DNA from: Actinocorallia populi
GTDB lineage: Bacteria > Actinomycetota > Actinomycetes > Streptosporangiales > Streptosporangiaceae
DNA length: 64,000 bases
Reading direction: 5' to 3'
Assembly (NCBI RefSeq): GCF_002995495.1
Contig: NZ_PVZV01000013.1
Coordinates: 89,612 to 153,611 of the forward strand
Position 1 is the stretch's first letter, and each line of letters begins with the position of its first letter. Position numbers and translations under genes: made by a program. The notes below the pieces were generated by a model. The model was not told the DNA's origin and did no database searches. It saw only the letters and a list, made by a program, of their open reading frames with translations. This document shows, piece by piece, positions 1 to 64,000 of the stretch.

Positions 1-19
1 CTTCGAAGGGATGGAACGG

Positions 20-1309
20 ATGACGGCCACGGTGCTGCCTCCGGAGAACCTCGCCCCGACCGGGGCGGGCGTGCAGCGGGGCCGCCTCTACGGCGGCATC
101 GCGATGATCGTCGTCGGTCTGTACGGGGTCTGGGCGTTCGGCCTGGGCAGCCGCACCTCCGGCGTCGACACCCGGTTCGTGCTGAACCTCAGCAACGCCA
201 CCGGCCTGACGCTGCCGGACCTGACGTTCCCCGCCGGGCCCGTCGCGCTGGTGCTGGCGGTCCTGGCCGCGCTGTGCGGAGCGGCGAAGCTGGCGCTCCC
301 GCTGTCCGGCCGGCGCAACGCCGCGGTGATGGGCGTGTTCCTGCTCAGCTACGTGCTGGCCTTCCTGGTCTGGGCCGCGGCGGGGCAGAGCCTGAACCTC
401 GCGGCCGTCCTGGAGGCGACGGTCCTGGCCGCCGTCCCGCTCGTCCTCGGCGCGCTGGCCGGCGTGATGGGCGAGCGCTCCGGCGTCATCAACGTCGGCA
501 TCGAGGGCCAGTTCCTGCTGGGCGCCTGCACCGCGGCCTTCACCGCGTCCCTGACGGGCTCCCTGTGGGCCGGCATGGCCGCGGGCTGCCTCGCGGGCGG
601 CCTGTTCGGGCTGCTGCTGGCCGTCTTCGCCCAGCGCTACCTGGTGGAGCAGGTCGTCCTGGGCGTCGTCCTGACCATGCTGGCCACCGGCCTGACGGGC
701 TTCTTCTACGAGAGCGTCATGCAGCGCGACAGCATCACCTACAACCAGGCGCTGTCCTTCCCCGACCTCGAGATCCCGCTGCTGTCGAAGCTCCCGCTGA
801 TCGGCCCGGTGCTGTTCGACCAGAACATCATCGTCTACCTGGCGATGGCGCTCATCGCGCTCGTGCACGTCGCCCTGTTCCGCACCCGCTGGGGCCTGCG
901 CACCCGCGCGGTCGGCGAGCACCCCACCGCCGCCGACACCGTGGGCATCAACGTGATCCGCACCCGCTACCTCAACATGTTCGCCGCCGGCCTCATCGCC
1001 GGACTCGGCGGCGTCTGGCTCACCATCGGCCTGAACATCAGCTTCAACAAGAACATGGCCGCGGGACAGGGCTTCATCGCCCTCGCCGCCGTCATCTTCG
1101 GCCGCTGGTCACCCGTCGGCGCCCTGTGGGCGGCACTCCTCTTCGGCTTCGCCGGCGGCCTCTCCACCGCCGTCCAGCCGCTGCAGACCCCCGTCCCCAC
1201 CTCCTTCCTGACCATGCTCCCCTACCTCGCCACGATCTTCGCCGTCGCCGGCCTCGTCGGCCACGTCCGAGCACCCGCCGCCGACGGCCAGCCCTACACC
1301 AAGGGCTGA
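20..1309 (+). CDS. ABC transporter permease, nucleoside/simple-sugar type
   Basis: Inner-membrane permease subunit of the BPD_transp_2 family (the YufQ/RbsC-like group that works with BMP-type lipoproteins on nucleosides). About ten hydrophobic segments are visible, and the family signature GVINVGIEGQFLLGA lies near residue 160. It would import nucleosides with an ATPase, a second permease and a binding protein presumably encoded before the window. ATG at 20 is preferred over ATG at 11 because GAAGGG at 5-10 sits nine bases upstream of it. The nearby purine nucleoside phosphorylase and phosphopentomutase-like genes fit nucleoside salvage. The exact substrate cannot be read from the sequence. 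Confidence 0.88.
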   Translation: MTATVLPPENLAPTGAGVQRGRLYGGIAMIVVGLYGVWAFGLGSRTSGVDTRFVLNLSNATGLTLPDLTFPAGPVALVLAVLAALCGAAKLALPLSGRRNAAVMGVFLLSYVLAFLVWAAAGQSLNLAAVLEATVLAAVPLVLGALAGVMGERSGVINVGIEGQFLLGACTAAFTASLTGSLWAGMAAGCLAGGLFGLLLAVFAQRYLVEQVVLGVVLTMLATGLTGFFYESVMQRDSITYNQALSFPDLEIPLLSKLPLIGPVLFDQNIIVYLAMALIALVHVALFRTRWGLRTRAVGEHPTAADTVGINVIRTRYLNMFAAGLIAGLGGVWLTIGLNISFNKNMAAGQGFIALAAVIFGRWSPVGALWAALLFGFAGGLSTAVQPLQTPVPTSFLTMLPYLATIFAVAGLVGHVRAPAADGQPYTKG

Positions 1310-1399
1310 CCGGCGGAAACGCAAAAGATCTACCTGGCGGAAAGCGGTGAACTACGTACGCTGGGCGGTGACCCTTCCCTACGATCTGGAGGTCAGGAC

Positions 1400-2074
1400 G
1401 TGAACGAGGGGACACCTACAGTGATCAACGCTGTCGTCCGCGAAAACACCTCCATCGACCTCCCGGACACTCCGCATGCCCTGTTCGTGCGGGGGGAGCT
1501 GGCCGATGCGGTCGGTGCGCCCGAAGGGGCCCGTGTCGAGGTCGTCGGGGGAGAGGTCATCGTGTCACCAGCACCGTCGGTCGGGCACGCGAAGATCGTC
1601 TGGTACGTCGCCCAGGCCTTCGCCAGGCAGGAGGGCGCCGACCACGAGTGGGAATGCCTGTCAGGGCCGAACCTCGACCTGGTCGAGGCGGAGAAGAAGT
1701 ACGGCGCCATACCCGATCTGGTGGTGGGGGAGGCACCGGAGGCCGAACTGTCCCTCCAGCCCGAGGTGAGCTGTCTGGTCTCGGATGAGGTCGAGCTGGT
1801 GATGGAGGTGACCTCGCCGAGCAACGCCTGCCATGACCGTCCGCCGCGCGACGGCCGTGCCACCAAGTGGAACGGATACGCACGAGCGGAGGTCCCTTAC
1901 TACCTACTGGTCGACCGGGATCCGAAGGTCGCACAGGTGGTGCTCTACACGATCCCCGACGCGGCCGCCGGAGCCTACCTGGACAAGCAGGTGTGGTCCT
2001 TCGGAGAGGACGTCGTGCTCCCCGACCCCTTCAGGCTGAGGATCCCCACGCACAAGTGGGCGCTCTGGGGATGA
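1400..2074 (+). CDS. Uma2 family PD-(D/E)XK endonuclease-like protein
   Basis: A 224-residue member of the Uma2/DUF820 family, predicted restriction-endonuclease-fold proteins that are common in actinobacteria and cyanobacteria and have no settled role. Visible signatures are the core acidic segment IPDLVV near residue 105, ELVMEVTSPSN near 132 and the late motif KWNGYARAEVPYYLLVDRDP (about 157-176). It starts at GTG with GGAGG at 1388-1392 seven bases upstream. It stands alone, convergent with the OmpA lipoprotein gene. No partner methylase or toxin is adjacent. The family is clear; the biochemical activity is inferred. Confidence 0.85.
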   Translation: MNEGTPTVINAVVRENTSIDLPDTPHALFVRGELADAVGAPEGARVEVVGGEVIVSPAPSVGHAKIVWYVAQAFARQEGADHEWECLSGPNLDLVEAEKKYGAIPDLVVGEAPEAELSLQPEVSCLVSDEVELVMEVTSPSNACHDRPPRDGRATKWNGYARAEVPYYLLVDRDPKVAQVVLYTIPDAAAGAYLDKQVWSFGEDVVLPDPFRLRIPTHKWALWG

Positions 2075-2086
2075 ACGCGGTCCGGG

Positions 2087-3526
2087 TCACTGCGGCACGG
2101 GGGCGGCGGGGAGGTCGGCTATCTCGGCGGTGACGGGGCCCGAGGGGGTCTGGACCAGGGCCCAGAAGTGCTTGGTCTGGGCGGGGGCGAACCGGTCGGC
2201 GCCCAGGGCGATGCCGGAGGTCTTGGTGCACAGGCAGAGCTGGGCCCAGCCCTGGGTGGGGGTGCCCAGGAGGTAGCGGGCCGGGGGGATGCGGCGGTCG
2301 CCGTCGACGAGCTTGGCGTTCGCGGCGGCCCAGAAGCGGAACTTCAGCCAGGTGCGCTCGGTGTCGTCGGTGAGGCGGCGCAGGGAGACCTGGCTCTGGC
2401 CCGTGTTGGTCAGGGCGTAGGTGAGCAGGGACAGCCCGCCGCCCACCTGGACCAGGGGGTCCACGGTCAGGGTGAAGCCGTCCCGCGGGGCGGCGGGAGC
2501 GGCCGGGGCGGTCGTGGCGGGGCGCGGCTCGGGTTTCTCGGCCCGGGTGAAGGTGATGGTCACCCGGCGGTTGCGGCGGCGGCCCTCCGGGGTGGTGTTG
2601 GGGTACAGGGGCCGGGACGAGCCGAAGCCCTCGGTCGTGAAGGCGGCCCCGGGGAGCAGGGACTTCAGGCGCGCGGCGACGGCGTCGGCGCGGCGGCGGG
2701 ACAGCGGGGTGTTGACCGCGGCGGTGCCGGTGGAGTCGGCGTGGCCCTCGACCTTGACGGCGCCGCCCGGGATCCGGCCGGCGGTCCGCTCGATGAGATC
2801 ACCGGCGGCGGCGGTCAGGGCGTGGGAGCCGGTGGCGAACAGCACGTCCGCCGACAGGCTGACCTCGACCTCCTCGCCGTCGTCGCGCAGCTCGCTGTCG
2901 TCGTCCTCCGAGTGGGCGTCCACGGGGTAGGAGACGACCTCGCCGACCGGCTCGGGGAAGCCCTGGCCCGACGGCGGGGCGTCGCTGATCGGGATGTTCG
3001 GCAGCGGCGGCGACATCGGGGTCAGCAGGGTGGCCGTCCTCGCGCCGCCGGACGGGGCGGGCAGGACCGCGAAGAACGTCTCGTGCTCGCCCGGCTTCAG
3101 GAAGGAGCTCAGCGAGCTCTCCGCGACGCTGCACACGCAGCCGTCCTCGCCCTGCAGGGGCTTCACCACGCGGCGGGCCGCGGCGTCCAGGAGGAAGATG
3201 CCGCCCGCGCGGTCCATGTCGGGGGTCGCGTCGGTGTCGTCCGCCAGGTGGTTCAGCGGGTCGAAGTCCACGGTGTCGTTGTTCGTCACCCGGATCTGCG
3301 CGAGGACGTGGTCGCCGCCGTGGCGGTTGAGCCCGACGACCTCCAGGCGGGCCTTGACCCTGGTGTCGACGTCCACCGAGGCCAGCGCCCGCGGGCCCGC
3401 CGGGCCGGACGGCCCGGACGAGGCGGGAGGCGCGCCGTCCCGCGGCGGCGGGGCGGCCGGCGGGTCCTCGGTACTGCTGCAGCCGACGGCCAGGACGAGC
3501 AGGGCGGCGATCGGAAGCACGCGCAT
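2087..3526 (-). CDS. OmpA-domain lipoprotein
   Basis: A 479-residue secreted lipoprotein. The N-terminus has a charged, hydrophobic signal with lipobox LAVGC (Cys16), followed by a Pro/Gly/Ser-rich linker. An OmpA C-terminal (peptidoglycan-binding) domain spans about 225-330 (DVLFATGSHAL, VEGHADSTG, LSRRRADAVAARL, RRNRRVTITF), with DUF-like beta domains on both sides. The family binds diaminopimelate in the wall; here the Asp and Arg of the GHADSTG...RRNRRV core are kept. In a Gram-positive it would tether a membrane lipoprotein to peptidoglycan. It is divergent from the PH-domain gene. Confidence 0.82.
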   Translation of the reverse strand: MRVLPIAALLVLAVGCSSTEDPPAAPPPRDGAPPASSGPSGPAGPRALASVDVDTRVKARLEVVGLNRHGGDHVLAQIRVTNNDTVDFDPLNHLADDTDATPDMDRAGGIFLLDAAARRVVKPLQGEDGCVCSVAESSLSSFLKPGEHETFFAVLPAPSGGARTATLLTPMSPPLPNIPISDAPPSGQGFPEPVGEVVSYPVDAHSEDDDSELRDDGEEVEVSLSADVLFATGSHALTAAAGDLIERTAGRIPGGAVKVEGHADSTGTAAVNTPLSRRRADAVAARLKSLLPGAAFTTEGFGSSRPLYPNTTPEGRRRNRRVTITFTRAEKPEPRPATTAPAAPAAPRDGFTLTVDPLVQVGGGLSLLTYALTNTGQSQVSLRRLTDDTERTWLKFRFWAAANAKLVDGDRRIPPARYLLGTPTQGWAQLCLCTKTSGIALGADRFAPAQTKHFWALVQTPSGPVTAEIADLPAAPVPQ

Positions 3527-3629
3527 CGCGGTCTCCCTCGGGAGGGGGCAGTAACCGCCATTCGATCACTTTTGCCCGCCCCAGGTCCATGGATGAGGCG
3601 CGGGAGGAAGGCCGCACTATCTTGGAAGG

Positions 3630-4181
3630 ATGAAGCCGTTCCGTTCCGCCGCAGGGTCCATCGTGAGCTGGGTGTGGCTGGCCGTCGCCGCGGTCGCCCT
3701 GGTGGACGTGGCGATACGGGGCAGGGACCGGGCGTCGGCGATCGCCGCCGCGGTGCTGCTGCTCGGCTGCGGCCTGGCCTACGCGCTGGGGTTGCGGCCC
3801 AGGGTGGTCGCGGAGAAGTCCGCGCTGGCGGTCCACAACCCGTTCCGCACCACGCGGCTGCCCTGGAAGCGGATCGAGGAGATCCGGCCGGGCCGCGTGC
3901 TGAGCGTCACCTGGGACGGCGGACGGGTCGAGGCGTGGGCGGTGCAGTCCTCGGCGCGCGCCGCCGCGCGGGCGAGGCGGGCCGAGCCGGACCCGCGGCT
4001 GCCGGGCAGGCTGGCGGAGCAGGCGGCCGGGCGCACTCCCGTCGACTTCGCGGCCGAGCAACTGGAGGAGGTGCGCGCCCGGTCCGAGGGCGACGGCGAG
4101 GTCGCCGTCACCTGGTCCTGGCCCGCCCTGCTGGCCGTGCTCGCGCCGCTGGGCGCGCTGGCGGCCCTGCTGGTGGGGTGA
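3630..4181 (+). CDS. PH-domain (bPH6-like) membrane protein
   Basis: A 183-residue membrane protein. Two hydrophobic helices (about 9-28 and 37-54) are followed by a small beta-rich bacterial PH-like segment (ALAVHNPFRTTRLPWKRIEEI), an Ala/Arg-rich linker and a last helix near 163-182 (LLAVLAPLGALAALLVG). This is the layout of actinobacterial 'low molecular weight antigen 6'-like proteins. GGAAGG touches the ATG and a TATCTT box lies at 3619-3624, so the transcript may be nearly leaderless. It is convergent with lpdA. Function is unknown. Confidence 0.8.
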   Translation: MKPFRSAAGSIVSWVWLAVAAVALVDVAIRGRDRASAIAAAVLLLGCGLAYALGLRPRVVAEKSALAVHNPFRTTRLPWKRIEEIRPGRVLSVTWDGGRVEAWAVQSSARAAARARRAEPDPRLPGRLAEQAAGRTPVDFAAEQLEEVRARSEGDGEVAVTWSWPALLAVLAPLGALAALLVG

Positions 4182-4188
4182 GCCCCCC

Positions 4189-5586
4189 TCAGTAGGCGGA
4201 GTCGACCGTGAGCCGGTTGGCGGCCTCCTGGATGCTGCCCGAGAGCGACGGGTAGACGGTGAAGGTGTGTGCGAGCTGGTCGACGGTCAGGTGCTGCTGC
4301 ACCGCCACGGCCAGGGTCATGATCAGTTCGCTGGCGCGCGGCGAGACGATCACGCCGCCCAGCACGATGCCGGTGGAGCGGCGGCAGAACAGCTTGATGA
4401 AGCCGTCCTCGGAGCCCTGCATCTTGGCCCGCGCGTTGGTGTTCAGCGGCAGCATGACCGTGCGGGCGTCGACCTCGCAGTTGTCGACCATCTGCTGGGT
4501 GACGCCGACCGAGGCGACCTCGGGGTCGGTGAAGATGTTGGAGCTGACCCAGCCGAGCTTCAGCGGCTGGACGGCCTCGCCGAGCGCGTGCCAGACCGCG
4601 ATCCGGCCCTGCATGGCCGCCACCGAGGCCAGCGCGAGGATGCCGGTGCAGTCGCCGGCGGCGTAGATGTTGGGCACCGAGGTGCGGGAGACCTTGTCGG
4701 TCTCGACGTAGCCGCCGGGGCCCAGCTTCACGCCGGCCTTCTCCAGCCCGATGCCGCGGGTGTTGGGGACCATGCCGACGGTCATCAGGCAGTGCGAGCC
4801 GCGCACCTTGCGGCCGTCCTCCAGGGTCACCACGACGCCGTCCCCCGACCGCTCCACGGCGCCCGCGCGGGAGCGGCTCAGCAGGTTCATGCCGCGCCTC
4901 CGGTAGACCTCCTCGAGCACGGAGGCGGCCTCGGCGTCCTGGGACGGCAGGATGCGGTCGCGGGAGGAGACCAGCGTCACCTTCGAGCCCAGGCTCAGGT
5001 AGGCGCCGGCGAACTCGGCGCCGGTGACGCCGGACCCGACCACGATCAGCTCCTCGGGCAGCTCGTCGAGGTCGTACAGCTGGCGCCAGGTGAGGATGCG
5101 CTCGCCGTCCGGCTCGGCGCCGGGCAGCACCCGCGGGGTCGCGCCGGTGGCGATGATGACCATGTCGGCCTCGATGCGGCGGTCGCCGACGACCACGGCG
5201 CGCGGGCCGTCCAGCCGCCCCTCGCCGCGGACGATCTTGACCTCCTCGTAGCCGAGCCGGTCGGCCACGTCGAAGGACTGGGCGCGGGCCAGGTCCTTGA
5301 CCCGCCTGTTGATCAGCGGCAGGTCCGCGGCGACGCCGCCCACCTCGCCGTCGGGGCCGCCGTCGAACCGCACGCCCAGCTGGGCCGACTCGCTGAGCAC
5401 CGACATGCGGACGGAGGTCGCGATCAGGGTCTTGGACGGGACGCAGTCGTAGAGGACGCTCGCTCCGCCGGGCCCGTCCCGCTCCACGACGGTCACGTCC
5501 GCACCCAGCCGTGCCGCGACGAGGGCGGCCTCATACCCGCCCGGTCCTCCACCCAGAATTACGATACGCGTGCTCACAACGCCCAT
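4189..5586 (-). CDS. lpdA: NAD(P)H quinone reductase, LpdA-type flavoprotein disulfide reductase
   Basis: A 465-residue FAD/NAD(P)-dependent oxidoreductase related to dihydrolipoamide dehydrogenase. The FAD motif VILGGGPGGYEAA is at the N-terminus, the NAD motif VVGSGVTGAEFAGAY near 180, the second FAD motif YAAGDCTG near 310, and the C-terminal dimerisation domain ends PSLSGSIQEAANRL. The redox-active pair is incomplete: the segment reads GGASVLYDCVPSKT, with Ser where the first Cys should be. M. tuberculosis LpdA (Rv3303c) likewise lacks this Cys and acts as a quinone reductase rather than a lipoamide dehydrogenase. The next gene matches Rv3304, which strengthens the orthology. Confidence 0.9.
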   Translation of the reverse strand: MGVVSTRIVILGGGPGGYEAALVAARLGADVTVVERDGPGGASVLYDCVPSKTLIATSVRMSVLSESAQLGVRFDGGPDGEVGGVAADLPLINRRVKDLARAQSFDVADRLGYEEVKIVRGEGRLDGPRAVVVGDRRIEADMVIIATGATPRVLPGAEPDGERILTWRQLYDLDELPEELIVVGSGVTGAEFAGAYLSLGSKVTLVSSRDRILPSQDAEAASVLEEVYRRRGMNLLSRSRAGAVERSGDGVVVTLEDGRKVRGSHCLMTVGMVPNTRGIGLEKAGVKLGPGGYVETDKVSRTSVPNIYAAGDCTGILALASVAAMQGRIAVWHALGEAVQPLKLGWVSSNIFTDPEVASVGVTQQMVDNCEVDARTVMLPLNTNARAKMQGSEDGFIKLFCRRSTGIVLGGVIVSPRASELIMTLAVAVQQHLTVDQLAHTFTVYPSLSGSIQEAANRLTVDSAY

Positions 5587-5631
5587 TCTTTCTTACGAAG
5601 GTCGATGGATGGGCCGGTACGCTAGGTCAGC

Positions 5632-6090
5632 GTGGCTCTGTATGCGGCGTACGCCTCCAACATGGACCCCGAGCAGATGGCTGAGCGGGCTCCCCACTCG
5701 CCCCTGCGCGACACCGGCTGGCTCAAGGGCTGGCGGCTGACCTTCGGGGGTGAGGAGATCGGCTGGGACGGCGCGCTGGCCACCCTGGTCGAGGATCCCG
5801 ACGGTGAGGTCTTCGTCGCGCTCTACGACGTGCCCGAATGGGACGAGCAGGCCCTGGACGCCTGGGAGGGCCACGAACTCGGCCTCTACACCAAGATCAG
5901 GGTCCGGGTGCAGACGCTCTTCGGCGAGGAGCTCGCCTGGATCTACGTGCTCGACGCCTACGAGGGCGGCCTTCCCTCGGCCCGGTTCCTCGGCATCATC
6001 GCCGACGCCGCCGAGAAGGCCGGCGCCCCCGAGCCCTACGTCAAGGAGCTGCGCTCCCGCCCCTGCGACACCCTCGGCACCGACACCTGA
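5632..6090 (+). CDS. Gamma-glutamylcyclotransferase-like protein (Rv3304 family)
   Basis: A 152-residue protein with the gamma-glutamylcyclotransferase (GGCT/AIG2) fold. The N-terminal nucleating motif YAAYASNM matches the family Y-x-x-YxSN loop, and the acidic segment WEGHELGLYTKIRVRV is about where the catalytic Glu is expected. It starts at GTG; TACGCT at 5618-5623 lies eight bases upstream, so the transcript may be close to leaderless. It is divergent from lpdA by 45 bases, the same pairing as Rv3303c-Rv3304. The substrate is unknown. Confidence 0.85.
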   Translation: MALYAAYASNMDPEQMAERAPHSPLRDTGWLKGWRLTFGGEEIGWDGALATLVEDPDGEVFVALYDVPEWDEQALDAWEGHELGLYTKIRVRVQTLFGEELAWIYVLDAYEGGLPSARFLGIIADAAEKAGAPEPYVKELRSRPCDTLGTDT

Positions 6091-6144
6091 CCTGGAGGAC
6101 CCTCCAATTCCTCCCGGGAAACAGCGGGCGGGTTTGGCGCGGAT

Positions 6145-6164
6145 CGGCAGCGTGCGCGCTGCCG
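6145..6164 (+). other. Short hairpin upstream of the phosphorylase gene
   Basis: Stem CGGCAGCG/CGCTGCCG with a TGCG loop, 20 bases before the GTG of the nucleoside phosphorylase gene. TAGCCT at 6173-6178 could be the -10 of a leaderless promoter starting near 6185. The hairpin may therefore be a terminator for the upstream gene or an operator; I cannot decide which. Confidence 0.4.
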
Positions 6165-6184
6165 GGGACCCCTAGCCTGGTGGA

Positions 6185-6982
6185 GTGCAGAACAACCCGT
6201 ATGAGCTGGCCCGAGAGGCCGCAGCAGCGCTGACCGAGCGAACGTTCGAGAAATTCGATGTGGCCCTCGTCATGGGATCCGGATGGGTCCCGGCCGCGGA
6301 CGTCATCGGCGAGCCGGAGTTCGAGCTGCCGTTCACCGACCTTCCGGGGTTCGCGGCCCCGGCCGTCCAGGGGCACGGCGGCAAGGTCCGCGCGGTGCGG
6401 GTCGGCGGGCGGAACGCGCTGGTCTTCCTCGGCCGCACCCACCTGTACGAGGGCCGGGGCGTGGACCCGGTGGTGCACGGGATCCGCACGGCGCTGGCCG
6501 CGGGGGTCGAGACGGTCGTCCTGACGAACGCGGCGGGCGGCCTGCGCCCGGAGAAGCAGCGCGTGGGCGACCCGGTGCTGATCGCCGACCACCTGAACCT
6601 CAGCGGGTCCAACCCGCTGACCGGGACGTCCTTCCTCGACCTCACCGAGGTCTACTCCAAGCGGCTGCGGGCGCTGGCCAGGAGCGTCGAGCCGGAGCTG
6701 GACGAGGGCGTCTACGCGGCCTTCCGCGGCCCCACGTACGAGACGCCCGCCGAGATCCGCATGCTGCAGACGCTGGGCGCCGACCTCATCGGCATGTCCA
6801 CGGTCCTGGAGGCGATCGCGGCGCGCGAGGGCGGCGCGGAGGTCCTGGGCATCTCCCTGGTGACGAACATCGCGGCGGGCCTGTCCGACGCCCTGCTGGA
6901 CCACGAGGAGGTGCTGGCGGCCGGGCTCTCGGCCGCCGAGCGCATGGGACGCCTGCTGGCGACGGTGGTGGAGCGGCTGTGA
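6185..6982 (+). CDS. deoD: Purine nucleoside phosphorylase (trimeric, class I)
   Basis: A 265-residue enzyme of the PNP/MTAP family that phosphorolyses inosine and guanosine to base plus (deoxy)ribose-1-phosphate. Motifs: VMGSGW (phosphate loop), GRTHLYEG, the family signature region TNAAGGLRPE near 118, RGPTYETPAEIRM (with the purine-site Glu/Thr region) near 180, IGMSTVLEAIAAR and VTNIAAGLS with the base-binding Asn. It starts at GTG and its stop overlaps the next GTG (GTGA). It forms an operon with the phosphohexomutase, the same pairing as Rv3307-Rv3308. Confidence 0.93.
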   Translation: MQNNPYELAREAAAALTERTFEKFDVALVMGSGWVPAADVIGEPEFELPFTDLPGFAAPAVQGHGGKVRAVRVGGRNALVFLGRTHLYEGRGVDPVVHGIRTALAAGVETVVLTNAAGGLRPEKQRVGDPVLIADHLNLSGSNPLTGTSFLDLTEVYSKRLRALARSVEPELDEGVYAAFRGPTYETPAEIRMLQTLGADLIGMSTVLEAIAAREGGAEVLGISLVTNIAAGLSDALLDHEEVLAAGLSAAERMGRLLATVVERL

Positions 6983-8664
6983 ACCTGCGGGAACGCGCCG
7001 AGGAGTGGCTCGCGCAGGACCCGGACCCGGTCACCCAGGCCGAGCTCAGCCTGATCCTGGAGAGCGGGGACGAGGCGGCGCTGGCCGACAGGTTCGGCTC
7101 CTCGCTGGAGTTCGGCACCGCCGGGCTGCGCGGCGAGCTGGGCGCGGGGCCCAACCGGATGAACCGGGTGACGGTCATGCGGGCCGCGGCCGGGCTGGGC
7201 CGCAGGCTGCTGGCCGGGCAGGGGGCCCGGGGCCAGGCCGTCATGATCGGCTACGACGCGCGCCACGGCTCCCGCCGGTTCGCGCTGGACACCGCGGCGG
7301 TGCTGTCGGGCATGGGCGTGCGCGCCTGGCTGCTGCCGGGGCCGCTGCCCACGCCCGTGCTGGCCTACGCGGTGCGGCACGTGTCGGCGGACGCCGGGGT
7401 CATGGTCACCGCGAGCCACAACCCGCCCGGCGACAACGGCTACAAGGTCTACTGGGGCGACGGCTCGCAGATCGTCCCGCCGGTGGACGGGGAGATCTCC
7501 GCCGCGATCGAGGCGGTGGGCCCGGTGAACGAGCTGCCGCTGGGGGTCGCGCCCGGCCGGGTCCGCGGCCCGGAGGAGCCGTCCTGGAAGGTGCTCGGGG
7601 ACGAGATCGTCCAGGCCTATCTGGAGGCGTTGCGCCGGATCCCGCTGGGCGACGCGCGGGACGTGCGGGTCGCCTACACGCCGCTGCACGGGGTGGGCGC
7701 GGGCACGGCGCTGCGGGCGTTCATGGAGTTCGGGTTCGCCGCCCCGCTGGTGGTGCCCGAGCAGTGCCTGCCCGACCCGGCCTTCCCCACGGTCGCCTTC
7801 CCCAACCCGGAGGAGCCGGGGGCGATGGACCTGGTGCTGGAGCTGGCCGAGCGGGTCGGCGCGGACCTGGCGCTGGCCAACGACCCTGACGCCGACCGGT
7901 GCGCGGTGGCCGTCCCGCTGCCCGGCGGCGGCAGGCGCATGCTCACCGGCGACGAGGTCGGCGGCCTGCTGGCCGAGCACGTGCTGCGCCACACCGAGGG
8001 CGACGACCGGCTGGTGGCCACCACGATCGTCTCGTCGTCGCTGCTGGGCAGGATCGCCGAGGCGTACGGGGTGCACTACGCCGAGACGCTCACCGGCTTC
8101 AAGTGGATCATGCGGGCGGGTTCGCCCACCCACCGGCTCGTCTTCGGCTACGAGGAGGCCCTGGGCTACAGCCTCGGCGGCGACCAGGGGCTGCCGGTGC
8201 GCGACAAGGACGGCATCGGCGCGGCCCTGGCCGTGGCGGCGCTGGCCGCGGAGGCCAGGCGCGACGGCCGGACGCTGCTGGACCTGCTGGACGACCAGGC
8301 GCGGCGGTTCGGCGTGCACGCCACCGGCCAGCTGTCGGTCCGGGTGGCCGACAAGGCCCTGATCGACGAGGCGATGGCGGCGCTGCGCCAGGCTCCGCCC
8401 GCCGTCCTGGGCGGCCGGGCGGTGCTGCGGACGGACGACCTGGCGCTGGGCGTCGACAACCTGCCGCCCACCGAGGGCCTGCGGTTCCGGCTGGAGGGCG
8501 GCGCCCGGGTGGTGGTCCGGCCCTCGGGCACCGAACCCAAGCTCAAGTGCTACCTCGAGGTCGTCGTGCGGGTGGAGGGCGACGACGTCGCGGCCGCGCG
8601 GGAGGCGGCGGCCGCCGAACTGGAGTCCCTGCGGGCGGCGATGGCCGCCCGCCTGCCCGCCTAG
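6979..8664 (+). CDS. pmmB: Phospho-sugar mutase (phosphoglucomutase/phosphomannomutase type)
   Basis: A 561-residue alpha-D-phosphohexomutase. All four signatures are present: catalytic phosphoserine loop VTASHNPPGDNGYK (Ser about 146), metal loop NDPDADRC (about 301-308), sugar-specificity loop GYEEALGYS and the phosphate-binding loop PSGTEPKLKCYLEV near the C-terminus. The true start is GTG at 6979, overlapping the preceding TGA, although the frame stays open far upstream. After a phosphorylase that releases (deoxy)ribose-1-phosphate, a phosphopentomutase role is as reasonable as a hexose one. A perfect terminator hairpin follows. Confidence 0.92.
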   Translation: MNLRERAEEWLAQDPDPVTQAELSLILESGDEAALADRFGSSLEFGTAGLRGELGAGPNRMNRVTVMRAAAGLGRRLLAGQGARGQAVMIGYDARHGSRRFALDTAAVLSGMGVRAWLLPGPLPTPVLAYAVRHVSADAGVMVTASHNPPGDNGYKVYWGDGSQIVPPVDGEISAAIEAVGPVNELPLGVAPGRVRGPEEPSWKVLGDEIVQAYLEALRRIPLGDARDVRVAYTPLHGVGAGTALRAFMEFGFAAPLVVPEQCLPDPAFPTVAFPNPEEPGAMDLVLELAERVGADLALANDPDADRCAVAVPLPGGGRRMLTGDEVGGLLAEHVLRHTEGDDRLVATTIVSSSLLGRIAEAYGVHYAETLTGFKWIMRAGSPTHRLVFGYEEALGYSLGGDQGLPVRDKDGIGAALAVAALAAEARRDGRTLLDLLDDQARRFGVHATGQLSVRVADKALIDEAMAALRQAPPAVLGGRAVLRTDDLALGVDNLPPTEGLRFRLEGGARVVVRPSGTEPKLKCYLEVVVRVEGDDVAAAREAAAAELESLRAAMAARLPA

Positions 8665-8672
8665 ACCGCCCA

Positions 8673-8712
8673 GGAGGCCCGGTTCCGGATCACCGTCCGG
8701 AACCGGGCCTCC
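8673..8712 (+). terminator. Rho-independent-type terminator after pmmB
   Basis: Perfect 17-bp inverted repeat (GGAGGCCCGGTTCCGGA and its complement) with a six-base loop, starting nine bases after the pmmB stop. No U-run follows, as is usual in actinobacteria. The symmetry lets it also stop transcripts from the convergent doxX gene. Confidence 0.85.
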
Positions 8713-8759
8713 CGCTGTCGTGCCTCAGGCGGCGGGCGACGGGCGTCGGGTCTCAGGCG

Positions 8760-9263
8760 TCAGGAGACGGGTGCGGGCGCGGTGGAGCGGGACCGGCGGG
8801 CGATCCCGGACGCCCAGAGGGCGACGGCGATGAACAGGAGCTGCTCGGGGAGGCGGAACCAGAGCGGTGTGGCCGGGTCGCCGTTCAGCGGGATCCCTTC
8901 GGCGGCGGCGTGGACGTTGGCCGGGAACATCAGGACGAACAGGAGGGCGAGGCAGGCGCCGGCGGCCGGGCGGGTCCGCGCCAGGACGAGGCCGAGCGCG
9001 CCGAGGAACTCCAGCACCCCGGTCGCGTAGACCATGAAGCGGGGGAACGGGACGTAGGACGGGACCATCGCCGCCATGTCGTCGTGTCCGGGCATCGCCG
9101 TGACGCTCTCCGGAAGGAAGTGGGCGAGGCCGGTGAACAGGAGCATGACGGCCATGCCGTGGGCGGCGCAGACCCGCGGGTCGGTGAACCTGCGGACCCC
9201 GAGCACGCCGAGGAGGCCGAAGCCCAGCGCGGGGATCGCGAACAGCAGCAGTGTGGTGAACAT
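8760..9263 (-). CDS. DoxX family membrane protein
   Basis: A 167-residue four-helix membrane protein of the DoxX group. Hydrophobic stretches lie at about 2-22, 34-52, 77-96 and 100-117, with a further one near 138-152. The central FMVYATGVLEFLGALGLVL segment is typical of DoxX. The start is well supported by GGGAGGAG eight or so bases upstream. It is controlled in all likelihood by the TetR gene just upstream, because matching operators precede both genes. DoxX proteins are linked to thiol/oxidative stress in mycobacteria; a specific role here is not shown. Confidence 0.82.
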   Translation of the reverse strand: MFTTLLLFAIPALGFGLLGVLGVRRFTDPRVCAAHGMAVMLLFTGLAHFLPESVTAMPGHDDMAAMVPSYVPFPRFMVYATGVLEFLGALGLVLARTRPAAGACLALLFVLMFPANVHAAAEGIPLNGDPATPLWFRLPEQLLFIAVALWASGIARRSRSTAPAPVS

Positions 9264-9305
9264 GGGGCTCCTCCCAGGGGGCGGGCGGTGGCCGGCCCCT
9301 TAGGT

Positions 9306-9323
9306 AGTGATTGACCAATAACT
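9306..9323 (-). promoter_or_regulatory. Operator A (TetR site) upstream of doxX
   Basis: AGTGATTGACCAATAACT is an imperfect palindrome (AGTgATTG/CAATaACT) 43 bases ahead of the doxX start. Its right end, TAACTTT, and its left end, AGTGAyTGA, are shared with the site ahead of the tetR gene. A TACCTA box for the minus strand overlaps it. An AT-rich island like this stands out in the GC-rich background. Confidence 0.65.
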
Positions 9324-9361
9324 TTCGGGATGAAAAAAGGGGGGCGGGAGCCCCCGGACGA

Positions 9362-9910
9362 TCAGTCGGGGGAGAGGCGCAGGCCGGTCCAGACGCGGTC
9401 CTCGGACGGGTAGCCCAGGGCCACCCAGGTGTTGATCATCATGCCGGAGGCCAGGAACCCGGTGGTGACCTCGGGATCCCCGCCGAGCAGCAGGTGGACG
9501 GTGTCGTAGAGCTCGTCCCAGTCGCGCCGGATGATCCGCCCGAACTCCTCGTCCCCGCGCTGCTGGGCCTGGAAGGTCGCGACCTGGACCTGCATCTGCA
9601 TCATCAGCAGGTCGGAGTCGGCGATCAGCTCCAGGTAGGCCCCGGCCAGGGCGCCGTAGACCCGGTCCGGCGGCACCCCCTCGGCGGCCGCGGCGAAGGT
9701 GTCGCGGGTCCGGACGAGGCAGAGCCGCGCCGCGGCCAGGAAGATGGCCCGCTTGTTGGGGAAGAGGCGGAACAGGTAGGGCTGGGAGACCTCGGCCCGG
9801 CGGGCGATGGACTCGGTGGAGGTGCCCTCGTAGCCGCCGCGGGCGAACTCGCTCATCGCCACGGCGGCCACGCTGCGGCGGCGCTCCTCCGCGCTCATTC
9901 TCGGGCTCAT
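9362..9910 (-). CDS. TetR family transcriptional regulator
   Basis: A 182-residue repressor. The N-terminal helix-turn-helix (about 8-55) shows the TetR pattern ARGGYEGTSTESIARRAEVS followed by QPYLFRLFPNKRAIFLAA; the rest is a ligand-binding helical domain. ATG at 9910 has no Shine-Dalgarno, but TAACCT (minus strand, 9917-9922) lies seven bases upstream, which suggests a leaderless transcript. The operator ahead of the gene overlaps that -10, so autorepression is likely, with doxX as the main target. Ligand unknown. Confidence 0.9.
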   Translation of the reverse strand: MSPRMSAEERRRSVAAVAMSEFARGGYEGTSTESIARRAEVSQPYLFRLFPNKRAIFLAAARLCLVRTRDTFAAAAEGVPPDRVYGALAGAYLELIADSDLLMMQMQVQVATFQAQQRGDEEFGRIIRRDWDELYDTVHLLLGGDPEVTTGFLASGMMINTWVALGYPSEDRVWTGLRLSPD

Positions 9911-9919
9911 GGCAGCAAG

Positions 9920-9940
9920 GTTAGTGACTGATAACTAACT
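9920..9940 (-). promoter_or_regulatory. Operator B (TetR autoregulatory site)
   Basis: GTTAGT-N8-ACTAAC at 9920-9939. It shares AGTGAyTGAyMAMTAACTTT with operator A (16 of 20 positions identical by eye). It overlaps the predicted -10 of the tetR gene. Confidence 0.65.
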
Positions 9941-9955
9941 TTGCAAGGGGAGGCT

Positions 9956-11254
9956 TCAGAAGTCGCCGCCCCCGCCGAAGTCCCCGAACCCGCCGCCTCC
10001 GCCGAAGTCGCCGAACCCGCCCCCGCCGCCGAAGTCCCCGAATCCTCCGCCGTGGTCGACGGTGCCGTAGCCCATGCCGCCGAACCCGCCCCCCCACATC
10101 GAGCCGATCGCGGTGCCGATGAGGATCGAGTTGAGCATGCCGAATCCGCCGTAACCGGCGTAGTAGCCGCCCGCGTAGGGCGCCCACTGCGGGCCCGCCT
10201 CCCAGTACGGGCGGCGCTGCCCGGCGACCTCGACCATGCGGGCCTCGGGATCGGCCCCGTGCTCCACCCGCTCGGCGTCCGCGGCGCAGGCCGGGACCTC
10301 GCGGGCCTGGCCGCCCATCGGGGCCCACAGCACGTCCCGGACGGACGGGCCGTGCTGGGGGTTGAAGAAGCAGGGCGCGCGGCGTTCGGGCACGGGTTCG
10401 CCCGCCTGCCGGGCCCGGACGGCGACCATGTAGTAGCGCCCGTCCTCCAGCGCATGGGTGACCTGCTCCATGTCCTCGGACGTGCGGGCGGACTCGGTGG
10501 CGGCCTTGGCGCGGTCGTAGGAGTCCAGGGCACGGACGTAGTCGTCCTTGGCGGCCGGGTCGACCTTCGGGTTCTTCAGGTCGAGGTCGAGTGCCGTGAT
10601 GTCCTCGCCGAGCCGGGTGACGTCCTCCTCCACCCCCCGCTTGAGCTCCTGCAGCTGCCGCTGCTCGTCCCGGGCCCGGCGGCGCCTGCCCGCCCTGACG
10701 TAGAAGAACCCGCCGACGACCAGGAGCAGCAGCACCCCGAGGAACCCGTAGGTGAACGCGCTGCTGGCGGTGGAGGGCTGCCGGCCGGAGGCGACGTTCA
10801 CCGAGTCCACGAAGGAGACCAGCCCGTCGGCGGGCCGGCCCTGGTTCTCGCTGGCCGCCTCCGCGGCGAGACGCCCCGCCTCGCCCCGGCTCAGCCCGGT
10901 CTGCCCGAGCGCCCCCGCGGCGAAGTGCCTTCCGGACAGCAGCCCGTAGACCCCGGTGCTGCCCACGGCGTTGGCGATGTCGACCAGATAGCGGTTCGAC
11001 GTCTGCGCGCTGCCCATGTCCCCGGTGACCACCAGGTACACCGGGGTCTCGGACTCCCGGACCGCCTGCTTCACCCGTGCGATGCCCGCCGCGTCCAGCG
11101 TCGTCTGGTCGGGCGAGGCGTAGAACCGTTCGCTGCGCAGCGCGGAGATCACCTCGGGGTCGGGCGCCTTTCCCGCGTGTGCCTGTGCGCCCCCGGTCGG
11201 CAGTACCGCCACGAGGAGGGCGAAGAGCAGAAAGAACACACGCAGTGATCCCAT
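9956..11254 (-). CDS. Membrane-anchored protein with Gly-rich repeat tail
   Basis: A 432-residue protein of unknown function. It has a signal peptide (about 1-25, cleavage after AQA), an extracytoplasmic alpha/beta domain (about 30-165, containing TPVYLVVTGD), one transmembrane helix near 168-186, a charged coiled-coil-like stretch (about 190-260) and a cytoplasmic tail that ends in GYGGFGMLNSILIG and three copies of GFGDFGGGG. The tail resembles the Gly-rich C-termini of TPM-domain membrane proteins, but I do not see a clear TPM domain. It is monocistronic, on the same strand as tetR. Confidence 0.75.
   Translation of the reverse strand: MGSLRVFFLLFALLVAVLPTGGAQAHAGKAPDPEVISALRSERFYASPDQTTLDAAGIARVKQAVRESETPVYLVVTGDMGSAQTSNRYLVDIANAVGSTGVYGLLSGRHFAAGALGQTGLSRGEAGRLAAEAASENQGRPADGLVSFVDSVNVASGRQPSTASSAFTYGFLGVLLLLVVGGFFYVRAGRRRRARDEQRQLQELKRGVEEDVTRLGEDITALDLDLKNPKVDPAAKDDYVRALDSYDRAKAATESARTSEDMEQVTHALEDGRYYMVAVRARQAGEPVPERRAPCFFNPQHGPSVRDVLWAPMGGQAREVPACAADAERVEHGADPEARMVEVAGQRRPYWEAGPQWAPYAGGYYAGYGGFGMLNSILIGTAIGSMWGGGFGGMGYGTVDHGGGFGDFGGGGGFGDFGGGGGFGDFGGGGDF
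9960..10045 (-). repeat. In-gene tandem repeat coding GFGDFGGGG x3
   Basis: Three near-identical coding units of 27-30 bases give the Phe/Gly-rich tail of the membrane protein. The codons vary at third positions (TCC/TCG/CCC), so the peptide is kept while the DNA drifts, which suggests selection on the protein. Confidence 0.75.
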
Positions 11255-11312
11255 AAGTCCATACTGCGTGGTTTATGGCTATTCGTCGGTAAAGGGGCTT
11301 TCAAGGGGGCGT

Positions 11313-12449
11313 TCAGTCGGTGACGAGCCGGGAGTGGCACTCGGCGGACAGGCCGCAGGTCCAGGCCGCGGCGGTGAGCGGGTCATCGTGATGGCGGGGG
11401 ACGCTGAGCCCGTACCTGCGGCGCGTCCCGTCCCGCTCCACCGATCCGCTGACGACGACCAGCAGCCGCGGGAGGTCGCCCGGCTGGTCGTAGAGATGCA
11501 GCTCACAACCCGGATTTCCCGGATCGGAGGCCTTCGCGAGCAGGAGGGGGGCCACCTGTTCGAGATAGGCGTCCCAGCCGATGCGCTCGATGGCGCACCG
11601 CCGGACCTCGACGTTCGCCTCGCGGGAGATCAGCTCCCCGGTGGGACCGTTGACCACCCAGGCGGGGACCCGGGTCCCGTGCCAGGAGTGCAGGCCCCAG
11701 CCGTCGGGGAAGGCGAGGGCGGGCCCGTCCTCGGCGTGCGGCCGCACCGCGGAGCCCCCGCCCGGGGCCTTCTCGACCCGGACCACGCTCGTGCGCTCGG
11801 CCACGACGCACCGCCCGTCCAGCGGCCACCACCACCCGCACGAGCGGGCCAGCACCGCGAACAGGTCGAACGGCAGCCGCTCCCCGGGAAGGCAGGACAC
11901 GTCGCCGATCCGCAGCCAGGCGTCGTAGTGGGCGACCCAGTAGGCGTCGTGCTGCCCGCGCCAGGCCAGGTCCGGCCGCGGCGCTCCGGCCTCGGCGCGC
12001 AGCGGAGACACGATCCCGTCGCGGACCACGGTGCGCAGCGGCTCGGAGACCTCCCGGAAGACCGGGTCGTCGGAGATCCTTCGTGTGGGGAGCCCTCGCC
12101 ATCCCACGTTCGCGGCCAGATCCGCCTGCGGGGAGATCTGCGCGTCCAGGGCGAACCGCGTCTCGTACACCAGGGCCGCGAGCCGCCCCGCCACCGGCTG
12201 CCCGTCCCTGCGCGGGGCGGAGTTGATCAGGTGCAGCGGCGGCCAGGGCGGGACCAGGGAGAGGGCCTCGGCGGGGGAGCCCACCCACACGAACTCGGGC
12301 GGGGCGTGCCCGACCAGCCGGTACAGCTCGGAGATGGCGGCCTCGGCGGCCGCCCTGTCGGCCGGCAGGCTGCAGAGCGCCCACTCGAGCCATTCGTCAC
12401 GGATCGCGGCGGCTTCCCGCCACCGCTCGGAATCGGCGGACCTCACCAC
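11313..12449 (-). CDS. DUF6745 family protein
   Basis: A 378-residue protein with no catalytic motif that I know. It matches the actinobacterial DUF6745 pattern: a Trp-rich N-terminal half (AYWVAHYDAWLRIGDV, CGWWWPLDGRCVVAER) and the C-terminal signature WHGTRVPAWVV then NVEVRRCAIERIGWDAYLEQ. No signal peptide or transmembrane segment is visible, so it is probably cytoplasmic. The family often sits in accessory regions. Function unknown. Confidence 0.78.
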   Translation of the reverse strand: MVRSADSERWREAAAIRDEWLEWALCSLPADRAAAEAAISELYRLVGHAPPEFVWVGSPAEALSLVPPWPPLHLINSAPRRDGQPVAGRLAALVYETRFALDAQISPQADLAANVGWRGLPTRRISDDPVFREVSEPLRTVVRDGIVSPLRAEAGAPRPDLAWRGQHDAYWVAHYDAWLRIGDVSCLPGERLPFDLFAVLARSCGWWWPLDGRCVVAERTSVVRVEKAPGGGSAVRPHAEDGPALAFPDGWGLHSWHGTRVPAWVVNGPTGELISREANVEVRRCAIERIGWDAYLEQVAPLLLAKASDPGNPGCELHLYDQPGDLPRLLVVVSGSVERDGTRRRYGLSVPRHHDDPLTAAAWTCGLSAECHSRLVTD

Positions 12450-12528
12450 GCGGTGAGGGCTTCGCCCCTCTCAACGATCATGCGTCCAGTGTGGCATGAA
12501 CCGCCGTTCTCGCACCATCCCTGTCCGC

Positions 12529-13785
12529 TCAGGAGCCCTCCGGGGCCAGGCGGGCGGCACGCGCCAGGAGGTACCGGCGCTCCGGGGCACTGAGGGCGCG
12601 GTGAGCGGCGGCGCGGTAGGCGTCGGCCGCCTCGGGGAGATCGCCACGCAGCTCCAGAAGGTGGGCGCGGGTGGCGGGGAAGCGGTGGTTGCGGGCCATG
12701 CGGGAGTCGGCCCCCAGGGACGCGAGCAGCTCCAGGGCGGGATCCGGACCGTGGACCATGGCGACGGCGACGGCGCGGTTGAGCGAGGTCACCGGGTTGG
12801 GGGCGATCTTCTCCAGCAGGTCGTACAGGCCCAGGATCTGCGGCCAGTCGGTGGCGGCCGCGTCCTCGGCCTCGGTGTGCACCGCGGCGATGGCGGCCTG
12901 GAGCTGGTAGGGGCCCAGCGGGGAGGCGCCGCCCAGGGCGCGGGCCAGGAGAGCGGAGCCCTCCTCGACCAGGGCGCGGTCCCACCGGGAGCGGTCCTGC
13001 CCGGCCAGCGGCACCGGCGACCCGTCGGGAGCGGTGCGGGCCGGACGGCGGGCGTCGGTGAAGAGCATCAGCGCCAGCAGGCCCAGGACCTCCGGGTCCT
13101 CGGGCAGCGCGCGATGCAGCAGCCGCGTGAGCCGGATCGCCTCCCCGGACAGCGCGGGCGCGGTCAGGGAGTCGCCGCCCGAAGCCGTGTAGCCCTCGTT
13201 GAAGACCAGATAGAGGACGTGCAGCACCTCCGCGAGCCGCGCCGCCCGCTCGGCCGCCTCCGGAGGCCGGAAGGGCAGCCCCGAGGCCTTGATGCCCTGC
13301 TTGGCGCGGCTGATCCGCTGGGCCATCGTCGCCTCGGGGACCAGGAAGGCGGCGGCGATCTGCGCGGTGCTCAGGCCGCCCACCGCGCGCAGCGTCAGGG
13401 CGATCCGGCTCGGCGCGGACAGCGCCGGGTGGCAGCACAGGAAGAGCAGCGTCAGGGAGTCGTCCCGGTCGGACTCCGGATCGGCGTCGGCGGGCCGCGC
13501 GAGCAGCTCCGACTGCGGCGTGGCCAGCGCGACGCGGTCCTCGCGGAGCCTGCGGGAACGTTCGGCCCGCACCTGGTCCACCAGCCTGCGGGAGGCGACG
13601 GTGACCAGCCAGCCTCGCGGGTTGTCCGGGACGCCCTCGGCGGGCCAGCTCAGCGCGGCCGCCAGCAGCGCCTCCTGGACCGCGTCCTCGCACAGGTCGA
13701 ACCCGCCGTACCGCCGGACGAGCGCCCCGAGGACCTGCGGCGCCAGCTCGCGCAGCAGGCCCTCGGGCGCGGGGGAGCCGCTCAC
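12529..13785 (-). CDS. ECF42-type RNA polymerase sigma factor with C-terminal extension
   Basis: A 418-residue sigma-70-like factor. Region 2 is near 20-75 (YGGFDLCEDAVQEALLAA, then the NPRGWLVTVASRRLVDQ segment) and region 4 near 120-180 (LTLRAVGGLSTAQIAAAFLV, ATMAQRISRAKQGIK). A roughly 220-residue DUF6596/TPR-like tail follows. This size, the tail and a YCII gene next door define the ECF42 group, which uses the tail rather than an anti-sigma factor for control. Its GTG start overlaps the YCII stop (GTGA), so the two are translationally coupled. Confidence 0.9.
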   Translation of the reverse strand: MSGSPAPEGLLRELAPQVLGALVRRYGGFDLCEDAVQEALLAAALSWPAEGVPDNPRGWLVTVASRRLVDQVRAERSRRLREDRVALATPQSELLARPADADPESDRDDSLTLLFLCCHPALSAPSRIALTLRAVGGLSTAQIAAAFLVPEATMAQRISRAKQGIKASGLPFRPPEAAERAARLAEVLHVLYLVFNEGYTASGGDSLTAPALSGEAIRLTRLLHRALPEDPEVLGLLALMLFTDARRPARTAPDGSPVPLAGQDRSRWDRALVEEGSALLARALGGASPLGPYQLQAAIAAVHTEAEDAAATDWPQILGLYDLLEKIAPNPVTSLNRAVAVAMVHGPDPALELLASLGADSRMARNHRFPATRAHLLELRGDLPEAADAYRAAAHRALSAPERRYLLARAARLAPEGS

Positions 13786-14144
13786 GCGTCCGCCGGCGCC
13801 TCGTGCAGGACCGGCCAGAGCTCCACCGGGTCCCGGTCGGCGAAGGGCATGTCCGCCGCGATCTGCAGCGCCCGCTCCTCGCTCTCGCAGTCCAGCAGGT
13901 AGAAGCTGGCCATGTACTCCTTGGTCTCCAGGTAGGGGCCGTCGGTGACGGCGGGGGCGCCGTTCTCCCGGCGCACCAGCCGGGCGTTCACGGCGTCCGC
14001 CAGCCCGTAGGCGCCCACCAGCTCACCGGTCTCGCGGTACCTCCGGTTGAACGCGTCCTGCCGGGCGACCGCTTCCGGCCACTCGTCCGCCGGGATCGAG
14101 TCCCACTTCTCCTGGTTCCCGTAGATCATCAGCAGGTACTTCAT
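13782..14144 (-). CDS. YCII/DGPF domain protein (sigma factor partner)
   Basis: A 120-residue YCII-related protein starting MKYLLMIYGN, with the DGPF signature VTDGPYLETKEYMASFYLLDC near 66-86. ATG at 14144 follows GGAGGG about nine bases upstream; the open frame beyond it lacks family similarity. DGPF proteins are the genomic partners, and likely targets, of ECF42 sigma factors. Enzymatic activity is not established. Confidence 0.88.
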   Translation of the reverse strand: MKYLLMIYGNQEKWDSIPADEWPEAVARQDAFNRRYRETGELVGAYGLADAVNARLVRRENGAPAVTDGPYLETKEYMASFYLLDCESEERALQIAADMPFADRDPVELWPVLHEAPADA

Positions 14145-14270
14145 CGTGGTGGTCCCTCCGTCCGCGCGCCCTCCCGGCGCGCTCTCATCCCCGAGTCGGA
14201 GCCGTCCGGCCCGCCTCGACATCCGCCGCGGATTCTCTTCGATCTTTTTTCACGCCTGCCGCCGGACGGC

Positions 14271-14315
14271 CGAAGGCCGGCGGTCCGTGCGGGGAGCACG
14301 GGCCACCGGCCTTCG
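14271..14315 (-). terminator. Strong hairpin terminator after the carboxylase alpha gene
   Basis: A 20-bp stem (CGAAGGCCGGCGGTCCGTGC against its near-complement, one mismatch and one wobble) with a GGGGA loop. It lies 23 bases beyond the stop of the alpha-subunit gene on the minus strand and insulates it from the YCII-sigma operon. Confidence 0.75.
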
Positions 14316-14337
14316 GGCGGGGACGGACGGGCGGCCG

Positions 14338-16086
14338 TCAGTCCTTGATCTCGCAGATGGCGGCGCCGCTGGTGACGGTCTGGCCGACCTCGGCGGACAG
14401 GCCGGTGACGGTCCCGGCCTTGTGGGCGGTCAGGGGCTGCTCCATCTTCATGGCCTCCAGCACGACGACGGTGTCGCCGGCGGCGACGGTCGCGCCGTCC
14501 TCCACGAGGATCTTGACGATGGTGCCCTGCATCGGGGAGACCAGGGAGTCGCCGCTCGCCGCGGCGGCGGCGCCCTTCTTCTTGCCGCGCTTGGGAGCGG
14601 CCTTGCCGGCGGCGGCCGGAGCGGCGCTCGCGCCGAGACCGGAGGGCAGCACGACCTCCAGGCGCTTGCCGCCGACCTCGACGACGACCTTCTCGCGCTC
14701 GCCGGCCTCCTCGGCCTCGCCGACCGGACCGGCGTACGGCTCGATGGTGTTGTCGTACTCGGTCTCGATCCACCGGGTGTGCACCGAGAACGGCGCGCCG
14801 GTGTAGGCGTCCTGGGTGAGGATGTCGCGGTGGAAGGGGATCACCGTGGGCATGCCCTCGATGACGTACTCCTCCAGGGCGCGGCGGGAGCGCTCGATGG
14901 CCTGCTCGCGGGTGGCGCCGGTGACGATCAGCTTGGCGACCAGGGAGTCGAACGACTGCGGCACCGTCTGGCCGGCCACGTAGCCCGAGTCCAGGCGCAC
15001 GCCGGGACCGGTCGGGGTCTGCATGGCGGTGATGGTGCCCGGCGCCGGGAGGAAGCCGCGTCCGGCGTCCTCGGCGTTGATGCGGAACTCGATGGAGTGG
15101 CCGCGCACCTCCGGGTCGCCGTAACCCAGCTCCTCGCCGTCGGCGACGCGGAACATCTCGCGGACCAGGTCGATGCCGGTGACCTCCTCGGTGACCGGGT
15201 GCTCGACCTGCAGGCGGGTGTTGACCTCCAGGAAGGAGATCGTGCCGTCCTGGCCGACGAGGAACTCGCAGGTGCCCGCGCCGACGTAGCCGGCCTCCTT
15301 GAGGATGGCCTTGGAGGAGGTGTACAGCAGCTCCAGCTGCTGCTCGCTCAGGAACGGGGCAGGGGCCTCCTCCACCAGCTTCTGGTGGCGGCGCTGCAGC
15401 GAGCAGTCGCGGGTGGAGACCACGACCACGTTGCCGTGCCGGTCGGCCAGGCACTGGGTCTCCACGTGCCGGGGCCTGTCGAGGTAGCGCTCCACGAAGC
15501 ACTCGCCGCGCCCGAACGCGCCGACGGCCTCGCGCACCGCCGACTCGTACAGCTCGGGCACCTCCTCCAGCGTGCGGGCGACCTTCAGGCCGCGGCCGCC
15601 GCCGCCGAACGCCGCCTTGATCGCGATCGGCAGGCCGTTGGCCTTGGCGAACTCCACGACCTCCTCGGCGCCCGAGACCGGGTCGGCGGTGCCGGCCACC
15701 AGCGGGGCGCCGACCTTCTGTGCGATGTGGCGGGCCTGGACCTTGTCGCCCAGCGCGGTGATCGCGGCGGGCGGCGGGCCGATCCAGATCAGGCCGGCGT
15801 CGATCACGGCCTGGGCGAAGTCGGCGTTCTCCGCCAGGAACCCGTAACCCGGATGCACCGCGTCGGCCCCGCTGTCAGCAGCGATCTTCAGCAGCTTGTC
15901 CACGCTCAGATAGGACTCGGCCGCGCTCTGCCCGCCCAGCGCGTAGGCCTCGTCGGCCACGCGTACGTGCAGGGCGTCGAGATCCTGCTCGCTGTAGACC
16001 GCCACGCTGCCCAGCCCCGCGTCCCGGCATGCGCGCGCGATCCGCACCGCGATCTCGCCCCGGTTGGCGATGAGAACTTTCCGCAA
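14338..16086 (-). CDS. accA: Acyl-CoA (acetyl/propionyl-CoA) carboxylase alpha subunit
   Basis: A 582-residue biotin carboxylase plus biotin carboxyl carrier protein. The biotin carboxylase domain begins [20 protein letters not shown] and continues with the ATP-grasp glycine loop [34 protein letters not shown] and the C-terminal lid. A linker rich in Ala/Lys leads to the carrier domain with the biotinylated Lys in [10 protein letters not shown] (about K547). The start is TTG at 16086 with a GGAG-type site upstream; the frame stays open for about 590 bases more but without family sequence. It supplies carboxybiotin to the beta/epsilon subunits encoded 18-20 kb away; M. tuberculosis AccA3 is the counterpart. 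Confidence 0.94.
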
Positions 16087-16336
16087 CGTACGTCTCCGTC
16101 CCTGAGAACCGTCGAGAGGGATCACCCCTGACCTGACCCGTCGACACGCGAGTTTAGGGAATCGAGATTTCCGCTGCGTAATCGCCTCCTTATTTGGGCG
16201 CTTCCGCAGCTCGTTCCGGGGGTGTGAGCCGTTTTGGCCGGATGCGGACGCCCTTGATCGGCCCCTGCGCGGCTGAAGTGGTGTGAGCTGTGGAAGGTAC
16301 GCAGGAAATCCGGCTCGACGAGCGAGAGGACGACCC
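16087..16336. other. Divergent promoter region accA / WXG100
   Basis: Non-coding, 250 bases, relatively AT-rich at 16150-16200. An imperfect inverted repeat GCTGCG...CGCAGC spans about 16173-16210. No gene is supported. It must carry promoters for both flanking genes. Confidence 0.5.
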
Positions 16337-16609
16337 ATGGGTGCGGACCGCAGAGGCGGCAACATCGGCCAGATGGAAGAACTCGCCCGCCTGTTCTCCC
16401 GACACTCCAAGAACCTCGACGCCCTCATCAAGGACCTCAACGGCCGCACCGTCAGCTCCACCGAGATCTGGTGGGGCCCCGGCGCCGACCGCTTCCGCGC
16501 CGCCTGGGCCGAGGCCAAGAGCGCCTTCGACAAGATGGCCGTCGCCCTCGAAGAAGGCGCCACCGACGTCCGCCGCTCCCAGCAGAACATCGAGGCCGCC
16601 ACCCGCTGA
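16337..16609 (+). CDS. WXG100 family type VII secretion substrate (ESAT-6-like)
   Basis: A 90-residue helical hairpin protein. The central turn [11 protein letters not shown] holds the W-x-G motif, flanked by two amphipathic helices (about 12-35 and 52-85). ATG at 16337 has GAGAGGA six bases upstream. WXG100 proteins are exported as dimers by the FtsK-like ATPase EccC; an EccC gene lies about 1.3 kb away on the opposite strand. Only one WXG100 gene is visible, so a homodimer is possible. A C-terminal YxxxD/E export signal is not evident. Confidence 0.87.
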
Positions 16610-16709
16610 CCCCCGCCCGGGGCCGGTCCCGGTCCCGGTCCCCGGACACCCGCCTCCCGCCCCTCCGCCTCCGGCAAGGGGAACGGTCAGCGGGGAGCAC
16701 GGTCCGCTC

Positions 16710-16853
16710 TCGGCCTCCGGCGGGGAGTACGGTCTGCTCCACGTCTCTGGGGAGGGGCATGGTCTGCTCTCGGCTTCCGGGGGCACGGTCGGCTCTCCGT
16801 GTCCGGGGAGGGGCGCGGTCGCTCTCGGCTCCCGGTGGGGGCGCGGTCCGCGC
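16710..16853. repeat. Degenerate ~30-bp tandem repeat (5 units)
   Basis: Units at 16710-16739, 16740-16769, 16770-16795, 16796-16824 and 16825-16853 (30, 30, 26, 29 and 29 bases). They share a pattern of [26 protein letters not shown]. A weaker copy precedes at about 16680-16709. It fills the gap between the WXG100 gene and the PIN-like gene. Confidence 0.65.
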
Positions 16854-16873
16854 CGTCGGAGAGGGGCGTGCGG

Positions 16874-17257
16874 TCAGAGGCTGACGGGGACGACGGTGAC
16901 GCCGGTGCCGGCGTAGTGCTCGGGGGCGGCGGTCGCGACGGCCCTCCCCTTGGGGAACTCCGGGGTGGGGCGGCCCTCGTAGATCGCCTGTGCGTACCGC
17001 CAGTCGGTGCCCGAGGAGATCAGCTTGCCCATGCAGTAGGCGCCCGAGGTGCCGAGCGGGATGATGGTGATCTGCGGAGTGGCGCAGACCACCTCGCTGA
17101 GCCCGGGGCGGAACTCCTCGGCGGCGGCCAGGCTGAGCGCGGGTATGAAGACCCGCCGGGCGGGATCGTGTTCCGCGGCGGCGACCTGCTCCACCAGCCG
17201 GCGCTGCCAGCGGGCGAGGAGATCGACGGCCGTGTGGTCGAGGATCAGTGCGCTCAC
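16874..17257 (-). CDS. PIN-like putative toxin
   Basis: A 127-residue protein. It begins MSALILDHTAVDLLARW, like the first acidic motif of PIN nucleases (ILDxSA), and ends GTGVTVVPV, like their last strand, but the second and third acidic positions are not convincing. Its GTG start overlaps the stop of the upstream gene by four bases (GTGA), the layout of antitoxin-toxin pairs. Weak assignment: a degenerate PIN toxin or an unrelated family. Confidence 0.55.
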   Translation of the reverse strand: MSALILDHTAVDLLARWQRRLVEQVAAAEHDPARRVFIPALSLAAAEEFRPGLSEVVCATPQITIIPLGTSGAYCMGKLISSGTDWRYAQAIYEGRPTPEFPKGRAVATAAPEHYAGTGVTVVPVSL

Positions 17258-17619
17258 GCCGTGCTCCCCGGGCCTTCCCCTCGCGCCTCGGCCGCGCGCT
17301 CCGGCCAGTACTCCTCGAACCGCCGCTCGAACTCCTCCTCGCCGAGCTCCGCGTTGATCCTGGCGAGCGCCGCGCGGAACCTGAGGGCCTGCGCCTGCCT
17401 GTCCCGGGGATCGGGACGGCGCGCCGGCTCGCCGAACGCGCCGATCAGCAGCTCCCGGAGCGAGACTCCCCGCTGCCGGGCGAGGGCCGCGAGGTGCCGT
17501 TGCAGGTCCTCGTCGATGGAGAACCCCGGCTCCCGGGCTTCGAGCTGCGCCATGACCCGAGTGTAGGCCGCGTCGAACAGGTCTCCCGGGGGCTCACCGA
17601 AGCCGAAGGCGAGTGTCAT
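17254..17619 (-). CDS. Putative antitoxin-like regulator
   Basis: A 121-residue protein with a short segment IDEDLQRHLAALARQRGVSL followed by RELLIGAF, resembling the ribbon-helix-helix part of ParD/CopG-type antitoxins, then an acidic/Arg-rich helical tail (GEEEFERRFEEYWPERAAE). ATG at 17619 is chosen, though no Shine-Dalgarno is seen; ATG at 17553 is an alternative. Translational coupling to the PIN-like gene supports a toxin-antitoxin role. This is an inference from context. Confidence 0.55.
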   Translation of the reverse strand: MTLAFGFGEPPGDLFDAAYTRVMAQLEAREPGFSIDEDLQRHLAALARQRGVSLRELLIGAFGEPARRPDPRDRQAQALRFRAALARINAELGEEEFERRFEEYWPERAAEARGEGPGSTA

Positions 17620-17950
17620 GGCCAGATGGTGGCACGATTGACCGTCGCCATGCGTGGTTTTTGCGACACCCACGGTCACGGACCGCCCGGCGCGGCGGAT
17701 CCACGAGCCACGACGCAAGCACAGGACGCAAGCGCCCGTTTCCCCGACCCCGCTCGGCCCTGTGAGCCCGGTCCTCAAGGCCCGGTCCTTCAAGTTCGGC
17801 TTTCGGGGTCCGGTTCCCGGGGTCCGATCCTCCGGGCTCGGCCTCCAGGGCCGGTTCGCTGGACGCAGTCCTCCGGGCTTGCTCTTCCGGACTCGGTCCT
17901 CCGGCTCGGCTCCCGGATCCGGTCTCCCCGGGGCCGGGCCTTCGGGGTGG
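17620..17950. repeat. Intergenic minisatellite, 14-bp degenerate unit x12
   Basis: The gap between the antitoxin-like gene and the eccC stop has no gene. From 17766 to 17931 it is built of about twelve 14-base units with consensus GytCGGtCCTCCGG. Ten units are 13-14 bases, one is 12 and one 15. Examples are 17808-17821, 17822-17835, 17836-17849 and 17891-17904. It lies 20 bases downstream of eccC and may be transcribed as its 3' end. Confidence 0.7.
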
Positions 17951-20900
17951 TCAGTCTTCGGCGGGGGGCGGGGGGAGGGCGGCCTGGACGGGGGTGGAGG
18001 TGCCGGCGAGGATGAGGAGGCCGCGGCCGACGGGGCCGGTGTAGGTGGCGTTGCGGGGGAGGCGGAGGCCGAAGAGCTCGCCGTCGTCGGGGGACTGGAT
18101 GCCCAGGAGGAGGCCGGTACGGGTCTTGCGGGCGTCGGCGATGAAGCCGCGGTAGCCGCGGCTGAGGTCCTCGGTGGTGCCGGCGAGGACGACGGCGTGC
18201 TCGCCGTCGCGGGCGCTGCGCAGCAGGGACTGGACGGCGTCGCCGAGTTCGGTCTCGTCGATGAGCTCGGCGTCGTCCACGAGGACGGCGAAGCGGTGCT
18301 CGGGGGCGGTGAGCGCCTCGACCTCGGCCTCCTCCGCCGTGGAGTCCAGCACCGCCAGTACGCCGGGGACGCCGCGCAGCTCCCGCAGGGGGGAGCGGCG
18401 GGGCGTGACGACCAGCAGCGGCACGTCCCGCTCCAGGAGGGTGCGGGCCATCGTCATCAGGGTCGTGGAGCGGCCGGAGCGCGGCGGGCCCGCCACGATG
18501 AAGGACGGGCCCTCCTCCAGCAGGTCGACGCCCATCGGGGAGAGGGTGTCGCCGCCCGCGCCGACCAGGCACCACAGCGGCGACGGCGGGCGGAAGTCCG
18601 GCCGGAGGGCGAGGACCTCCCCGGCGGTGATGCGGGCGGGCAGCTCGTCCACCCGCAGCGGGCCCGGCAGCACCCGGCCGTAGCGGGCCGCGGCCGCGGC
18701 GGCGATCGCCTGGAGGGCGGCGACCTGGGCGGTGCCCGACGGGTCCTGGCCGAGGAGCCCGATCTGGGACTCCAGGGTCGGTGCGTTCGGGGTGACGCGC
18801 AGCGCGCGCCCCGGCGGCAGGTGCCCCGGGATCTGCGCGTCGGGCAGGCCCGCGTAGCCGTAGTCGGAGGGGTCGGCCATGCGCATGATCAGCCGCCGGT
18901 CGAAGGCCATCGCGGCCTGGCCCATCAGGCCCGTCCGGTCGCCGGTGAAGACCGCGCGCAGCCCGACCGCGCCGCCCTCCTGGAGCAGCCGCAGCAGCGC
19001 GGTGACCAGGCGCCCGTAGTCGTAGTGCTCGAAGGAGGCGGTGAAACCCTCCCAGCGGTCCAGGAGGAGCACCATCCAGGGCAGCCGCTCACCCGCCGAG
19101 ACGGTGGCGCGCTGCTCGGGCAGCGAGGCGAACCCGGCCTCGGCGAGCAGCTGCCGGCGGCGCCCGACCTCGGCGTTCAGCGCGTTCAGCAGCCGCTCGA
19201 CCCGGTCGTAGGAGTCGCGCGGGACGACGGCCCCGCAGTGCGGCAGCGCGGTCAGCGGGGCGAGGCCGCCGCCGCCGCAGTCGATCGCGTACAGGTGCAC
19301 GTCGTAGGGGGTGCAGGAGGCGGCCAGCGCGCCCGCGAGCGAGCGCAGCGCCGTGGTGCGGCCCGACTGGGCGGACCCGGCGAGGTAGAGGTGGCCGTCC
19401 TGCTCCAGGTCCAGGGCGAGCGGCGCGCGGCTCTGCGCGGCGGGCAGGTCGGTGACGCCGAACTCCACTGGCGGCACCCGCACCACCGAGCCCCCGGCGG
19501 CGGGCCGGGGGGACAACACGACCGCGTCGGGCAGCGGCGTCAGCCACGGGCTCGGCTGGGGCGGGACGCCGGCCCTGCGCGCGGCCTCGGCGACCGCCCG
19601 CACCAGCACCGCGAGGTCGGTGACCTGCTCGTCCTGCTCGTCGGCGGGGACGGGTAGCGGGTGGCCGAGCTGCGCCCAGCCCAGCGCCCGCGCCTCGGTG
19701 GGCCGGCCGGAGCCGCCGCGCCGCCCGCCGATCCGCGCCGACTGCACCGCCGAGGGGGAGCCCGCGCCCGACTTCACGTAGCAGCGGCCCGGCGTCGCCT
19801 TGGCGATGCGGGCGGCGTCGGGGACGTCCAGCACGTCGGAGGAGTCCTCGGGGTCGGTGACCCGCAACGCGATCCGCAGGTTGGTGTTGGCGCGGATCTC
19901 GGCGGTCACCACCCCGGCGGGCCGCTGGGTGGCCAGGATGAGGTGCACGCCCAGCGAGCGGCCCCTGCGCCCGATGTCCACCAGCCCGTCGACGAACCCC
20001 GGCAGCTCGGCCGCCATCGCCGCGAACTCGTCGATCACCAGCACCAGCCGCGGCAACGCCGGCAACCCGCCCTCCGGCGGGTCCTGCACGACCCCTCCTC
20101 CCGGCCCGGCCTGCCCGGCCCCGTTCCCAGGTCCGGTCCGCAGGGCTCCGCCCCCCGGGGCCGCACGCCCGGACGGCTCCGGCCCGGGTGGGGCGGCACG
20201 GGGCGCCTGGGCGGTTCGCGCCGCCTGGTAGTCCTCGATGTCCTTGGCGCCGGCGCGCAGCAGCAGGTGCTCGCGGCGGCGCAGCTCGGCGGCGAGCGAC
20301 TCCAGCGCCCGCTCGGTGAGGTGCCCGTCGAGGTCGGTGACCATCCCGACGGTGTGGGGGAGCGCGGCGCAGTCCTTGAAGGCGGCGCCGCCCTTGTAGT
20401 CGATGAGCACGAACGTCATCTCGTCCGGCCGGTTGCGCACCGCCAGCGAGGCGATGAGCGTCTGCAGCAGTTCGGACTTGCCCGCGCCGGTGGTGCCGGC
20501 GACGAGCCCGTGCGGCCCGTCGGCGCTGAGGTCGATCTCGAACGGGCCGCCGGAGCCCACGCCGACGGGGGCCCGGGTGCCGCGGCCGCCGCGCCGCCAG
20601 CCGTCCAGGATGTGCGCGGCGGTGGGGTCGGGCAGGCCGAGGAGGTCCAGCAGCCGGGCGGAGGCGGGCAGCGCCTCGGCGGTGTCCTCGCGGGAGACGT
20701 CCTTGACCGGCGCCAGCGCCCGGGCGAGCCGCGTCGCCCACTGCACGCTCACCCGGTCGGCCAGCACGGGGCCGAGCGACTCCAGGCCGTGGCCGCGCAG
20801 CCGCAGGTGGTCGGCGCCGGCCCAGGAGGCGACGACGGTGCACTCCTCGGGCAGCAGCCGCTCCTCGTCGTCCAGGCAGAGGACGTGGACGCCGTACTCG

Positions 20901-22447
20901 GGCCCGTGCTTGAGCACCTGCGGCATGCCGGGCGCGCGCCGCAGGGTGCGCGCGCCGTCCAGGACGAGCAGGATGTTGTAGGGGACCTCGGCCTTCGGGC
21001 GGGACGCGGCGTCGAAGACGCTCTGCTGCCGCCCCCGCCGCCGTTCGGTGATCTTGATGGCGAGCTCGGTGATCCGCCCCGCGACGCCCGCGGGGTCCGC
21101 GCCGACCAGCGCCACGCACTCCTCGCCCTCGCGCGGCGCGCAGTGCGGCAGCCAGCGCACCCAGTTCCAGTGCTCCTCGGCCGACGCGTCCGCGGCCAGC
21201 ACCACGATCGCGAGGTCGCGCGGGCTGTGCAGGGCCGCGGCCTGCCCGACCAGCCAGCGCGCGGTCTCGCGGGAGCGGTCGCGCGGCCCGGTGAGCCCGA
21301 GCACGCCGTACTCGGGCAGCGGCAGCGGCACCGGGACGTGGCGCGCGACGGGGGGCATCTGCTGCTCGCCGCGGGCGAGCGCCTCGCGGACGTCCTCCTC
21401 GGAGCCCTCCAGCTCGACGGCGGCGGGCAGGTCGGCGAGCCCGAGGCGCAGGTGCAGGGTGTCGGGGTCGGCCGGGCGGCGCTCCCACAACCGCCGCCGC
21501 GGCCCGGTGGCGGTGAGGAGGACCTCGGCGGGGTCGGGGTGGGCGGCCCGCCGGTCCCGCTCGTCGGCCCGCCGCAGTTCCTCCAGGTCCCTGGAGAAGT
21601 AGGCGGACTTGAGTTGGTATTCCTGGTAGGCCTTTTTGTAGGACTTCCTTCCGTACATGCGGTCGCCGACCCATTCGGCGACCATCATCAGCGGCCAGGC
21701 CAGCGCGAAGAGGGCCCAGTACCACTGGCCCAGCACCCAGGCCATGACCAGCCCGAACACCGAGAAGAGCAGCGCTCCGAAAAGCCGCAGCCTTTCCTTT
21801 CCCTGCTTTTCCGGAAGGTGGGGGACTTTCATGCGTTTCGACGAGTTCCGCGGCGCTATCCGGGGCGGCCGGTTGAACGCCATTCCCTGCGGAAGCGGCT
21901 CCAGATGGGTGTCCGGAGAAGTGGTGGGCATGAGGGTGAGAACGGTGTTCCCGCAGGCGAGCAGCGCCCCCTCGGGCCATTCCCGCTCCCCGTCCAGCTC
22001 CTCGCCGTCGAGGGTCGCGCCGGGGGCCGCCCGCACCGTCGTGCCCGCGCGCCCCACCGTCACCGTCACCCCCTGCGGGAGGCCGGCGGCGCCCGGTCCC
22101 AGCCGGTGCACGCGGCCCGCGTCGGGCCCGCCGACGACGCGCACCTCCACCAGCCCGTCGGGCTCGGACGTCAGCGTGGCCGGGACGGTGGCGGGGTCGA
22201 GCGTGACGATCGCGCCGTCGCGCAGCTCCCGCGCGGCAGGGGCCGTGGGGTCGAGCATGCGCCCGTCCGCGTAGATCGCCTGCTGCAGGGAGACGACCTT
22301 CTGGCCCGCCTCCGGGGCCCGCTGCCCCGGCCGGGCGAGCAGTCCCGCCAGCGTCCGCGCGACGGCCGCCACGGAGGCGTCCGCGTCGCCGCTGACCAGG
22401 ACGTCACGAGGGCCGGCGCCGTCCAGCGCCGTCAACGAGATCCGCAC
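17951..22447 (-). CDS. eccC: Type VII secretion ATPase, EccC/EssC type (FtsK/SpoIIIE)
   Basis: A 1498-residue membrane ATPase that drives WXG100 export. The N-terminal ~190 residues look like tandem FHA-like beta domains as in EssC (VVGGPDAGRVHRLGPG, GATLDGEEL). Two transmembrane helices follow at about 219-260. Three FtsK-type ATPase domains follow with Walker A motifs GTTGAGKSE (about 650), GSAQSGRTT (about 1024) and GPPRSGRST (about 1321); only the first keeps the Lys. A Walker B LVLVIDEFA lies in domain 1. A Gly/Pro/Ala-rich insertion (about 770-805) splits domain 1 between Walker A and B. The start is GTG with GGAG six bases upstream. No EccB, EccD, EccE or MycP gene is in the window. 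Confidence 0.93.
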   Translation of the reverse strand: MRISLTALDGAGPRDVLVSGDADASVAAVARTLAGLLARPGQRAPEAGQKVVSLQQAIYADGRMLDPTAPAARELRDGAIVTLDPATVPATLTSEPDGLVEVRVVGGPDAGRVHRLGPGAAGLPQGVTVTVGRAGTTVRAAPGATLDGEELDGEREWPEGALLACGNTVLTLMPTTSPDTHLEPLPQGMAFNRPPRIAPRNSSKRMKVPHLPEKQGKERLRLFGALLFSVFGLVMAWVLGQWYWALFALAWPLMMVAEWVGDRMYGRKSYKKAYQEYQLKSAYFSRDLEELRRADERDRRAAHPDPAEVLLTATGPRRRLWERRPADPDTLHLRLGLADLPAAVELEGSEEDVREALARGEQQMPPVARHVPVPLPLPEYGVLGLTGPRDRSRETARWLVGQAAALHSPRDLAIVVLAADASAEEHWNWVRWLPHCAPREGEECVALVGADPAGVAGRITELAIKITERRRGRQQSVFDAASRPKAEVPYNILLVLDGARTLRRAPGMPQVLKHGPEYGVHVLCLDDEERLLPEECTVVASWAGADHLRLRGHGLESLGPVLADRVSVQWATRLARALAPVKDVSREDTAEALPASARLLDLLGLPDPTAAHILDGWRRGGRGTRAPVGVGSGGPFEIDLSADGPHGLVAGTTGAGKSELLQTLIASLAVRNRPDEMTFVLIDYKGGAAFKDCAALPHTVGMVTDLDGHLTERALESLAAELRRREHLLLRAGAKDIEDYQAARTAQAPRAAPPGPEPSGRAAPGGGALRTGPGNGAGQAGPGGGVVQDPPEGGLPALPRLVLVIDEFAAMAAELPGFVDGLVDIGRRGRSLGVHLILATQRPAGVVTAEIRANTNLRIALRVTDPEDSSDVLDVPDAARIAKATPGRCYVKSGAGSPSAVQSARIGGRRGGSGRPTEARALGWAQLGHPLPVPADEQDEQVTDLAVLVRAVAEAARRAGVPPQPSPWLTPLPDAVVLSPRPAAGGSVVRVPPVEFGVTDLPAAQSRAPLALDLEQDGHLYLAGSAQSGRTTALRSLAGALAASCTPYDVHLYAIDCGGGGLAPLTALPHCGAVVPRDSYDRVERLLNALNAEVGRRRQLLAEAGFASLPEQRATVSAGERLPWMVLLLDRWEGFTASFEHYDYGRLVTALLRLLQEGGAVGLRAVFTGDRTGLMGQAAMAFDRRLIMRMADPSDYGYAGLPDAQIPGHLPPGRALRVTPNAPTLESQIGLLGQDPSGTAQVAALQAIAAAAAARYGRVLPGPLRVDELPARITAGEVLALRPDFRPPSPLWCLVGAGGDTLSPMGVDLLEEGPSFIVAGPPRSGRSTTLMTMARTLLERDVPLLVVTPRRSPLRELRGVPGVLAVLDSTAEEAEVEALTAPEHRFAVLVDDAELIDETELGDAVQSLLRSARDGEHAVVLAGTTEDLSRGYRGFIADARKTRTGLLLGIQSPDDGELFGLRLPRNATYTGPVGRGLLILAGTSTPVQAALPPPPAED

Positions 22448-22877
22448 GCACCACTCCGCTTCGCCGGGGGACGGAAGGCCGGATCAAGAGTCCCACAGGA
22501 GCCGTGCGAGCGGGGGGCGTCGAACGCCGGGCTGTGGATGAAGCGGCTTCCGGATGGCCGTCTTCAGCACTCATGACGAATCTGCGGTCATGCACCAGTC
22601 AGATCCAGCGGATCGGCGGTGGCTTTCCGCTCCGGGAACGGTGTTTGATCTTCCGGGAAAAGGGTAGCCCCGGTCCCCATGCCTCTTGATCACGCACTTC
22701 GCGCGAATGCCCGGGGTACCATCTCCGGAAGCGTAGAAAACCGGTCAATTTCCTACACTCGGTTACGAGAGTGCGTCAGGTACTGGAATCCATTGACGTG
22801 AGGTTGTCAAGACCGCAAGCATGGTCGCTCCGGCCGTTTTGCAGAGTGCTCGGATACCCCCCGGAGTGGCCAGAGCG
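22448..22877. other. Divergent control region eccC / Tad operon
   Basis: A 430-base stretch without a supported gene. The part at 22590-22810 is clearly less GC-rich than its surroundings and contains CACTC-N8-GAGTG (about 22757-22774) and TACACT near 22754 as a possible -10. It carries the promoters of both the secretion ATPase and the pilus operon. Confidence 0.5.
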
Positions 22878-23669
22878 ATGAGGACCAGTCAGCCAAGTCA
22901 GCCGACCGGCACCAACAACACCGGCCCCCGCGGGCTCGGCACGGGCCTCGCCGCCTCCGCCGGGCAGCGGCTGCCGGTGCCGCCCCGGGAGCGCAAGCCC
23001 GCGCTGGCGGCCCTGGCGGTGCTGCTCATCCTCGGCGGAGCGCTGGTCAGCGCCTACCTCGTCATCCAGAGCGGCGACCGCGTCTCGGCGATCGCCGTCA
23101 ACGCGCCGGTCGCCGCCGGCGAGCGGATCCCGGCGACCGCCCTCAAGGAGGTGTCCATCGGTGACACCGGCATCGAGTACGTGCGCTGGAGCGAGCTCGA
23201 CAAGGTGACCCAGACCTACGCCAAGGTGCCGCTGACCCCCGGGGCGCTGCTCGTCAGCGAGATGACGAGCCAGGTGCCGGACACCACCAAGGGCCGGGTC
23301 ATCGTCGGCCTGTCGCTGAAGGCGGGCCAGGTGCCCAGCCAGGGCCTGGAGATGGGCCAGACGCTCGCCCTCTACGCGGTCGGCGGGCGCGAGTCGGGCG
23401 TCAAGCCCGGCACGCTCCTGGCGGCCGACGCCGTGGTGCGCGAGGTGCCGGGTTCGTCGTCGGACGACTCGGAGCTGTCGGCCCGCATGAAGTCGTCCAC
23501 CGAGGTCAGGGTCTCGGTCGAGGTGCTGCCCGAGCAGGCGCCCGCCGTCACCCAGGCCGCCTCGGCCGGTGACGTCGCGGTCGCGATCGTCCCGCCGGGC
23601 ACCGCGGTGCCGCAGACCCCGGCCCCCGCCAAGCCCCAGACCAAGCCCACGACCAAGCCGGGCGGGTGA
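22878..23669 (+). CDS. SAF-domain pilus assembly protein, CpaB/RcpC-like
   Basis: First gene of the Tad operon; 263 residues from ATG at 22878 (an upstream ATG at 22821 would add 19). One transmembrane helix lies near 38-60 (LAALAVLLILGGALVSAYLV), followed by an extracytoplasmic SAF domain (VAAGERIPATALKEV, with GRVIVGLSLKAGQVP further on) and a Pro/Lys-rich tail. CpaB/RcpC proteins assist Flp pilus assembly at the envelope. Positions within a ten-gene block of pilus genes make the role secure. Confidence 0.85.
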   Translation: MRTSQPSQPTGTNNTGPRGLGTGLAASAGQRLPVPPRERKPALAALAVLLILGGALVSAYLVIQSGDRVSAIAVNAPVAAGERIPATALKEVSIGDTGIEYVRWSELDKVTQTYAKVPLTPGALLVSEMTSQVPDTTKGRVIVGLSLKAGQVPSQGLEMGQTLALYAVGGRESGVKPGTLLAADAVVREVPGSSSDDSELSARMKSSTEVRVSVEVLPEQAPAVTQAASAGDVAVAIVPPGTAVPQTPAPAKPQTKPTTKPGG

Positions 23670-23673
23670 GCCG

Positions 23674-24561
23674 GTGGCACTCATCGCGCTGGCCGCCGAC
23701 AAGGGCGCGCCCGGGGTGACCACCGCCGCGGTGGCCCTCGGCGCCGTCTGGCCGCGCCCCGTCATGGTCGCCGAGTGCGACCCGGCGGGCGGCGACCTCG
23801 TCTACCGCCTGCCCGGCGAGCACGGCATGCTCGACCCGGCCAGGGGCATGCTCTCGCTGGCCACCGAGGCCCGCCGCGGCCTGCGCCCCGAGCAGATCGC
23901 CCCGCACACCCAGCGGCTGGTCGGCGGTCTGGACGTGCTGGTCGGGCTGACCAACGCCGAGCAGTCCAAGGGCCTGGACTGGCTGTGGAGTCCGCTGGGC
24001 CGCTCGTTCGCGATCCTGCCGGGCGTGGACGTGCTGGCCGACTGCGGCAGGCTCGGCCCCGGCTCGTCGCCGCTGGACCTGCTGCGCGAGGCCGACCTGG
24101 TCGTCCTGGTCACGCACGCCACCCTCGAGCACGTCGCGCACCTGCGCGAACGCGTCTCCCAGCTGTCGGCGGACCTGCCGCAGCAGCGCGCCCAGATCGG
24201 CGTGGTGGTGGTCGCCGACCCGCGCGGCTACCGCGGCTCGCTGACCGAGGTCGAGCGGGTGCTGGCGCAGTCGAAACTGCCCGCCGCGGTGCTCGGCGGG
24301 CTGGCCTACGACCCCAAGGGCGCGCAGATGCTGCGCGGCGAGTGGGGCGGCAGGCTCGACAAGTCGCTGCTCATCCGCTCGGCGCGCGAGCTGGCCGGCA
24401 ACCTCATGCAGCGCCCCGTGCTGGAACGCCCGGCGCCGTCCGCCGCCAACCCCGCGGTGGTGGCCGACCCGCGGTACTCCACCGGCCCGCAGGGCTTCAC
24501 GCAGCCCGGTCCCCGGCAGTCGGGATCGCACCAGATCCTGGGCGACCGGAGGGGGATCTAG
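23674..24561 (+). CDS. tadZ: TadZ/CpaE-like MinD family protein with degenerate P-loop
   Basis: A 295-residue MinD/ParA-fold protein that likely places the Tad machine. It starts at GTG 23674 (LIALAADKGAPGVTTAAVAL). The deviant Walker A should read KGGxGKT/S; here the second Lys is Val (KGAPGVTT). DCGRLGPGSSPLDLL and VLVTHATLEHVAHLR fit the Walker B and switch regions. Atypical P-loops are known for TadZ. The stop abuts the next ATG. Confidence 0.8.
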   Translation: MALIALAADKGAPGVTTAAVALGAVWPRPVMVAECDPAGGDLVYRLPGEHGMLDPARGMLSLATEARRGLRPEQIAPHTQRLVGGLDVLVGLTNAEQSKGLDWLWSPLGRSFAILPGVDVLADCGRLGPGSSPLDLLREADLVVLVTHATLEHVAHLRERVSQLSADLPQQRAQIGVVVVADPRGYRGSLTEVERVLAQSKLPAAVLGGLAYDPKGAQMLRGEWGGRLDKSLLIRSARELAGNLMQRPVLERPAPSAANPAVVADPRYSTGPQGFTQPGPRQSGSHQILGDRRGI

Positions 24562-25866
24562 ATGGACCACGTCCTGGTCAAGCGGCTGCGCCAGGAGGTC
24601 GGCGACCGGCTGGCCCACCAGCGCCGGCTCGACGCCGCCTCGGGCCTGCCGCCCATGTCCACCGAGGACGAGCGGCAGTTCGCCCGCGCGCTCATCGCCC
24701 AGGTGCTGGAGGAGCACGCCCGCTCGGAGATCGGCTACGGGCGCCGCCCGCCGACCGCCGAGGAGGAGGAGGAGTACGCCGCGGGCATCCACGCCGCGCT
24801 GTTCGGCGTCGGCCGCCTCCAGCCGCTCCTGGAGGACCATGAGATCGAGAACATCGACATCAACGGCTGCGACCGGGTGTTCCTGTCCTACTCCGACGGC
24901 CGCGAGGTGATGGCCGAGCCGGTCGCCGACTCCGACGAGGAGCTGGTCGAGCTCATCCAGATCCTGGCCGCCTACTCGGGCCTGTCGTCGCGCCCGTTCG
25001 ACACCGCCAACCCGCAGCTGGACCTGCGGCTGCCGGACGGCTCCCGGCTCTCGGCCGTCATGGACGTCACGCAGCGGCCCGCGCTGTCGATCCGGCGCGC
25101 CCGCCTGGGCAAGGTGTTCCTGGACGACCTGGTCGGCAACGGCACGGTCTCCACGGAGCTGGCGGCGTTCTTCCGCGCCGCGGTCGCCGCCCGCAAGAAC
25201 ATCATGATCTCCGGGGCCACCAACGCCGGCAAGACGACGCTGCTGCGCGCGGTCGCCAACGAGATCCAGCCGCACGAGCGGCTCATCACCGTCGAGCGCG
25301 CGCTGGAGCTGGGCCTGGAGCAGTTCCCCGAGCTGCACCCCAACGTGGTCGCCTTCGAGCAGCGGCTGCCCAACTCCGAGGGCCAGGGCGCGATCTCGAT
25401 GGCCGAGCTGGTGCGCCGCTCGCTGCGCATGAACCCCTCCCGCGTCATCGTCGGCGAGGTGCTGGGCGACGAGATCGTCACCATGCTCAACGCGATGACC
25501 CAGGGCAACGACGGCTCCCTGTCGACGATCCACGCCAACTCCTCGATGGAGGTCTTCAACCGCATCGCCACCTACGCGATCCAGTCGGAGGAGCGGCTGC
25601 CGATCGAGGCCACCCACATGCTCATCGCGGGCGCCATCGACTTCGTCGTCTTCATCGACAAGCGCAACGACTACCACCGGGGCGGCCGGCTGCGCCGGTT
25701 CGTCTCCAGCGTCCGCGAGGTGACCGGCTGCGACGGGCGGGTCCTGTCGTCGGAGATCTTCGCGCCCGACTCCGGCGGCCTGGCCAGGGTCCACGCGCCC
25801 ATCGCCTGCGCCGACGAGCTCGCCGAGTTCGGCTACGACCAGGCGGGGACGGTGAGGTGGCAGTGA
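24562..25866 (+). CDS. tadA: Tad pilus assembly ATPase CpaF/TadA
   Basis: A 434-residue secretion ATPase of the PulE/VirB11 superfamily that powers pilin assembly and retraction at the cytoplasmic membrane. Walker A SGATNAGKTTLL is near 217, the Asp box between, Walker B SRVIVGEVLGDE near 293, His box STIHANSS near 322. GGAGGGGG at 24547-24554 precedes the ATG, which directly follows the TadZ stop. Its end overlaps tadB. Confidence 0.95.
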   Translation: MDHVLVKRLRQEVGDRLAHQRRLDAASGLPPMSTEDERQFARALIAQVLEEHARSEIGYGRRPPTAEEEEEYAAGIHAALFGVGRLQPLLEDHEIENIDINGCDRVFLSYSDGREVMAEPVADSDEELVELIQILAAYSGLSSRPFDTANPQLDLRLPDGSRLSAVMDVTQRPALSIRRARLGKVFLDDLVGNGTVSTELAAFFRAAVAARKNIMISGATNAGKTTLLRAVANEIQPHERLITVERALELGLEQFPELHPNVVAFEQRLPNSEGQGAISMAELVRRSLRMNPSRVIVGEVLGDEIVTMLNAMTQGNDGSLSTIHANSSMEVFNRIATYAIQSEERLPIEATHMLIAGAIDFVVFIDKRNDYHRGGRLRRFVSSVREVTGCDGRVLSSEIFAPDSGGLARVHAPIACADELAEFGYDQAGTVRWQ

Positions 25867-26783
25867 TCCTCGACCTGGACGTCGTCCTCGCGCTGTTCGC
25901 CGGCGGCATCGCCGCGGCCGGGCTGGTCCTGCTGGTGATGGCGGTGCGGGGCCTGCCCGCGCGGCCGGGGCGGCGCACCCCGCGCTCCCGCGAGGAGCTC
26001 ATCAGGGCGGTCACCACCCGGACGGGCGTCGCGATCATCGCCGGGGTGACGGCGCTCGTGGTCACCCGCTGGGTGGTCGTCGCGGGCGGCATCGCGCTGC
26101 TGGTGCTGGGCTGGGAGAGCGTGGCGGGCGGCGCGGCCGAGGAGCGCCGCGCCATGGCCCGGCTGGAGGGCCTGGCGTCCTGGGCGGAGTCGCTGCGCGA
26201 CACCATCGCCGGCGCGGTCGGCCTGGAGCAGGCCATCCCCGCCTCGGTGCGGGCCGCGGCCCCGGCGCTGCAGCCGCCGCTGCGCGCGCTGGTCGACCGG
26301 ATGCACACCCGGGTCCCGCTGCCCGAGGCGCTGCGCCGGTTCGCCGACGACCTCGACGACTCCTCGGCGGACCTCATCGTCGCGGCGCTGATCCTCAACG
26401 CGCGGCTGCGCGGGCCCGGCCTGCGCGAGATGCTCGGCGCGCTGGCCACCTCGGCCCGCACCGAGCTGGAGATGCGCCGCAGGGTGTCGGCCTACCGCGC
26501 GTCCACCCGGCGCAGCGTCCAGATCGTCGTGACGTTCTCGGTCGGGTTCGCTCTGGTGCTGACCGTCCTCAACCCCGGTTACGTGGAGCCCTACGGCACG
26601 TTCATGGGCCAGGTCGTGCTGACCGCGGTGGTCGGCCTGTACGCGCTCGGGTTCTTCTGGTTGCGCCGCCTGGCCAAGTTCCAGCTGCCGCAGCGGCTGC
26701 TGGGCGACACCGATACGGCCGTCGCCGAGGCGGAGCGGCCGCTGCGCGGCAGGGCCGCGATGGACGCGGGGGTGGGCCGGTGA
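25857..26783 (+). CDS. tadB: TadB-like type II secretion F family protein
   Basis: A 308-residue inner-membrane platform protein. Hydrophobic helices lie near 7-30, 55-80 and at the C-terminal part (SVGFALVLTVL, LTAVVGLYALGFFWL), with the F-domain helices in the middle (GLEQAIPASVRAAAPALQPPL, LPEALRRFADDLDDSSADL). GTG at 25857 overlaps tadA by ten bases; GTG at 25863, a four-base GTGA overlap, is an equal alternative. It pairs with TadC. Confidence 0.9.
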   Translation: MAVILDLDVVLALFAGGIAAAGLVLLVMAVRGLPARPGRRTPRSREELIRAVTTRTGVAIIAGVTALVVTRWVVVAGGIALLVLGWESVAGGAAEERRAMARLEGLASWAESLRDTIAGAVGLEQAIPASVRAAAPALQPPLRALVDRMHTRVPLPEALRRFADDLDDSSADLIVAALILNARLRGPGLREMLGALATSARTELEMRRRVSAYRASTRRSVQIVVTFSVGFALVLTVLNPGYVEPYGTFMGQVVLTAVVGLYALGFFWLRRLAKFQLPQRLLGDTDTAVAEAERPLRGRAAMDAGVGR

Positions 26784-27730
26784 CCGGGGCGATGCTGGCC
26801 GGGGCCGTCGTCGGGCTCGGCCTGTTCACGCTGCTGCGGGCGCTCTTCCCGGCCCGCCGCGGGCTGCGGGCGCGCCTGTCGGAGTACGACGAGGTCGCCA
26901 GGCGCGCGCAGCCCGGCAAGGCGCCCCTGCGTCCCCAGATCCCCATCAAGTCTCCGAAACCTGATGACGCGGACGGCACGGAGAAGCGCACGGACCGGAT
27001 CCAGACGGAGCTGGGCCGCTCCCTGGCCCGGTTCTGCGAGGAGCGCGGCTGGGAGCTGCGCAGCACCCGCGCCGACCTGGCGATCCTGGGCCGCGACTAC
27101 GAGACGTACCTGGCGAGCAAGGTGCTCACGCCGATCGTGGCGCTGGCGTTCACCCCGGTGTTCATGGTGCTGGTGATGTTCGCGGGCGGGATCTCGCTGA
27201 GCATCCCGCTGTGGGCGGGCCTGGCCTTCGCCGGGGCGGCGTTCTTCTTCCCCGACCTCCAGCTCAGGCAGGCCGCGGCCGAGGCGCGCGAGGACTTCCG
27301 GCACGTGGTCGGCGCGTTCCTCGACCTGGTGGCGATGAACCTGGCCGGGGGCCGCGGGGTGCCCGAGGCGCTGATGACGGCCTCGCAGGTCGGCTCCGGC
27401 TGGCCGATGCTGCGCATCCGCGAGACGCTGGCCAACGCGCGCATCGCCGGCATGACGCCCTGGCAGGCACTGGGTGTGCTGGGGGAGGAGATCAACGTCG
27501 CGGAGCTGGCCGACCTGGCCGCCGCGCTCGCGCTGGTCGCCGACGACGGGGCCAAGGTGCGCCAGTCGCTCTCGGCGCGGGCGGGCTCGATGCGCAGCCG
27601 GGAGATCTCCGCCATCGAAGGCAGGGCCGGACAGAACTCGCAGACCATGCTCATCGCCCAGCTCTCCTTCTGCCTGGGCTTCCTCGTCTTCCTGATCTAC
27701 CCGTCGGCCGTGCAGGTCATCAGTTTCTAG
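26780..27730 (+). CDS. tadC: TadC-like type II secretion F family protein
   Basis: A 316-residue platform partner of TadB. Helices are seen at the N-terminus (about 4-22), near 120-155 (VALAFTPVFMVLVMFAGGI, SIPLWAGLAFAGAAFFF) and at the C-terminus (LSFCLGFLVFLIYPSAV). The F domain includes VVGAFLDLVAMNLAGGRGVP. GTG at 26780 overlaps the tadB stop (GTGA). Confidence 0.9.
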   Translation: MTGAMLAGAVVGLGLFTLLRALFPARRGLRARLSEYDEVARRAQPGKAPLRPQIPIKSPKPDDADGTEKRTDRIQTELGRSLARFCEERGWELRSTRADLAILGRDYETYLASKVLTPIVALAFTPVFMVLVMFAGGISLSIPLWAGLAFAGAAFFFPDLQLRQAAAEAREDFRHVVGAFLDLVAMNLAGGRGVPEALMTASQVGSGWPMLRIRETLANARIAGMTPWQALGVLGEEINVAELADLAAALALVADDGAKVRQSLSARAGSMRSREISAIEGRAGQNSQTMLIAQLSFCLGFLVFLIYPSAVQVISF

Positions 27731-27739
27731 GAGGTCTCC

Positions 27740-27937
27740 ATGCATCAGCTCGACTACCTGCGAACGCTGCTCGCGGTCCGGATGGACCGGCTCCGTGCGG
27801 AGGAGGACCGCAGCACCGGCGCGTCCGCCATCGAATGGGCCATCATCACCGGCCTGATCGCGGCGATCACGCTGGCCATCGCGGTCACCATCCGCAACGC
27901 CATCGAAGGTGCCGCCAACAACATCCAGACCCAGTAA
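27740..27937 (+). CDS. flp: Flp-type pilin
   Basis: A 65-residue prepilin, the structural subunit. The processing site is STG/ASAIEWAII: cleavage after Gly27 leaves Glu at +5, as prepilin peptidases need, and a mature peptide of 38 residues with one hydrophobic helix (IEWAIITGLIAAITLAIAVTI). AGGAGG at 27729-27734 gives the best ribosome site of the operon, fitting high pilin demand. No prepilin peptidase gene is in the window. Confidence 0.92.
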   Translation: MHQLDYLRTLLAVRMDRLRAEEDRSTGASAIEWAIITGLIAAITLAIAVTIRNAIEGAANNIQTQ

Positions 27938-27941
27938 CCCG

Positions 27942-28373
27942 ATGGCAGTCCCCGCCAGGAAGGACCGGGGCGCCACGGCGATGGAGTGGGCGCTGCTCAC
28001 GCCGATCATCCTGCTCGTCATCCTGCTGTGCATCCAGTTCATGATGGTGTACCACGCCAACCACATCGCGCTGGCCGCGGCGCAGTCGGGTTCCCGCGCG
28101 GCCCGCGAGGCGGGTCCGGGAGGGGGCTGGGAGGGCGTCGGCGACGCGGCGGCCCGCAACACGGTGGCGCAGCTCGGCCCCGGAGCGCTGCTGCTGACGG
28201 GCGTCACGCCGTACGGGGACGGCGTCTACGACCGCGGTTTCGAGGTGACCGGGACCGCCAAGGCCGTCATCCCGTGGATGACGTTCACGGTCACCAAGCG
28301 CGCCGTCGGCCCGGTGGAGTGCTTCCGCCCGGACGTCGGCGAGGCCAAGGTCTGCGAGGAGGACGCCGGATGA
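27942..28373 (+). CDS. TadE-like pseudopilin
   Basis: A 143-residue minor pilin. The site RG/ATAMEWALL has Glu at +5 followed by a helix (LLTPIILLVILLCIQFMMVYH); a beta-rich exported domain follows with one Cys pair (CFRPDVGEAKVC). ATG at 27942 follows the flp stop by four bases. It overlaps the next gene by ATGA. Confidence 0.85.
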   Translation: MAVPARKDRGATAMEWALLTPIILLVILLCIQFMMVYHANHIALAAAQSGSRAAREAGPGGGWEGVGDAAARNTVAQLGPGALLLTGVTPYGDGVYDRGFEVTGTAKAVIPWMTFTVTKRAVGPVECFRPDVGEAKVCEEDAG

Positions 28374-28828
28374 GACGCCGGACGCGCCGCCGCGGCGACC
28401 GCGGCGGCATGACGCTGGAGCTGGTGCTCCTTGCGCCCGTGCTGGTGCTGCTGTTCCTCTTCCTCGCGCTGGTCGGACGGCTGGTGAACGTGCAGAGCCA
28501 GCTCGACGGAGCCGCGCGCGACGGCGCCAGGGCCGCCTCGGTCGCCCGCAGCGAGGGCGACGCCCAGGCGTTCGCCGTCGAGGCCGTCGACCAGTCGCTG
28601 GGCGGCGCCAGCTTCTGCCTGGGCGACGCCGCGCAGACGGAGGTCGACCTCGGCGGCTGGGAGCCCGGCGGCCAGGTGACCGTGACCGTCACCTGCCAGA
28701 CCGACCTGACCGGCCTGGACCTGGTGCCGTTCGCGGGCAACCCGGAGAAGACCGGGACGGCCTCCGCCCCGATCGACACCTACCGGCGCATGGACTGCGG
28801 CGGAGCACCCTGCGAGGTACCCGAATGA
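28370..28828 (+). CDS. TadE/TadF-like pseudopilin
   Basis: A 152-residue minor pilin. The sequence DRG/GMTLELVLLAPVLVLLF has Glu at +5 after the Gly cleavage site. The exported part carries four Cys (C-LGD, VTC, MDC, APC) that could form disulfides. GAGGAGG precedes the ATG, which overlaps the previous TGA. The stop overlaps the next ATG. Confidence 0.85.
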   Translation: MRRRTRRRGDRGGMTLELVLLAPVLVLLFLFLALVGRLVNVQSQLDGAARDGARAASVARSEGDAQAFAVEAVDQSLGGASFCLGDAAQTEVDLGGWEPGGQVTVTVTCQTDLTGLDLVPFAGNPEKTGTASAPIDTYRRMDCGGAPCEVPE

Positions 28829-29268
28829 ACGTGAGGGCCGTGGAGCCGGAACGTGCGGCACGGCGCGGGGACCGCGGCACGTTCAGCATGTTCACCGTGC
28901 TGTTCATCCCGATGGTGCTGCTCTTCGCCGGCCTGCTGTTCGACGGCGGCCTGGCGATCCACGCCCGCCAGCGCGCCCTGGACATCGCCGAGCAGGCCGC
29001 CCGCGCGGGCGCCGACGAGATCGATGTCGAGGTGCTGCGCGACACCGGAGAACCGGTCCTGGAGGACGGTGCCTGCGGCCGGGCTCTGGAGTTCGTCGCC
29101 ACGTTCGACGCGAACGGCTACGACGGCGGCTGCGCGCTGACCGGCGCGGACGAGGTCACCGTCCAGGTCGCCAAGCAGGTGGACACCATTTTCCTTGGCC
29201 TGATCGGAGTGAACGCGTTTACCATCGAGATCGAGGCCTCGGCACATCCGGAAGACGGGGCGGACTGA
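28825..29268 (+). CDS. TadG-like pilus assembly protein
   Basis: A 147-residue membrane protein with one helix (MFTVLFIPMVLLFAGLLFDG) and an exported domain. The Gly-type boundary DRG/TFSMFTV lacks Glu at +5 (Phe instead), so unlike its neighbours it is probably not processed by the prepilin peptidase, as for TadG proteins. It is joined by ATGA to the gene before and by an abutting GTG to the gene after. Confidence 0.83.
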   Translation: MNVRAVEPERAARRGDRGTFSMFTVLFIPMVLLFAGLLFDGGLAIHARQRALDIAEQAARAGADEIDVEVLRDTGEPVLEDGACGRALEFVATFDANGYDGGCALTGADEVTVQVAKQVDTIFLGLIGVNAFTIEIEASAHPEDGAD

Positions 29269-32103
29269 GTGAATCGTAGGCAGCCCGTGGCGGTGAGGGA
29301 GCATCGGAGCACCGGCGACGTCGTGGCCGGGCTCCTGTCCCTGCTGGCACTGATCGCGCTCGTGGCCGGGGTGCCGACGGCGCTGCTGCGGTTCACCGGC
29401 TCGCCGCTCCCCGAGCGCGTGCCCGACGGCTCGGTGTTCACCGAGCCGCTCGACACCGAGACGATCCTGTACGTCGTCACGCTCGGCGTCTGGCTGGCCT
29501 GGCTGCAGCTGGTCGTCTGCCTGCTGGTCGAACTGCACGCCGGGGTGCGCGGCATCGGGGTCCCGGCGCGGGTGCCGCTGGCCGGGGCGACCCAGGCGAT
29601 CGTGCACAAGCTCGTGGTGGCGGTGCTGCTGCTGTTCACCGCGACGACGGCCATCATGCCCGCGTTCGCCGCGCAGTCCCCGGCCCAGCAGCAGCCGTAC
29701 CGGGTGACGCAGGCGGCCGCCCACGAGGAGATGCGCGGGCAGCACGCGCAGGGCCATCCGGAGCAGCAGCGGCCCGGTTCGCCCGCGCAGGAGCGGGACG
29801 GCACCACCGCCAAGATCTACACCGTGCAGCCGCCGCACGGCCGCCACCACGAAAGCCTCTGGGAGATCGCCGAGAAGTGCCTGGGCGACGGGCGGCGCTA
29901 CAAGGAGATCTTCGAGCTCAACAAGAGCCATGTGCAGCCGGACGGCTCGCGGCTGCAGCAGGCGAGCCTGATCCGGCCCGGCTGGGTGATGGAGATGCCC
30001 TCCGACGCCCGCAACACCGAGATCATCCCCAAGTCCAAGCTCCAGGACTACTTCCGCGACGGCAATCCCGACCCGCCGGCGGCCAAGCCGAAGCCCCGGC
30101 CCGCGCCCGAGCGCGACGCGGCGAAGGCGGCCCCGCCCGCCGCGAAGCCCGACCCCCGGCCCGGCACGCAGGCGCCCCGCCCGGACCGGCCCGGCCAGGT
30201 GCACGCCGACCAGCGGCCCCAGCAGTCGCCCGCGCCGACGCCCGTCCTGGAGATCCAGCCGCAGGCGCAGACCTTCCCCTGGCCCGAGGCGCTGGCCGGG
30301 ACGTCGCTGCTGGCCGCCGGGCTGCTCACCAGCCTGGGCATGCGCCGCCGCGCCCAGCTGACGCGCCGCAGGCCCGGCCACATGATCCCGCGTCCGGAGG
30401 GCGCGAGCGCGCTGGCCGAGCAGGCGCTGCGGATCGGCGCGGACGCCGAGGGCGCGCGGGCGCTGAACCTGGGCCTGCGCCGGTTGTCGCAGGGGCTGGC
30501 CGCCCAGCGGCGCACCCCGCCGACCGTCTACGGGGTGCACCTGGGCGCGCGGAGCCTCGACCTGTGGATCGCCCCCGCCGACGAGGACCCGCCGAGCCCG
30601 TGGGAGCCCCACGACGGCGGCCAGGTGTGGCGGCTGCACACCTCCGCGCTGGACGTGCTCCAGGAGCGGGACCTCGCCGACGTGCTCGCCCCCTACCCCG
30701 GCCTGATCTCGCTGGGCACCAACGAGAGCGGCCGGGTGCTGGCCGACCTGGAGGCCGCGCACGGCCTCATCGCCGTGGACGGGCCGCCCGAGCAGCGCAA
30801 GGCGGCGCTCGCCGCGATGGCGGTGGAGCTGGCCACCAACAGCTGGTCGGACCACATGCGGCTGACTTTGGTCGGCTTCGGCACCGAGCTGCAGCAGATC
30901 GCCCCCGACCGCATCCGCTGCGTGCCGTCGCTGGCCGAGGCGCTGCCCGAGCTGGAGGCGCGCACCGCCGAGGTGCGCCAGGCGCTGTACGCGGCGGGCG
31001 CCGACTCGGTGCTCACCGGACGGTGCCGCGGCGTGTTCGGCGAGGCGTGGATGCCGCACTACCTGGTGACGGCCGACCAGCCGTCCAAGGCCGACGCGGC
31101 GCGGCTGGTGGCGCTGGCCAGGACGGGCCAGCGGCTGTCGGCCGGCTACCTGGTCGCCGGCCATGTCGAGGACGCCACCTGGCAGTGGCGGATCGACGAG
31201 GAGGGCGAGCTGGACGCCGGGGTCCTGGGCTTCCAGGTCAAGGCGCAGCGCGTCTCGGAGTCGGAGTACCACGCGGTCGCGGGCCTGTTCCGCACGGCGG
31301 GGCGCGCCGAGGGCGTGCCGCTTCCGGCGGTGCCGCCGGAGCCCCCTGCGGGCTCGGAGCGCCCCGCCGCCGGCATCAGGATGCTGGGCCGCGTCCTGGT
31401 GGAGGCGCCCGGCACGATCGACGAGGCACGCCGCGACATCTGCGCCGAGGTCCTGGTCTACCTGGCGGCGCATCCCGGCGGGGTGCACCCCACGGTGCTG
31501 AGCGGCGCCGTCTGGCCGCGCGGCGTCACCGCGGGCGTCCGCGACTCGACCATCGCGATGGCCGCCGACTGGCTGGGCCGCGACTCGCGGGGCAGGCCGA
31601 ACCTGTACTCCGACGAGCGGGGCAGGCTCCGGCTCGGCTCGGAGGTGCGGGTGGACCTCCAGCACTTCCGCTTCCTGCTGTGGCGTTCGGCGGCCGAACC
31701 CGCCTCGGAGGCGGCGTACCTGTCGCACGCGCTCGAACTCGTCCGCGGCCCGTTGCTGGCGGGCCGCCCGAAGGGCCGCTACTCCTGGCTGGCCACCGAC
31801 GAACTGGAGTACGAGACGGTCGCCCGCGTGGTGGACGCCGCCCACCGCCTGTACGAGCTGCGGACCGCCGAGGCCGACGTCCGGGGCGCCGTCCAGGCGG
31901 CGCGCGCCGGACTGCGCCTGGCGCCCGACGACGAGGTGCTGTGGCGCGACCTCCTGCGCGCCACCGAGGCCACCGGCGACCGCACGGCCGTCCACACCGT
32001 CCTGGACGAGCTCCGCGGCCGTGCCGATCTCGACCTCCTCCAGCCCGAAACCGAGGCCCTCATCGAGGAGCTGGTCCCCCGGGCCCACGCTCGCGGCGCC
32101 TGA
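29269..32103 (+). CDS. Membrane LysM/SARP-BTAD protein closing the Tad operon
   Basis: A 944-residue mosaic. Three N-terminal helices lie at about 19-42, 66-88 and 114-136. A LysM domain follows at about 180-243 (YTVQPPHGRHHESLWEIAEK), then a Pro/Lys-rich linker, a fourth helix at about 338-358, a long middle domain, a SARP/OmpR-like winged-helix segment near 700-795 (VLVYLAAHPGGVHPTVLSGA and WPRG) and a BTAD repeat domain near 800-940. A transmembrane protein thus carries a wall-binding and a DNA-binding-type module. It may sense the wall and regulate the pilus genes. It starts at GTG just after the TadG stop. Confidence 0.85.
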   Translation: MNRRQPVAVREHRSTGDVVAGLLSLLALIALVAGVPTALLRFTGSPLPERVPDGSVFTEPLDTETILYVVTLGVWLAWLQLVVCLLVELHAGVRGIGVPARVPLAGATQAIVHKLVVAVLLLFTATTAIMPAFAAQSPAQQQPYRVTQAAAHEEMRGQHAQGHPEQQRPGSPAQERDGTTAKIYTVQPPHGRHHESLWEIAEKCLGDGRRYKEIFELNKSHVQPDGSRLQQASLIRPGWVMEMPSDARNTEIIPKSKLQDYFRDGNPDPPAAKPKPRPAPERDAAKAAPPAAKPDPRPGTQAPRPDRPGQVHADQRPQQSPAPTPVLEIQPQAQTFPWPEALAGTSLLAAGLLTSLGMRRRAQLTRRRPGHMIPRPEGASALAEQALRIGADAEGARALNLGLRRLSQGLAAQRRTPPTVYGVHLGARSLDLWIAPADEDPPSPWEPHDGGQVWRLHTSALDVLQERDLADVLAPYPGLISLGTNESGRVLADLEAAHGLIAVDGPPEQRKAALAAMAVELATNSWSDHMRLTLVGFGTELQQIAPDRIRCVPSLAEALPELEARTAEVRQALYAAGADSVLTGRCRGVFGEAWMPHYLVTADQPSKADAARLVALARTGQRLSAGYLVAGHVEDATWQWRIDEEGELDAGVLGFQVKAQRVSESEYHAVAGLFRTAGRAEGVPLPAVPPEPPAGSERPAAGIRMLGRVLVEAPGTIDEARRDICAEVLVYLAAHPGGVHPTVLSGAVWPRGVTAGVRDSTIAMAADWLGRDSRGRPNLYSDERGRLRLGSEVRVDLQHFRFLLWRSAAEPASEAAYLSHALELVRGPLLAGRPKGRYSWLATDELEYETVARVVDAAHRLYELRTAEADVRGAVQAARAGLRLAPDDEVLWRDLLRATEATGDRTAVHTVLDELRGRADLDLLQPETEALIEELVPRAHARGA

Positions 32104-32737
32104 CGTCCGTCTCGGCGGTGCGGGCGGCCCAGTCGATCCCGAGCAGGGTCCGCCCGCACGCGGTGACGAGGACGGCGCCGTCGGCGGTGAGGGCGGGGCG
32201 GGCGGTGGGGGCGCACGGCAGGGGGAAGGAGGAGCGCGGCGCCATCGTCTCCGGGTCGCGCAGTTCCAGGCGGCGGGAGGTCAGCAGCAGGGCGGTGCTC
32301 CCGTCCCGCGCGAACACCAGGTGCAGGGCGGCGCGGACGCGCACCGGCGCACCGGCGCGCAGGGTGCGCGGGTCCACCGGCAGGAGCATCCGGGGGCCGA
32401 CCGCCCAGAACGTACGCCCGTCCGGCGCCGGGACGACGCTCTGGACGGATGAAGGGGCCTGCACCCGGGCGGTCCGGATGAGCTCGCGCGGGTCGAGCAC
32501 GCTCAGGCCGGTGCCGAGGGGAAGGACGAGCCGCTCGGGCCCGGAGGCGGCGCCGCCGCCTTCGGACGGGGGGACTTCGCGCGGCGCGGGCGGCCACGGG
32601 TACGGGACCGCCGCGCCGAGCCCCACCGCCGCGGCCGCGGGGACGTCGTCAGCGCGGAACCGCACCGTCTCGCAGGCCGTGAGGGCGACGGCGCTCAACG
32701 CGGCGGCGGCCGCCAGCCCGATACCCGCAGTCTCCAT
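32060..32737 (-). CDS. Hypothetical beta-propeller-like (lipo)protein
   Basis: A 225-residue protein with a hydrophobic N-terminus ending in ALTAC (Cys22, lipobox-like), though the n-region lacks a basic residue. The rest reads as short beta strands with recurring SVLDPRELIRTA, LLPVDPRTLRAG and LELRDPETMAP, reminiscent of WD/PQQ-like repeats. Its 3' end overlaps the end of the LysM/BTAD gene by 44 bases in convergent orientation. Function unknown. Confidence 0.65.
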   Translation of the reverse strand: METAGIGLAAAAALSAVALTACETVRFRADDVPAAAAVGLGAAVPYPWPPAPREVPPSEGGGAASGPERLVLPLGTGLSVLDPRELIRTARVQAPSSVQSVVPAPDGRTFWAVGPRMLLPVDPRTLRAGAPVRVRAALHLVFARDGSTALLLTSRRLELRDPETMAPRSSFPLPCAPTARPALTADGAVLVTACGRTLLGIDWAARTAETDVRRRERGPGGPAPR

Positions 32738-32804
32738 TCGGCAGAATGTAGCGGCACGGGCACGCTCCGTGCCGGTGGGAACGGGAAAAGCTCCAGGTCG
32801 GACG

Positions 32805-33830
32805 TCAGGAGTCGGACTTGCCGACGCCTATGCCGAACTCCCGGTAGATGCGCTCCCAGAAGCCGTCGCGCAGCCAGGTGCGCGCCTCCTGGTAGGGGCG
32901 CAGCGAGCGGCCGAGCACCTTCTCGGCGTCGATGAGGAGCTCCTTGTCGATGACCGGGGGCAGGATCGGCCCCGGCAGGAGGTCGCGGATGTTGTCGCGG
33001 CCCCGCTCGAACACCCACTTCTGCGCGACGTGCTCGCCGATCTCCAGCATCTGGTTGCGGTCGGGGCCCAGCTTGTTCTCGGGGGCGGGCGCCTTGGCCA
33101 CGGCGGCGCCGGGGGCCCCGGCCGCGGCGACGGCCGCGGGGGCGGTGCCCGGCCGCGCGGACGCCTGCGGCGCGACCTTGCCCGCGAAGACCTGGGCGGG
33201 GGAGGGCACCGGGGGCCTGGGCCCGTTCAGCACGGCGGGCGCGGGCGGGGCGGGCACGGCCATCCCGCCGACCTTGACGAAATAGGGGCGCAGGAAGTCG
33301 GCGAGCAGCACCTCGACCGTGTCGGACTCCCAGACCAGCCACTCGGCCTGGTTGGAGCCGTGGGTGGGCTCCACGCCCCACAGGTGCACCCGCACCCCGT
33401 ACCCCTGGGCGGCCTCGACCGCGGGCAGCATGTCCTCGTCCCCGGCGAGCAGCACCGCGTCGGTGATCGCCCGGTGCTGGGCCAGGGTCTCCAGGTCGGC
33501 GCGCAGCTGGGCGTCCACGCCCTTCTGCTGGCCCTGGGCGTTGAGGTTGCCCAGGCGCAGCTTCACCAGCGGCAGGTTGGCGATGACCCGCTGCTCGACG
33601 GTCGGCTGCTTGCGGGGCGCGGCGTCGAACCAGTACAGGCGCAGGAGCTCGCCGTTGATCTGCTCGTCGGCGTGCGCGGTCAGCGCCTTGATCAGCTTCT
33701 CCGCGTACACCCGGTACTCGCGCCGGGAACCGGCCTCCAGCAGCAGGGCTCCCGAGGCGGCGTAAAGGTAACCCGCGTCGACGAAGATCGCGTAGCGGGC
33801 CGGTTGCGGTAGGAACTCCGAGGTGGCCAT
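32805..33830 (-). CDS. NYN (LabA/DUF88-type) PIN-like nuclease domain protein
   Basis: A 341-residue protein. The NYN domain spans about 10-185 with the conserved acidic residues in YAIFVDAGYLY, DAVLLAGDEDMLPAVEAA and WESDTVEVLLADFL, as for PIN-like RNases. An Ala/Pro linker (about 190-255) leads to a C-terminal helical domain (KWVFERGRDNIRDLLPG, EKVLGRSLRPYQEARTWLRD). It probably acts on RNA. Its neighbours suggest no partner. Confidence 0.85.
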   Translation of the reverse strand: MATSEFLPQPARYAIFVDAGYLYAASGALLLEAGSRREYRVYAEKLIKALTAHADEQINGELLRLYWFDAAPRKQPTVEQRVIANLPLVKLRLGNLNAQGQQKGVDAQLRADLETLAQHRAITDAVLLAGDEDMLPAVEAAQGYGVRVHLWGVEPTHGSNQAEWLVWESDTVEVLLADFLRPYFVKVGGMAVPAPPAPAVLNGPRPPVPSPAQVFAGKVAPQASARPGTAPAAVAAAGAPGAAVAKAPAPENKLGPDRNQMLEIGEHVAQKWVFERGRDNIRDLLPGPILPPVIDKELLIDAEKVLGRSLRPYQEARTWLRDGFWERIYREFGIGVGKSDS

Positions 33831-33904
33831 GGGAAGACCACCCTATGTCCACCAAGGCTTCCCTGTCGGGTACTTGCTCCCCGCGTTTCCGCGAATCCGG
33901 AGCG

Positions 33905-34114
33905 TCAGCCCGGCAGGGCGCTCGCCCGCCACGCCCCGGGACCGGGGCGGAGCGGGCGGCGCACCAGGCGCGAGCGGTCGGTCCAGGCCGACGGGCGGCG
34001 CGCCGGAGCGGCGGGCGCCCCCGCGGAACGGGCGGAGACCACCGCGATCAGCGCGGCGATCTCCTCGGGGGTGGCGTCCCCCTTGACGACCTGAAGGAAC
34101 GGCCGCTCACTCAT
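33905..34114 (-). CDS. accE: Acyl-CoA carboxylase epsilon subunit
   Basis: A 69-residue protein. It has the family core FLQVVKGDATPEEIAALIAV, then an Ala/Pro linker and SAWTDRSRLVRRPLRPGPGAWRASALPG-like Trp/Arg tail (quoted in part: SAWTDRSR, GAWRASALPG). Epsilon subunits tighten the alpha-beta complex of actinobacterial acetyl/propionyl-CoA carboxylases. It follows accD on the same strand, 70 bases after its stop. Confidence 0.9.
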   Translation of the reverse strand: MSERPFLQVVKGDATPEEIAALIAVVSARSAGAPAAPARRPSAWTDRSRLVRRPLRPGPGAWRASALPG

Positions 34115-34184
34115 GCTTCAACCTCCGGCGGGGCGCCTGCCGGCGCGGGTCACTGCGGCGCCGACCGACCACGGCGCCGCTGGG

Positions 34185-35777
34185 CTACAGCGGGATGTTG
34201 CCGTGCTTCTTGGGCGGCAGGGTCTTGCGCTTGTCCTTGAGCGCGCGCAGCGACTTGATCACCTGGACGCGGGTCTCGGACGGCTTGATGACCGCGTCGA
34301 CGTACCCGCGCTCGGCGGCGATGTAGGGGTTGGCCAGCGTGTCCTCGTACTCGGTGACCAGCTCCGCGCGGCGCGCGTCCGGGTCCTCGGCCGCGGCCAG
34401 CTCGCGCCGGTAGAGGATGTTGACCGCGCCCTGCGCGCCCATGACCGCGATCTGCGCGGTCGGCCAGGCCAGGTTGACGTCGGCGCCCAGGTGCTTGGAG
34501 CCCATGACGTCGTAGGCGCCGCCGTAGGCCTTGCGGGTGATGACCGTGACCAGCGGGACGGTCGCCTCGGCGTAGGCGTACAGCAGCTTGGCGCCGCGCC
34601 GGATGATGCCGTCCCACTCCTGGTCGGTGCCCGGCAGGAAGCCCGGCACGTCGACGAAGGTCAGGACCGGCACGTTGAAGGCGTCGCAGGTCCGGATGAA
34701 CCGGGCGGCCTTCTCGGAGGCGTCGATGTCCAGGCAGCCGGCGAACTGCATCGGCTGGTTGGCCACCACGCCGACGCTGCGCCCGTCCACCCGGCCGAAG
34801 CCGACGACGATGTTCGGCGCGAACAGCGGCTGGACCTCCAGGAAGTCGCCCTCGTCCAGCACCGCCTCGATGACCTTGTGCATGTCGTAGGGCTGGTTGG
34901 CCGAGTCCGGGATCAGGGTGTCCAGCTCGTCGACGAGGTCGAGCTCGGCGGCCGGCTCGAACTCCGGCGCCTCGGACATGTTGTTGGACGGCAGGTAGGA
35001 CAGCAGCGCCTTGACGTAGTCGAGCGCGTCCTGCTCGTCGGGGGCCATGTAGTGGGCCACGCCGGACTTGCTGTTGTGGGTGTGCGCGCCGCCCAGCTCC
35101 TCGAACGTCACCTCCTCGCCGGTGACGGTCTTGATGACGTCCGGGCCGGTGATGAACATGTGGGAGGTCTGGTCGACCATGACGATGAAGTCGGTCAGCG
35201 CGGGGGAGTACACGTGGCCGCCCGCGTTCGCGCCCATGATCAGGGAGATCTGCGGGATGACGCCGCTGGCGTGCACGTTCCGCTTGAAGATCTCGGCGTA
35301 GAGGCCCAGGGCCACCACGCCCTCCTGGATGCGGGCGCCGCCGCCCTCGTTGATGCCGATGATGGGGCAGCCGGTCTTGAGCGCCATGTCGAGCATCTTG
35401 ACGATCTTCTCGCCGTAGACCTCGCCCAGGGAGCCGCCGAAGGCCATGACGTCCTGGGAGAACACGCACACCTGGCGGCCGTCGACCGTGCCGTGGCCGA
35501 TCACGACGCCGTCGCTGTAGGGGCGCTTCTTCTCCAGGCCGAACATGGTCGAGCGGTGCCGCGCGAACTCGTCGAACTCCACGAAGGAGCCCTCGTCGAG
35601 CAGCGCGTCGACCCGCTCGCGGGCGGTCATCTTGCCCTTGGCATGCTGCTTTTCCACGGCGGCCGCCGAGCCGGCGTGCACGGCTTCGTACCGGCGCCGC
35701 TCAAGGTCGGCGATTTTTCCCGCCGTGGTGTGAATGTCGATCTTTTCGACAGGGGGTTCAACCGCTTCCATCGCCAT
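34185..35777 (-). CDS. accD: Acyl-CoA carboxylase beta subunit (propionyl/acetyl-CoA)
   Basis: A 530-residue carboxyltransferase that moves the carboxyl group from biotin to acetyl- or propionyl-CoA, giving malonyl- or methylmalonyl-CoA. Two crotonase-like halves are visible, with oxyanion loops GGGARIQEG (about 140) and, in the C-terminal half, the [18 protein letters not shown] segment near 425-442. ATG at 35777 gives the usual family length; in-frame ATG at 35771 is possible. It is divergent from ppc and upstream of accE, corresponding to Rv3280 (accD5). Confidence 0.95.
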
Positions 35778-35831
35778 GCGCGCAAGAGTAACCGGGTGCT
35801 TCCCCGAGCCTGCGCACCGGGGGGCGGGGAG

Positions 35832-35847
35832 ACTGGTATAGACCAAT
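35832..35847 (+). promoter_or_regulatory. DasR-box-like palindrome in the accD-ppc intergenic region
   Basis: ACTGGTATAGACCAAT differs at two positions from the GntR/HutC regulator DasR consensus ACTGGTCTAGACCACT known in Streptomyces. It overlaps the expected -35 of the ppc promoter, whose -10 may be TAGGAT at 35859-35864, seven bases before the leaderless GTG. Confidence 0.45.
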
Positions 35848-35870
35848 TATTTCCTAGGTAGGATGGCCCC

Positions 35871-38486
35871 GTGACCAAGAGCCTAGCCACTCAGATCCGT
35901 CTTGACCTGCCCGAAGAGCTGCGCGCGGACGTGCGGCTGCTGGGCTCGCTGCTGGGGCGGGCGCTGGTCGAATACGGCGGCCAGGGCCTGCTGGACGACG
36001 TCGAGAACCTCCGCCGCTCCGTGATCGCCGCCCGCAAGGGCGAGCTGCCGGGGGACCGGGTGGCCGAGCTGGTGGCCGGCTGGCCGCTGGAGCGCGCCGA
36101 GCTGGTCGCGCGCGCCTTCTCCGTCTACTTCCACCTGACCAACCTCGCCGAGGAGCACCACCGCGTCCGCACGCTGCGCCAGCGGGACGTGGCGGGCGGC
36201 GCGCCGCAGCGCGCCTCCTTCGCCGAGGCCGTCGCCGAGCTGGAGGAGGCGGCCGAGGCCGTCGCCGGGCTGGAGTTCCGGCCGGTCCTGACCGCCCACC
36301 CCACCGAGGCGCGGCGCCGCGCGGTGGTCACCTCCATCACCCGCGTCGGCGACCTGCTGCACGCCTACGACGCCTCCGGCGCCCACAGCGAGCGCGCGGA
36401 CCTGCGCCGCAGGATGCGCGAGGAGATCGACCTGCTGTGGCGCACCGCCCAGCGCCGGCAGCAGCAGATGGACCCGCTGGACGAGGTGCGGGTCGCGCTC
36501 GCCGCCTTCGACGAGACGATCTTCCGGGTGATCCCCCGGATCTACCGCTCGCTGGACACTGTGCTCAAGGGCGAGGAGGAGTACGACGGCGGCGCCACCC
36601 GGCCCCCGCTGGCCCCCGCCTACGTGCGCTTCGGCAGCTGGATCGGCGGCGACCGCGACGGCAACCCGCACGTGACGGCCCAGGTCACCCGCCAGGCCTT
36701 CAAGATCCAGTCCCAGCACGTGCTGATCGCGCTGGAGAACGCCGCCACCCGGATCGGGCGGCAGCTGACCGTCCACCAGGACACCACCCCGCCGTCCCCG
36801 GAGCTGCGCAACGCGCTGGGCGCGGCCCGCACCGCGCACCCCGAGCTCCTCGGCGAGATCGCCGCGCGCTCGCCCGGCGAGCCGCACCGCCAGTACCTCC
36901 TGTACGCGGCCGAGCGCATCAGGTCGACCCGGGTGCGCAACGCCGACCTCGGCTACGGCGGCCCCGAGGAGCTGCTGGACGACCTCGTCCTGCTGCAGGA
37001 CTCCCTGGCCTCGGCCGGGGCGGCCCGGCAGGCGTACGGCGAGCTGCAGCACCTGGTCTGGCAGGTGGAGACCTTCGGCTTCCACCTGGCCGAGCTGGAG
37101 ATCCGCCAGCACTCGGCGGTGCACGAGAAGGCGCTGGCCGAGGTGCGGGCGGGCGGCGCGCTCTCCGCGCAGACCGAGGAGGTCCTCGACACCCTGCGGG
37201 TGGTCGCCTGGGCGCAGAAGCGCTTCGGCGAGCAGGCCTGCAGCCGCTACATCATCTCCTTCTCCCGCTCGGCCGCCGACATCGCCGCGGTCTACGAGCT
37301 GGCGGACTCCCTGGGCCCGGAGGCCCCGGTCCTGGACGTCGTGCCGCTGTTCGAGACCGGCGAGGACCTCGAACGCGCCGTCGAGGTGCTGCGGGAGGCG
37401 ATCGAACTGCCGCCGGTGCGGCGCAGGCTGGCCCAGACGGGGCGGCGCCTGGAGGTCATGCTCGGCTACTCCGACTCGGCCAAGATCCTCGGCCCGGCCA
37501 GCGCGACGCTGCTGCTGTACGACACCCAGGAGGCGCTGGCCCGCTGGGCCGAGGCCAACGACATCACGCTCACGCTCTTCCACGGCCGCGGCGGCTCGCT
37601 GGGCCGCGGCGGCGGCCCGGCCGGCCGGGCGATCCTGGCCCAGGCGCCCGGATCGGTGGCGGGCCGGTTCAAGGTCACCGAGCAGGGCGAGGTCATCTTC
37701 GCCCGCTACGGGCACCCCGAGATCGCGCGCCGCCACGTCGAGCAGGTCACCCACGCGGTGCTGCTGGCCTCCACCCCGCGGGTCGAGCGCACGGCGCGGG
37801 AGGCCGCCGCGCGGTTCCGCCCGCTGGCCGACCGGCTGAGCGAGGCCGCGCACCGGGCGTTCCGCGGCCTGGTCGAGGCCGACGGCTTCGCCGAGTGGTT
37901 CTCCCGGGTCTCCCCGCTGGCCGAGATCGGCGAGCTGCGCATCGGCTCGCGCCCGTCCCGCCGCACCGGCGCCAGCACCCTGGACGACCTGCGCGCCATC
38001 CCGTGGGTGTTCGCCTGGACCCAGACCAGGGTCAACCTGCCGGCCTGGTACGGGCTCGGCTCCGGCCTGGCCGCCGTCGCCGACGACCCCGACCTGCGCG
38101 AGGCGTACGAGGGCTGGCCGCTGTTCGCCGCGATGATCGACAACGCGGAGATGTCGCTGGCCAAGACCGACCGCGACATCGCCGAGCGCTACCTGGCGCT
38201 GGGCGACCGGCCCGACCTGAGCGCCGCGGTCATGGCCGAGTACGACAGGACGCTGGAGCTGGTGCTGTCGGTCACCGGGCACACCCGCCTGCTGGAGAAC
38301 CGCAGGGTGCTCTCCCGCGCGGTGGAGCTGCGCAACCCCTACGTGGACGCGCTCAGCCACCTCCAGCTGCGCGCGCTCGAGGCGCTGCGCTCGGGCGACG
38401 TGCCCGAGGAGGACCGGGCCAGGGTGCAGAACCTCCTGCTGCTGTCGGTCAACGGCGTCGCGGCCGGCCTGCAGAACACCGGCTGA
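35871..38486 (+). CDS. ppc: Phosphoenolpyruvate carboxylase
   Basis: An 871-residue bacterial-type PEPC that fixes bicarbonate onto PEP to form oxaloacetate. Catalytic signatures are VLTAHPTEARRRAV (His about 143), GSWIGGDRDGNPHVT, LFHGRGGSLGRGGGPAGRAI (His about 571, the Gly-rich PEP loop) and the conserved C-terminus SVNGVAAGLQNTG. The N-terminus is short and lacks plant-type phosphorylation sequence. It starts at GTG with no Shine-Dalgarno and a -10-like TAGGAT just upstream, so probably leaderless. Confidence 0.96.
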   Translation: MTKSLATQIRLDLPEELRADVRLLGSLLGRALVEYGGQGLLDDVENLRRSVIAARKGELPGDRVAELVAGWPLERAELVARAFSVYFHLTNLAEEHHRVRTLRQRDVAGGAPQRASFAEAVAELEEAAEAVAGLEFRPVLTAHPTEARRRAVVTSITRVGDLLHAYDASGAHSERADLRRRMREEIDLLWRTAQRRQQQMDPLDEVRVALAAFDETIFRVIPRIYRSLDTVLKGEEEYDGGATRPPLAPAYVRFGSWIGGDRDGNPHVTAQVTRQAFKIQSQHVLIALENAATRIGRQLTVHQDTTPPSPELRNALGAARTAHPELLGEIAARSPGEPHRQYLLYAAERIRSTRVRNADLGYGGPEELLDDLVLLQDSLASAGAARQAYGELQHLVWQVETFGFHLAELEIRQHSAVHEKALAEVRAGGALSAQTEEVLDTLRVVAWAQKRFGEQACSRYIISFSRSAADIAAVYELADSLGPEAPVLDVVPLFETGEDLERAVEVLREAIELPPVRRRLAQTGRRLEVMLGYSDSAKILGPASATLLLYDTQEALARWAEANDITLTLFHGRGGSLGRGGGPAGRAILAQAPGSVAGRFKVTEQGEVIFARYGHPEIARRHVEQVTHAVLLASTPRVERTAREAAARFRPLADRLSEAAHRAFRGLVEADGFAEWFSRVSPLAEIGELRIGSRPSRRTGASTLDDLRAIPWVFAWTQTRVNLPAWYGLGSGLAAVADDPDLREAYEGWPLFAAMIDNAEMSLAKTDRDIAERYLALGDRPDLSAAVMAEYDRTLELVLSVTGHTRLLENRRVLSRAVELRNPYVDALSHLQLRALEALRSGDVPEEDRARVQNLLLLSVNGVAAGLQNTG

Positions 38487-38535
38487 CCGGTCCCTCCGGG
38501 GACGGCCTCGGGACCCCGTGGGATTGGATGGGTGC

Positions 38536-39432
38536 ATGGACGCGTATTCCGACCTCGACCGGCCCCCGTTGAACGAGCGGGCGCTCAACCGCGTACTGGT
38601 GCGGGAGGGCTCGTTCTGGCGCGGCGTGCGGGTGGTTCAGGAGACCGGATCGACCAACGCCGATCTGGCCGAGCAGGTCAGGGCGGCGGAGGCGGCCGGC
38701 AGGGAGGTCCCCGAGGGGACCGTCCTGGTGGCCGAGGAGCAGACCGCGGGCCGGGGGCGGCTGGGCCGCGCCTGGAGCGCCCCGCCCCGGTCGGGGCTGA
38801 TGTTCTCGGTGCTGCTGCGTCCGGGCCCCGGCGTGCCCCCGGGACGGCTGGGCTGGCTGCCGCTGCTGACCGGGGTGGCGGCGGCCGCCGCGATCCGGAC
38901 GGTGACCGCGCGGGCGGGCCGGGGGGACTTCGGCGACGAGCCCGGCGGGCACGTCGTGCAGGCGGGGCTGAAGTGGCCCAACGACCTGCTGGTGGGGGAG
39001 CGGAAGCTGGCCGGGATCCTGGCCGAGCGCGTGGACGGCGCGGTCGTCGTCGGGGTGGGGCTGAACGTCTCGCTGCGCGAGCACGAGCTGCCCGTGCCGA
39101 CGGCGACCTCGCTGGTGCTGGAGGACGCCGCGGTCCACGACCGGGGGATCGTCCTGCGGGCGGTGCTGCGGGAGCTGGCGCTGCGCTACACCGAGTGGCG
39201 GGCGGCGGACGGCGATCCGGACGGCAGCGGGCTGCGCGCGGCGTACCGCGAGCACTCGGCCACCCTGGGCCAGGAGGTCAGGATGGAGCTGCCCGGCGGG
39301 AACTCCGCGACGGGCACCGCCGTTGACGTGGACGCCGAGGGAAGGCTGGTGGTCGGGACGGAGGCGGGGGAGCGGGCTTTCACTGCCGGTGATGTCGTTC
39401 ATGTCCGGAATCCGAGACGAGCGGGACAGTAG
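38536..39432 (+). CDS. birA: Biotin-protein ligase BirA (class I)
   Basis: A 298-residue enzyme that biotinylates the Lys of carboxylase carrier domains. Motifs: QETGSTNADL, the biotinyl-AMP loop TAGRGRLGRAWSAP near 70-83, KWPNDLLVGERKLAGIL near 153, then a C-terminal SH3-like domain. No N-terminal DNA-binding domain is present, so it is not a repressor. ATG at 38536 follows GGATGGG. Its substrate gene accA lies at 14-16 kb, the pairing seen in mycobacteria. Confidence 0.95.
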   Translation: MDAYSDLDRPPLNERALNRVLVREGSFWRGVRVVQETGSTNADLAEQVRAAEAAGREVPEGTVLVAEEQTAGRGRLGRAWSAPPRSGLMFSVLLRPGPGVPPGRLGWLPLLTGVAAAAAIRTVTARAGRGDFGDEPGGHVVQAGLKWPNDLLVGERKLAGILAERVDGAVVVGVGLNVSLREHELPVPTATSLVLEDAAVHDRGIVLRAVLRELALRYTEWRAADGDPDGSGLRAAYREHSATLGQEVRMELPGGNSATGTAVDVDAEGRLVVGTEAGERAFTAGDVVHVRNPRRAGQ

Positions 39433-39499
39433 TGACAACCATCACATAACCTTTGTCGCGCGGCTGTGGCGATCGGTCGTGGAATCGGGGAGTTGAAGG

Positions 39500-40450
39500 A
39501 TGTCCGGGCAGGTGCGAGGGTCCCAGGAGCTGGAAGAGCTCCTCCTGGGCGGTGAGCTGAGCTACACCAGGGCGGACGCCGCCGAGCTGACCGGGGTCTC
39601 CAGGAAGTTCGCCGAGCGGCTGTGGCGCTCGTTCGGCTTCGCGGGCCCCGCCGACGAGGTGCCGGCCTTCTCCGACAGCGACCTGGACGCGCTGCGGCGG
39701 ATCCAGGGGCTGATGGAGCGCGGGACGTCCGAGGAGCTCGTCCTGCGCCAGGCCAGGGCGCTGGGCCAGACGATGGCGCGGCTGGCCGAGTGGCAGACCG
39801 GCATCCTGCTCGGCTCCGGCTCGGAGTCCCAGCTGCTGAGCGAGGGCTACCTGGCGGAGATGGAGCGGCTGGTGGTCCACGCCTGGCGGCGCCAGCTGGC
39901 GGCCTCGGTGGCGCGGGCGCTGGCCTCGGCCAGCGACGGCGACCTGCCGGGCCGCGGCCCGGTGGCGGTCGGCTTCGCGGACATGGTCTCCTTCACCGCG
40001 ATGAGCCGGGAGCTGAGCGAGCTGGAGCTGGGCCGGGTGGTCGAGCGCTTCGAGGAGACCGCCTCCGACATCGTGGCGGCGCACGGGGCCCGGCTGGTCA
40101 AGACCCTCGGGGACGAGGTGCTGTACGCCGCCGACGACGCACGGACCGGTGTGGAGATCGGGATGGCGATCTCCGAGGCGGTCCGGGACGAGACCGAGGT
40201 GCCCGACGTGCGGGTGGGCATGGCCTACGGGTCGGTCCTGCCCCTGATGGGCGACATCTTCGGCACCACGGTGAACATGGCGTCGCGGCTGACCTCGATC
40301 GCCCGGCCGGGCACCCTCGTGGCCGATCCCGCCCTCGCCGCCGAGCTGGAGGGCGATCCCGCCTACGAACTCGTGCGCATCGTGCGTAGACCGGTACGGG
40401 GACTGGGCATCATCCAACCGTACGTCGTGCGGCGCTCCGCACAGCAGTGA
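39500..40450 (+). CDS. Class III adenylyl cyclase with N-terminal regulatory domain
   Basis: A 316-residue cyclase. The N-terminal ~150 residues are helical with a MerR-like start ([22 protein letters not shown]), similar to the adenylate cyclase regulatory domain of Rv1264. The catalytic domain (about 155-310) keeps metal Asp in [13 protein letters not shown] and [11 protein letters not shown], substrate Lys in LVKTLGDE and transition-state Asn/Arg in TTVNMASRL. Soluble; no transmembrane helix. GGGGAG at 39486-39491 precedes the ATG. Confidence 0.93.
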
Positions 40451-40470
40451 AAAAATTCCATTAACACGGA

Positions 40471-40492
40471 GTCCACCGTTCGTTCATCTTCA
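40471..40492 (+). promoter_or_regulatory. Candidate PHO box ahead of ppk
   Basis: Two contiguous 11-base direct repeats, GTCCACCGTTC and GTTCATCTTCA, each with 6 of 7 matches to the Streptomyces PhoP core GTTCACC. They lie 20 bases before the ppk ATG. ppk is a PhoP target in Streptomyces. The close spacing to the ATG is unusual for activation. Confidence 0.4.
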
Positions 40493-40511
40493 AGGGGGAC
40501 CATCAGCCATC

Positions 40512-42596
40512 ATGAGTGCCACTCCAGGACAGATCTCCCGAGACGAGCCCCTTCCCGAAGATCGCTTCCTGGACCGTGAGGAGAGCTGGCTCCAGTTTAA
40601 CCAGCGGGTGCTGGAGCTCGCCGAGGACGGGAGCCTCCCGCTGCTGGAGCGGGTGCGCTTCCTGGCCATCTTCTCCACCAACCTGGACGAGTTCTTCATG
40701 GTCCGGGTCGCCGGACTCCTCCGCCGGATCGCCACCGGCCTGGCCGTCCGCTCCGCCAGCGGGCGCCAGCCCCGCGAGGTGCTGGAGCGCACCGCCGTCA
40801 TCGCGCACGAGCTGATGCTCCGCCACGCCGCCTGCTTCCGCGACGACGTCCTGCCCGCCCTGGCCAAGCAGGACATCGAGATCCTGCGCTGGGAGGAGCT
40901 GGCCGAGTCCGAGCGCGAGCACCTGCGGCGGCTCTTCCGCGAACGCATCTACCCGGTGCTCACCCCGCTGGTCGTCGACTCCGCCCACCCCTTCCCCTAC
41001 ATCTCCGGTCGGTCGCTCAACCTCGCCGTCGTCGTGCGCGACCCCGACACCGAGGCCCGCCTGTTCGCCAGGGTGAAGGTCCCCGAGATCCTGCCGCGGT
41101 TCATGGAGGCCTCGCCCAACCGCTTCACACCGCTCGAGGACGTGATCGCCGCCCACCTCACCCAGCTGTTCAACGGGATGGAGGTGCTGGAGCACCACGC
41201 CTTCCGGGTCACCCGCAACCAGGACCTGGAGGTCGACGAGGACATCGCCGAGGACCTGCTCCAGGCGCTGGAGAAGGAGCTGCTGCGCCGCCGCTTCGGC
41301 CCGGTGGTGCGCCTGGAGGTGGAGGAGTCCATCTCGACCGAGGTGCTCGAGCTGCTCACCGAGGAGCTGGGCATGCAGGAGCGCCAGATCTACCGGGTCC
41401 CCGGCCCGCTGGACCTCGGCGGGCTGAACCAGATCGCCGACCTGGACCGCAGCGAGCTGAAGTACCCGCCGTTCGTGCCGTCCAAGGCGGCGCTGCCCAC
41501 CGAGGGGAGCGTCTTCGCCGCGCTGCGCGAGCGGGACGTGGTCGTCCAGCACCCCTACGACTCCTTCGCCACCAGCGTGCAGCGCATGGTCGAGGAGGCC
41601 GCGGCCGACCCCAAGGTGCTGGCGATCAAGCAGACCCTCTACCGGACCAGCGGCGACTCCCCGATCGTGGACGCGCTCATCGACGCCGCCGACGCCGGCA
41701 AGCAGGTCGTGGTGGTCGTCGAGATCAAGGCGCGGTTCGACGAGAGCGCCAACATCGAGTGGGCGCGCAAGCTGGAGCAGGCCGGCTGCCACGTGGTGTA
41801 CGGCTTCGTCGGCCTCAAGACCCACTGCAAGCTGCTGCTGGTCGTCCGGCAGGAGGCCGACGGCAGCCTGCGGCGCTACTGCCACATCGGCACCGGCAAC
41901 TACCACCCCAAGACCGCGCGCCTGTACGAGGACCTCGGCCTGCTGACCGCCGACCTCGAGATCGCCGAGGACGTCACCGAGCTGTTCAACCACCTGACCG
42001 GCTACTCCCGCCAGGTCAGCTACCGGCAGCTGCTGGTGGCGCCCAACACCCTGCGCAGCGGGCTCGTCCTGCGCATCGAGCGCGAGATCGGGCACCACCG
42101 CGCGGGCCGCCCGGCGCACATCCGCTTCAAGTGCAACAGCCTCGTGGACGAGGTCGTCATCGACGCGCTCTACCGAGCCTCGCAGGCCGGGGTGCCGGTG
42201 GACGTCTGGGTGCGCGGCATCTGCGCGCTGCGCCCCGGGGTGCCCGGCCTGTCGGAGAACATCCGGGTGCGCAGCGTCCTGGGGCGCTTCCTGGAGCACT
42301 CCCGCATCTTCGCCTACGAGTGCGGAGGCAAGCCCGAGGTGTGGTTCGGCAGCGCCGACCTCATGCACCGCAACCTCGACCGGCGGGTCGAGGCGCTGGT
42401 GCGGGTCAACGACCCGGCCCACCGCGACGAGCTGCTCCGGCTGCTCGACAAGGGCGTCGCGACCGACACGTCCTCCTGGTGGCTGGACGGCGACGGGGTG
42501 TGGACCCGCCACAACGGCGACGCCGAGGCCCCCGCCCTGGACATCCAGACCCACCTGATGCGCTCGCGCCGCTGGAGAACCGTGGATGGCGGCTGA
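40512..42596 (+). CDS. ppk: Polyphosphate kinase 1
   Basis: A 694-residue PPK1 that reversibly polymerises ATP gamma-phosphate into polyphosphate. The N-terminal domain ([15 protein letters not shown]) is followed by the head domain and two phospholipase D-like catalytic halves, with the autophosphorylated His region [11 protein letters not shown] and [20 protein letters not shown], and the second HxK-like [19 protein letters not shown] at 40512 overlaps nothing upstream and AAGGGGG lies 14 bases away. The end overlaps the MutT1-like gene by 11 bases. Confidence 0.96.
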
Positions 42597-43497
42597 CCCT
42601 CCGATCAGGGCCGCCGGGGCCGTGCTGGGCCGCCGCGACGGCGCGGTCCGCGAGGTGGCGCTCGTCCACCGCCCCCGGTACGGCGACTGGAGCCTGCCCA
42701 AGGGCAAGCCGCACGCCGGCGAGCACCCCCTGCGCACCGCGGTGCGCGAGGTCGCCGAGGAGACCGGGGTGACGCCCCGGCTCGGCCCCCGCCTGCCGTC
42801 GGTCGAGTACGAGACGGCCAAGGGGCTCAAACGCGTCGACTACTGGGCGGCCGAGGCCGGCGAGGCGGCACCGTTCCTCGCCGGAGACGAGGTCGACCGG
42901 TGGGAGTGGGTGCCGCTGGAGGAGGCCTTCGGCCGGCTCAGCCACGCCCCCGACACCGCGGTGCTGGAGGCCTACGCGGCGCTGCCGGAGCGCACCCGCC
43001 CGGTGGTCGTCCTGCGGCACGCCTCGGCGGGGGAGAAGCGCGACTGGCGGGACCGCGACCTCGTCCGCCCGCTGGACGACAGGGGCCGCCGGGAGTCGGC
43101 CGAGATGTCCCGGCTGCTGCGCGCCTACGCGCCGCGACGGGTGTTCAGCTCGGCCACCGCCCGGTGCCTGGAGAGCCTGCTGGACTACGCGTCCGCGCTG
43201 GACGTCCCGCTCCTGGCCGAGCAGGCCTTCACCCTGGGCTCCACCACGCCGGAGCGGGCCGCCGCCCGCTTCGGCGAGCTGGTCGGCTCCCGCGACGACG
43301 GGCTCGACGGGCTCGTCGTGTGCACGCACGGGGAGCTGGTCCCCGTGCTGGCGCGGGAGGCCTGCCCGCGGGACGGGCTCCCGGCGGACCCGTCACTGCG
43401 CAAGGCGTCCTTCTGGGTCTTCCACCGGGAGCCCGGCCCGGACGGCGCGGTCGTCTCGGCGGAACGCCACGCCGTCGGCGACCGGTACGGGGCCTAA
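42586..43497 (+). CDS. mutT1: Nudix hydrolase fused to histidine phosphatase (MutT1-like)
   Basis: A 303-residue two-domain protein. The Nudix domain (about 1-140) holds a full Nudix box: [14 protein letters not shown] then REVAEETGV. The histidine phosphatase domain (about 145-300) begins [12 protein letters not shown] and includes VCTHGEL. The M. tuberculosis counterpart Rv2985, next to ppk (Rv2984), hydrolyses 8-oxo-GTP and diadenosine polyphosphates. The 11-base overlap with ppk predicts coupled translation. Confidence 0.92.
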
Positions 43498-44957
43498 CCC
43501 AGCCGCGGGAGGGCCAGGGCGCGGGCGTCGGCCCAGGCCGCCTCGACCTCGTCGCGCGCGCGCCCGGCCTCGCAGTGCTCCAGCCCGTACAGGGCGCCGA
43601 GGCCGAAGGCCTCCTGCACCGAGGCGGGTTTCACGGCCCTGAGCTGCTCCTGGGCTATCACTCCGTCCTGGAACCTGCCCAGCACCTCCTGCAGGGACTT
43701 GGCGGCCTTGGAGACGGTCCTGGCGTCCTTGCCGAGCACCTCCTGGACGGCGTCCGCGGTGTAACGCACCCGCTTGGCGGCCTTGCGCGTCTCGTGGCGG
43801 GCCTCGTCGGCCTCCTCCGCCGAGGGGGCCTCGCCGATCGCGGCGTGGGCGTTTTCGAGCCGCCTCCAGCTGCGCCGCAGGAGGGCGCGCAGCTCCTCCT
43901 CGGCGTCGCGGTGGGCGCGCTTGGTGAACGGGGGCGCGGCCAGCAGCCGGTCCAGGGCGTCGAGGAGGGTGAAGTACCGCTCGCCGGAGAGCTCCTCGCG
44001 GACGGCGGCGTAACCCTTGCGTTCGCGCTTCTTGATGCGGCGCAGCCAGGCGGGGTCGGCCTCGCAGACCTCCGGCAGCGAGGCGAGCCGCTCGCTGAAC
44101 CGCTCGTGCAGCACCTCGGCGTCCCTGACCTCGCCCAGCACCGCGGCCAGCCAGCGCAGCTCGGGCTGCAGCGGGTCGGTGACCGCGCGGTCCAGCAGGG
44201 GGCGGCCGCTGGCCAGGACGCTGCGCAGCCGCCGCACCGCCACGCGCATCTTGTGGACGGCGTCGAACTGCTCGAGACGGACCCGGGGGTCCCAGGAGAG
44301 CAGGTCGTCCACCTGCGCGGCGAGGTGCCGCAGCAGCGCGTCACCGGCGCGGGGGCCGTCCCAGGCGGGCGGGGCGGCGATCCGGGACGCCAGCAGCCTG
44401 CCCAGCTTGGAGGAGCCCGCGGAGCGCCGCGCTCCGGCCTCGTGCAGCCGGGAGCCGACCTCGGCCAGGAGCGCGGGGTCGCCGGAGACCAGCTCGACCT
44501 CGATCTCGCGCCAGGACGAGCCGCCGGGGGTCCCGGCGATCGTCCCGGTGACCAGGTCGTCGGCGACCTCGGCGAGCACCTCGCCGGACGGGGAGCGCAG
44601 CTCGCGCACGGTCCGCACGGTGGTGAGCGTCGCGACCGGCCGCACCTCGCGTCCCCGCACGTAGGCGTGCAGGAGGCCGGCCAGTTCCGCGGGGAGGGAG
44701 TCGGAGAGAGGGGCCCGATGCTCGCGCTTGGCGTCGGGCCCCGCGGGGATCTTCAGATGCCACCCCGCGTCCGTGCCCCCGGTACGGCGGCGCAGGGTGA
44801 GCTTGCGGGCGGCGAGCCTGAGGTCGTCGGTGTCGTGGTAGACGGCCTCCAGCTCGTGGATGACGGGTTCGCCGACCGCCGCAAGGTCGCTCAGGTCCGG
44901 CAGGACGAATCCGCTGTCCGCGTCGAACTTGAGCTCGACCTCCAAGTGCTCGGTCAT
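43494..44957 (-). CDS. CYTH and CHAD domain protein (inorganic triphosphatase-like)
   Basis: A 487-residue protein. The CYTH domain opens with the ExExK motif (E6, E8, K10) and continues with Lys/Arg/Glu-rich tunnel strands such as LTLRRRTGGTDAGWHLKIP. The CHAD domain (about 205-485) is helical and rich in conserved Arg/His/Lys (HKMRVAVRRLRSVLASG). CHAD domains bind polyphosphate, and ppk is one gene away. ATG at 44957 is chosen because GGAAGGG lies nine bases upstream; ATG at 44966 overlaps that site. Converges with mutT1 by four bases. Confidence 0.92.
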   Translation of the reverse strand: MTEHLEVELKFDADSGFVLPDLSDLAAVGEPVIHELEAVYHDTDDLRLAARKLTLRRRTGGTDAGWHLKIPAGPDAKREHRAPLSDSLPAELAGLLHAYVRGREVRPVATLTTVRTVRELRSPSGEVLAEVADDLVTGTIAGTPGGSSWREIEVELVSGDPALLAEVGSRLHEAGARRSAGSSKLGRLLASRIAAPPAWDGPRAGDALLRHLAAQVDDLLSWDPRVRLEQFDAVHKMRVAVRRLRSVLASGRPLLDRAVTDPLQPELRWLAAVLGEVRDAEVLHERFSERLASLPEVCEADPAWLRRIKKRERKGYAAVREELSGERYFTLLDALDRLLAAPPFTKRAHRDAEEELRALLRRSWRRLENAHAAIGEAPSAEEADEARHETRKAAKRVRYTADAVQEVLGKDARTVSKAAKSLQEVLGRFQDGVIAQEQLRAVKPASVQEAFGLGALYGLEHCEAGRARDEVEAAWADARALALPRLG

Positions 44958-45025
44958 CCCGACCATCCCTTCCGCCGACTACCGGGGAATCCAGGGTGTC
45001 ACGCGCGGATAACGGATGGAACAGG

Positions 45026-45523
45026 TCAGTTGTAACTGTGGCCGTGGACGTGGTCGGGGTCGGTGAAGCGCTGGATGTACAGCGGTTCGCCGAGCTTCTC
45101 CAGCAGGCCCAGCTCGGTCTCCAGATAGTCGACGTGCTGCTCCTCGTCCGCGAGGATGTGCTCGAAGATGCGGGCCGAGGTGACGTCGCCCTTGCGGCGC
45201 ATGACCTCGATGCCGCGGCGCAACCGGACGATCGCCTCCATCTCGATGACCAGGTCGGACTCGAGCTGCTCCTTGACCGTCTGGCCGATGCGCAGCGGAT
45301 TGAGCTTCTGGTAGTTCGGCAGCGCCTCGAGGAAGAGCAGCCGGTCGGTGAGGACCTCGGCGTGCTTCATCTCGTCGATGGACTCGTGCCGGGTGTGCTT
45401 GGCCAGCTTCACCAGGCCCCAGTTCTCCTGCATCTTGGCGTGCAGGAAGTACTGGTTGATGGCCGTCAGTTCCGCGGTGAGCTGCTCGTTGAGCAGCGCG
45501 ATGATTTCGTTATCGCCTTCCAT
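45026..45523 (-). CDS. bfr: Bacterioferritin
   Basis: A 165-residue haem-containing ferritin that stores iron in a 24-mer. All key residues fall at standard positions: Glu18, Glu51, His54, Glu94, Glu127 and His130 of the di-iron ferroxidase centre and Met52 for haem. ATG at 45523 gives the usual length. Alternative upstream sequence in the same frame is not ferritin-like. It lies downstream of the Bfd-type gene on the same strand, with a hairpin between. Confidence 0.95.
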   Translation of the reverse strand: MEGDNEIIALLNEQLTAELTAINQYFLHAKMQENWGLVKLAKHTRHESIDEMKHAEVLTDRLLFLEALPNYQKLNPLRIGQTVKEQLESDLVIEMEAIVRLRRGIEVMRRKGDVTSARIFEHILADEEQHVDYLETELGLLEKLGEPLYIQRFTDPDHVHGHSYN

Positions 45524-45559
45524 GACTACATCCAAGCACGGTTCCACGGCATGACGACA

Positions 45560-45586
45560 AGCCCGACGGCGTGTCGCCGTCAGGCT
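45560..45586 (-). terminator. Hairpin between bfd and bfr
   Basis: Stem AGCCcGACGGCG/CGCCGTCaGGCT with a TGT loop, one mismatch in 12 pairs. It probably ends or attenuates the bfd transcript, leaving bfr with its own promoter. Confidence 0.65.
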
Positions 45587-45624
45587 CGTGCGCCGCTCAG
45601 CGCGGCCCGCTGTCAGGGAGGGGG

Positions 45625-45969
45625 TCAGGCGGCGGGCTGCTTCACCCCCTTGCGGGCGCGGTGCTGCCGCTGCGGCCGGGCGGGGGCGGGGTCCTCGCCC
45701 TCCGCCGCGATCGCCGGCGCGGCCTCCGGGCTCCGCTCGTCGTCTTCGGCGGCGACCGGCTGCAGGGAGGCGGGGCCGCCGGTGAGGGCGTCCATCAGCT
45801 CCGAGGCGGTCCGCCACTCGCTCACCATGGTGCGGATGCGCCTGGTGCAGGTGCCGCAGCCGGGCTGCATGCCGCAGCCCTCCTTCACCGCGCGCGTGGT
45901 CTTCGCCCCGGCCGCGAGGCACTCGTGCACGGCGTCTTCGGTGACGGCGTTACAGATGCACACGTACAT
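45625..45969 (-). CDS. bfd: Bacterioferritin-associated ferredoxin (Bfd-like, 2Fe-2S)
   Basis: A 114-residue protein. Residues 1-60 form a Bfd domain with the cluster ligands Cys4, Cys6, Cys38 and Cys41 in the standard spacing (VCIC ... GCGTC). The last ~50 residues are disordered (acidic/Pro, then RPQRQHRARKG), which is longer than the ~64-residue E. coli protein. Bfd reduces bacterioferritin to release iron under shortage. ATG at 45969 has AGGAT six bases upstream, and an IdeR-like box precedes it. Confidence 0.9.
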   Translation of the reverse strand: MYVCICNAVTEDAVHECLAAGAKTTRAVKEGCGMQPGCGTCTRRIRTMVSEWRTASELMDALTGGPASLQPVAAEDDERSPEAAPAIAAEGEDPAPARPQRQHRARKGVKQPAA

Positions 45970-45992
45970 CGCGAAATCCTTAGGGGCGGTGA

Positions 45993-46011
45993 TTAGGTTA
46001 GGCATCCCTAA
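45993..46011 (-). promoter_or_regulatory. IdeR/DtxR-type iron box ahead of bfd
   Basis: TTAGGTTAGGCATCCCTAA matches the 19-base actinobacterial iron-box consensus TTAGGTTAGSCTAACCTAA at 16 positions. It sits 24 bases upstream of the bfd start, where iron-bound IdeR/DmdR would repress. Confidence 0.75.
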
Positions 46012-46105
46012 GTTACATGAGGCTTGCCTTGCCTGACCAGACCCCTTCCGCCTCCCGCACCCGGTCTCCGGCACGGGGTGGCGGGTAAAAGCCCGTAAAA
46101 CAAGG

Positions 46106-46133
46106 CACTCCAGGGCTTTGATCTCCTGGAGTG
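46106..46133. terminator. Terminator-like hairpin after the membrane protein gene
   Basis: Nine-bp stem CACTCCAGG/CCTGGAGTG with a ten-base loop, 18 bases beyond the 46152 stop. A second small stem CGGG/CCCG lies at about 46082-46095. Confidence 0.6.
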
Positions 46134-46151
46134 ATGTAGGTCACATTTCGC

Positions 46152-46595
46152 TCATCGCTGCCTGCGCGCCCGTTCCCGCGCGGAGGAGACCGGCGCATGC
46201 GCGCTCCTGCGGCGCCCCCACAGCACCCAGCCGGCCAGCACGGTGAGGTTGGCCGAGAAGAAGAGCAGGAGGAGGTTGTGCCGGTCGAGCCAGCGCCCCT
46301 TCAGGGGCTCGTCGATGACCGGCAGCCCGAACAGCAGGGTGAGCAGCCAGGCGAGGATCGTCAGGGCGGCGTCGGCCAGGGTGTACCACCAGACGTGCTT
46401 CCCGCCCTCGACCAGGAGCCAGGCGGCGCCCGCCCAGGCGAGCAGGCAGGAAAAGATCATGAAGACGCCGACATAGCCCTCTATCTCGAAACCGCGGGGC
46501 AGTCCGAGGACCTGGGTCGAGAGGATGCCGCCGAACAACATGGCCCCCACCGCCCGCGCCACCTCGGGGTGGGGCTGCACCGGCGTCCGGGACAT
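46152..46595 (-). CDS. Four-helix membrane protein of unknown function
   Basis: A 147-residue protein with hydrophobic stretches near 12-30, 38-58 (MIFSCLLAWAGAAWLLVEG), 66-84 and 106-124. ATG at 46595 has GGAGG nine or so bases upstream. The C-terminus is Arg-rich and cytoplasmic in all likelihood. No family is recognised. It is divergent from the two-component system and could be its target. Confidence 0.7.
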   Translation of the reverse strand: MSRTPVQPHPEVARAVGAMLFGGILSTQVLGLPRGFEIEGYVGVFMIFSCLLAWAGAAWLLVEGGKHVWWYTLADAALTILAWLLTLLFGLPVIDEPLKGRWLDRHNLLLLFFSANLTVLAGWVLWGRRRSAHAPVSSARERARRQR

Positions 46596-46705
46596 AGGGG
46601 TTTTCCTCCACAACAGTGGGATGATTCGTATTTGAGTTTGTACTACGAGTGGCAAACCGCAGGTCAAGCCTGTGTGCTTGCCCAGGAAACGTTCATGAAT
46701 GGTCC

Positions 46706-46718
46706 TACGATCGGTGCA
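46706..46718 (+). promoter_or_regulatory. Probable leaderless promoter of the response regulator
   Basis: TACGAT at 46706-46711 ends seven bases before the ATG at 46718, which has no Shine-Dalgarno. An inverted repeat CAAGC-N6-GCTTG (46665-46680) lies just upstream and could bind the regulator. Confidence 0.45.
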
Positions 46719-47389
46719 TGACCTCAGTACTGCTCGCCGAGGACGACACGTCCATCTCCGAGCCTCTCGCGCGTGCGCTGCGGCGGGAGGGCTACAACGT
46801 CGAAGTGAGCCCCGATGGGCCCCAGGCCCTGGAGAGGGCCCTCGGTGGCGGCGTCGACCTCATAGTGCTGGACCTCGGGCTGCCCGAGCTCGACGGACTG
46901 GAGGTGGCGCGCCGGGTCCGCTCCGAGGGGCACGGCGTGCCCATCCTGATCCTCACCGCCCGGGCGGACGAGGTCGACACGGTGGTCGGCCTGGACGCCG
47001 GGGCCGACGACTACGTCACCAAACCCTTCCGGCTGGCCGAACTGCTGGCGCGGGTCCGGGCACTGCTGCGCAGGGGCAGCACCGAGACGCCGATCGTGCA
47101 GGGGGTCAGGATCGACGCCGAGTCGCGCCGGGCGTGGATGGGCGAGAACGAGCTGCAGCTGACCACCAAGGAGTTCGACCTCCTGCGCGTGCTGGTCCGC
47201 GACGCGGGCAAGGTGGTCACCCGCGAGCAGATCATGCGCGAGGTGTGGGACACCAACTGGTGGGGGTCGACCAAGACCCTCGACATGCACATCTCCTGGC
47301 TGCGACGCAAGCTGGGAGACGACGCCGCCAGCCCCAGGTACATCACCACCGTGCGGGGCGTCGGCTTCCGGTTCGAACGCGGAGACTGA
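46718..47389 (+). CDS. OmpR-family response regulator
   Basis: A 223-residue regulator. Receiver domain: acidic pocket E8/D9, phospho-acceptor Asp52 (VLDLGLPELDG), Thr80 and Lys102. The C-terminal winged helix (about 128-220) has LTTKEFDLLRVLVRDAG and WGSTKTLDMHISWLRRKLGD. It is followed at 38 bases by its sensor kinase. Target genes are not evident beyond possible autoregulation. Confidence 0.95.
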   Translation: MTSVLLAEDDTSISEPLARALRREGYNVEVSPDGPQALERALGGGVDLIVLDLGLPELDGLEVARRVRSEGHGVPILILTARADEVDTVVGLDAGADDYVTKPFRLAELLARVRALLRRGSTETPIVQGVRIDAESRRAWMGENELQLTTKEFDLLRVLVRDAGKVVTREQIMREVWDTNWWGSTKTLDMHISWLRRKLGDDAASPRYITTVRGVGFRFERGD

Positions 47390-47427
47390 AGACGACTCAG
47401 GCCGCCTCCGCCGGCCATGGGGGATGA

Positions 47428-48699
47428 ATGAGACGCCGACTCGTACTGTCCACCCTCGGGGTGGCGGTCACGGCGATCCTTCTGCTCGGCATCCCGCTGG
47501 CCTACGTGGTCAGCAAGCTCATCTACGACGATGCCAAGCAGGGGTTGGAGACCGCGGCCGCCAGCCTGGTCAAGGAGGTGGAGGTACCGCTGGGTCAGGG
47601 CCGCAGGCCCGACCCGGCGCAGATCTCCGGCGCCTACCCGAACCTGTACGTCGAGATCAGGCTTCCCGACAACACGACGGAGACGGCGGGCCGGCCGCTC
47701 GAGGGGCCGGTCATGTCGGCCGTCAGCAGCCGGGGCGACGTCATGGTCACCGTCCACCGGCAGTACTCCGAGGTGCGCGACGAGGTGCTCCGGCAGCTGC
47801 TGCTGATCGCCAGCCTGGTGCTGCTGGGGGTGGCGATCGCGACCGGGATGGCGATCCTGCTGGCCCGCAGGCTGACCCTGCCGCTGGTCGACCTGGCCGA
47901 CACCGCCGCCGGGCTGGGGACGGGCAACGCCAGGCCCCGGCGGCGCCGCTACGGAATCCCCGAGGTCGACACCGTGGCGGAGGTCCTGGACAACAGCGCG
48001 GTCCGGATCGCCGACCTGCTGGCGGCCAGCCGGGAGTTCGCCTCGGACGCCAGCCACCAGCTGCGCACCCCGCTCACGGCGCTGACCATGCGCCTGGAGG
48101 AGATGATCGAGGCCGCCGACTACCCCGACGTGGTGCGCGAGGAGGGGCACGCGGCGCTGGCCCAGGCCGAACGCCTGGTCGCGGTGGTGGAGCAGCTGCT
48201 GGCCAGGGCGCGGCACGACCGCACCGGCCAGGCGGTGCCGACCTCGATCGATCTGGTGATCGAGCAGCAGGTCGAGGAGTGGCGGCCGATCTTCGCCAAG
48301 GACGGCAGGCAGATCAGGATCGAGGGCGAGCCGGACCTGGTGGCGGTGGTGACGCCCAGCTGCCTGTCGCAGGTCCTGGCCACCCTGCTGGACAACTCCC
48401 TCATGCACGGGGAGGGCACGGTCACCATCCACACCCTGCTGACCCGGCAGAACGTGATCATCGAGGTGGGGGACGAGGGCCCCGGGGTCCCGCCGGAACT
48501 GGCCAGGAAGATCTTCGAACGGAACGTCAGCGGGGGCGGCGGCACCGGGCTCGGGCTCTACCTGGCCCGTTCGCTGGCGGCCGTGGACGGCGGCAGGCTG
48601 GAGCTGGTGCAGCCCAAGCCCGCGTTGTTCGCCTACCTCATGCGGCGCAAGGAGGACGCCCAGCTGGCCTCCGAACGGGTGGTCAGCGGCCCGGTCTGA
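47428..48699 (+). CDS. Sensor histidine kinase
   Basis: A 423-residue kinase. Helices lie at about 6-28 and 124-145 with a ~90-residue extracytoplasmic sensor between them, then a HAMP domain, H-box SHQLRTPL (phospho-His about 210), N-box LDNSLMHGEG, G1 box VGDEGPGVPP and G2 GGTGLGLYLA. Stimulus unknown. The G-rich site GGGGGAT precedes the ATG. Confidence 0.95.
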   Translation: MRRRLVLSTLGVAVTAILLLGIPLAYVVSKLIYDDAKQGLETAAASLVKEVEVPLGQGRRPDPAQISGAYPNLYVEIRLPDNTTETAGRPLEGPVMSAVSSRGDVMVTVHRQYSEVRDEVLRQLLLIASLVLLGVAIATGMAILLARRLTLPLVDLADTAAGLGTGNARPRRRRYGIPEVDTVAEVLDNSAVRIADLLAASREFASDASHQLRTPLTALTMRLEEMIEAADYPDVVREEGHAALAQAERLVAVVEQLLARARHDRTGQAVPTSIDLVIEQQVEEWRPIFAKDGRQIRIEGEPDLVAVVTPSCLSQVLATLLDNSLMHGEGTVTIHTLLTRQNVIIEVGDEGPGVPPELARKIFERNVSGGGGTGLGLYLARSLAAVDGGRLELVQPKPALFAYLMRRKEDAQLASERVVSGPV

Positions 48700-49267
48700 C
48701 CGGGGAGCCCGCCCGCGCGGTCCGGTGGCGTCCGGGGGCGGGCACGTCCGGGACCGCCTGCCCGGCCGGGAACGGCGGGTCCGGCGCGGGGCGCTCCGCC
48801 GGGGGCCGGCCCTCCTGGACCGTCCGGACGGCGGGCTCGGGCGCCATGAACACCCACTTGCGGTACGACCAGAAGCGGAAGACCGTGGCGGCGCCCGTGC
48901 CGACGATCAGCGCCAGGTTGGAGGCGATCGCCGTCCGCTGGTCCAGCACGTAGTAGCCGAACCCGATGAAGACCTGGGTGATGACCAGCCCGATGCCGTT
49001 GAAGGCGAAGAACAGCATGTACTCCCGGCCCAGGCCGCTGCGCTCGCGGTGGCGGAACGTCCAGTACCGGTTGGCGAAGTAGGCGAACGTGGTGGCGATC
49101 ACGGTGGCCAGGGTGGTCGAGGTCATCGGTCCCAGCCCGAGCCCGGTGTGGAACACGTTGAACGCCGCGAAGGTGATCACGAACGAGATGGCGCCGACGC
49201 TGCCGAACTTGGCCAGTTCGCGGGCCATGCGGCGCAGCCGCGTACGGAGGTTCACCAGGAGGCTCAC
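48683..49267 (-). CDS. GtrA family membrane protein
   Basis: A 194-residue protein with four helices (about 19-38, 45-64, 84-103, 112-131) of the GtrA/DPMS family, which flip or support polyprenyl-linked sugars. The signature ELAKFGSVGAISFVITFAAF and FRFWSYRKWVF are typical. GTG at 49267 is chosen because homologues have a 12-14-residue leader before ELAKFG. A Pro-rich tail follows. It overlaps the kinase gene by 17 bases, convergent. Equivalent to Rv3277 beside purK-purE. Confidence 0.88.
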   Translation of the reverse strand: MSLLVNLRTRLRRMARELAKFGSVGAISFVITFAAFNVFHTGLGLGPMTSTTLATVIATTFAYFANRYWTFRHRERSGLGREYMLFFAFNGIGLVITQVFIGFGYYVLDQRTAIASNLALIVGTGAATVFRFWSYRKWVFMAPEPAVRTVQEGRPPAERPAPDPPFPAGQAVPDVPAPGRHRTARAGSPVRPGR

Positions 49268-49301
49268 AGCAGAACGACCAGCCCTTCGGTCACGGAGTGT
49301 C

Positions 49302-49318
49302 CGCACACGCGGTGTGCG
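49302..49318. other. Small perfect palindrome between gtrA and purE
   Basis: CGCACAC-GCG-GTGTGCG, seven-base arms. It lies 70 bases past the purE stop and 35 bases ahead of the gtrA start. It may be a terminator or an operator. Confidence 0.4.
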
Positions 49319-49389
49319 ACGAGAACAGAACGTCACCCCGGTTCACGGACATTCCCGTCAGAGGGAAGCTCGGGGGGAGCGGAGGCCGC

Positions 49390-49881
49390 TCACAGACTCT
49401 CCCGCAATCTCTCCCCCTTGGCTTTCGCCTGACGGTACAAATCTTGCTGGAACTCCAGCATCTTCGTGCTGAGTTCGGGATTTTCCGCGGCCAGGATACG
49501 CACGGCCAGCAGGCCGGCGTTGCGCGCGGCCCCCACGGCGACCGTGGCCACCGGTACCCCGGCGGGCATCTGGACGATCGACAACAACGAGTCCATGCCG
49601 TCCAGGTACTTGAGCGGGACCGGGACGCCGATCACCGGCAGGGGGGTGACGCTGGCCAGCATCCCGGGCAGGTGGGCGGCGCCCCCGGCGCCCGCGATGA
49701 TCACCTTGAGCCCGCGTCCCGCCGCCGAGGAGCCGTACTCGATCATCTCGTGCGGCATGCGGTGCGCCGAGACCACGTCGGCCTCGAACTCCACGCCGAA
49801 CTCCGCCAGCGCCTCGGCGGCGTCCTTCATCACCGGCCAGTCCGAATCGCTGCCCATGACCACGCCGACCTGCGGAGCCAT
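49390..49881 (-). CDS. purE: N5-carboxyaminoimidazole ribonucleotide mutase
   Basis: A 163-residue class I PurE for de novo purine synthesis (N5-CAIR to CAIR). Signatures: [28 protein letters not shown] with the catalytic His, and [16 protein letters not shown] at 49881 shares one base with the purK stop (TGATG) and has GGAGAAG upstream. Forms an operon with purK. Confidence 0.96.
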
Positions 49882-51041
49882 CACTTCTCCCTCTCCTCGG
49901 GGTAGACCGAGCCCGGATCGCGCAGGTAGTCGACGGCGTGCGCCGCCCGCGCCCGCATGCGCTCCAGGTCCTCTCCGGTCACGTTCACATGGCCGATCTT
50001 GCGGCCGGGCCGTACGCCCTTGCCGTAGAAGTGGATCTTCGCGCCGGGGTCGTGCGCCATCACGTGCTCGTAGCGCGGGTAGAGGTCGGGGTCCTCGCCG
50101 CCGAGCAGGTTGCCCATGACCGTCCAGGCGGCGCTGGCGGCGGTGTCGCCCAGCGGCAGGTCGAGCACGGCCCGCAGGTGCTGCTCGAACTGGGAGGTGC
50201 GGCTGCCGTCCATGGTCCAGTGGCCGGAGTTGTGCGGCCGCATGGCCAGCTCGTTGACCACCACGCCGTCGGCGGTCTGGAACAGCTCGACCGCCAGCAG
50301 CCCCACCACGCCGAGCTCCTCGGCCAGCCGCAGGGCCAGCTCCTGGGCGTGCGCGGCGGTCTCGGGGTCCAGGTCGGCGGCGGGGGCGATCACCTCGACG
50401 CAGATGCCGTCCCGCTGGACGGTCTCCACCACCGGGTAGGCGGCGCCCTGGCCGTGCGGGGAGCGGGCGACCAGCGCCGCGAGCTCCCGCCGGAAGTCCA
50501 CCCGCTCCTCGGCCATCAGCGGGGTGCCCGCCGCGAGCACCTCGGCGAGCACGGCGGCCGCCTCGTCCTCGGAGCCGACGACCCACACGCCCTTACCGTC
50601 GTAGCCGCCGCGGGTGGCCTTCAGCACGACCGGCCATCCGTGATTTCCGGCGAAGGCCGTGACATCGTCTTTGCCGTGGACCGGGGCGAACGCGGGGCAG
50701 GGAGCGCCCAGAGCGGACAACCGCTCGCGCATCACCAGCTTGTCCTGCGCGTGCAGCAGGGCGGCGGATCCGGGGTGGCAGACCACTCCGGCCTCCTCCA
50801 GCGCCCTGATGTGCTCGCCCGGCACGTGCTCGTGGTCCCAGGTGACCACGTCGCAGCCCTCGGCGAAGGCCAGCAGGTCCGCCAGGGACTCGTGCGAGCC
50901 CAGCCGCACGTCGGCGCAGACCATCGCCGCGGACTCGTCGGGGGCGCCGGCCAGCACGCGCAGCCGGACGCCCAGGGCGATCGCGGCCTGCTGGGTCATC
51001 CGGGCGAGCTGACCCCCGCCCACCATTCCGACAACAGGCAT
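49881..51041 (-). CDS. purK: N5-carboxyaminoimidazole ribonucleotide synthase
   Basis: A 386-residue ATP-grasp enzyme that makes N5-CAIR from AIR, bicarbonate and ATP. N-terminus [21 protein letters not shown]-grasp loop [15 protein letters not shown], metal and AIR residues in [28 protein letters not shown] at 51041 is chosen; GTG at 51059 would add six residues. Supplies substrate to PurE. Confidence 0.96.
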
Positions 51042-51085
51042 CTGACCAGGACTTCTCACAACGAGCAGCTTAGTGGGGGCGCACC

Positions 51086-51793
51086 ATGATGTTTGACGGC
51101 ACACCTACGATCATCGGGCACCGCGGTTGCGGATCGGGCCCGGCGGAGAACACGCTGGAGTCCCTGCTGAGGGCGGTGGACCTGGGGCTGGGCTGGGTGG
51201 AGGTCGATGTCCAGCGGGCCGCGGACGACGGTCTCGTGGTGCGGCACGACTTCACCTCCGAGGACGGTTCCTTCCTCGTCGACGGGCCCTGCGAGGGCCT
51301 GCTGCGGATCGAGGAGGTGTTCGAGGCGCTGCCCGATCACGTCGGCGTCGACGTGGACGTCAAGACGGTGCTGGAGGACGCGCTGGACCCGCGCACCGCC
51401 CCCCTGCTGGAGCGGGTGCTGCGCAGGGAGGCGCGCCGCAGGCCGCTGGTGGTCACCTCGTTCGACCCGGCGCTGCTGCTGGCCCTGGCCGGGACGGGCG
51501 TCCCGCGCGGCCTGCTGACCTGGCTGTGGTTCCCCATCGGCCACGCCGTGGCCACCGCCGCGGGACTGGGCCTGCAGGCGGTGGCCCTGCACACCGGGTC
51601 CTGCGAGCCCAGCCCCAAGCAGCGCCCGTTCGCCGACTGCCTGGAGGTGGCGCACAAGGCGGGCCTGGAGGTCATGGTCTGGTGCCCGCAGCCCGGTGAC
51701 CTGCCGAAGTACCGGGCCGCCGACGCGGTGATCGTCGACGACGTCCCGGCCACGCTCACCGCGTGGGAGGAGATGGCGGCCGGGACGGGCTGA
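51086..51793 (+). CDS. Glycerophosphodiester phosphodiesterase family protein
   Basis: A 235-residue TIM-barrel GDPD without signal peptide. Active-site residues: His12 and Arg13 in IGHRGCG, Glu21 in PAENTLES, the paired acidic WVEVDVQ and RHD. It would hydrolyse glycerophosphodiesters to glycerol-3-phosphate, either from lipids or wall polymers. It is divergent from purK by 44 bases. Confidence 0.9.
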   Translation: MMFDGTPTIIGHRGCGSGPAENTLESLLRAVDLGLGWVEVDVQRAADDGLVVRHDFTSEDGSFLVDGPCEGLLRIEEVFEALPDHVGVDVDVKTVLEDALDPRTAPLLERVLRREARRRPLVVTSFDPALLLALAGTGVPRGLLTWLWFPIGHAVATAAGLGLQAVALHTGSCEPSPKQRPFADCLEVAHKAGLEVMVWCPQPGDLPKYRAADAVIVDDVPATLTAWEEMAAGTG

Positions 51794-51801
51794 ACCGCCG
51801 C

Positions 51802-52980
51802 CTACTTGAGGATCTGGCGGGCCATGACGACGCGCTGGATCTGGTTGGTGCCCTCGTAGATCTGGCAGATCTTGGCGTCGCGCATCATGCGCTCGACCGG
51901 GAAGTCCTGGGTGTAGCCGTAGCCGCCGAGCAGCTGGACGGCGTCGGTGGTGACGTCCATCGCCACGTCGGAGGCCAGGCACTTGCAGGCGGAGGAGACG
52001 AAGGTCAGGTCCGGGATCTCCTCGCCGTGGAAGGCGCGCTCGGACTTGATCGCCGCGTGGTAGGTCAGCTGGCGGGCGCCCTCCAGGCGCATCGCCATGT
52101 CGGCGAGCATGAACTGCACGCCCTGGAAGTCGCTGATCGGCTTGCCGAACTGCCTGCGCTCCTTGACGTAGCCGATGGCGTAGTCCAGGGCGCCCTGGGC
52201 GATGCCGAGGGCCTGGGCCGCGATGGTGATGCGGGTGTGGTCCAGGGTGGCCAGGGCGGTCTTGAAGCCGGTGCCCTCGGCGCCGATGATCCGGTCGGCC
52301 GGGATGCGCACGTCCTCCAGGATCACCTGGCGGGTGGGGGAGCCCTTGATGCCGAGCTTGCGCTCCTTGGGCCCGAAGGAGACGCCCGCGTCGGACTTCT
52401 CCACCACGAACGCCGAGATGCCGCGGGCGCCCTTGTCGGGGTCGGTCACGGCCATCACGGTGTAGTACTCCGACACGCCCGCGTTGGTGATCCACATCTT
52501 GGTGCCGTTGAGCACCCAGTGGTCGCCGTCGCGTACCGCGCGGGTCTTCATGCCCGCGGCGTCGGACCCGGCTTCGGGCTCCGAGAGCGCGTAGGAGAAC
52601 ATGGCCTCACCACGTGCCACCGGCGCCAGGTACTTCTTCTTGAGTTCCTCGCCGCCGGACAACAGAACAGGAACGGTGCCGAGCTTGTTCACCGCGGGGA
52701 TGAGCGAGGAGGACGCGCAGGCGCGCGCCACCTCCTCGATCACGATCACGGTGGCCAGCGCGTCGGCCCCGTTGCCTCCGTAGGCTTCGGGGATGTGGAC
52801 GGCGTGCAGGTCGTTCTGCACGAGCGCGTCCAGGGCCTCCTGCGGGAAACGCGCCTGGTCGTCGACCTCGGCGGCATGCGGCGCGATCTTGGTGTCGGCG
52901 AGTTCGCGGATCGTCCGCCGGAGCAGCTCGTGCTCCTGTGACGGAGCGTAGGCGGGAAAGTCAGAGCTCATGCCAGGCAT
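51802..52980 (-). CDS. fadE25: Acyl-CoA dehydrogenase (FadE25-like)
   Basis: A 392-residue FAD enzyme of short/branched-chain acyl-CoA oxidation. Signatures: FSYALSEPEAGSDAAGMKT, MWITNAGVSEYYTVMAV, CKCLASDVAMDVTTDAVQLL, and the catalytic Glu in CQIYEGTNQIQR (about E376). ATG at 52980 or 52971. The gene order FadE25-purE-purK-GtrA matches Rv3274c-Rv3277, apart from the GDPD gene. Confidence 0.93.
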   Translation of the reverse strand: MPGMSSDFPAYAPSQEHELLRRTIRELADTKIAPHAAEVDDQARFPQEALDALVQNDLHAVHIPEAYGGNGADALATVIVIEEVARACASSSLIPAVNKLGTVPVLLSGGEELKKKYLAPVARGEAMFSYALSEPEAGSDAAGMKTRAVRDGDHWVLNGTKMWITNAGVSEYYTVMAVTDPDKGARGISAFVVEKSDAGVSFGPKERKLGIKGSPTRQVILEDVRIPADRIIGAEGTGFKTALATLDHTRITIAAQALGIAQGALDYAIGYVKERRQFGKPISDFQGVQFMLADMAMRLEGARQLTYHAAIKSERAFHGEEIPDLTFVSSACKCLASDVAMDVTTDAVQLLGGYGYTQDFPVERMMRDAKICQIYEGTNQIQRVVMARQILK

Positions 52981-53012
52981 GCTACCCGCCAGTAGGAAAA
53001 GGGAGGTTTGCG

Positions 53013-54329
53013 GTGGTGAGACGGCTGACGGTCATCGGGACCGGCTACCTGGGCGCTACCCACGCGGCATGCATGGCCGAGCTCGGCTTCGAGGTCCTCG
53101 GCATCGACGTCCTGCCCGACAGGATCGAACGGCTGTCCGCCGGAGACCTCCCCTTCTACGAGCCCGGCCTGCCGGAGGTGCTGCGCCGCAACCTGGAGAA
53201 CGGCCGCCTGCGCTTCACCACCTCCTACGAGGAGATCGCCGAGTTCGGCGACGTGCACTTCGTGTGCGTGGGCACCCCGCAGAAAGCCGGCGAGTACGCC
53301 GCCGACGTCTCCCACGTCGACGCCGCGATCACCGCGCTCGCCCCGCTGCTGACCCGGGAGGCCCTGGTCGTCGGCAAGTCCACGGTCCCCGTCGGCACCG
53401 CCTCCCGGGTCGCGGACCTGCTGGCGCGGCTGGCCCCCGCACCCGGGGTGGAACTGGCCTGGAACCCCGAGTTCCTGCGCGAGGGCTACGCCGTCCAGGA
53501 CACCCTGCGCCCCGACCGGCTGGTGATCGGCGTGCGGTCCGAGCGCGCCGAGCGCGTCCTGCGCGAGGTCTACGCCCGCCAGCTCGCCGACGGCGTCCCG
53601 CTGGTGGTCACCGACTTCGCCACCTCGGAGCTGGTCAAGGTCTCGGCGAACGCCTTCCTGGCCACCAAGATCTCCTTCATCAACGCCATGGCCGAGGTCT
53701 GCGAGGCCACCGGCGCCGACGTCACCAAGCTCTCGCAGGCGCTGGCCCACGACGACCGCATCGGCGGCAGGTTCCTCGGCCCCGGCCTCGGCTTCGGCGG
53801 CGGCTGCCTGCCCAAGGACATCCGGGCGTTCATGGCCCGCGCCGGCGAGCTCGGCGTCGACCAGGCGCTGTCGTTCCTGCGCGAGGTCGACGCCATCAAC
53901 ATCCGCCGGCGGATGCGCATGATCGACCTGGCCCGCGACCTGCTCGGCGGATCGTTCCAGGGCCGCAGGGTCTGCGTGCTGGGCGCCGCGTTCAAGCCGA
54001 ACTCCGACGACGTGCGCGACTCGCCCGCCCTCGACGTCGCCGTCGGGATCCGCGACCAGGGCGGCGACGTCACCGTCTACGACCCGCAGGCCCTGGACAA
54101 CGCCCGCAAGGCCCAGCCGTCCCTCGGCTTCGGGGAGTCGGCCCTGGAGGCCGCGGCCCGGGCCGACGTCGTCCTGCTGCTCACCGAGTGGCGGGAGTTC
54201 CGCGACCTCGACCCCCGGGTGCTGGGCGCCCGGGTGCGGACGCGCAACATCGTGGACGGCAGGAACACCCTGGACCCCGAACGCTGGCGCGCCGCCGGCT
54301 GGACCTACAAGGCGCTGGGCCGCCCCTGA
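53013..54329 (+). CDS. ugd: UDP-glucose/GDP-mannose dehydrogenase family protein
   Basis: A 438-residue UDP-glucose 6-dehydrogenase-type enzyme making UDP-glucuronate. NAD loop TVIGTGYLGATHAACM, VCVGTPQKAGEYA, STVPVGTA, substrate region KVSANAFLATKISFINAMAE, catalytic Cys in GFGGGCLPKD (about C265), and the C-terminal domain LGAAFKPNSDDVRDSPALDV. GTG at 53013 has GGGAGG six bases upstream. It starts the envelope polymer region. Confidence 0.93.
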   Translation: MVRRLTVIGTGYLGATHAACMAELGFEVLGIDVLPDRIERLSAGDLPFYEPGLPEVLRRNLENGRLRFTTSYEEIAEFGDVHFVCVGTPQKAGEYAADVSHVDAAITALAPLLTREALVVGKSTVPVGTASRVADLLARLAPAPGVELAWNPEFLREGYAVQDTLRPDRLVIGVRSERAERVLREVYARQLADGVPLVVTDFATSELVKVSANAFLATKISFINAMAEVCEATGADVTKLSQALAHDDRIGGRFLGPGLGFGGGCLPKDIRAFMARAGELGVDQALSFLREVDAINIRRRMRMIDLARDLLGGSFQGRRVCVLGAAFKPNSDDVRDSPALDVAVGIRDQGGDVTVYDPQALDNARKAQPSLGFGESALEAAARADVVLLLTEWREFRDLDPRVLGARVRTRNIVDGRNTLDPERWRAAGWTYKALGRP

Positions 54330-54339
54330 CGCGGGGCGC

Positions 54340-55359
54340 TCACCGGTCCTTGGTGAGACCCAGGCCGGGCGGGCTGGTCAGGAAGCCCAGGCCCCAGGAG
54401 ATGTGCATGGTCGCGTAGACGAACGGCAGGCAGAGCCTGGCCTTCCAGGGCAGCTCCTCGCCGGTCAGCAGGGTGCCGCCCACCGGGATCGCCAGGAAGT
54501 AGCCGACCGGCAGGATCCAGCCCGGCCAGAAGCCCGCCAGCCCGGCGACGGTGCCCACCAGGATCCCGGCGACCGCCAGCGGCGGGGCCAGGTAGCGCAG
54601 GTTCAGCGTGCCCTGGTGCTCGCGGCCCACCACCCGCCGCCAGCGGCCGGTGTAGAAGAACTGCTTGGCCAGCTGCTTGAGGTCGGGCCGGGGCCGGTAG
54701 GTGACCCGCATCGCCGGGGTGAACCAGATCCGTCCGCCGGTCTGGCGGATCCGGTGGTTCATCTCCCAGTCCTGGGCCCGCACGAACGTCTCGTCGTAGC
54801 CGCCGACCCGCTCCAGCGCGCTGCGCCGGAACGTGCCCAGGTAGACCGTCTCCACCTCGCCGGCCTCGCCGCCGGTGTGGAAGCGGGCGTTGCCGACGCC
54901 GAACTTCGACGTCATCGCCCGCGCCACCGCCTTCTCGAACGGGGTGACGCCCTCGGCCGCCATCAGCCCGCCCACGTTGTCGGCGCCGTGGGCCTCCATG
55001 GTCTGCACCGCGACCCGGATGTAGTCGGCGGGCAGCAGGGAGTGCCCGTCCACCCGGACGATGATGGAGTACTGGGACGCCTTGATCGCGATGTTCAGCC
55101 CGTTGGGGGTGCGCCCCGTGGGGTTGCGCGCGAGGATGACCCGCGGATCGCGCTCGGCCAGGCGGCGGGCGATCTGCTCGGTCCGGTCCTTGGACGGGCC
55201 GAGGGCGAGCACGAGTTCGAGCTCACCCGGGTAGTCCTGCGCCATGATGCGGTTCACCGCGTCCTCGAGGTGGCGTTCCTCGTTGAGAACGGGCATGACG
55301 ACGGATACGGCCGGCCAGGTGGTGCGCGGCTCGCCGTCAGCGTGGAGAGACTGATTCAT
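54340..55359 (-). CDS. Family 2 glycosyltransferase with membrane tail
   Basis: A 339-residue GT2 enzyme. The GT-A fold holds VSVVMPVLNEERHLE, the Asp of IIVRVDGHSLLP, GGYDETFVRAQDWEMNHR and a C-terminal set of helices (LAVAGILVGTVAGLAGFW and more). This resembles ExoA-like succinoglycan transferases. ATG at 55359 is the best start. It is divergent from the LCP gene, consistent with polymer synthesis. Confidence 0.88.
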   Translation of the reverse strand: MNQSLHADGEPRTTWPAVSVVMPVLNEERHLEDAVNRIMAQDYPGELELVLALGPSKDRTEQIARRLAERDPRVILARNPTGRTPNGLNIAIKASQYSIIVRVDGHSLLPADYIRVAVQTMEAHGADNVGGLMAAEGVTPFEKAVARAMTSKFGVGNARFHTGGEAGEVETVYLGTFRRSALERVGGYDETFVRAQDWEMNHRIRQTGGRIWFTPAMRVTYRPRPDLKQLAKQFFYTGRWRRVVGREHQGTLNLRYLAPPLAVAGILVGTVAGLAGFWPGWILPVGYFLAIPVGGTLLTGEELPWKARLCLPFVYATMHISWGLGFLTSPPGLGLTKDR

Positions 55360-55448
55360 GACGGCGCCACGGTAACGTATCCAGCCAGGTCCGCAGGCCA
55401 CGATCGGAGGGATTTCCGTCCGTCGGGGTGGAGCGAAGGGGGCTGGAC

Positions 55449-57023
55449 ATGGCCGGGGACGACGACCCGATCGAGCAGTACTTCCGCCCCAGACCTGCGG
55501 GGGCGGAGGGTCCGGGAGGGCCCGTGGCCGACGACAGCGGCAGCTGGGACGCCGTCGCCGTCGACAGCGAACGCGCGCCGAAGGTGAAGCTCGACCCGCC
55601 GCGCGGCCGCCGCAGGGCGGGCGGCCCAGGCTCGGCCCGCGAGGCCGTGCGCCGCCGCCGCAACCTGCTGGCGACCGCCTCCGTCTCCGCCGTGGTGCTG
55701 TTCGCCTCCGGCACCGCCTGGGGCTTCCAGGAGTTCCTCAAGGACAAGATCCAGACCATCGACATCGAGCTGCCCCAGGGCTCCGGGCCGCGCGGCGCGA
55801 TGAACATCCTGCTCGCCGGGGTGGACAAGCGCGACGGCATGAGCGAGGCGGACATCAAGCGGCTGCACCTGGGCCGCGAGGCCGGGGCGCGCTCGGACAC
55901 GATGATGCTGATGCACGTCTCCGAGGACCGCGACAAGGTGACGGTGGTCAGCCTCCCGCGCGACACCCTGGTGACCATCCCCGCCCACAAGAGCACCCAG
56001 GGGCGCCGGGTCGCCTCCCAGCAGGGCAAGCTCACCTGGGCGTACTCCTACGGCGGCGCCCAGCTGATGAAGGACACCGTCGAGGCGCACACCGGGCTGG
56101 TCATCGACCACTACGTCGAGGTCAACTTCCTGGGCTTCCTCAAGGTCGTCGACGCCGTCGGCGGGGTGGAGGTCTGCACCGAGCAGCCCATCGACGACCG
56201 CGCCAGCGGCCTGAAGCTCAGTCCCGGCAAGCACCACGTGGACGGCGCGACCGCGCTGGCCTACGCCCGGGTCCGGCACGGCCTCGGCGAGGACATCGGG
56301 CGCATGCAGCGCCAGCAGGCGTTCGTCTCGTCCCTGCTGCGCCAGTCGCTGGCCAAGGTCAAGGACCCGGTGCGGGGCACCAGGGTGCTGTCCGCGATGC
56401 TGGGGGCCGTCCGGGTGGACGAGGGCCTGAAGAAGCACTCCACCGAGCTTGCCGACCAGTTCAAGGACCTGTCGCTGGACGACGTGAAGTTCGTGAAGGT
56501 GCCGCTGAAGGACCCGGCGGGCACCGCGCTGCTCGGCGGGATCAACCAGTCCGTGGTCCTGTGGGACGAGGGCGAGGCCCGCAGCATGTTCCGCAAGATC
56601 GACCGGGACGAGCCGCTGGTGGAGCCGAAGCCCGCACCGGCCGCCACCGAGAAGCCGCTGACCGTCCCGCCGGAGCAGATCGACGTCCGGGTGCGCAACG
56701 GCACCGGCGTCACCGGCGTGGCCAAGAAGGCCAGCGCCGGGCTGACCGCCGCCGGCTTCCGCGCCCCCTGGGTGACCGGCGTCGTGCAGCGCCGCGACAT
56801 CAAGCCCACGCTCATCCGCTACGGCCCGTCCCGCGCCGACTCGGCCCGCACCCTCGCGGCGTCGATCCCGTTCGCCGAGCTGCAGAAGGTCGACGCGCTG
56901 GGAAGCGGGATCGAGGTCGTGGTGGGCAGCGACTGGGCCAGGCCGAAGAAGGTCGAGACCGCCGCCGAGGCCAAGGAGCCCGACTACGAGACCAGGACCG
57001 CTACGCAGAACCTGTGCGGGTAG
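55449..57023 (+). CDS. LytR-CpsA-Psr (LCP) family wall polymer ligase
   Basis: A 524-residue membrane protein that transfers polymers from polyprenyl carriers to peptidoglycan. A cytoplasmic head leads to one helix (ATASVSAVVLFASGTAWGF). The LCP domain includes NILLAGVDKRD, GARSDTMMLMHV, VVSLPRDTLVTIP, YVEVNFLGFLKVVDAVGGVE and YARVRHGLGEDIGRMQRQQ. A LytR_C domain (IDVRVRNGTGVTGVAKKASA) is near 420-500. ATG at 55449 has GAAGGGG eight bases upstream. M. tuberculosis Rv3267 is the syntenic LCP gene. Confidence 0.93.
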   Translation: MAGDDDPIEQYFRPRPAGAEGPGGPVADDSGSWDAVAVDSERAPKVKLDPPRGRRRAGGPGSAREAVRRRRNLLATASVSAVVLFASGTAWGFQEFLKDKIQTIDIELPQGSGPRGAMNILLAGVDKRDGMSEADIKRLHLGREAGARSDTMMLMHVSEDRDKVTVVSLPRDTLVTIPAHKSTQGRRVASQQGKLTWAYSYGGAQLMKDTVEAHTGLVIDHYVEVNFLGFLKVVDAVGGVEVCTEQPIDDRASGLKLSPGKHHVDGATALAYARVRHGLGEDIGRMQRQQAFVSSLLRQSLAKVKDPVRGTRVLSAMLGAVRVDEGLKKHSTELADQFKDLSLDDVKFVKVPLKDPAGTALLGGINQSVVLWDEGEARSMFRKIDRDEPLVEPKPAPAATEKPLTVPPEQIDVRVRNGTGVTGVAKKASAGLTAAGFRAPWVTGVVQRRDIKPTLIRYGPSRADSARTLAASIPFAELQKVDALGSGIEVVVGSDWARPKKVETAAEAKEPDYETRTATQNLCG

Positions 57024-57702
57024 CCGCCAGGTGCTCGGCCAGCACCAGGTCGAGGGGGTGGGTGACCTTGAGCAGCCGCTCGTCGCCCGCCACCACCCGG
57101 ATGGGCACCTGCGGCAGGTAGCGGTGCACCACGCCGCAGTCGTCGGTGGCGACGAACTCCGGGTCCTTCAGCGCCAGCTCGTAGGCCGCGCGCAGGGTGC
57201 CGAGCCGGAACCCCTGGGGGGTCTGGAACCGCGCCAGGCTCGGCCGCGGCGGCATGTCGCGGACCAGCTCCCCCGAGACGGACACCACGGTGTCGGTGAC
57301 GGGCAGCGCCACCGCGACGGACTCGTGGGTCCGCAGCCCCGCCAGGCAGCGGTCCAGCACGTCGTGCTCGACGAACGCGCGGGCGGCGTCGTGGAACAGG
57401 ACGCGCGCGTCGTCCGGCTCGCCGCCCATCGCCTCCATCGCCCGGAGCGTGGAGGCGGTGCGGGTCTCGCCGCCCTCGACGACCTCCACCCGGCCGCCGT
57501 ACGGGGCGGCGATCTCCTCGGCCGCCGCCACGTGGCCCGGCGCCATGATGAGGACGACCCGGTCCAGAAGCCGCGATGTCGCGAAGGTCTCCACCGGGTA
57601 GGCCAGCAGCGGACGCCCGCCGACCTCGATCAACTGCTTCGGCCGGCCCGCGCCGACCCGCAGGCCGACGCCCCCGGCGAGGATCACACCGGCTGTTTTC
57701 AC
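57001..57702 (-). CDS. IspD/TarI-like cytidylyltransferase (orphan)
   Basis: A 233-residue nucleotidyltransferase. It contains AGVILAGGVGLRVGAGRPKQ, GGETRTASTLRAMEAM, FHDAARAFVEHDVLD, RFQTPQGFR and LKVTHPLDLVLAE, the IspD pattern, with Pro of DAARP changed to Ala. GTG at 57702 has GGAGG about eight bases upstream. It may make CDP-methylerythritol or, as TarI/Bcs1 do, CDP-ribitol or another CDP-polyol. No ispF or carD neighbour is seen; the neighbours are polymer genes. Overlaps the LCP gene end by 23 bases. Confidence 0.8.
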   Translation of the reverse strand: MKTAGVILAGGVGLRVGAGRPKQLIEVGGRPLLAYPVETFATSRLLDRVVLIMAPGHVAAAEEIAAPYGGRVEVVEGGETRTASTLRAMEAMGGEPDDARVLFHDAARAFVEHDVLDRCLAGLRTHESVAVALPVTDTVVSVSGELVRDMPPRPSLARFQTPQGFRLGTLRAAYELALKDPEFVATDDCGVVHRYLPQVPIRVVAGDERLLKVTHPLDLVLAEHLAATRTGSA

Positions 57703-57780
57703 CTGGTACTCCTCCGTTCCCCGTCCGTACACCCACTAGGCTGAGGGCTTTGATCTGACCTGCTGTGTTGGAGGCCGCGA

Positions 57781-59361
57781 GTGACGTTCGTGGTGCTGGC
57801 CACCGAGCCAGGCGACCCGACAGCCGAGCTCGCGTATGACGACCGGGTGACCGTGCTCGGCCGGCTGCTGGAGCAGCTGGCGGCACACAACGTATCGGAC
57901 GTGCGCGTCGTCGCCCGGCCCGAGGCGGCCTCGGTGCTGCGCAAGAACGGCCGCAAAGTGATCGAGTCGCCGGACCTGGCGACCGACCTGTTCGAGATCG
58001 GGAAACTGGCGCGCGCGGCGGGGGAGGTCTACCTCGCGCACGCCGACCTGGTGATCAGCGAAGAGCTGCTGATCCGCCTGCTGCGCGACAAGACCACCAC
58101 GGCGGTCACCGCCAAGCAGCCGGTGACCGGCACCCGGCCGGCCGTCCGCATCGCCCGCCGGCGGGTGGTCTCGGCCGGCTCGCCCTTCCACCAGGTCACC
58201 GACCCGGGCGGGGTGTTCCGCGGCGCGCTCAAGGTCGTCGACACCCGCCTGCTCGCCGAGCTGTGCGACCGGCTGACCATGCTGGTGGACCTGCTGCCGA
58301 AGGTGGACGTGCCGGTCCGCCAGCTCGGCCGCCGCTCCGCCGACGGGCTCGAGGTGTTCGTCGACAACGAGGCGCGCGACGAGTTCGACCGCGCCGTCGC
58401 GCAGGACCCCGTGCTGGCCGCCACCGCCCCGCGCGGCGACGACGCCGCGGGCCTCCTGCTGGTCGCCCTGGCCCGCGCGGGGACGCCGGTCGCCGCCCGC
58501 AACGTCGACGTCCTGGTCTGCGAGCGCGTCCTCGCCCCCGAGCAGGCCGCGGCCGCCCGCCGGGCCGTCGAGGCCGTCGACGAGGACCGGGTCAGGCTGG
58601 ACACGGCGGTGAAGTCCAACGACGGCTTCTTCACCACGTACTTCGTCAGCAGCTACTCCAAGTACCTCGCCCGCTGGGCGGCGCGGATGCGGCTCACCCC
58701 CAACATGGTGACCTGCATCTCCATGGCGATCGCCGCGGTCGCCGCCCTGTGGTTCGCCGACGGCACCCGCACGGGCCTGGTCACCGGCGGGATCCTGCTG
58801 TACTTCGCCTTCGTCTTCGACTGCGTGGACGGCCAGGTCGCCCGCTACACCCGCCAGTTCTCCACGCTGGGCGCCTGGCTGGACGCCACCTTCGACCGGG
58901 CCAAGGAGTACCTGGCCTACGCCGGCCTGGCCGTCGGCTACAGCGCCGCGGGCCTCGGCGACGTCTGGGGCCTGGCCTGCGCCGTGATCATCCTGCAGAC
59001 CTGCCGCCACATGGTCGACTTCAGCTTCGCCGTCCACAAGGGCGCGGCGCCGCCGGCGCCGATCAAGGAGCTCCCGCTGGACGTCCCCGACGACAGCCTG
59101 CTCGACCCGCCCGCACGGCAGCCCGCGCGCCGCGGCGGCCTGGGCATGCTGGCCGTGCGGGCGAGCGCCGCGCTGGAGCGCGTCCCCGGCGCCCGCTGGG
59201 CCAAGAAGATCATCATCCTGCCGATCGGCGAGCGCTTCGCCCTCATCGCCCTGACCGCGGCGTTCTTCGACGCCCGCGTCACGTTCCTGGCCCTGCTGGC
59301 CTGGGGCGGCCTCGCCGCCGCCTACACCCTCTCCGGCCGTGTTCTGAGGTCCCTGGCATGA
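57781..59361 (+). CDS. CDP-alcohol phosphotransferase with N-terminal nucleotidyltransferase-like domain
   Basis: A 526-residue protein. Residues 1-~250 form an alpha/beta domain with sugar-nucleotidyltransferase-like layout (AYDDRVTVLGRLLEQLAAHN, VYLAHADLVIS) but no GGxGxR loop, so probably non-catalytic. The second half is a polytopic CDP-alcohol phosphotransferase with a full motif, D-CV-DG-QV-AR-(8)-G-AWL-D-ATF-D. This resembles inositol-phosphate cytidylyltransferase/DIPP-synthase fusions. GGAGG sits about seven bases ahead of the GTG. It begins a coupled operon. Confidence 0.87.
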   Translation: MTFVVLATEPGDPTAELAYDDRVTVLGRLLEQLAAHNVSDVRVVARPEAASVLRKNGRKVIESPDLATDLFEIGKLARAAGEVYLAHADLVISEELLIRLLRDKTTTAVTAKQPVTGTRPAVRIARRRVVSAGSPFHQVTDPGGVFRGALKVVDTRLLAELCDRLTMLVDLLPKVDVPVRQLGRRSADGLEVFVDNEARDEFDRAVAQDPVLAATAPRGDDAAGLLLVALARAGTPVAARNVDVLVCERVLAPEQAAAARRAVEAVDEDRVRLDTAVKSNDGFFTTYFVSSYSKYLARWAARMRLTPNMVTCISMAIAAVAALWFADGTRTGLVTGGILLYFAFVFDCVDGQVARYTRQFSTLGAWLDATFDRAKEYLAYAGLAVGYSAAGLGDVWGLACAVIILQTCRHMVDFSFAVHKGAAPPAPIKELPLDVPDDSLLDPPARQPARRGGLGMLAVRASAALERVPGARWAKKIIILPIGERFALIALTAAFFDARVTFLALLAWGGLAAAYTLSGRVLRSLA

Positions 59362-60002
59362 CCGTCGTCGACACCCAAGCGCGCGCCGCGGCGCGCACCG
59401 CGCAGCAGCTCGCCTACCGCGACGACGGGCCGGTCTCCCGAGCCCTCGGCGGCCTGGCCCGCGGGCGCCTGGCACCGCTGGCGCCGACCCTGGTCGTCGG
59501 CGCGCTGTCGGTCCTCATGCTGGTCGTGGGCGCCCGGACGGGCGATCTGCCGGCGCTGCTGGCGCCCGCCGTCCTGCTGACCCTGCTGGTCGGCCCCACC
59601 TCGGCGCACCCGCACGGCGGCAGGCTCGACTGGCTCGTCCCCCCGGCGATCAGGGGCATCGAGTATGGTTACCTCGCTGTGCTCGGGTTCAGCCAGGGGG
59701 TCTCGCGCCCGCTGGTCTACACGCTGCTCGCGGTGCTGGTCTACCACCACTACGACACCGTCTACCGGACCCGCCAGGGACTGTGGCCGCCCGACTGGGT
59801 GTACCGGGCCGGACTCGGCTGGGACGGCCGGATGCTGGTCGCCGCGGGAGCCGCGGCGGCCGGGTTCGCCACCCCCGCCTACGCCGTCCTCGCGCTTTAT
59901 CTGGGCGTGCTGTTCGGGTGGGAGAGTGTCCGCACCTGGCTGGAGACGGAGCGCGGCAGCACAGGTGCCGAAGTTGATCTTGAAGAGGAGGCCGGCGCAT
60001 GA
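59358..60002 (+). CDS. DUF5941-like membrane protein
   Basis: A 214-residue polytopic protein with helices near 44-62, 68-84, 98-115 and 152-188 (LLAVLVYHHYDTVYRTR is a conserved-looking stretch, as is WPPDWVYRAGLG). The ATG overlaps the previous stop and its own stop overlaps the next ATG, both by ATGA. In other actinobacteria a comparable domain may be attached to the phosphotransferase in one chain. Function unknown, likely accessory to it. Confidence 0.75.
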   Translation: MTVVDTQARAAARTAQQLAYRDDGPVSRALGGLARGRLAPLAPTLVVGALSVLMLVVGARTGDLPALLAPAVLLTLLVGPTSAHPHGGRLDWLVPPAIRGIEYGYLAVLGFSQGVSRPLVYTLLAVLVYHHYDTVYRTRQGLWPPDWVYRAGLGWDGRMLVAAGAAAAGFATPAYAVLALYLGVLFGWESVRTWLETERGSTGAEVDLEEEAGA

Positions 60003-60739
60003 TCGGCATGATTCTGGCGGCCGGCGCGGGACGCCGACTCCGCCCGTACACCGACACCCTGCCCAAGGCGCTGGTGCCGGTCGATGGTGAGACCACCATC
60101 ATGGACATCTCGCTGCGCAACCTCGCCGCGGCGGGGCTGGACGAGGTCGTCATCGTCGTGGGCTACTGCGCGGGCGCCGTCGAGGAGCGCAAGGCGGCCC
60201 TGGAGGAGAAGTACGGCGTGCGCATCACGCTCGTGCACAACGACAAGGCCGAGGAGTGGAACAACGCCTACTCCATGTGGCTGGCCCGCGAGCACTTCGC
60301 CAAGGGCGTCCTCATGGTGAACGGCGACACGGTCCACCCGGTCTCCGTCGAGAAGACGCTGCTGGCGGCCCGCGACCCCGAGAAGGCCTCCATCCTCCTG
60401 GCGGTCGACGACGTCAAGAAGCTCGCCGACGAGGAGATGAAGGTGATCCTCTCGCCCGAGGGCACCCTCCAGCGCATCACCAAGCTCATGGACCCGTCCG
60501 AGGCCGCCGGCGAGTACATCGGCGCGACCCTGCTGGAGCCGGCCGCCGCCGAGGCGCTGGCCGACGCGCTCCGGGCCACCTTCGAGAAGGACCCCGACCT
60601 CTACTACGAGGACGGCTACCAGGAGTACGTCAACCGGGGCGGCACCATCGCCGTCGCGCCCATCGGCGAGGTCTCCTGGGTCGAAGTGGACAACCACGAC
60701 GACCTCGAGAAGGCCAGGGAGATCGCGTGCCGCTACTGA
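59999..60739 (+). CDS. NTP-transferase family nucleotidyltransferase (phosphocholine cytidylyltransferase-like)
   Basis: A 246-residue enzyme. The signature LAAGAGRRLRPYTDTLPKAL VPV (in part) opens the Rossmann fold; then VVIVVGYCAGAVEERKAAL, NNAYSMWLAREHFA, MVNGDTVHPVSV with the metal Asp, and EVSWVEVDNHDDLEKAREI at the end. These fit sugar- or alcohol-phosphate nucleotidyltransferases of the LicC type. In the operon it would activate a phospho-alcohol for the CDP-alcohol transferases. Confidence 0.88.
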   Translation: MIGMILAAGAGRRLRPYTDTLPKALVPVDGETTIMDISLRNLAAAGLDEVVIVVGYCAGAVEERKAALEEKYGVRITLVHNDKAEEWNNAYSMWLAREHFAKGVLMVNGDTVHPVSVEKTLLAARDPEKASILLAVDDVKKLADEEMKVILSPEGTLQRITKLMDPSEAAGEYIGATLLEPAAAEALADALRATFEKDPDLYYEDGYQEYVNRGGTIAVAPIGEVSWVEVDNHDDLEKAREIACRY

Positions 60740-61800
60740 CGCGGATGCTGACCGCGCCGCTGTCGATCGACGTGCGGCGCGGCGCGATCGCGTCCCTCGG
60801 CGAGCTGCTGGCCGACCGGCGGATCGCCACCGAGGGACGCGTGGCCGTCGCGGTCGGTCCCGGCCAGGGCGACGTCATCGCCGAGCACGTGCGGCCCACG
60901 CTCGCCGAGTGCGAGGTCTTCCGGGTGCCGGGCGGCACCGTCGACGCCGCCGTCGAGCTGGGCGGCCGGCTGCGCGGCGGCTCCTACGAGGCGGTCGTCG
61001 CGATCGGCGGCGGCAAGACCATCGACGCCACCAAGTACGCCGCGACCCTCGCGGGCATCCCGATGGTGTCGGTCGCCACGAACCTGTCGCACGACGGCAT
61101 CTGCTCCCCGGTCGCCTCCCTGGAGCACGACAAGGGCAAGGGCTCCTTCGGCGTCGTCATGCCGATCGCCATGATCGTCGACCTGGACTACGTGCGGGCC
61201 GCCCCCGAGGGCCTGGTGCGCTCGGGCGTCGGCGACGTCGTCAGCAACCTGTCGGCGGTCGCCGACTGGGAGCTGGCGCACGCCGAGACCGGCGAGCCCA
61301 TCGACCGGCTCGCGCTGACCGTCGCGCGCACCGCCGCCGAGGCGCTGATCCACCAGCCCGCCTCGATCGAGTCCGACGCCTTCCTGACCGTGCTGGCCGA
61401 GGGCCTGGTGCTCTCGGGCATGGCGATGTCGTTCGCGGGCTCCTCCCAGCCGGCCAGCGGCGGCGACCACGAGATCCTGCACGCGATCGACCGGCTCTTC
61501 CCCGGCACCGGCAACCACGGCGAGCTCGCCGGGCTCGGCGCCCTGTTCTGCCACTTCCTGCGCCGGGAGTACCTCGGCGAGGAGCCGCGGCGGGCGCAGA
61601 TCGTCGCGGACTGCCTGAGCCGGCACCGGCTGCCGCTCGTCCCCGGGGACGTCGGCCTCAACGCCGAGCAGTTCGCCCAGGCCGTCGCCTTCGCGCCCTC
61701 CACCCGGCCGGGCCGCTACACCGTCCTGGAGTACCTCAACCTGGACGAGGCGAAGATCCGCACCGCGGTGGGCAAGTACCTACAGGAGTTCGGTAGCTGA
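60727..61800 (+). CDS. sn-Glycerol-1-phosphate dehydrogenase-like iron/zinc alcohol dehydrogenase
   Basis: A 357-residue enzyme of the G1PDH/AraM group. NAD loop AIGGGKTIDATKYAA, then SVATNLSHDGICSPVASL, the archaeal-type G1PDH signature, and metal-binding His in GGDHEILHAID and GTGNHGELAG. Known members reduce dihydroxyacetone phosphate to sn-glycerol-1-phosphate, the stereoisomer of archaeal lipids. GTG at 60727 (GGGAG six bases upstream) overlaps the previous gene by 13 bases; ATG 60745 is the alternative. It likely supplies the phosphopolyol for the cytidylyltransferase. Confidence 0.88.
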   Translation: MPLLTRMLTAPLSIDVRRGAIASLGELLADRRIATEGRVAVAVGPGQGDVIAEHVRPTLAECEVFRVPGGTVDAAVELGGRLRGGSYEAVVAIGGGKTIDATKYAATLAGIPMVSVATNLSHDGICSPVASLEHDKGKGSFGVVMPIAMIVDLDYVRAAPEGLVRSGVGDVVSNLSAVADWELAHAETGEPIDRLALTVARTAAEALIHQPASIESDAFLTVLAEGLVLSGMAMSFAGSSQPASGGDHEILHAIDRLFPGTGNHGELAGLGALFCHFLRREYLGEEPRRAQIVADCLSRHRLPLVPGDVGLNAEQFAQAVAFAPSTRPGRYTVLEYLNLDEAKIRTAVGKYLQEFGS

Positions 61801-61801
61801 G

Positions 61802-62704
61802 ATGCCCCCCAGGAACTACAGCCTCAAGGAGATCCGGGAGAAGGGCCAGCCCCCCGGCCTGAAGGACCGCCGCAACGAGGAGCACTGGGCCGGACGGCTC
61901 TACGCCCGCTCGTTGTCGCCGTTCCTGACCTGGATCTCGCTGCGGGCCGGGCTCTCGCCCAACCAGCTGACCTACCTGATGATCCTCTCCGGGCTCGGCG
62001 CCGGCGTGGTGTTCGCCTGGGGCACCGGCCTGGTCAGCGCGATCGTCGGCGCGCTCCTCGTCCAGCTCTACCTGGTGCTGGACTGCACGGACGGCGAGGT
62101 CGCCCGGGTCACCGGCCGCACCTCCATCACCGGCGTCTACCTGGACCGGCTCGGCCACTACTTCTCCGAGGTCGCCGTCGTCATCGGCCTCGGCTTCCGC
62201 GCGGAGAAGCAGTTCGACCTCCCCTGGGGCCAGGGCGGCTGGATCATGCTCGGCCTGCTCGGCGCGCTCGGCGTGGCGCTGATCAAGGCCGAGACCGACA
62301 ACGTCGTGGTGGCCCGCGCCAAGTCGGGGCTGCCCGCCGACCCGCCCGGGGGAGACCGCGCGCTGCGGCCCACCTCGACCTGGCTGGCGCTGGCCCGACA
62401 GGCGGCGTCCCTGCTGAAGTTCCACCGCATCATCGGCGCCGTCGAACTGTCGCTGCTGATCCTCGCGGCCGCGGTGCTGGACCGCGTGTTCGACCTGCCC
62501 GTTCCCGCGGGTGAGGGGAATTTCGGGTGGTTCTCCTACTCGCCGCTCGACGAGGCGGCGTTCAAGCCAGGACTCGGGGGTTACTTCGGGTCGCCGGTCG
62601 AATGGTCGGTGACGAGGGGACTGCTGGTGGCCGTCGCGGCCGTCGCCGTTCTGCAGACGGTTCTGCACTTCGTGAGCATCGTCGCCTCGCGGCGGCTGAA
62701 GTAG
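61802..62704 (+). CDS. CDP-alcohol phosphotransferase with altered catalytic motif
   Basis: A 300-residue polytopic enzyme of the CDP-alcohol phosphatidyltransferase family. The motif reads D-CT-DG-EV-AR-(8)-G-VYL-D-RLG-H: the last Asp, proposed catalytic base, is His. About six helices follow FLTWISLRAGLSPNQLTYLMI. It may transfer a phosphopolyol to a lipid or sugar acceptor, or be specialised. It follows the dehydrogenase by one base and precedes the glycosyltransferase by eleven. Confidence 0.86.
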   Translation: MPPRNYSLKEIREKGQPPGLKDRRNEEHWAGRLYARSLSPFLTWISLRAGLSPNQLTYLMILSGLGAGVVFAWGTGLVSAIVGALLVQLYLVLDCTDGEVARVTGRTSITGVYLDRLGHYFSEVAVVIGLGFRAEKQFDLPWGQGGWIMLGLLGALGVALIKAETDNVVVARAKSGLPADPPGGDRALRPTSTWLALARQAASLLKFHRIIGAVELSLLILAAAVLDRVFDLPVPAGEGNFGWFSYSPLDEAAFKPGLGGYFGSPVEWSVTRGLLVAVAAVAVLQTVLHFVSIVASRRLK

Positions 62705-62715
62705 AAGAGGTTTTC

Positions 62716-63585
62716 GTGAAGCTCTCGGTCGTGGTCCTGACGATGGGGAACCGCCCGGTCGAGCTGGACCGTGCGCTGCGCAGCGCGCTGAACCAGAAGG
62801 ACGTGGACGTCGAGGTCGTCATCGTCGGCAACGGCGTGCGCGGCGACTGGACTCCGCCGGTGGAGGACGCTCGCATCCGGACGCTGCTGCTGCCCGAGAA
62901 CATCGGCGTCCCCGCCGGACGCAACCGGGGCGTGCAGGAGACGACCGGCGACATCGTGATCTTCCTGGACGACGACGGGCACTACCCGTCGCTGGAACTG
63001 GGCAAGCGGCTCCAGTCGATGTTCGAGGCGGACCCGGGGCTCGGCATCGTGTCCTTCCAGATCAAGGACCCGGACGGCGGCCCCGGCCAGCGCCGCCACG
63101 TGCCGCGGCTGCGCGCGGGCGACCCCGGCAGGTCCTCGCCCGCCACGACGTTCCTCGGCGGGGCGAGCGCGGTCCGCCGCGCGGCCTTCGACGCGGGCGG
63201 CGGCCTGCCGGAGAACTTCTTCTTCGCCCATGAGGAGACCGACCTCGCCTGGCAGGTGCTGAACGCCGGCTACCGCATCGTCTACGACGCGGAGTCCGTG
63301 ATGTGCCACCCGCCGACCCTGGCGACGAGGCACGCGTCCTTCTACCGGTACAACGCGCGCAACCGGGTGTGGCTGGCCAAGCGGAACCTGCCCTGGCCGA
63401 TCGCGGTGGTTTACCTCGCCGACTGGGTGGGCATCACGGTCCTACGCGAACGTAAGATGGACGCTCTGAAGCCCTGGTTCAAGGGCTTCGTTGAAGGTTG
63501 CCGTAACGACGCGGGGCCACGTCGGCCCATCAGCTGGCGGACGGCCTGGCGGATGACCCGTACCGGGCGCCCGCCGATCGTCTGA
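62716..63585 (+). CDS. Family 2 glycosyltransferase
   Basis: A 289-residue GT2 enzyme, WbbL-like. Motifs: KLSVVVLTMGNRPVELDRAL, IFLDDDGHYPS (DxD-like), TFLGGASAVRRAAF, FFFAHEETDLAWQVLNAG and YNARNRVWLAKRNLPWP. GTG at 62716 with AGAGG upstream gives the correct N-terminus, although the frame stays open earlier. No transmembrane tail, so it acts at the cytoplasmic face. It closes the phosphopolyol operon. Confidence 0.9.
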   Translation: MKLSVVVLTMGNRPVELDRALRSALNQKDVDVEVVIVGNGVRGDWTPPVEDARIRTLLLPENIGVPAGRNRGVQETTGDIVIFLDDDGHYPSLELGKRLQSMFEADPGLGIVSFQIKDPDGGPGQRRHVPRLRAGDPGRSSPATTFLGGASAVRRAAFDAGGGLPENFFFAHEETDLAWQVLNAGYRIVYDAESVMCHPPTLATRHASFYRYNARNRVWLAKRNLPWPIAVVYLADWVGITVLRERKMDALKPWFKGFVEGCRNDAGPRRPISWRTAWRMTRTGRPPIV

Positions 63586-63605
63586 GAGCGGTCTTCCGGT
63601 TTGGT

Positions 63606-63634
63606 TTGACTCGCATCGGGGGAGAGCGTAGAGT
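63606..63634 (+). promoter_or_regulatory. rRNA operon promoter P1
   Basis: TTGACT (63606-63611), 17-base spacer, TAGAGT (63629-63634). Near-consensus vegetative promoter, immediately after the last protein gene. Confidence 0.75.
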
Positions 63635-63774
63635 TCTCTCTTGTGCCCAACCGGGGCGCGGGACGCCTGAGCGGTCTGAGATCGCGGCGGCCGGCCGGTG
63701 GGCGAAAAGCCAGGAAAAACAGAGGTATGCTACTGCATTACCTTTTTTGGAATGGCAGGCGGAAACAAACCGAA

Positions 63775-63802
63775 TTGACAGTCGGCGAGGATCTGCTAAA
63801 TT
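63775..63802 (+). promoter_or_regulatory. rRNA operon promoter P2
   Basis: TTGACA (63775-63780), 16-base spacer, TAAATT (63797-63802). The transcript would pass a small GNRA hairpin CGCC-GAAA-GGCG at 63825-63836. Confidence 0.75.
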
Positions 63803-63889
63803 AGAAACATCGCAGCGAGGGAAACGCCGAAAGGCGCAGAACGAACTGCGAGGGTCCCACTCCAGGGAAATCCGGTCGAAAGAACGGAT

Positions 63890-63917
63890 TTGACAGGGAA
63901 GAAAGACCTGATAAGTT
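63890..63917 (+). promoter_or_regulatory. rRNA operon promoter P3
   Basis: TTGACA (63890-63895), 16-base spacer, TAAGTT (63912-63917). Third of three tandem promoters, spaced 169 and 115 bases apart. Confidence 0.75.
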
Positions 63918-63971
63918 GAACGAGTTGCTCCGGAGGAAGCCCGCGAGGGTGGACGAAAGAGCGAGTCCGTT

Positions 63972-63993
63972 TCTTGAGAACTCAACAGCGTGC
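63972..63993 (+). promoter_or_regulatory. rRNA leader (antitermination/processing) motif
   Basis: TTGAGAACTCAACAGCGTGC, with TTGAG/CTCAA arms, is the conserved leader sequence seen just ahead of 16S rRNA in actinobacteria. The 16S gene itself is not in the window. Confidence 0.7.
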
Positions 63994-64000
63994 TAAAAGT

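What the first reader, a model, noticed from the sequence alone, without database searches (positions are those of the whole stretch)
57001..63585. Candidate glycerol-1-phosphate-based envelope polymer pathway
A tightly coupled operon joins an sn-glycerol-1-phosphate-dehydrogenase-like enzyme, an NTP-transferase, two CDP-alcohol phosphotransferases, a DUF5941-like membrane protein and a GT2. An orphan IspD/TarI-like cytidylyltransferase diverges from it, and an LCP ligase, UDP-glucose dehydrogenase and second GT2 lie next to that. Together they could make the archaeal-type stereoisomer G1P (or a similar phosphopolyol), activate it with CTP, pass it to an acceptor and ligate a glycopolymer to the wall. 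No PcrB/GGGP synthase is present, so the Bacillus AraM lipid route is not the obvious explanation. I do not know a described pathway with this gene set.
Basis: partly seen in the sequence, partly recalled or inferred. Interest (0 to 1): 0.78.

Follow-up and report, generated by a model that had tools for sequence, protein, structure and literature searches.

The report
Mirror-image glycerol route to teichoic acid
Many actinomycete bacteria share a conserved gene set that is predicted to activate the archaeal-type mirror-image glycerol phosphate and would feed it into wall polymers (teichoic acids), in genomes where the usual activating enzyme, TagD, was not detected.

Summary
Six tightly packed genes (57781-63585: CDP-alcohol phosphotransferase CDP1, DUF5941, LicC-type nucleotidyltransferase NTP, G1P-dehydrogenase-like enzyme, second phosphotransferase CDP2, GT2) lie beside an IspD-family gene, an LCP ligase and another GT2, in a probable Actinocorallia genome. 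NTP is next to the G1PDH gene in 101 of 104 loci examined. In 197 class genomes the G1PDH ortholog occurs in 47; 45 of these have a TagF-type polymerase, none has detectable TagD, and PcrB was found in none of the 197. Outside the window's own family the pair often sits beside a TagGH/Wzm-Wzt-type exporter or TagF. Best reading: the pair likely makes CDP-glycerol from sn-glycerol-1-phosphate, replacing TagD in teichoic-acid synthesis; the CDP-alcohol phosphotransferases may prime the lipid acceptor. DUF5941 is predicted to have a degenerate CDP-alcohol-phosphotransferase fold, and CDP2 has His or Ala for the catalytic-base Asp. The IspD-like gene is the only strong IspD in the genome, so it may simply serve isoprenoid synthesis. 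No activity or stereochemistry is tested, and phylogenetic clumping weakens the co-occurrence statistics. The Streptomyces gene block was noted in print in 2026 without a mechanism in the passages read.

The parts
57781..59361 (+). CDP1: residues 1-266 predicted nucleotidyltransferase fold without the GxGxR signature (57781-58578), residues 283-526 CDP-alcohol phosphotransferase with all four motif Asp (58627-59358)
59358..60002 (+). DUF5941: predicted degenerate CDP-alcohol-phosphotransferase fold, possible partner of CDP1 (fused to it in Streptomyces-like genomes)
59999..60739 (+). NTP: LicC/IPCT-type nucleotidyltransferase, predicted CTP:glycerol-1-phosphate cytidylyltransferase
   Evidence: PF00483; LicC 1jyk 64.9 bits, IPCT 4jd0 43.8; GxGxR in 86 of 86
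60745..61800 (+). G1PDH-like enzyme, predicted sn-glycerol-1-phosphate dehydrogenase
   Evidence: PF13685 111.6 bits; archaeal G1PDH chains 215 and 190 bits with the family profile; D164, H242, H258 invariant in 24 rows
61802..62704 (+). CDP2: CDP-alcohol phosphotransferase with the fourth motif Asp replaced by His (residue 119)
   Evidence: PF01066 31 bits; 79 His, 7 Ala, 1 Asp in 87 best hits; profile match to CDP1 99%
62716..63585 (+). GT2b: family 2 glycosyltransferase, conserved end of the block
   Evidence: PF00535 59.5 bits; near G1PDH in 80 of 80 named loci
57001..57702 (-). IspD-family cytidylyltransferase, divergent neighbour; probably serves the MEP pathway, polymer role not excluded
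   Evidence: PF01128 169.1 bits; TIGR00453 177.8 against cut-off 181.3; only strong match in the genome
55449..57023 (+). LCP (LytR-CpsA-Psr) ligase, conserved neighbour
   Evidence: PF03816 169.1 bits; near G1PDH in 71 of 80 named loci
54340..55359 (-). GT2a: family 2 glycosyltransferase, conserved neighbour
   Evidence: PF00535 74.9 bits; near G1PDH in 71 of 80 named loci

Best explanation
The operon encodes a G1P-dehydrogenase-like enzyme next to a LicC-type nucleotidyltransferase, and the two are predicted to make CDP-glycerol from sn-glycerol-1-phosphate and would supply it to teichoic-acid synthesis in place of TagD, which was not detected in this genome. Inferred steps: (1) the G1PDH-like enzyme likely reduces DHAP to sn-glycerol-1-phosphate; (2) NTP likely couples it to CTP, giving CDP-1-glycerol; (3) CDP1 (intact motif, probably working with the degenerate-fold partner DUF5941) and CDP2 probably transfer glycerol-1-phosphate to a sugar-bearing lipid acceptor prepared by the GT2 enzymes, a TagB-like priming step; (4) TagF-type polymerases encoded elsewhere in the genome would elongate; (5) a TagGH/Wzm-Wzt-type exporter, adjacent in many relatives, would move the chain out; (6) LCP would ligate it to the wall. 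The calls show gene content, conservation, co-occurrence, motifs and predicted folds. No activity and no stereochemistry is shown.
For: NTP lies within 400 bp of G1PDH on the same strand in 101 of 104 loci. G1PDH ortholog in 47 of 197 class genomes; 45 of the 47 have TagF against 30 of the other 150; G1PDH and TagD never coincide; of 75 TagF genomes 45 have G1PDH only, 7 TagD only, 0 both, 23 neither. Own genome: three TagF-type matches, no TagD over cut-off (best 35.8 against 165.4 bits), no TagA/WecG at E 1e-10. TagGH or a TagF-like gene within 10 kb of G1PDH in 4 of 4 f5 loci and 10 of 16 loci of the other class families outside f1. CDP1-DUF5941 also sits in TagF/exporter clusters that lack a nearby G1PDH (L136, L137). 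Dehydrogenase profile fits archaeal G1PDH chains far better than most glycerol dehydrogenases. NTP resembles LicC and IPCT, which use CTP and alcohol phosphates. PcrB in 0 of 197. In vitro, some cytidylyltransferases accept Gro1P and a TagF-like polymerase uses CDP-1-glycerol (PMC8262930, passages).
Against: No chemistry. The dehydrogenase is below the NCBIfam equivalog cut-off (230.1 against 413), and the best single PDB match, 3ce9, is named glycerol dehydrogenase. Co-occurrence is clumped by family, so the Fisher p of 8.6e-22 is not a fair probability. 23 TagF genomes have neither G1PDH nor TagD, so other donors exist. 2 of 47 G1PDH genomes lack a TagF match. TagGH/TagF neighbours occur in only 19 of 80 named loci of the window's own family and 0 of 2 f9 loci; the own TagF genes are on another contig or about 125 kb away. 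A TagD/TagF route does not need CDP-alcohol phosphotransferases. 13 of 47 G1PDH genomes do have TagA/WecG. CpgD, a related cytidylyltransferase, did not use glycerol-1-phosphate (PMC12275187, passage). I recall that S. coelicolor's main wall polymers are not polyglycerolphosphate.
Confidence: 0.55

Rival explanations
1. The same kind of wall-polymer pathway, but with another polyol: the dehydrogenase reduces a different ketose phosphate or dihydroxyacetone, and NTP makes a CDP-alditol other than CDP-1-glycerol.
For: Equivalog cut-off for G1PDH not met; best PDB match is a chain named glycerol dehydrogenase (3ce9); actinomycete walls are recalled to contain ribitol and other polyol phosphates; IspD-SDR fusions with a polyol-reductase look sit at the same place in Streptosporangiaceae.
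Against: Closer to archaeal G1PDH than to the other glycerol dehydrogenase chains, with presumed metal ligands invariant.
Confidence: 0.2
2. The block makes a phospholipid or a small soluble phosphodiester (as DIPP synthase and PIP synthase do) rather than a wall polymer: CDP1 and CDP2 join CDP-glycerol or CDP-diacylglycerol to a polyol phosphate.
For: CDP1 is built like AF2299 and IPCT-DIPPS; CDP2 and CDP1 score weakly with archaetidylinositol- and phosphatidylinositol-phosphate synthase models; CDP-alcohol phosphotransferases have known lipid substrates.
Against: Recurrent exporter, TagF and LCP neighbours and the TagF co-occurrence point to a polymer.
Confidence: 0.12
3. Archaeal-type ether lipid synthesis through G1P and PcrB/GGGP synthase, as in Bacillus.
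For: PMC6431249 (passages) reports species of Streptomyces with all three archaeal lipid genes and suggests archaeal-like lipids in Actinobacteria.
Against: PF01884 (PcrB) found in 0 of 197 class genomes at E 1e-5, own genome and 15 f5 genomes included, while 5 of 14 control genomes ring; this conflicts with that paper for the sample used here.
Confidence: 0.03

Closest known systems
Bacillus subtilis TagD/TagB/TagF/TagGH wall teichoic acid pathway
   Same: CDP-glycerol donor (predicted here), TagF-type polymerases, TagH-like exporter in relatives, LCP ligase
   Different: sn-glycerol-1-phosphate predicted instead of sn-3 (PMC7086022, passages); no TagD detected; no TagA in the own genome; CDP-alcohol phosphotransferases present
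AraM-PcrB G1P pathway of Bacillus
   Same: G1P-dehydrogenase family enzyme
   Different: no PcrB in 197 genomes; coupled to a cytidylyltransferase-like gene instead
IPCT-DIPPS and AF2299 (Archaeoglobus)
   Same: nucleotidyltransferase domain plus CDP-alcohol phosphotransferase
   Different: in CDP1 the nucleotidyltransferase signature is lost (0 of 42); a separate intact NTP and a degenerate DUF5941 are present
CDP-2-glycerol pathway of Streptococcus pneumoniae (recalled, no call)
   Same: reductase plus cytidylyltransferase giving an unusual CDP-glycerol isomer for a surface polymer
   Different: different isomer, a separate phosphotransferase step, no G1PDH
Streptomyces synteny block of PMC13118837 (passage)
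   Same: araM, tagG, tagH, CDP-alcohol phosphotransferase, GT2, nucleotidyltransferase, crtB, as in the Streptomyces-like loci L130-L133
   Different: the passage lists the synteny as teichoic-acid associated, without a pathway, stereochemistry or TagD comparison

Membership tests
sn-glycerol-1-phosphate dehydrogenase (EgsA/AraM) | Sequence family: closer to G1PDH than to glycerol dehydrogenase | tested here: met
   PF13685 111.6 bits; profile 215 and 190 bits to archaeal G1PDH chains, 125 to G1PDH chain 9h4x, 78 or less to other glycerol dehydrogenases; 3ce9 (223 bits) is named glycerol dehydrogenase
sn-glycerol-1-phosphate dehydrogenase (EgsA/AraM) | Curated equivalog cut-off PRK00843 | tested here: not met
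   230.1 bits against 413
sn-glycerol-1-phosphate dehydrogenase (EgsA/AraM) | Metal-binding Asp and two His | tested here: met
   D164, H242, H258 invariant in 24 aligned rows and conserved in archaeal chains; which residues are ligands is recalled
sn-glycerol-1-phosphate dehydrogenase (EgsA/AraM) | Reduces DHAP to sn-glycerol-1-phosphate | not testable with these tools
   no assay
LicC/IPCT-type cytidylyltransferase | Intact GxGxR signature and family similarity | tested here: met
   86 of 86; LicC 64.9, IPCT 43.8 bits
LicC/IPCT-type cytidylyltransferase | Uses CTP and an alcohol phosphate | not testable with these tools
   no assay
CDP-alcohol phosphotransferase | Four-Asp motif in CDP1 | tested here: met
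   window CDP1 has all four; of 78 best hits 59 have Asp at D4, 5 are CDP2 itself, 1 Gly, 13 give no motif
CDP-alcohol phosphotransferase | Four-Asp motif in CDP2 | tested here: not met
   D1-D3 kept, D4 is His 79, Ala 7, Asp 1 of 87
CDP-alcohol phosphotransferase | Four-Asp motif in DUF5941 | tested here: not met
   fold similar but no motif in the TM2-TM3 stretch 79-104; the position match is my inference from helix order
Classical TagD-type wall teichoic acid pathway | TagD (TIGR01518) | tested here: not met
   own genome best 35.8 bits, cut-off 165.4
Classical TagD-type wall teichoic acid pathway | TagF-type polymerase (PF04464) | tested here: met
   three matches in own genome, elsewhere than the window
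Classical TagD-type wall teichoic acid pathway | TagA (PF03808) | tested here: not met
   own genome none at E 1e-10
Classical TagD-type wall teichoic acid pathway | TagGH exporter in the own genome | not tested
   contig ends after GT2b; seen in relatives only
AraM-PcrB ether lipid pathway | PcrB/GGGP synthase | tested here: not met
   0 of 197 genomes
IspD (MEP pathway) | IspD family match | tested here: met
   PF01128 169.1 bits; best PDB match an IspD, 106.8 bits, against 91.7 for a ribitol-5-phosphate cytidylyltransferase
IspD (MEP pathway) | Curated equivalog cut-off TIGR00453 | tested here: not met
   177.8 against 181.3 bits

The most novel reading that the evidence does not exclude
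Actinomycetes build their teichoic acids from a cytosolic CDP-sn-1-glycerol pool, the mirror image of the Bacillus donor. One shared machine, with CDP-alcohol phosphotransferases (an active unit with a dead-fold DUF5941 partner, and a His-variant second unit) as primases onto lipid acceptors, makes both the wall-linked and the lipid-linked polymer, which would account for polyglycerolphosphate lipoteichoic acid in bacteria reported to lack LtaS.
Probability: 0.3. Interest if true: 0.88.

Novelty: new variant of a known kind. Interest (0 to 1): 0.72.

Why it matters
Bacillus wall teichoic acid is made of sn-glycerol-3-phosphate activated by TagD. [quoted passage not shown] A CDP-1-glycerol route would bring an 'archaeal' stereoisomer into bacterial wall chemistry, give actinobacterial G1PDHs a job other than ether lipids, and make testable how Streptomyces and relatives supply polyglycerolphosphate for wall and lipoteichoic acids. 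That question is stated in PMC3196553 (Discussion section read: no clear LtaS, wall and lipoteichoic acid alike in structure, shared pathway proposed). It also gives DUF5941 a first structural identity, as far as the one search for that name shows (0 papers).

Tried and rejected

Rows dropped before counts: for alignments and motif counts ORFs were kept by length and coverage. L136 and L137 were left out because they lack G1PDH. Of 15 G1PDH-positive f5 genomes four loci were examined (L130-L133); all 16 positive class genomes outside f1 and f5 were examined (L143-L158); two more f1 loci (L159, L160) and two from other classes of the phylum (L134, L135, from the DUF5941 search) complete the 24 added to the 80 named loci. 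The 80 are the best of 131 relatives. In one search IspD matches were counted from the printed list, which is cut below about 46 bits.
Full report
What is there. Six forward genes overlap by 4 bp or are 1 to 11 bp apart: CDP1 57781-59361, DUF5941 59358-60002, NTP 59999-60739, G1PDH-like 60745-61800, CDP2 61802-62704, GT2b 62716-63585. Diverging from CDP1 is an IspD-family gene (57001-57702), then LCP (55449-57023), GT2a (54340-55359, minus) and UDP-glucose dehydrogenase (53013-54329). The window's end is the end of contig C13 of an 8.25-Mb, 25-contig genome. The closest named relatives of the dehydrogenase are from Actinocorallia (93% and 88% identity), so the source is probably an Actinocorallia species (inferred).

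Conservation. Eighty loci of named Actinomadura, Actinoallomurus, Thermomonospora and Streptosporangiaceae relatives, the best of 131 found, keep the block. Within 10 kb of G1PDH, CDP2 and GT2b occur in 80 of 80, LCP and GT2a in 71 of 80 each, CDP1 in 64 and DUF5941 in 71; NTP is within 400 bp in 79 of 80. Five loci (L013, L014, L025, L040, L041) gave no CDP1 and no DUF5941 although NTP-G1PDH-CDP2-GT2b is intact, so those two look dispensable. Over all 104 loci examined, from ten families, NTP is within 400 bp on the same strand in 101; of the three exceptions L048 and L148 are at contig ends and L152 (f96) has no NTP there. NTP-G1PDH is the constant pair.

Company the pair keeps. In Streptomyces-like genomes (named so by inference) CDP1 and DUF5941 are one fused protein, in a block with NTP, G1PDH, CDP2, GT2b, an ABC-2 permease, an ATPase and a squalene/phytoene-synthase gene. 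PMC13118837 (passage) describes such a Streptomyces block with tagG, tagH, araM and crtB and calls clusters in it teichoic-acid associated. In other families the pair often sits directly beside a TagGH-like exporter, TagF-like genes, LCP and GT2a. TagG plus TagH, or a TagF-like gene, lies within 10 kb in 4 of 4 f5 loci and 10 of the 16 loci of the other class families outside f1, but in only 19 of 80 named loci of the window's own family, 0 of 2 f9 loci and neither of the two loci from other classes (L134 has a TagG-like match, L135 has LCP and GT2a). The two TagH-like ATPases scanned score below their equivalog cut-offs and nearly as well with galactan Wzt. Several of the TagF-like genes match PF04464 only weakly and in part. 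L136 (CDP1-DUF5941-NTP-TagF-like, exporter) and L137 (CDP1-DUF5941 fusion beside a GT2-TagF protein and exporter) have no G1PDH within the fetched stretch and still show CDP1-DUF5941 in teichoic-acid-like clusters.

Who lacks what. In one sample of 197 class genomes I counted G1PDH orthologs (E 1e-20 or better) in 47, TagD (E 1e-20) in 14, TagF (E 1e-10) in 75. G1PDH and TagF coincide in 45 of 47, against TagF in 30 of the 150 without G1PDH (Fisher p 8.6e-22); G1PDH and TagD coincide in none; among the 75 TagF genomes 45 have G1PDH only, 7 TagD only, 0 both, 23 neither. These tests ignore phylogeny: G1PDH is in eight families, and TagD in four others. PcrB was found in 0 of 197 (5 of 14 controls ring), which conflicts with PMC6431249 (passages), where Streptomyces species are said to hold all three archaeal lipid genes. 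TagA/WecG is present in 13 of 47 G1PDH genomes and not in the own genome. The own genome has three TagF-type matches, two of them GT2-TagF proteins by Pfam, on another contig or about 125 kb away, and no TagD over cut-off; its two weak TagD hits look HldE- and RfaE2-like (read by eye).

The IspD-like gene. It is the only strong IspD match of the genome; the other, weak one looks like GlmU. IspF follows a CarD-like gene (read by eye) with no IspD between, whereas three genomes of another family have CarD-IspD-IspF. Of 121 genomes of the order, 100 have exactly one match over 100 bits. In all 16 family genomes of the class sample an IspD match lies within 6 kb of G1PDH (coordinates, compared by hand; G019's is split). 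In Streptosporangiaceae that IspD is often fused to a short-chain dehydrogenase (26 of 106 collected rows). It may serve isoprenoid synthesis, a polyol, or both.

How it most likely works, and limits. DHAP to sn-glycerol-1-phosphate, to CDP-1-glycerol, to a lipid-linked acceptor through the CDP-alcohol phosphotransferases, elongation by TagF, export, LCP ligation: every chemical step is inferred. In vitro precedents: cytidylyltransferases that accept G1P and a TagF-like polymerase (Cps7D) that uses CDP-1-glycerol, while Cps3D does not from the pure isomer (PMC8262930, passages). Against: CpgD does not use G1P (PMC12275187, passage). Bacillus wall and lipoteichoic acids are enantiomers, sn-3 and sn-1 (PMC7086022, passages). 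Streptomyces hygroscopicus lipoteichoic acid resembles its wall polymer, and Actinobacteria are reported to lack clear LtaS orthologs (PMC3196553, Discussion section read). I recall that S. coelicolor's main wall polymers are not polyglycerolphosphate, which counts against a main-chain role in that species.

Novelty. The parts are of known families and the Streptomyces synteny is in print. The CDP-1-glycerol/TagD-replacement reading, the DUF5941 fold and the CDP2 variant were not found in the searches made, which cover open-licence PMC papers only.

Noticed in passing
L057:5102-6511(-) and other Streptosporangiaceae loci: IspD fused to a short-chain dehydrogenase (Bcs1-like architecture, name recalled) sits where the window has a single-domain IspD, and in several genomes of the order it is the only IspD match over 100 bits; it may be an IspD with a second job.
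   Followed up: partly
window 51086-51793: A GDPD (glycerophosphodiester phosphodiesterase) family gene lies about 5 kb before the block; a GDPD gene lies beside IspD in Thermomonosporaceae loci such as L006, L010 and L035 (cluster of 25 loci).
   Followed up: partly
G019:C9:52872-53529: The only IspD match of this genome is split into two pieces, perhaps a frameshift or assembly error.
   Followed up: no
L012, L022, L024, L027, L029, L045: CDP1 gave no intact motif in these Actinomadura loci; it may be decayed or divergent there.
   Followed up: no
L130-L133: In Streptomyces-like genomes the block directly precedes a squalene/phytoene-synthase gene that I recall as the start of the hopanoid cluster; no functional link was tested.
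   Followed up: no
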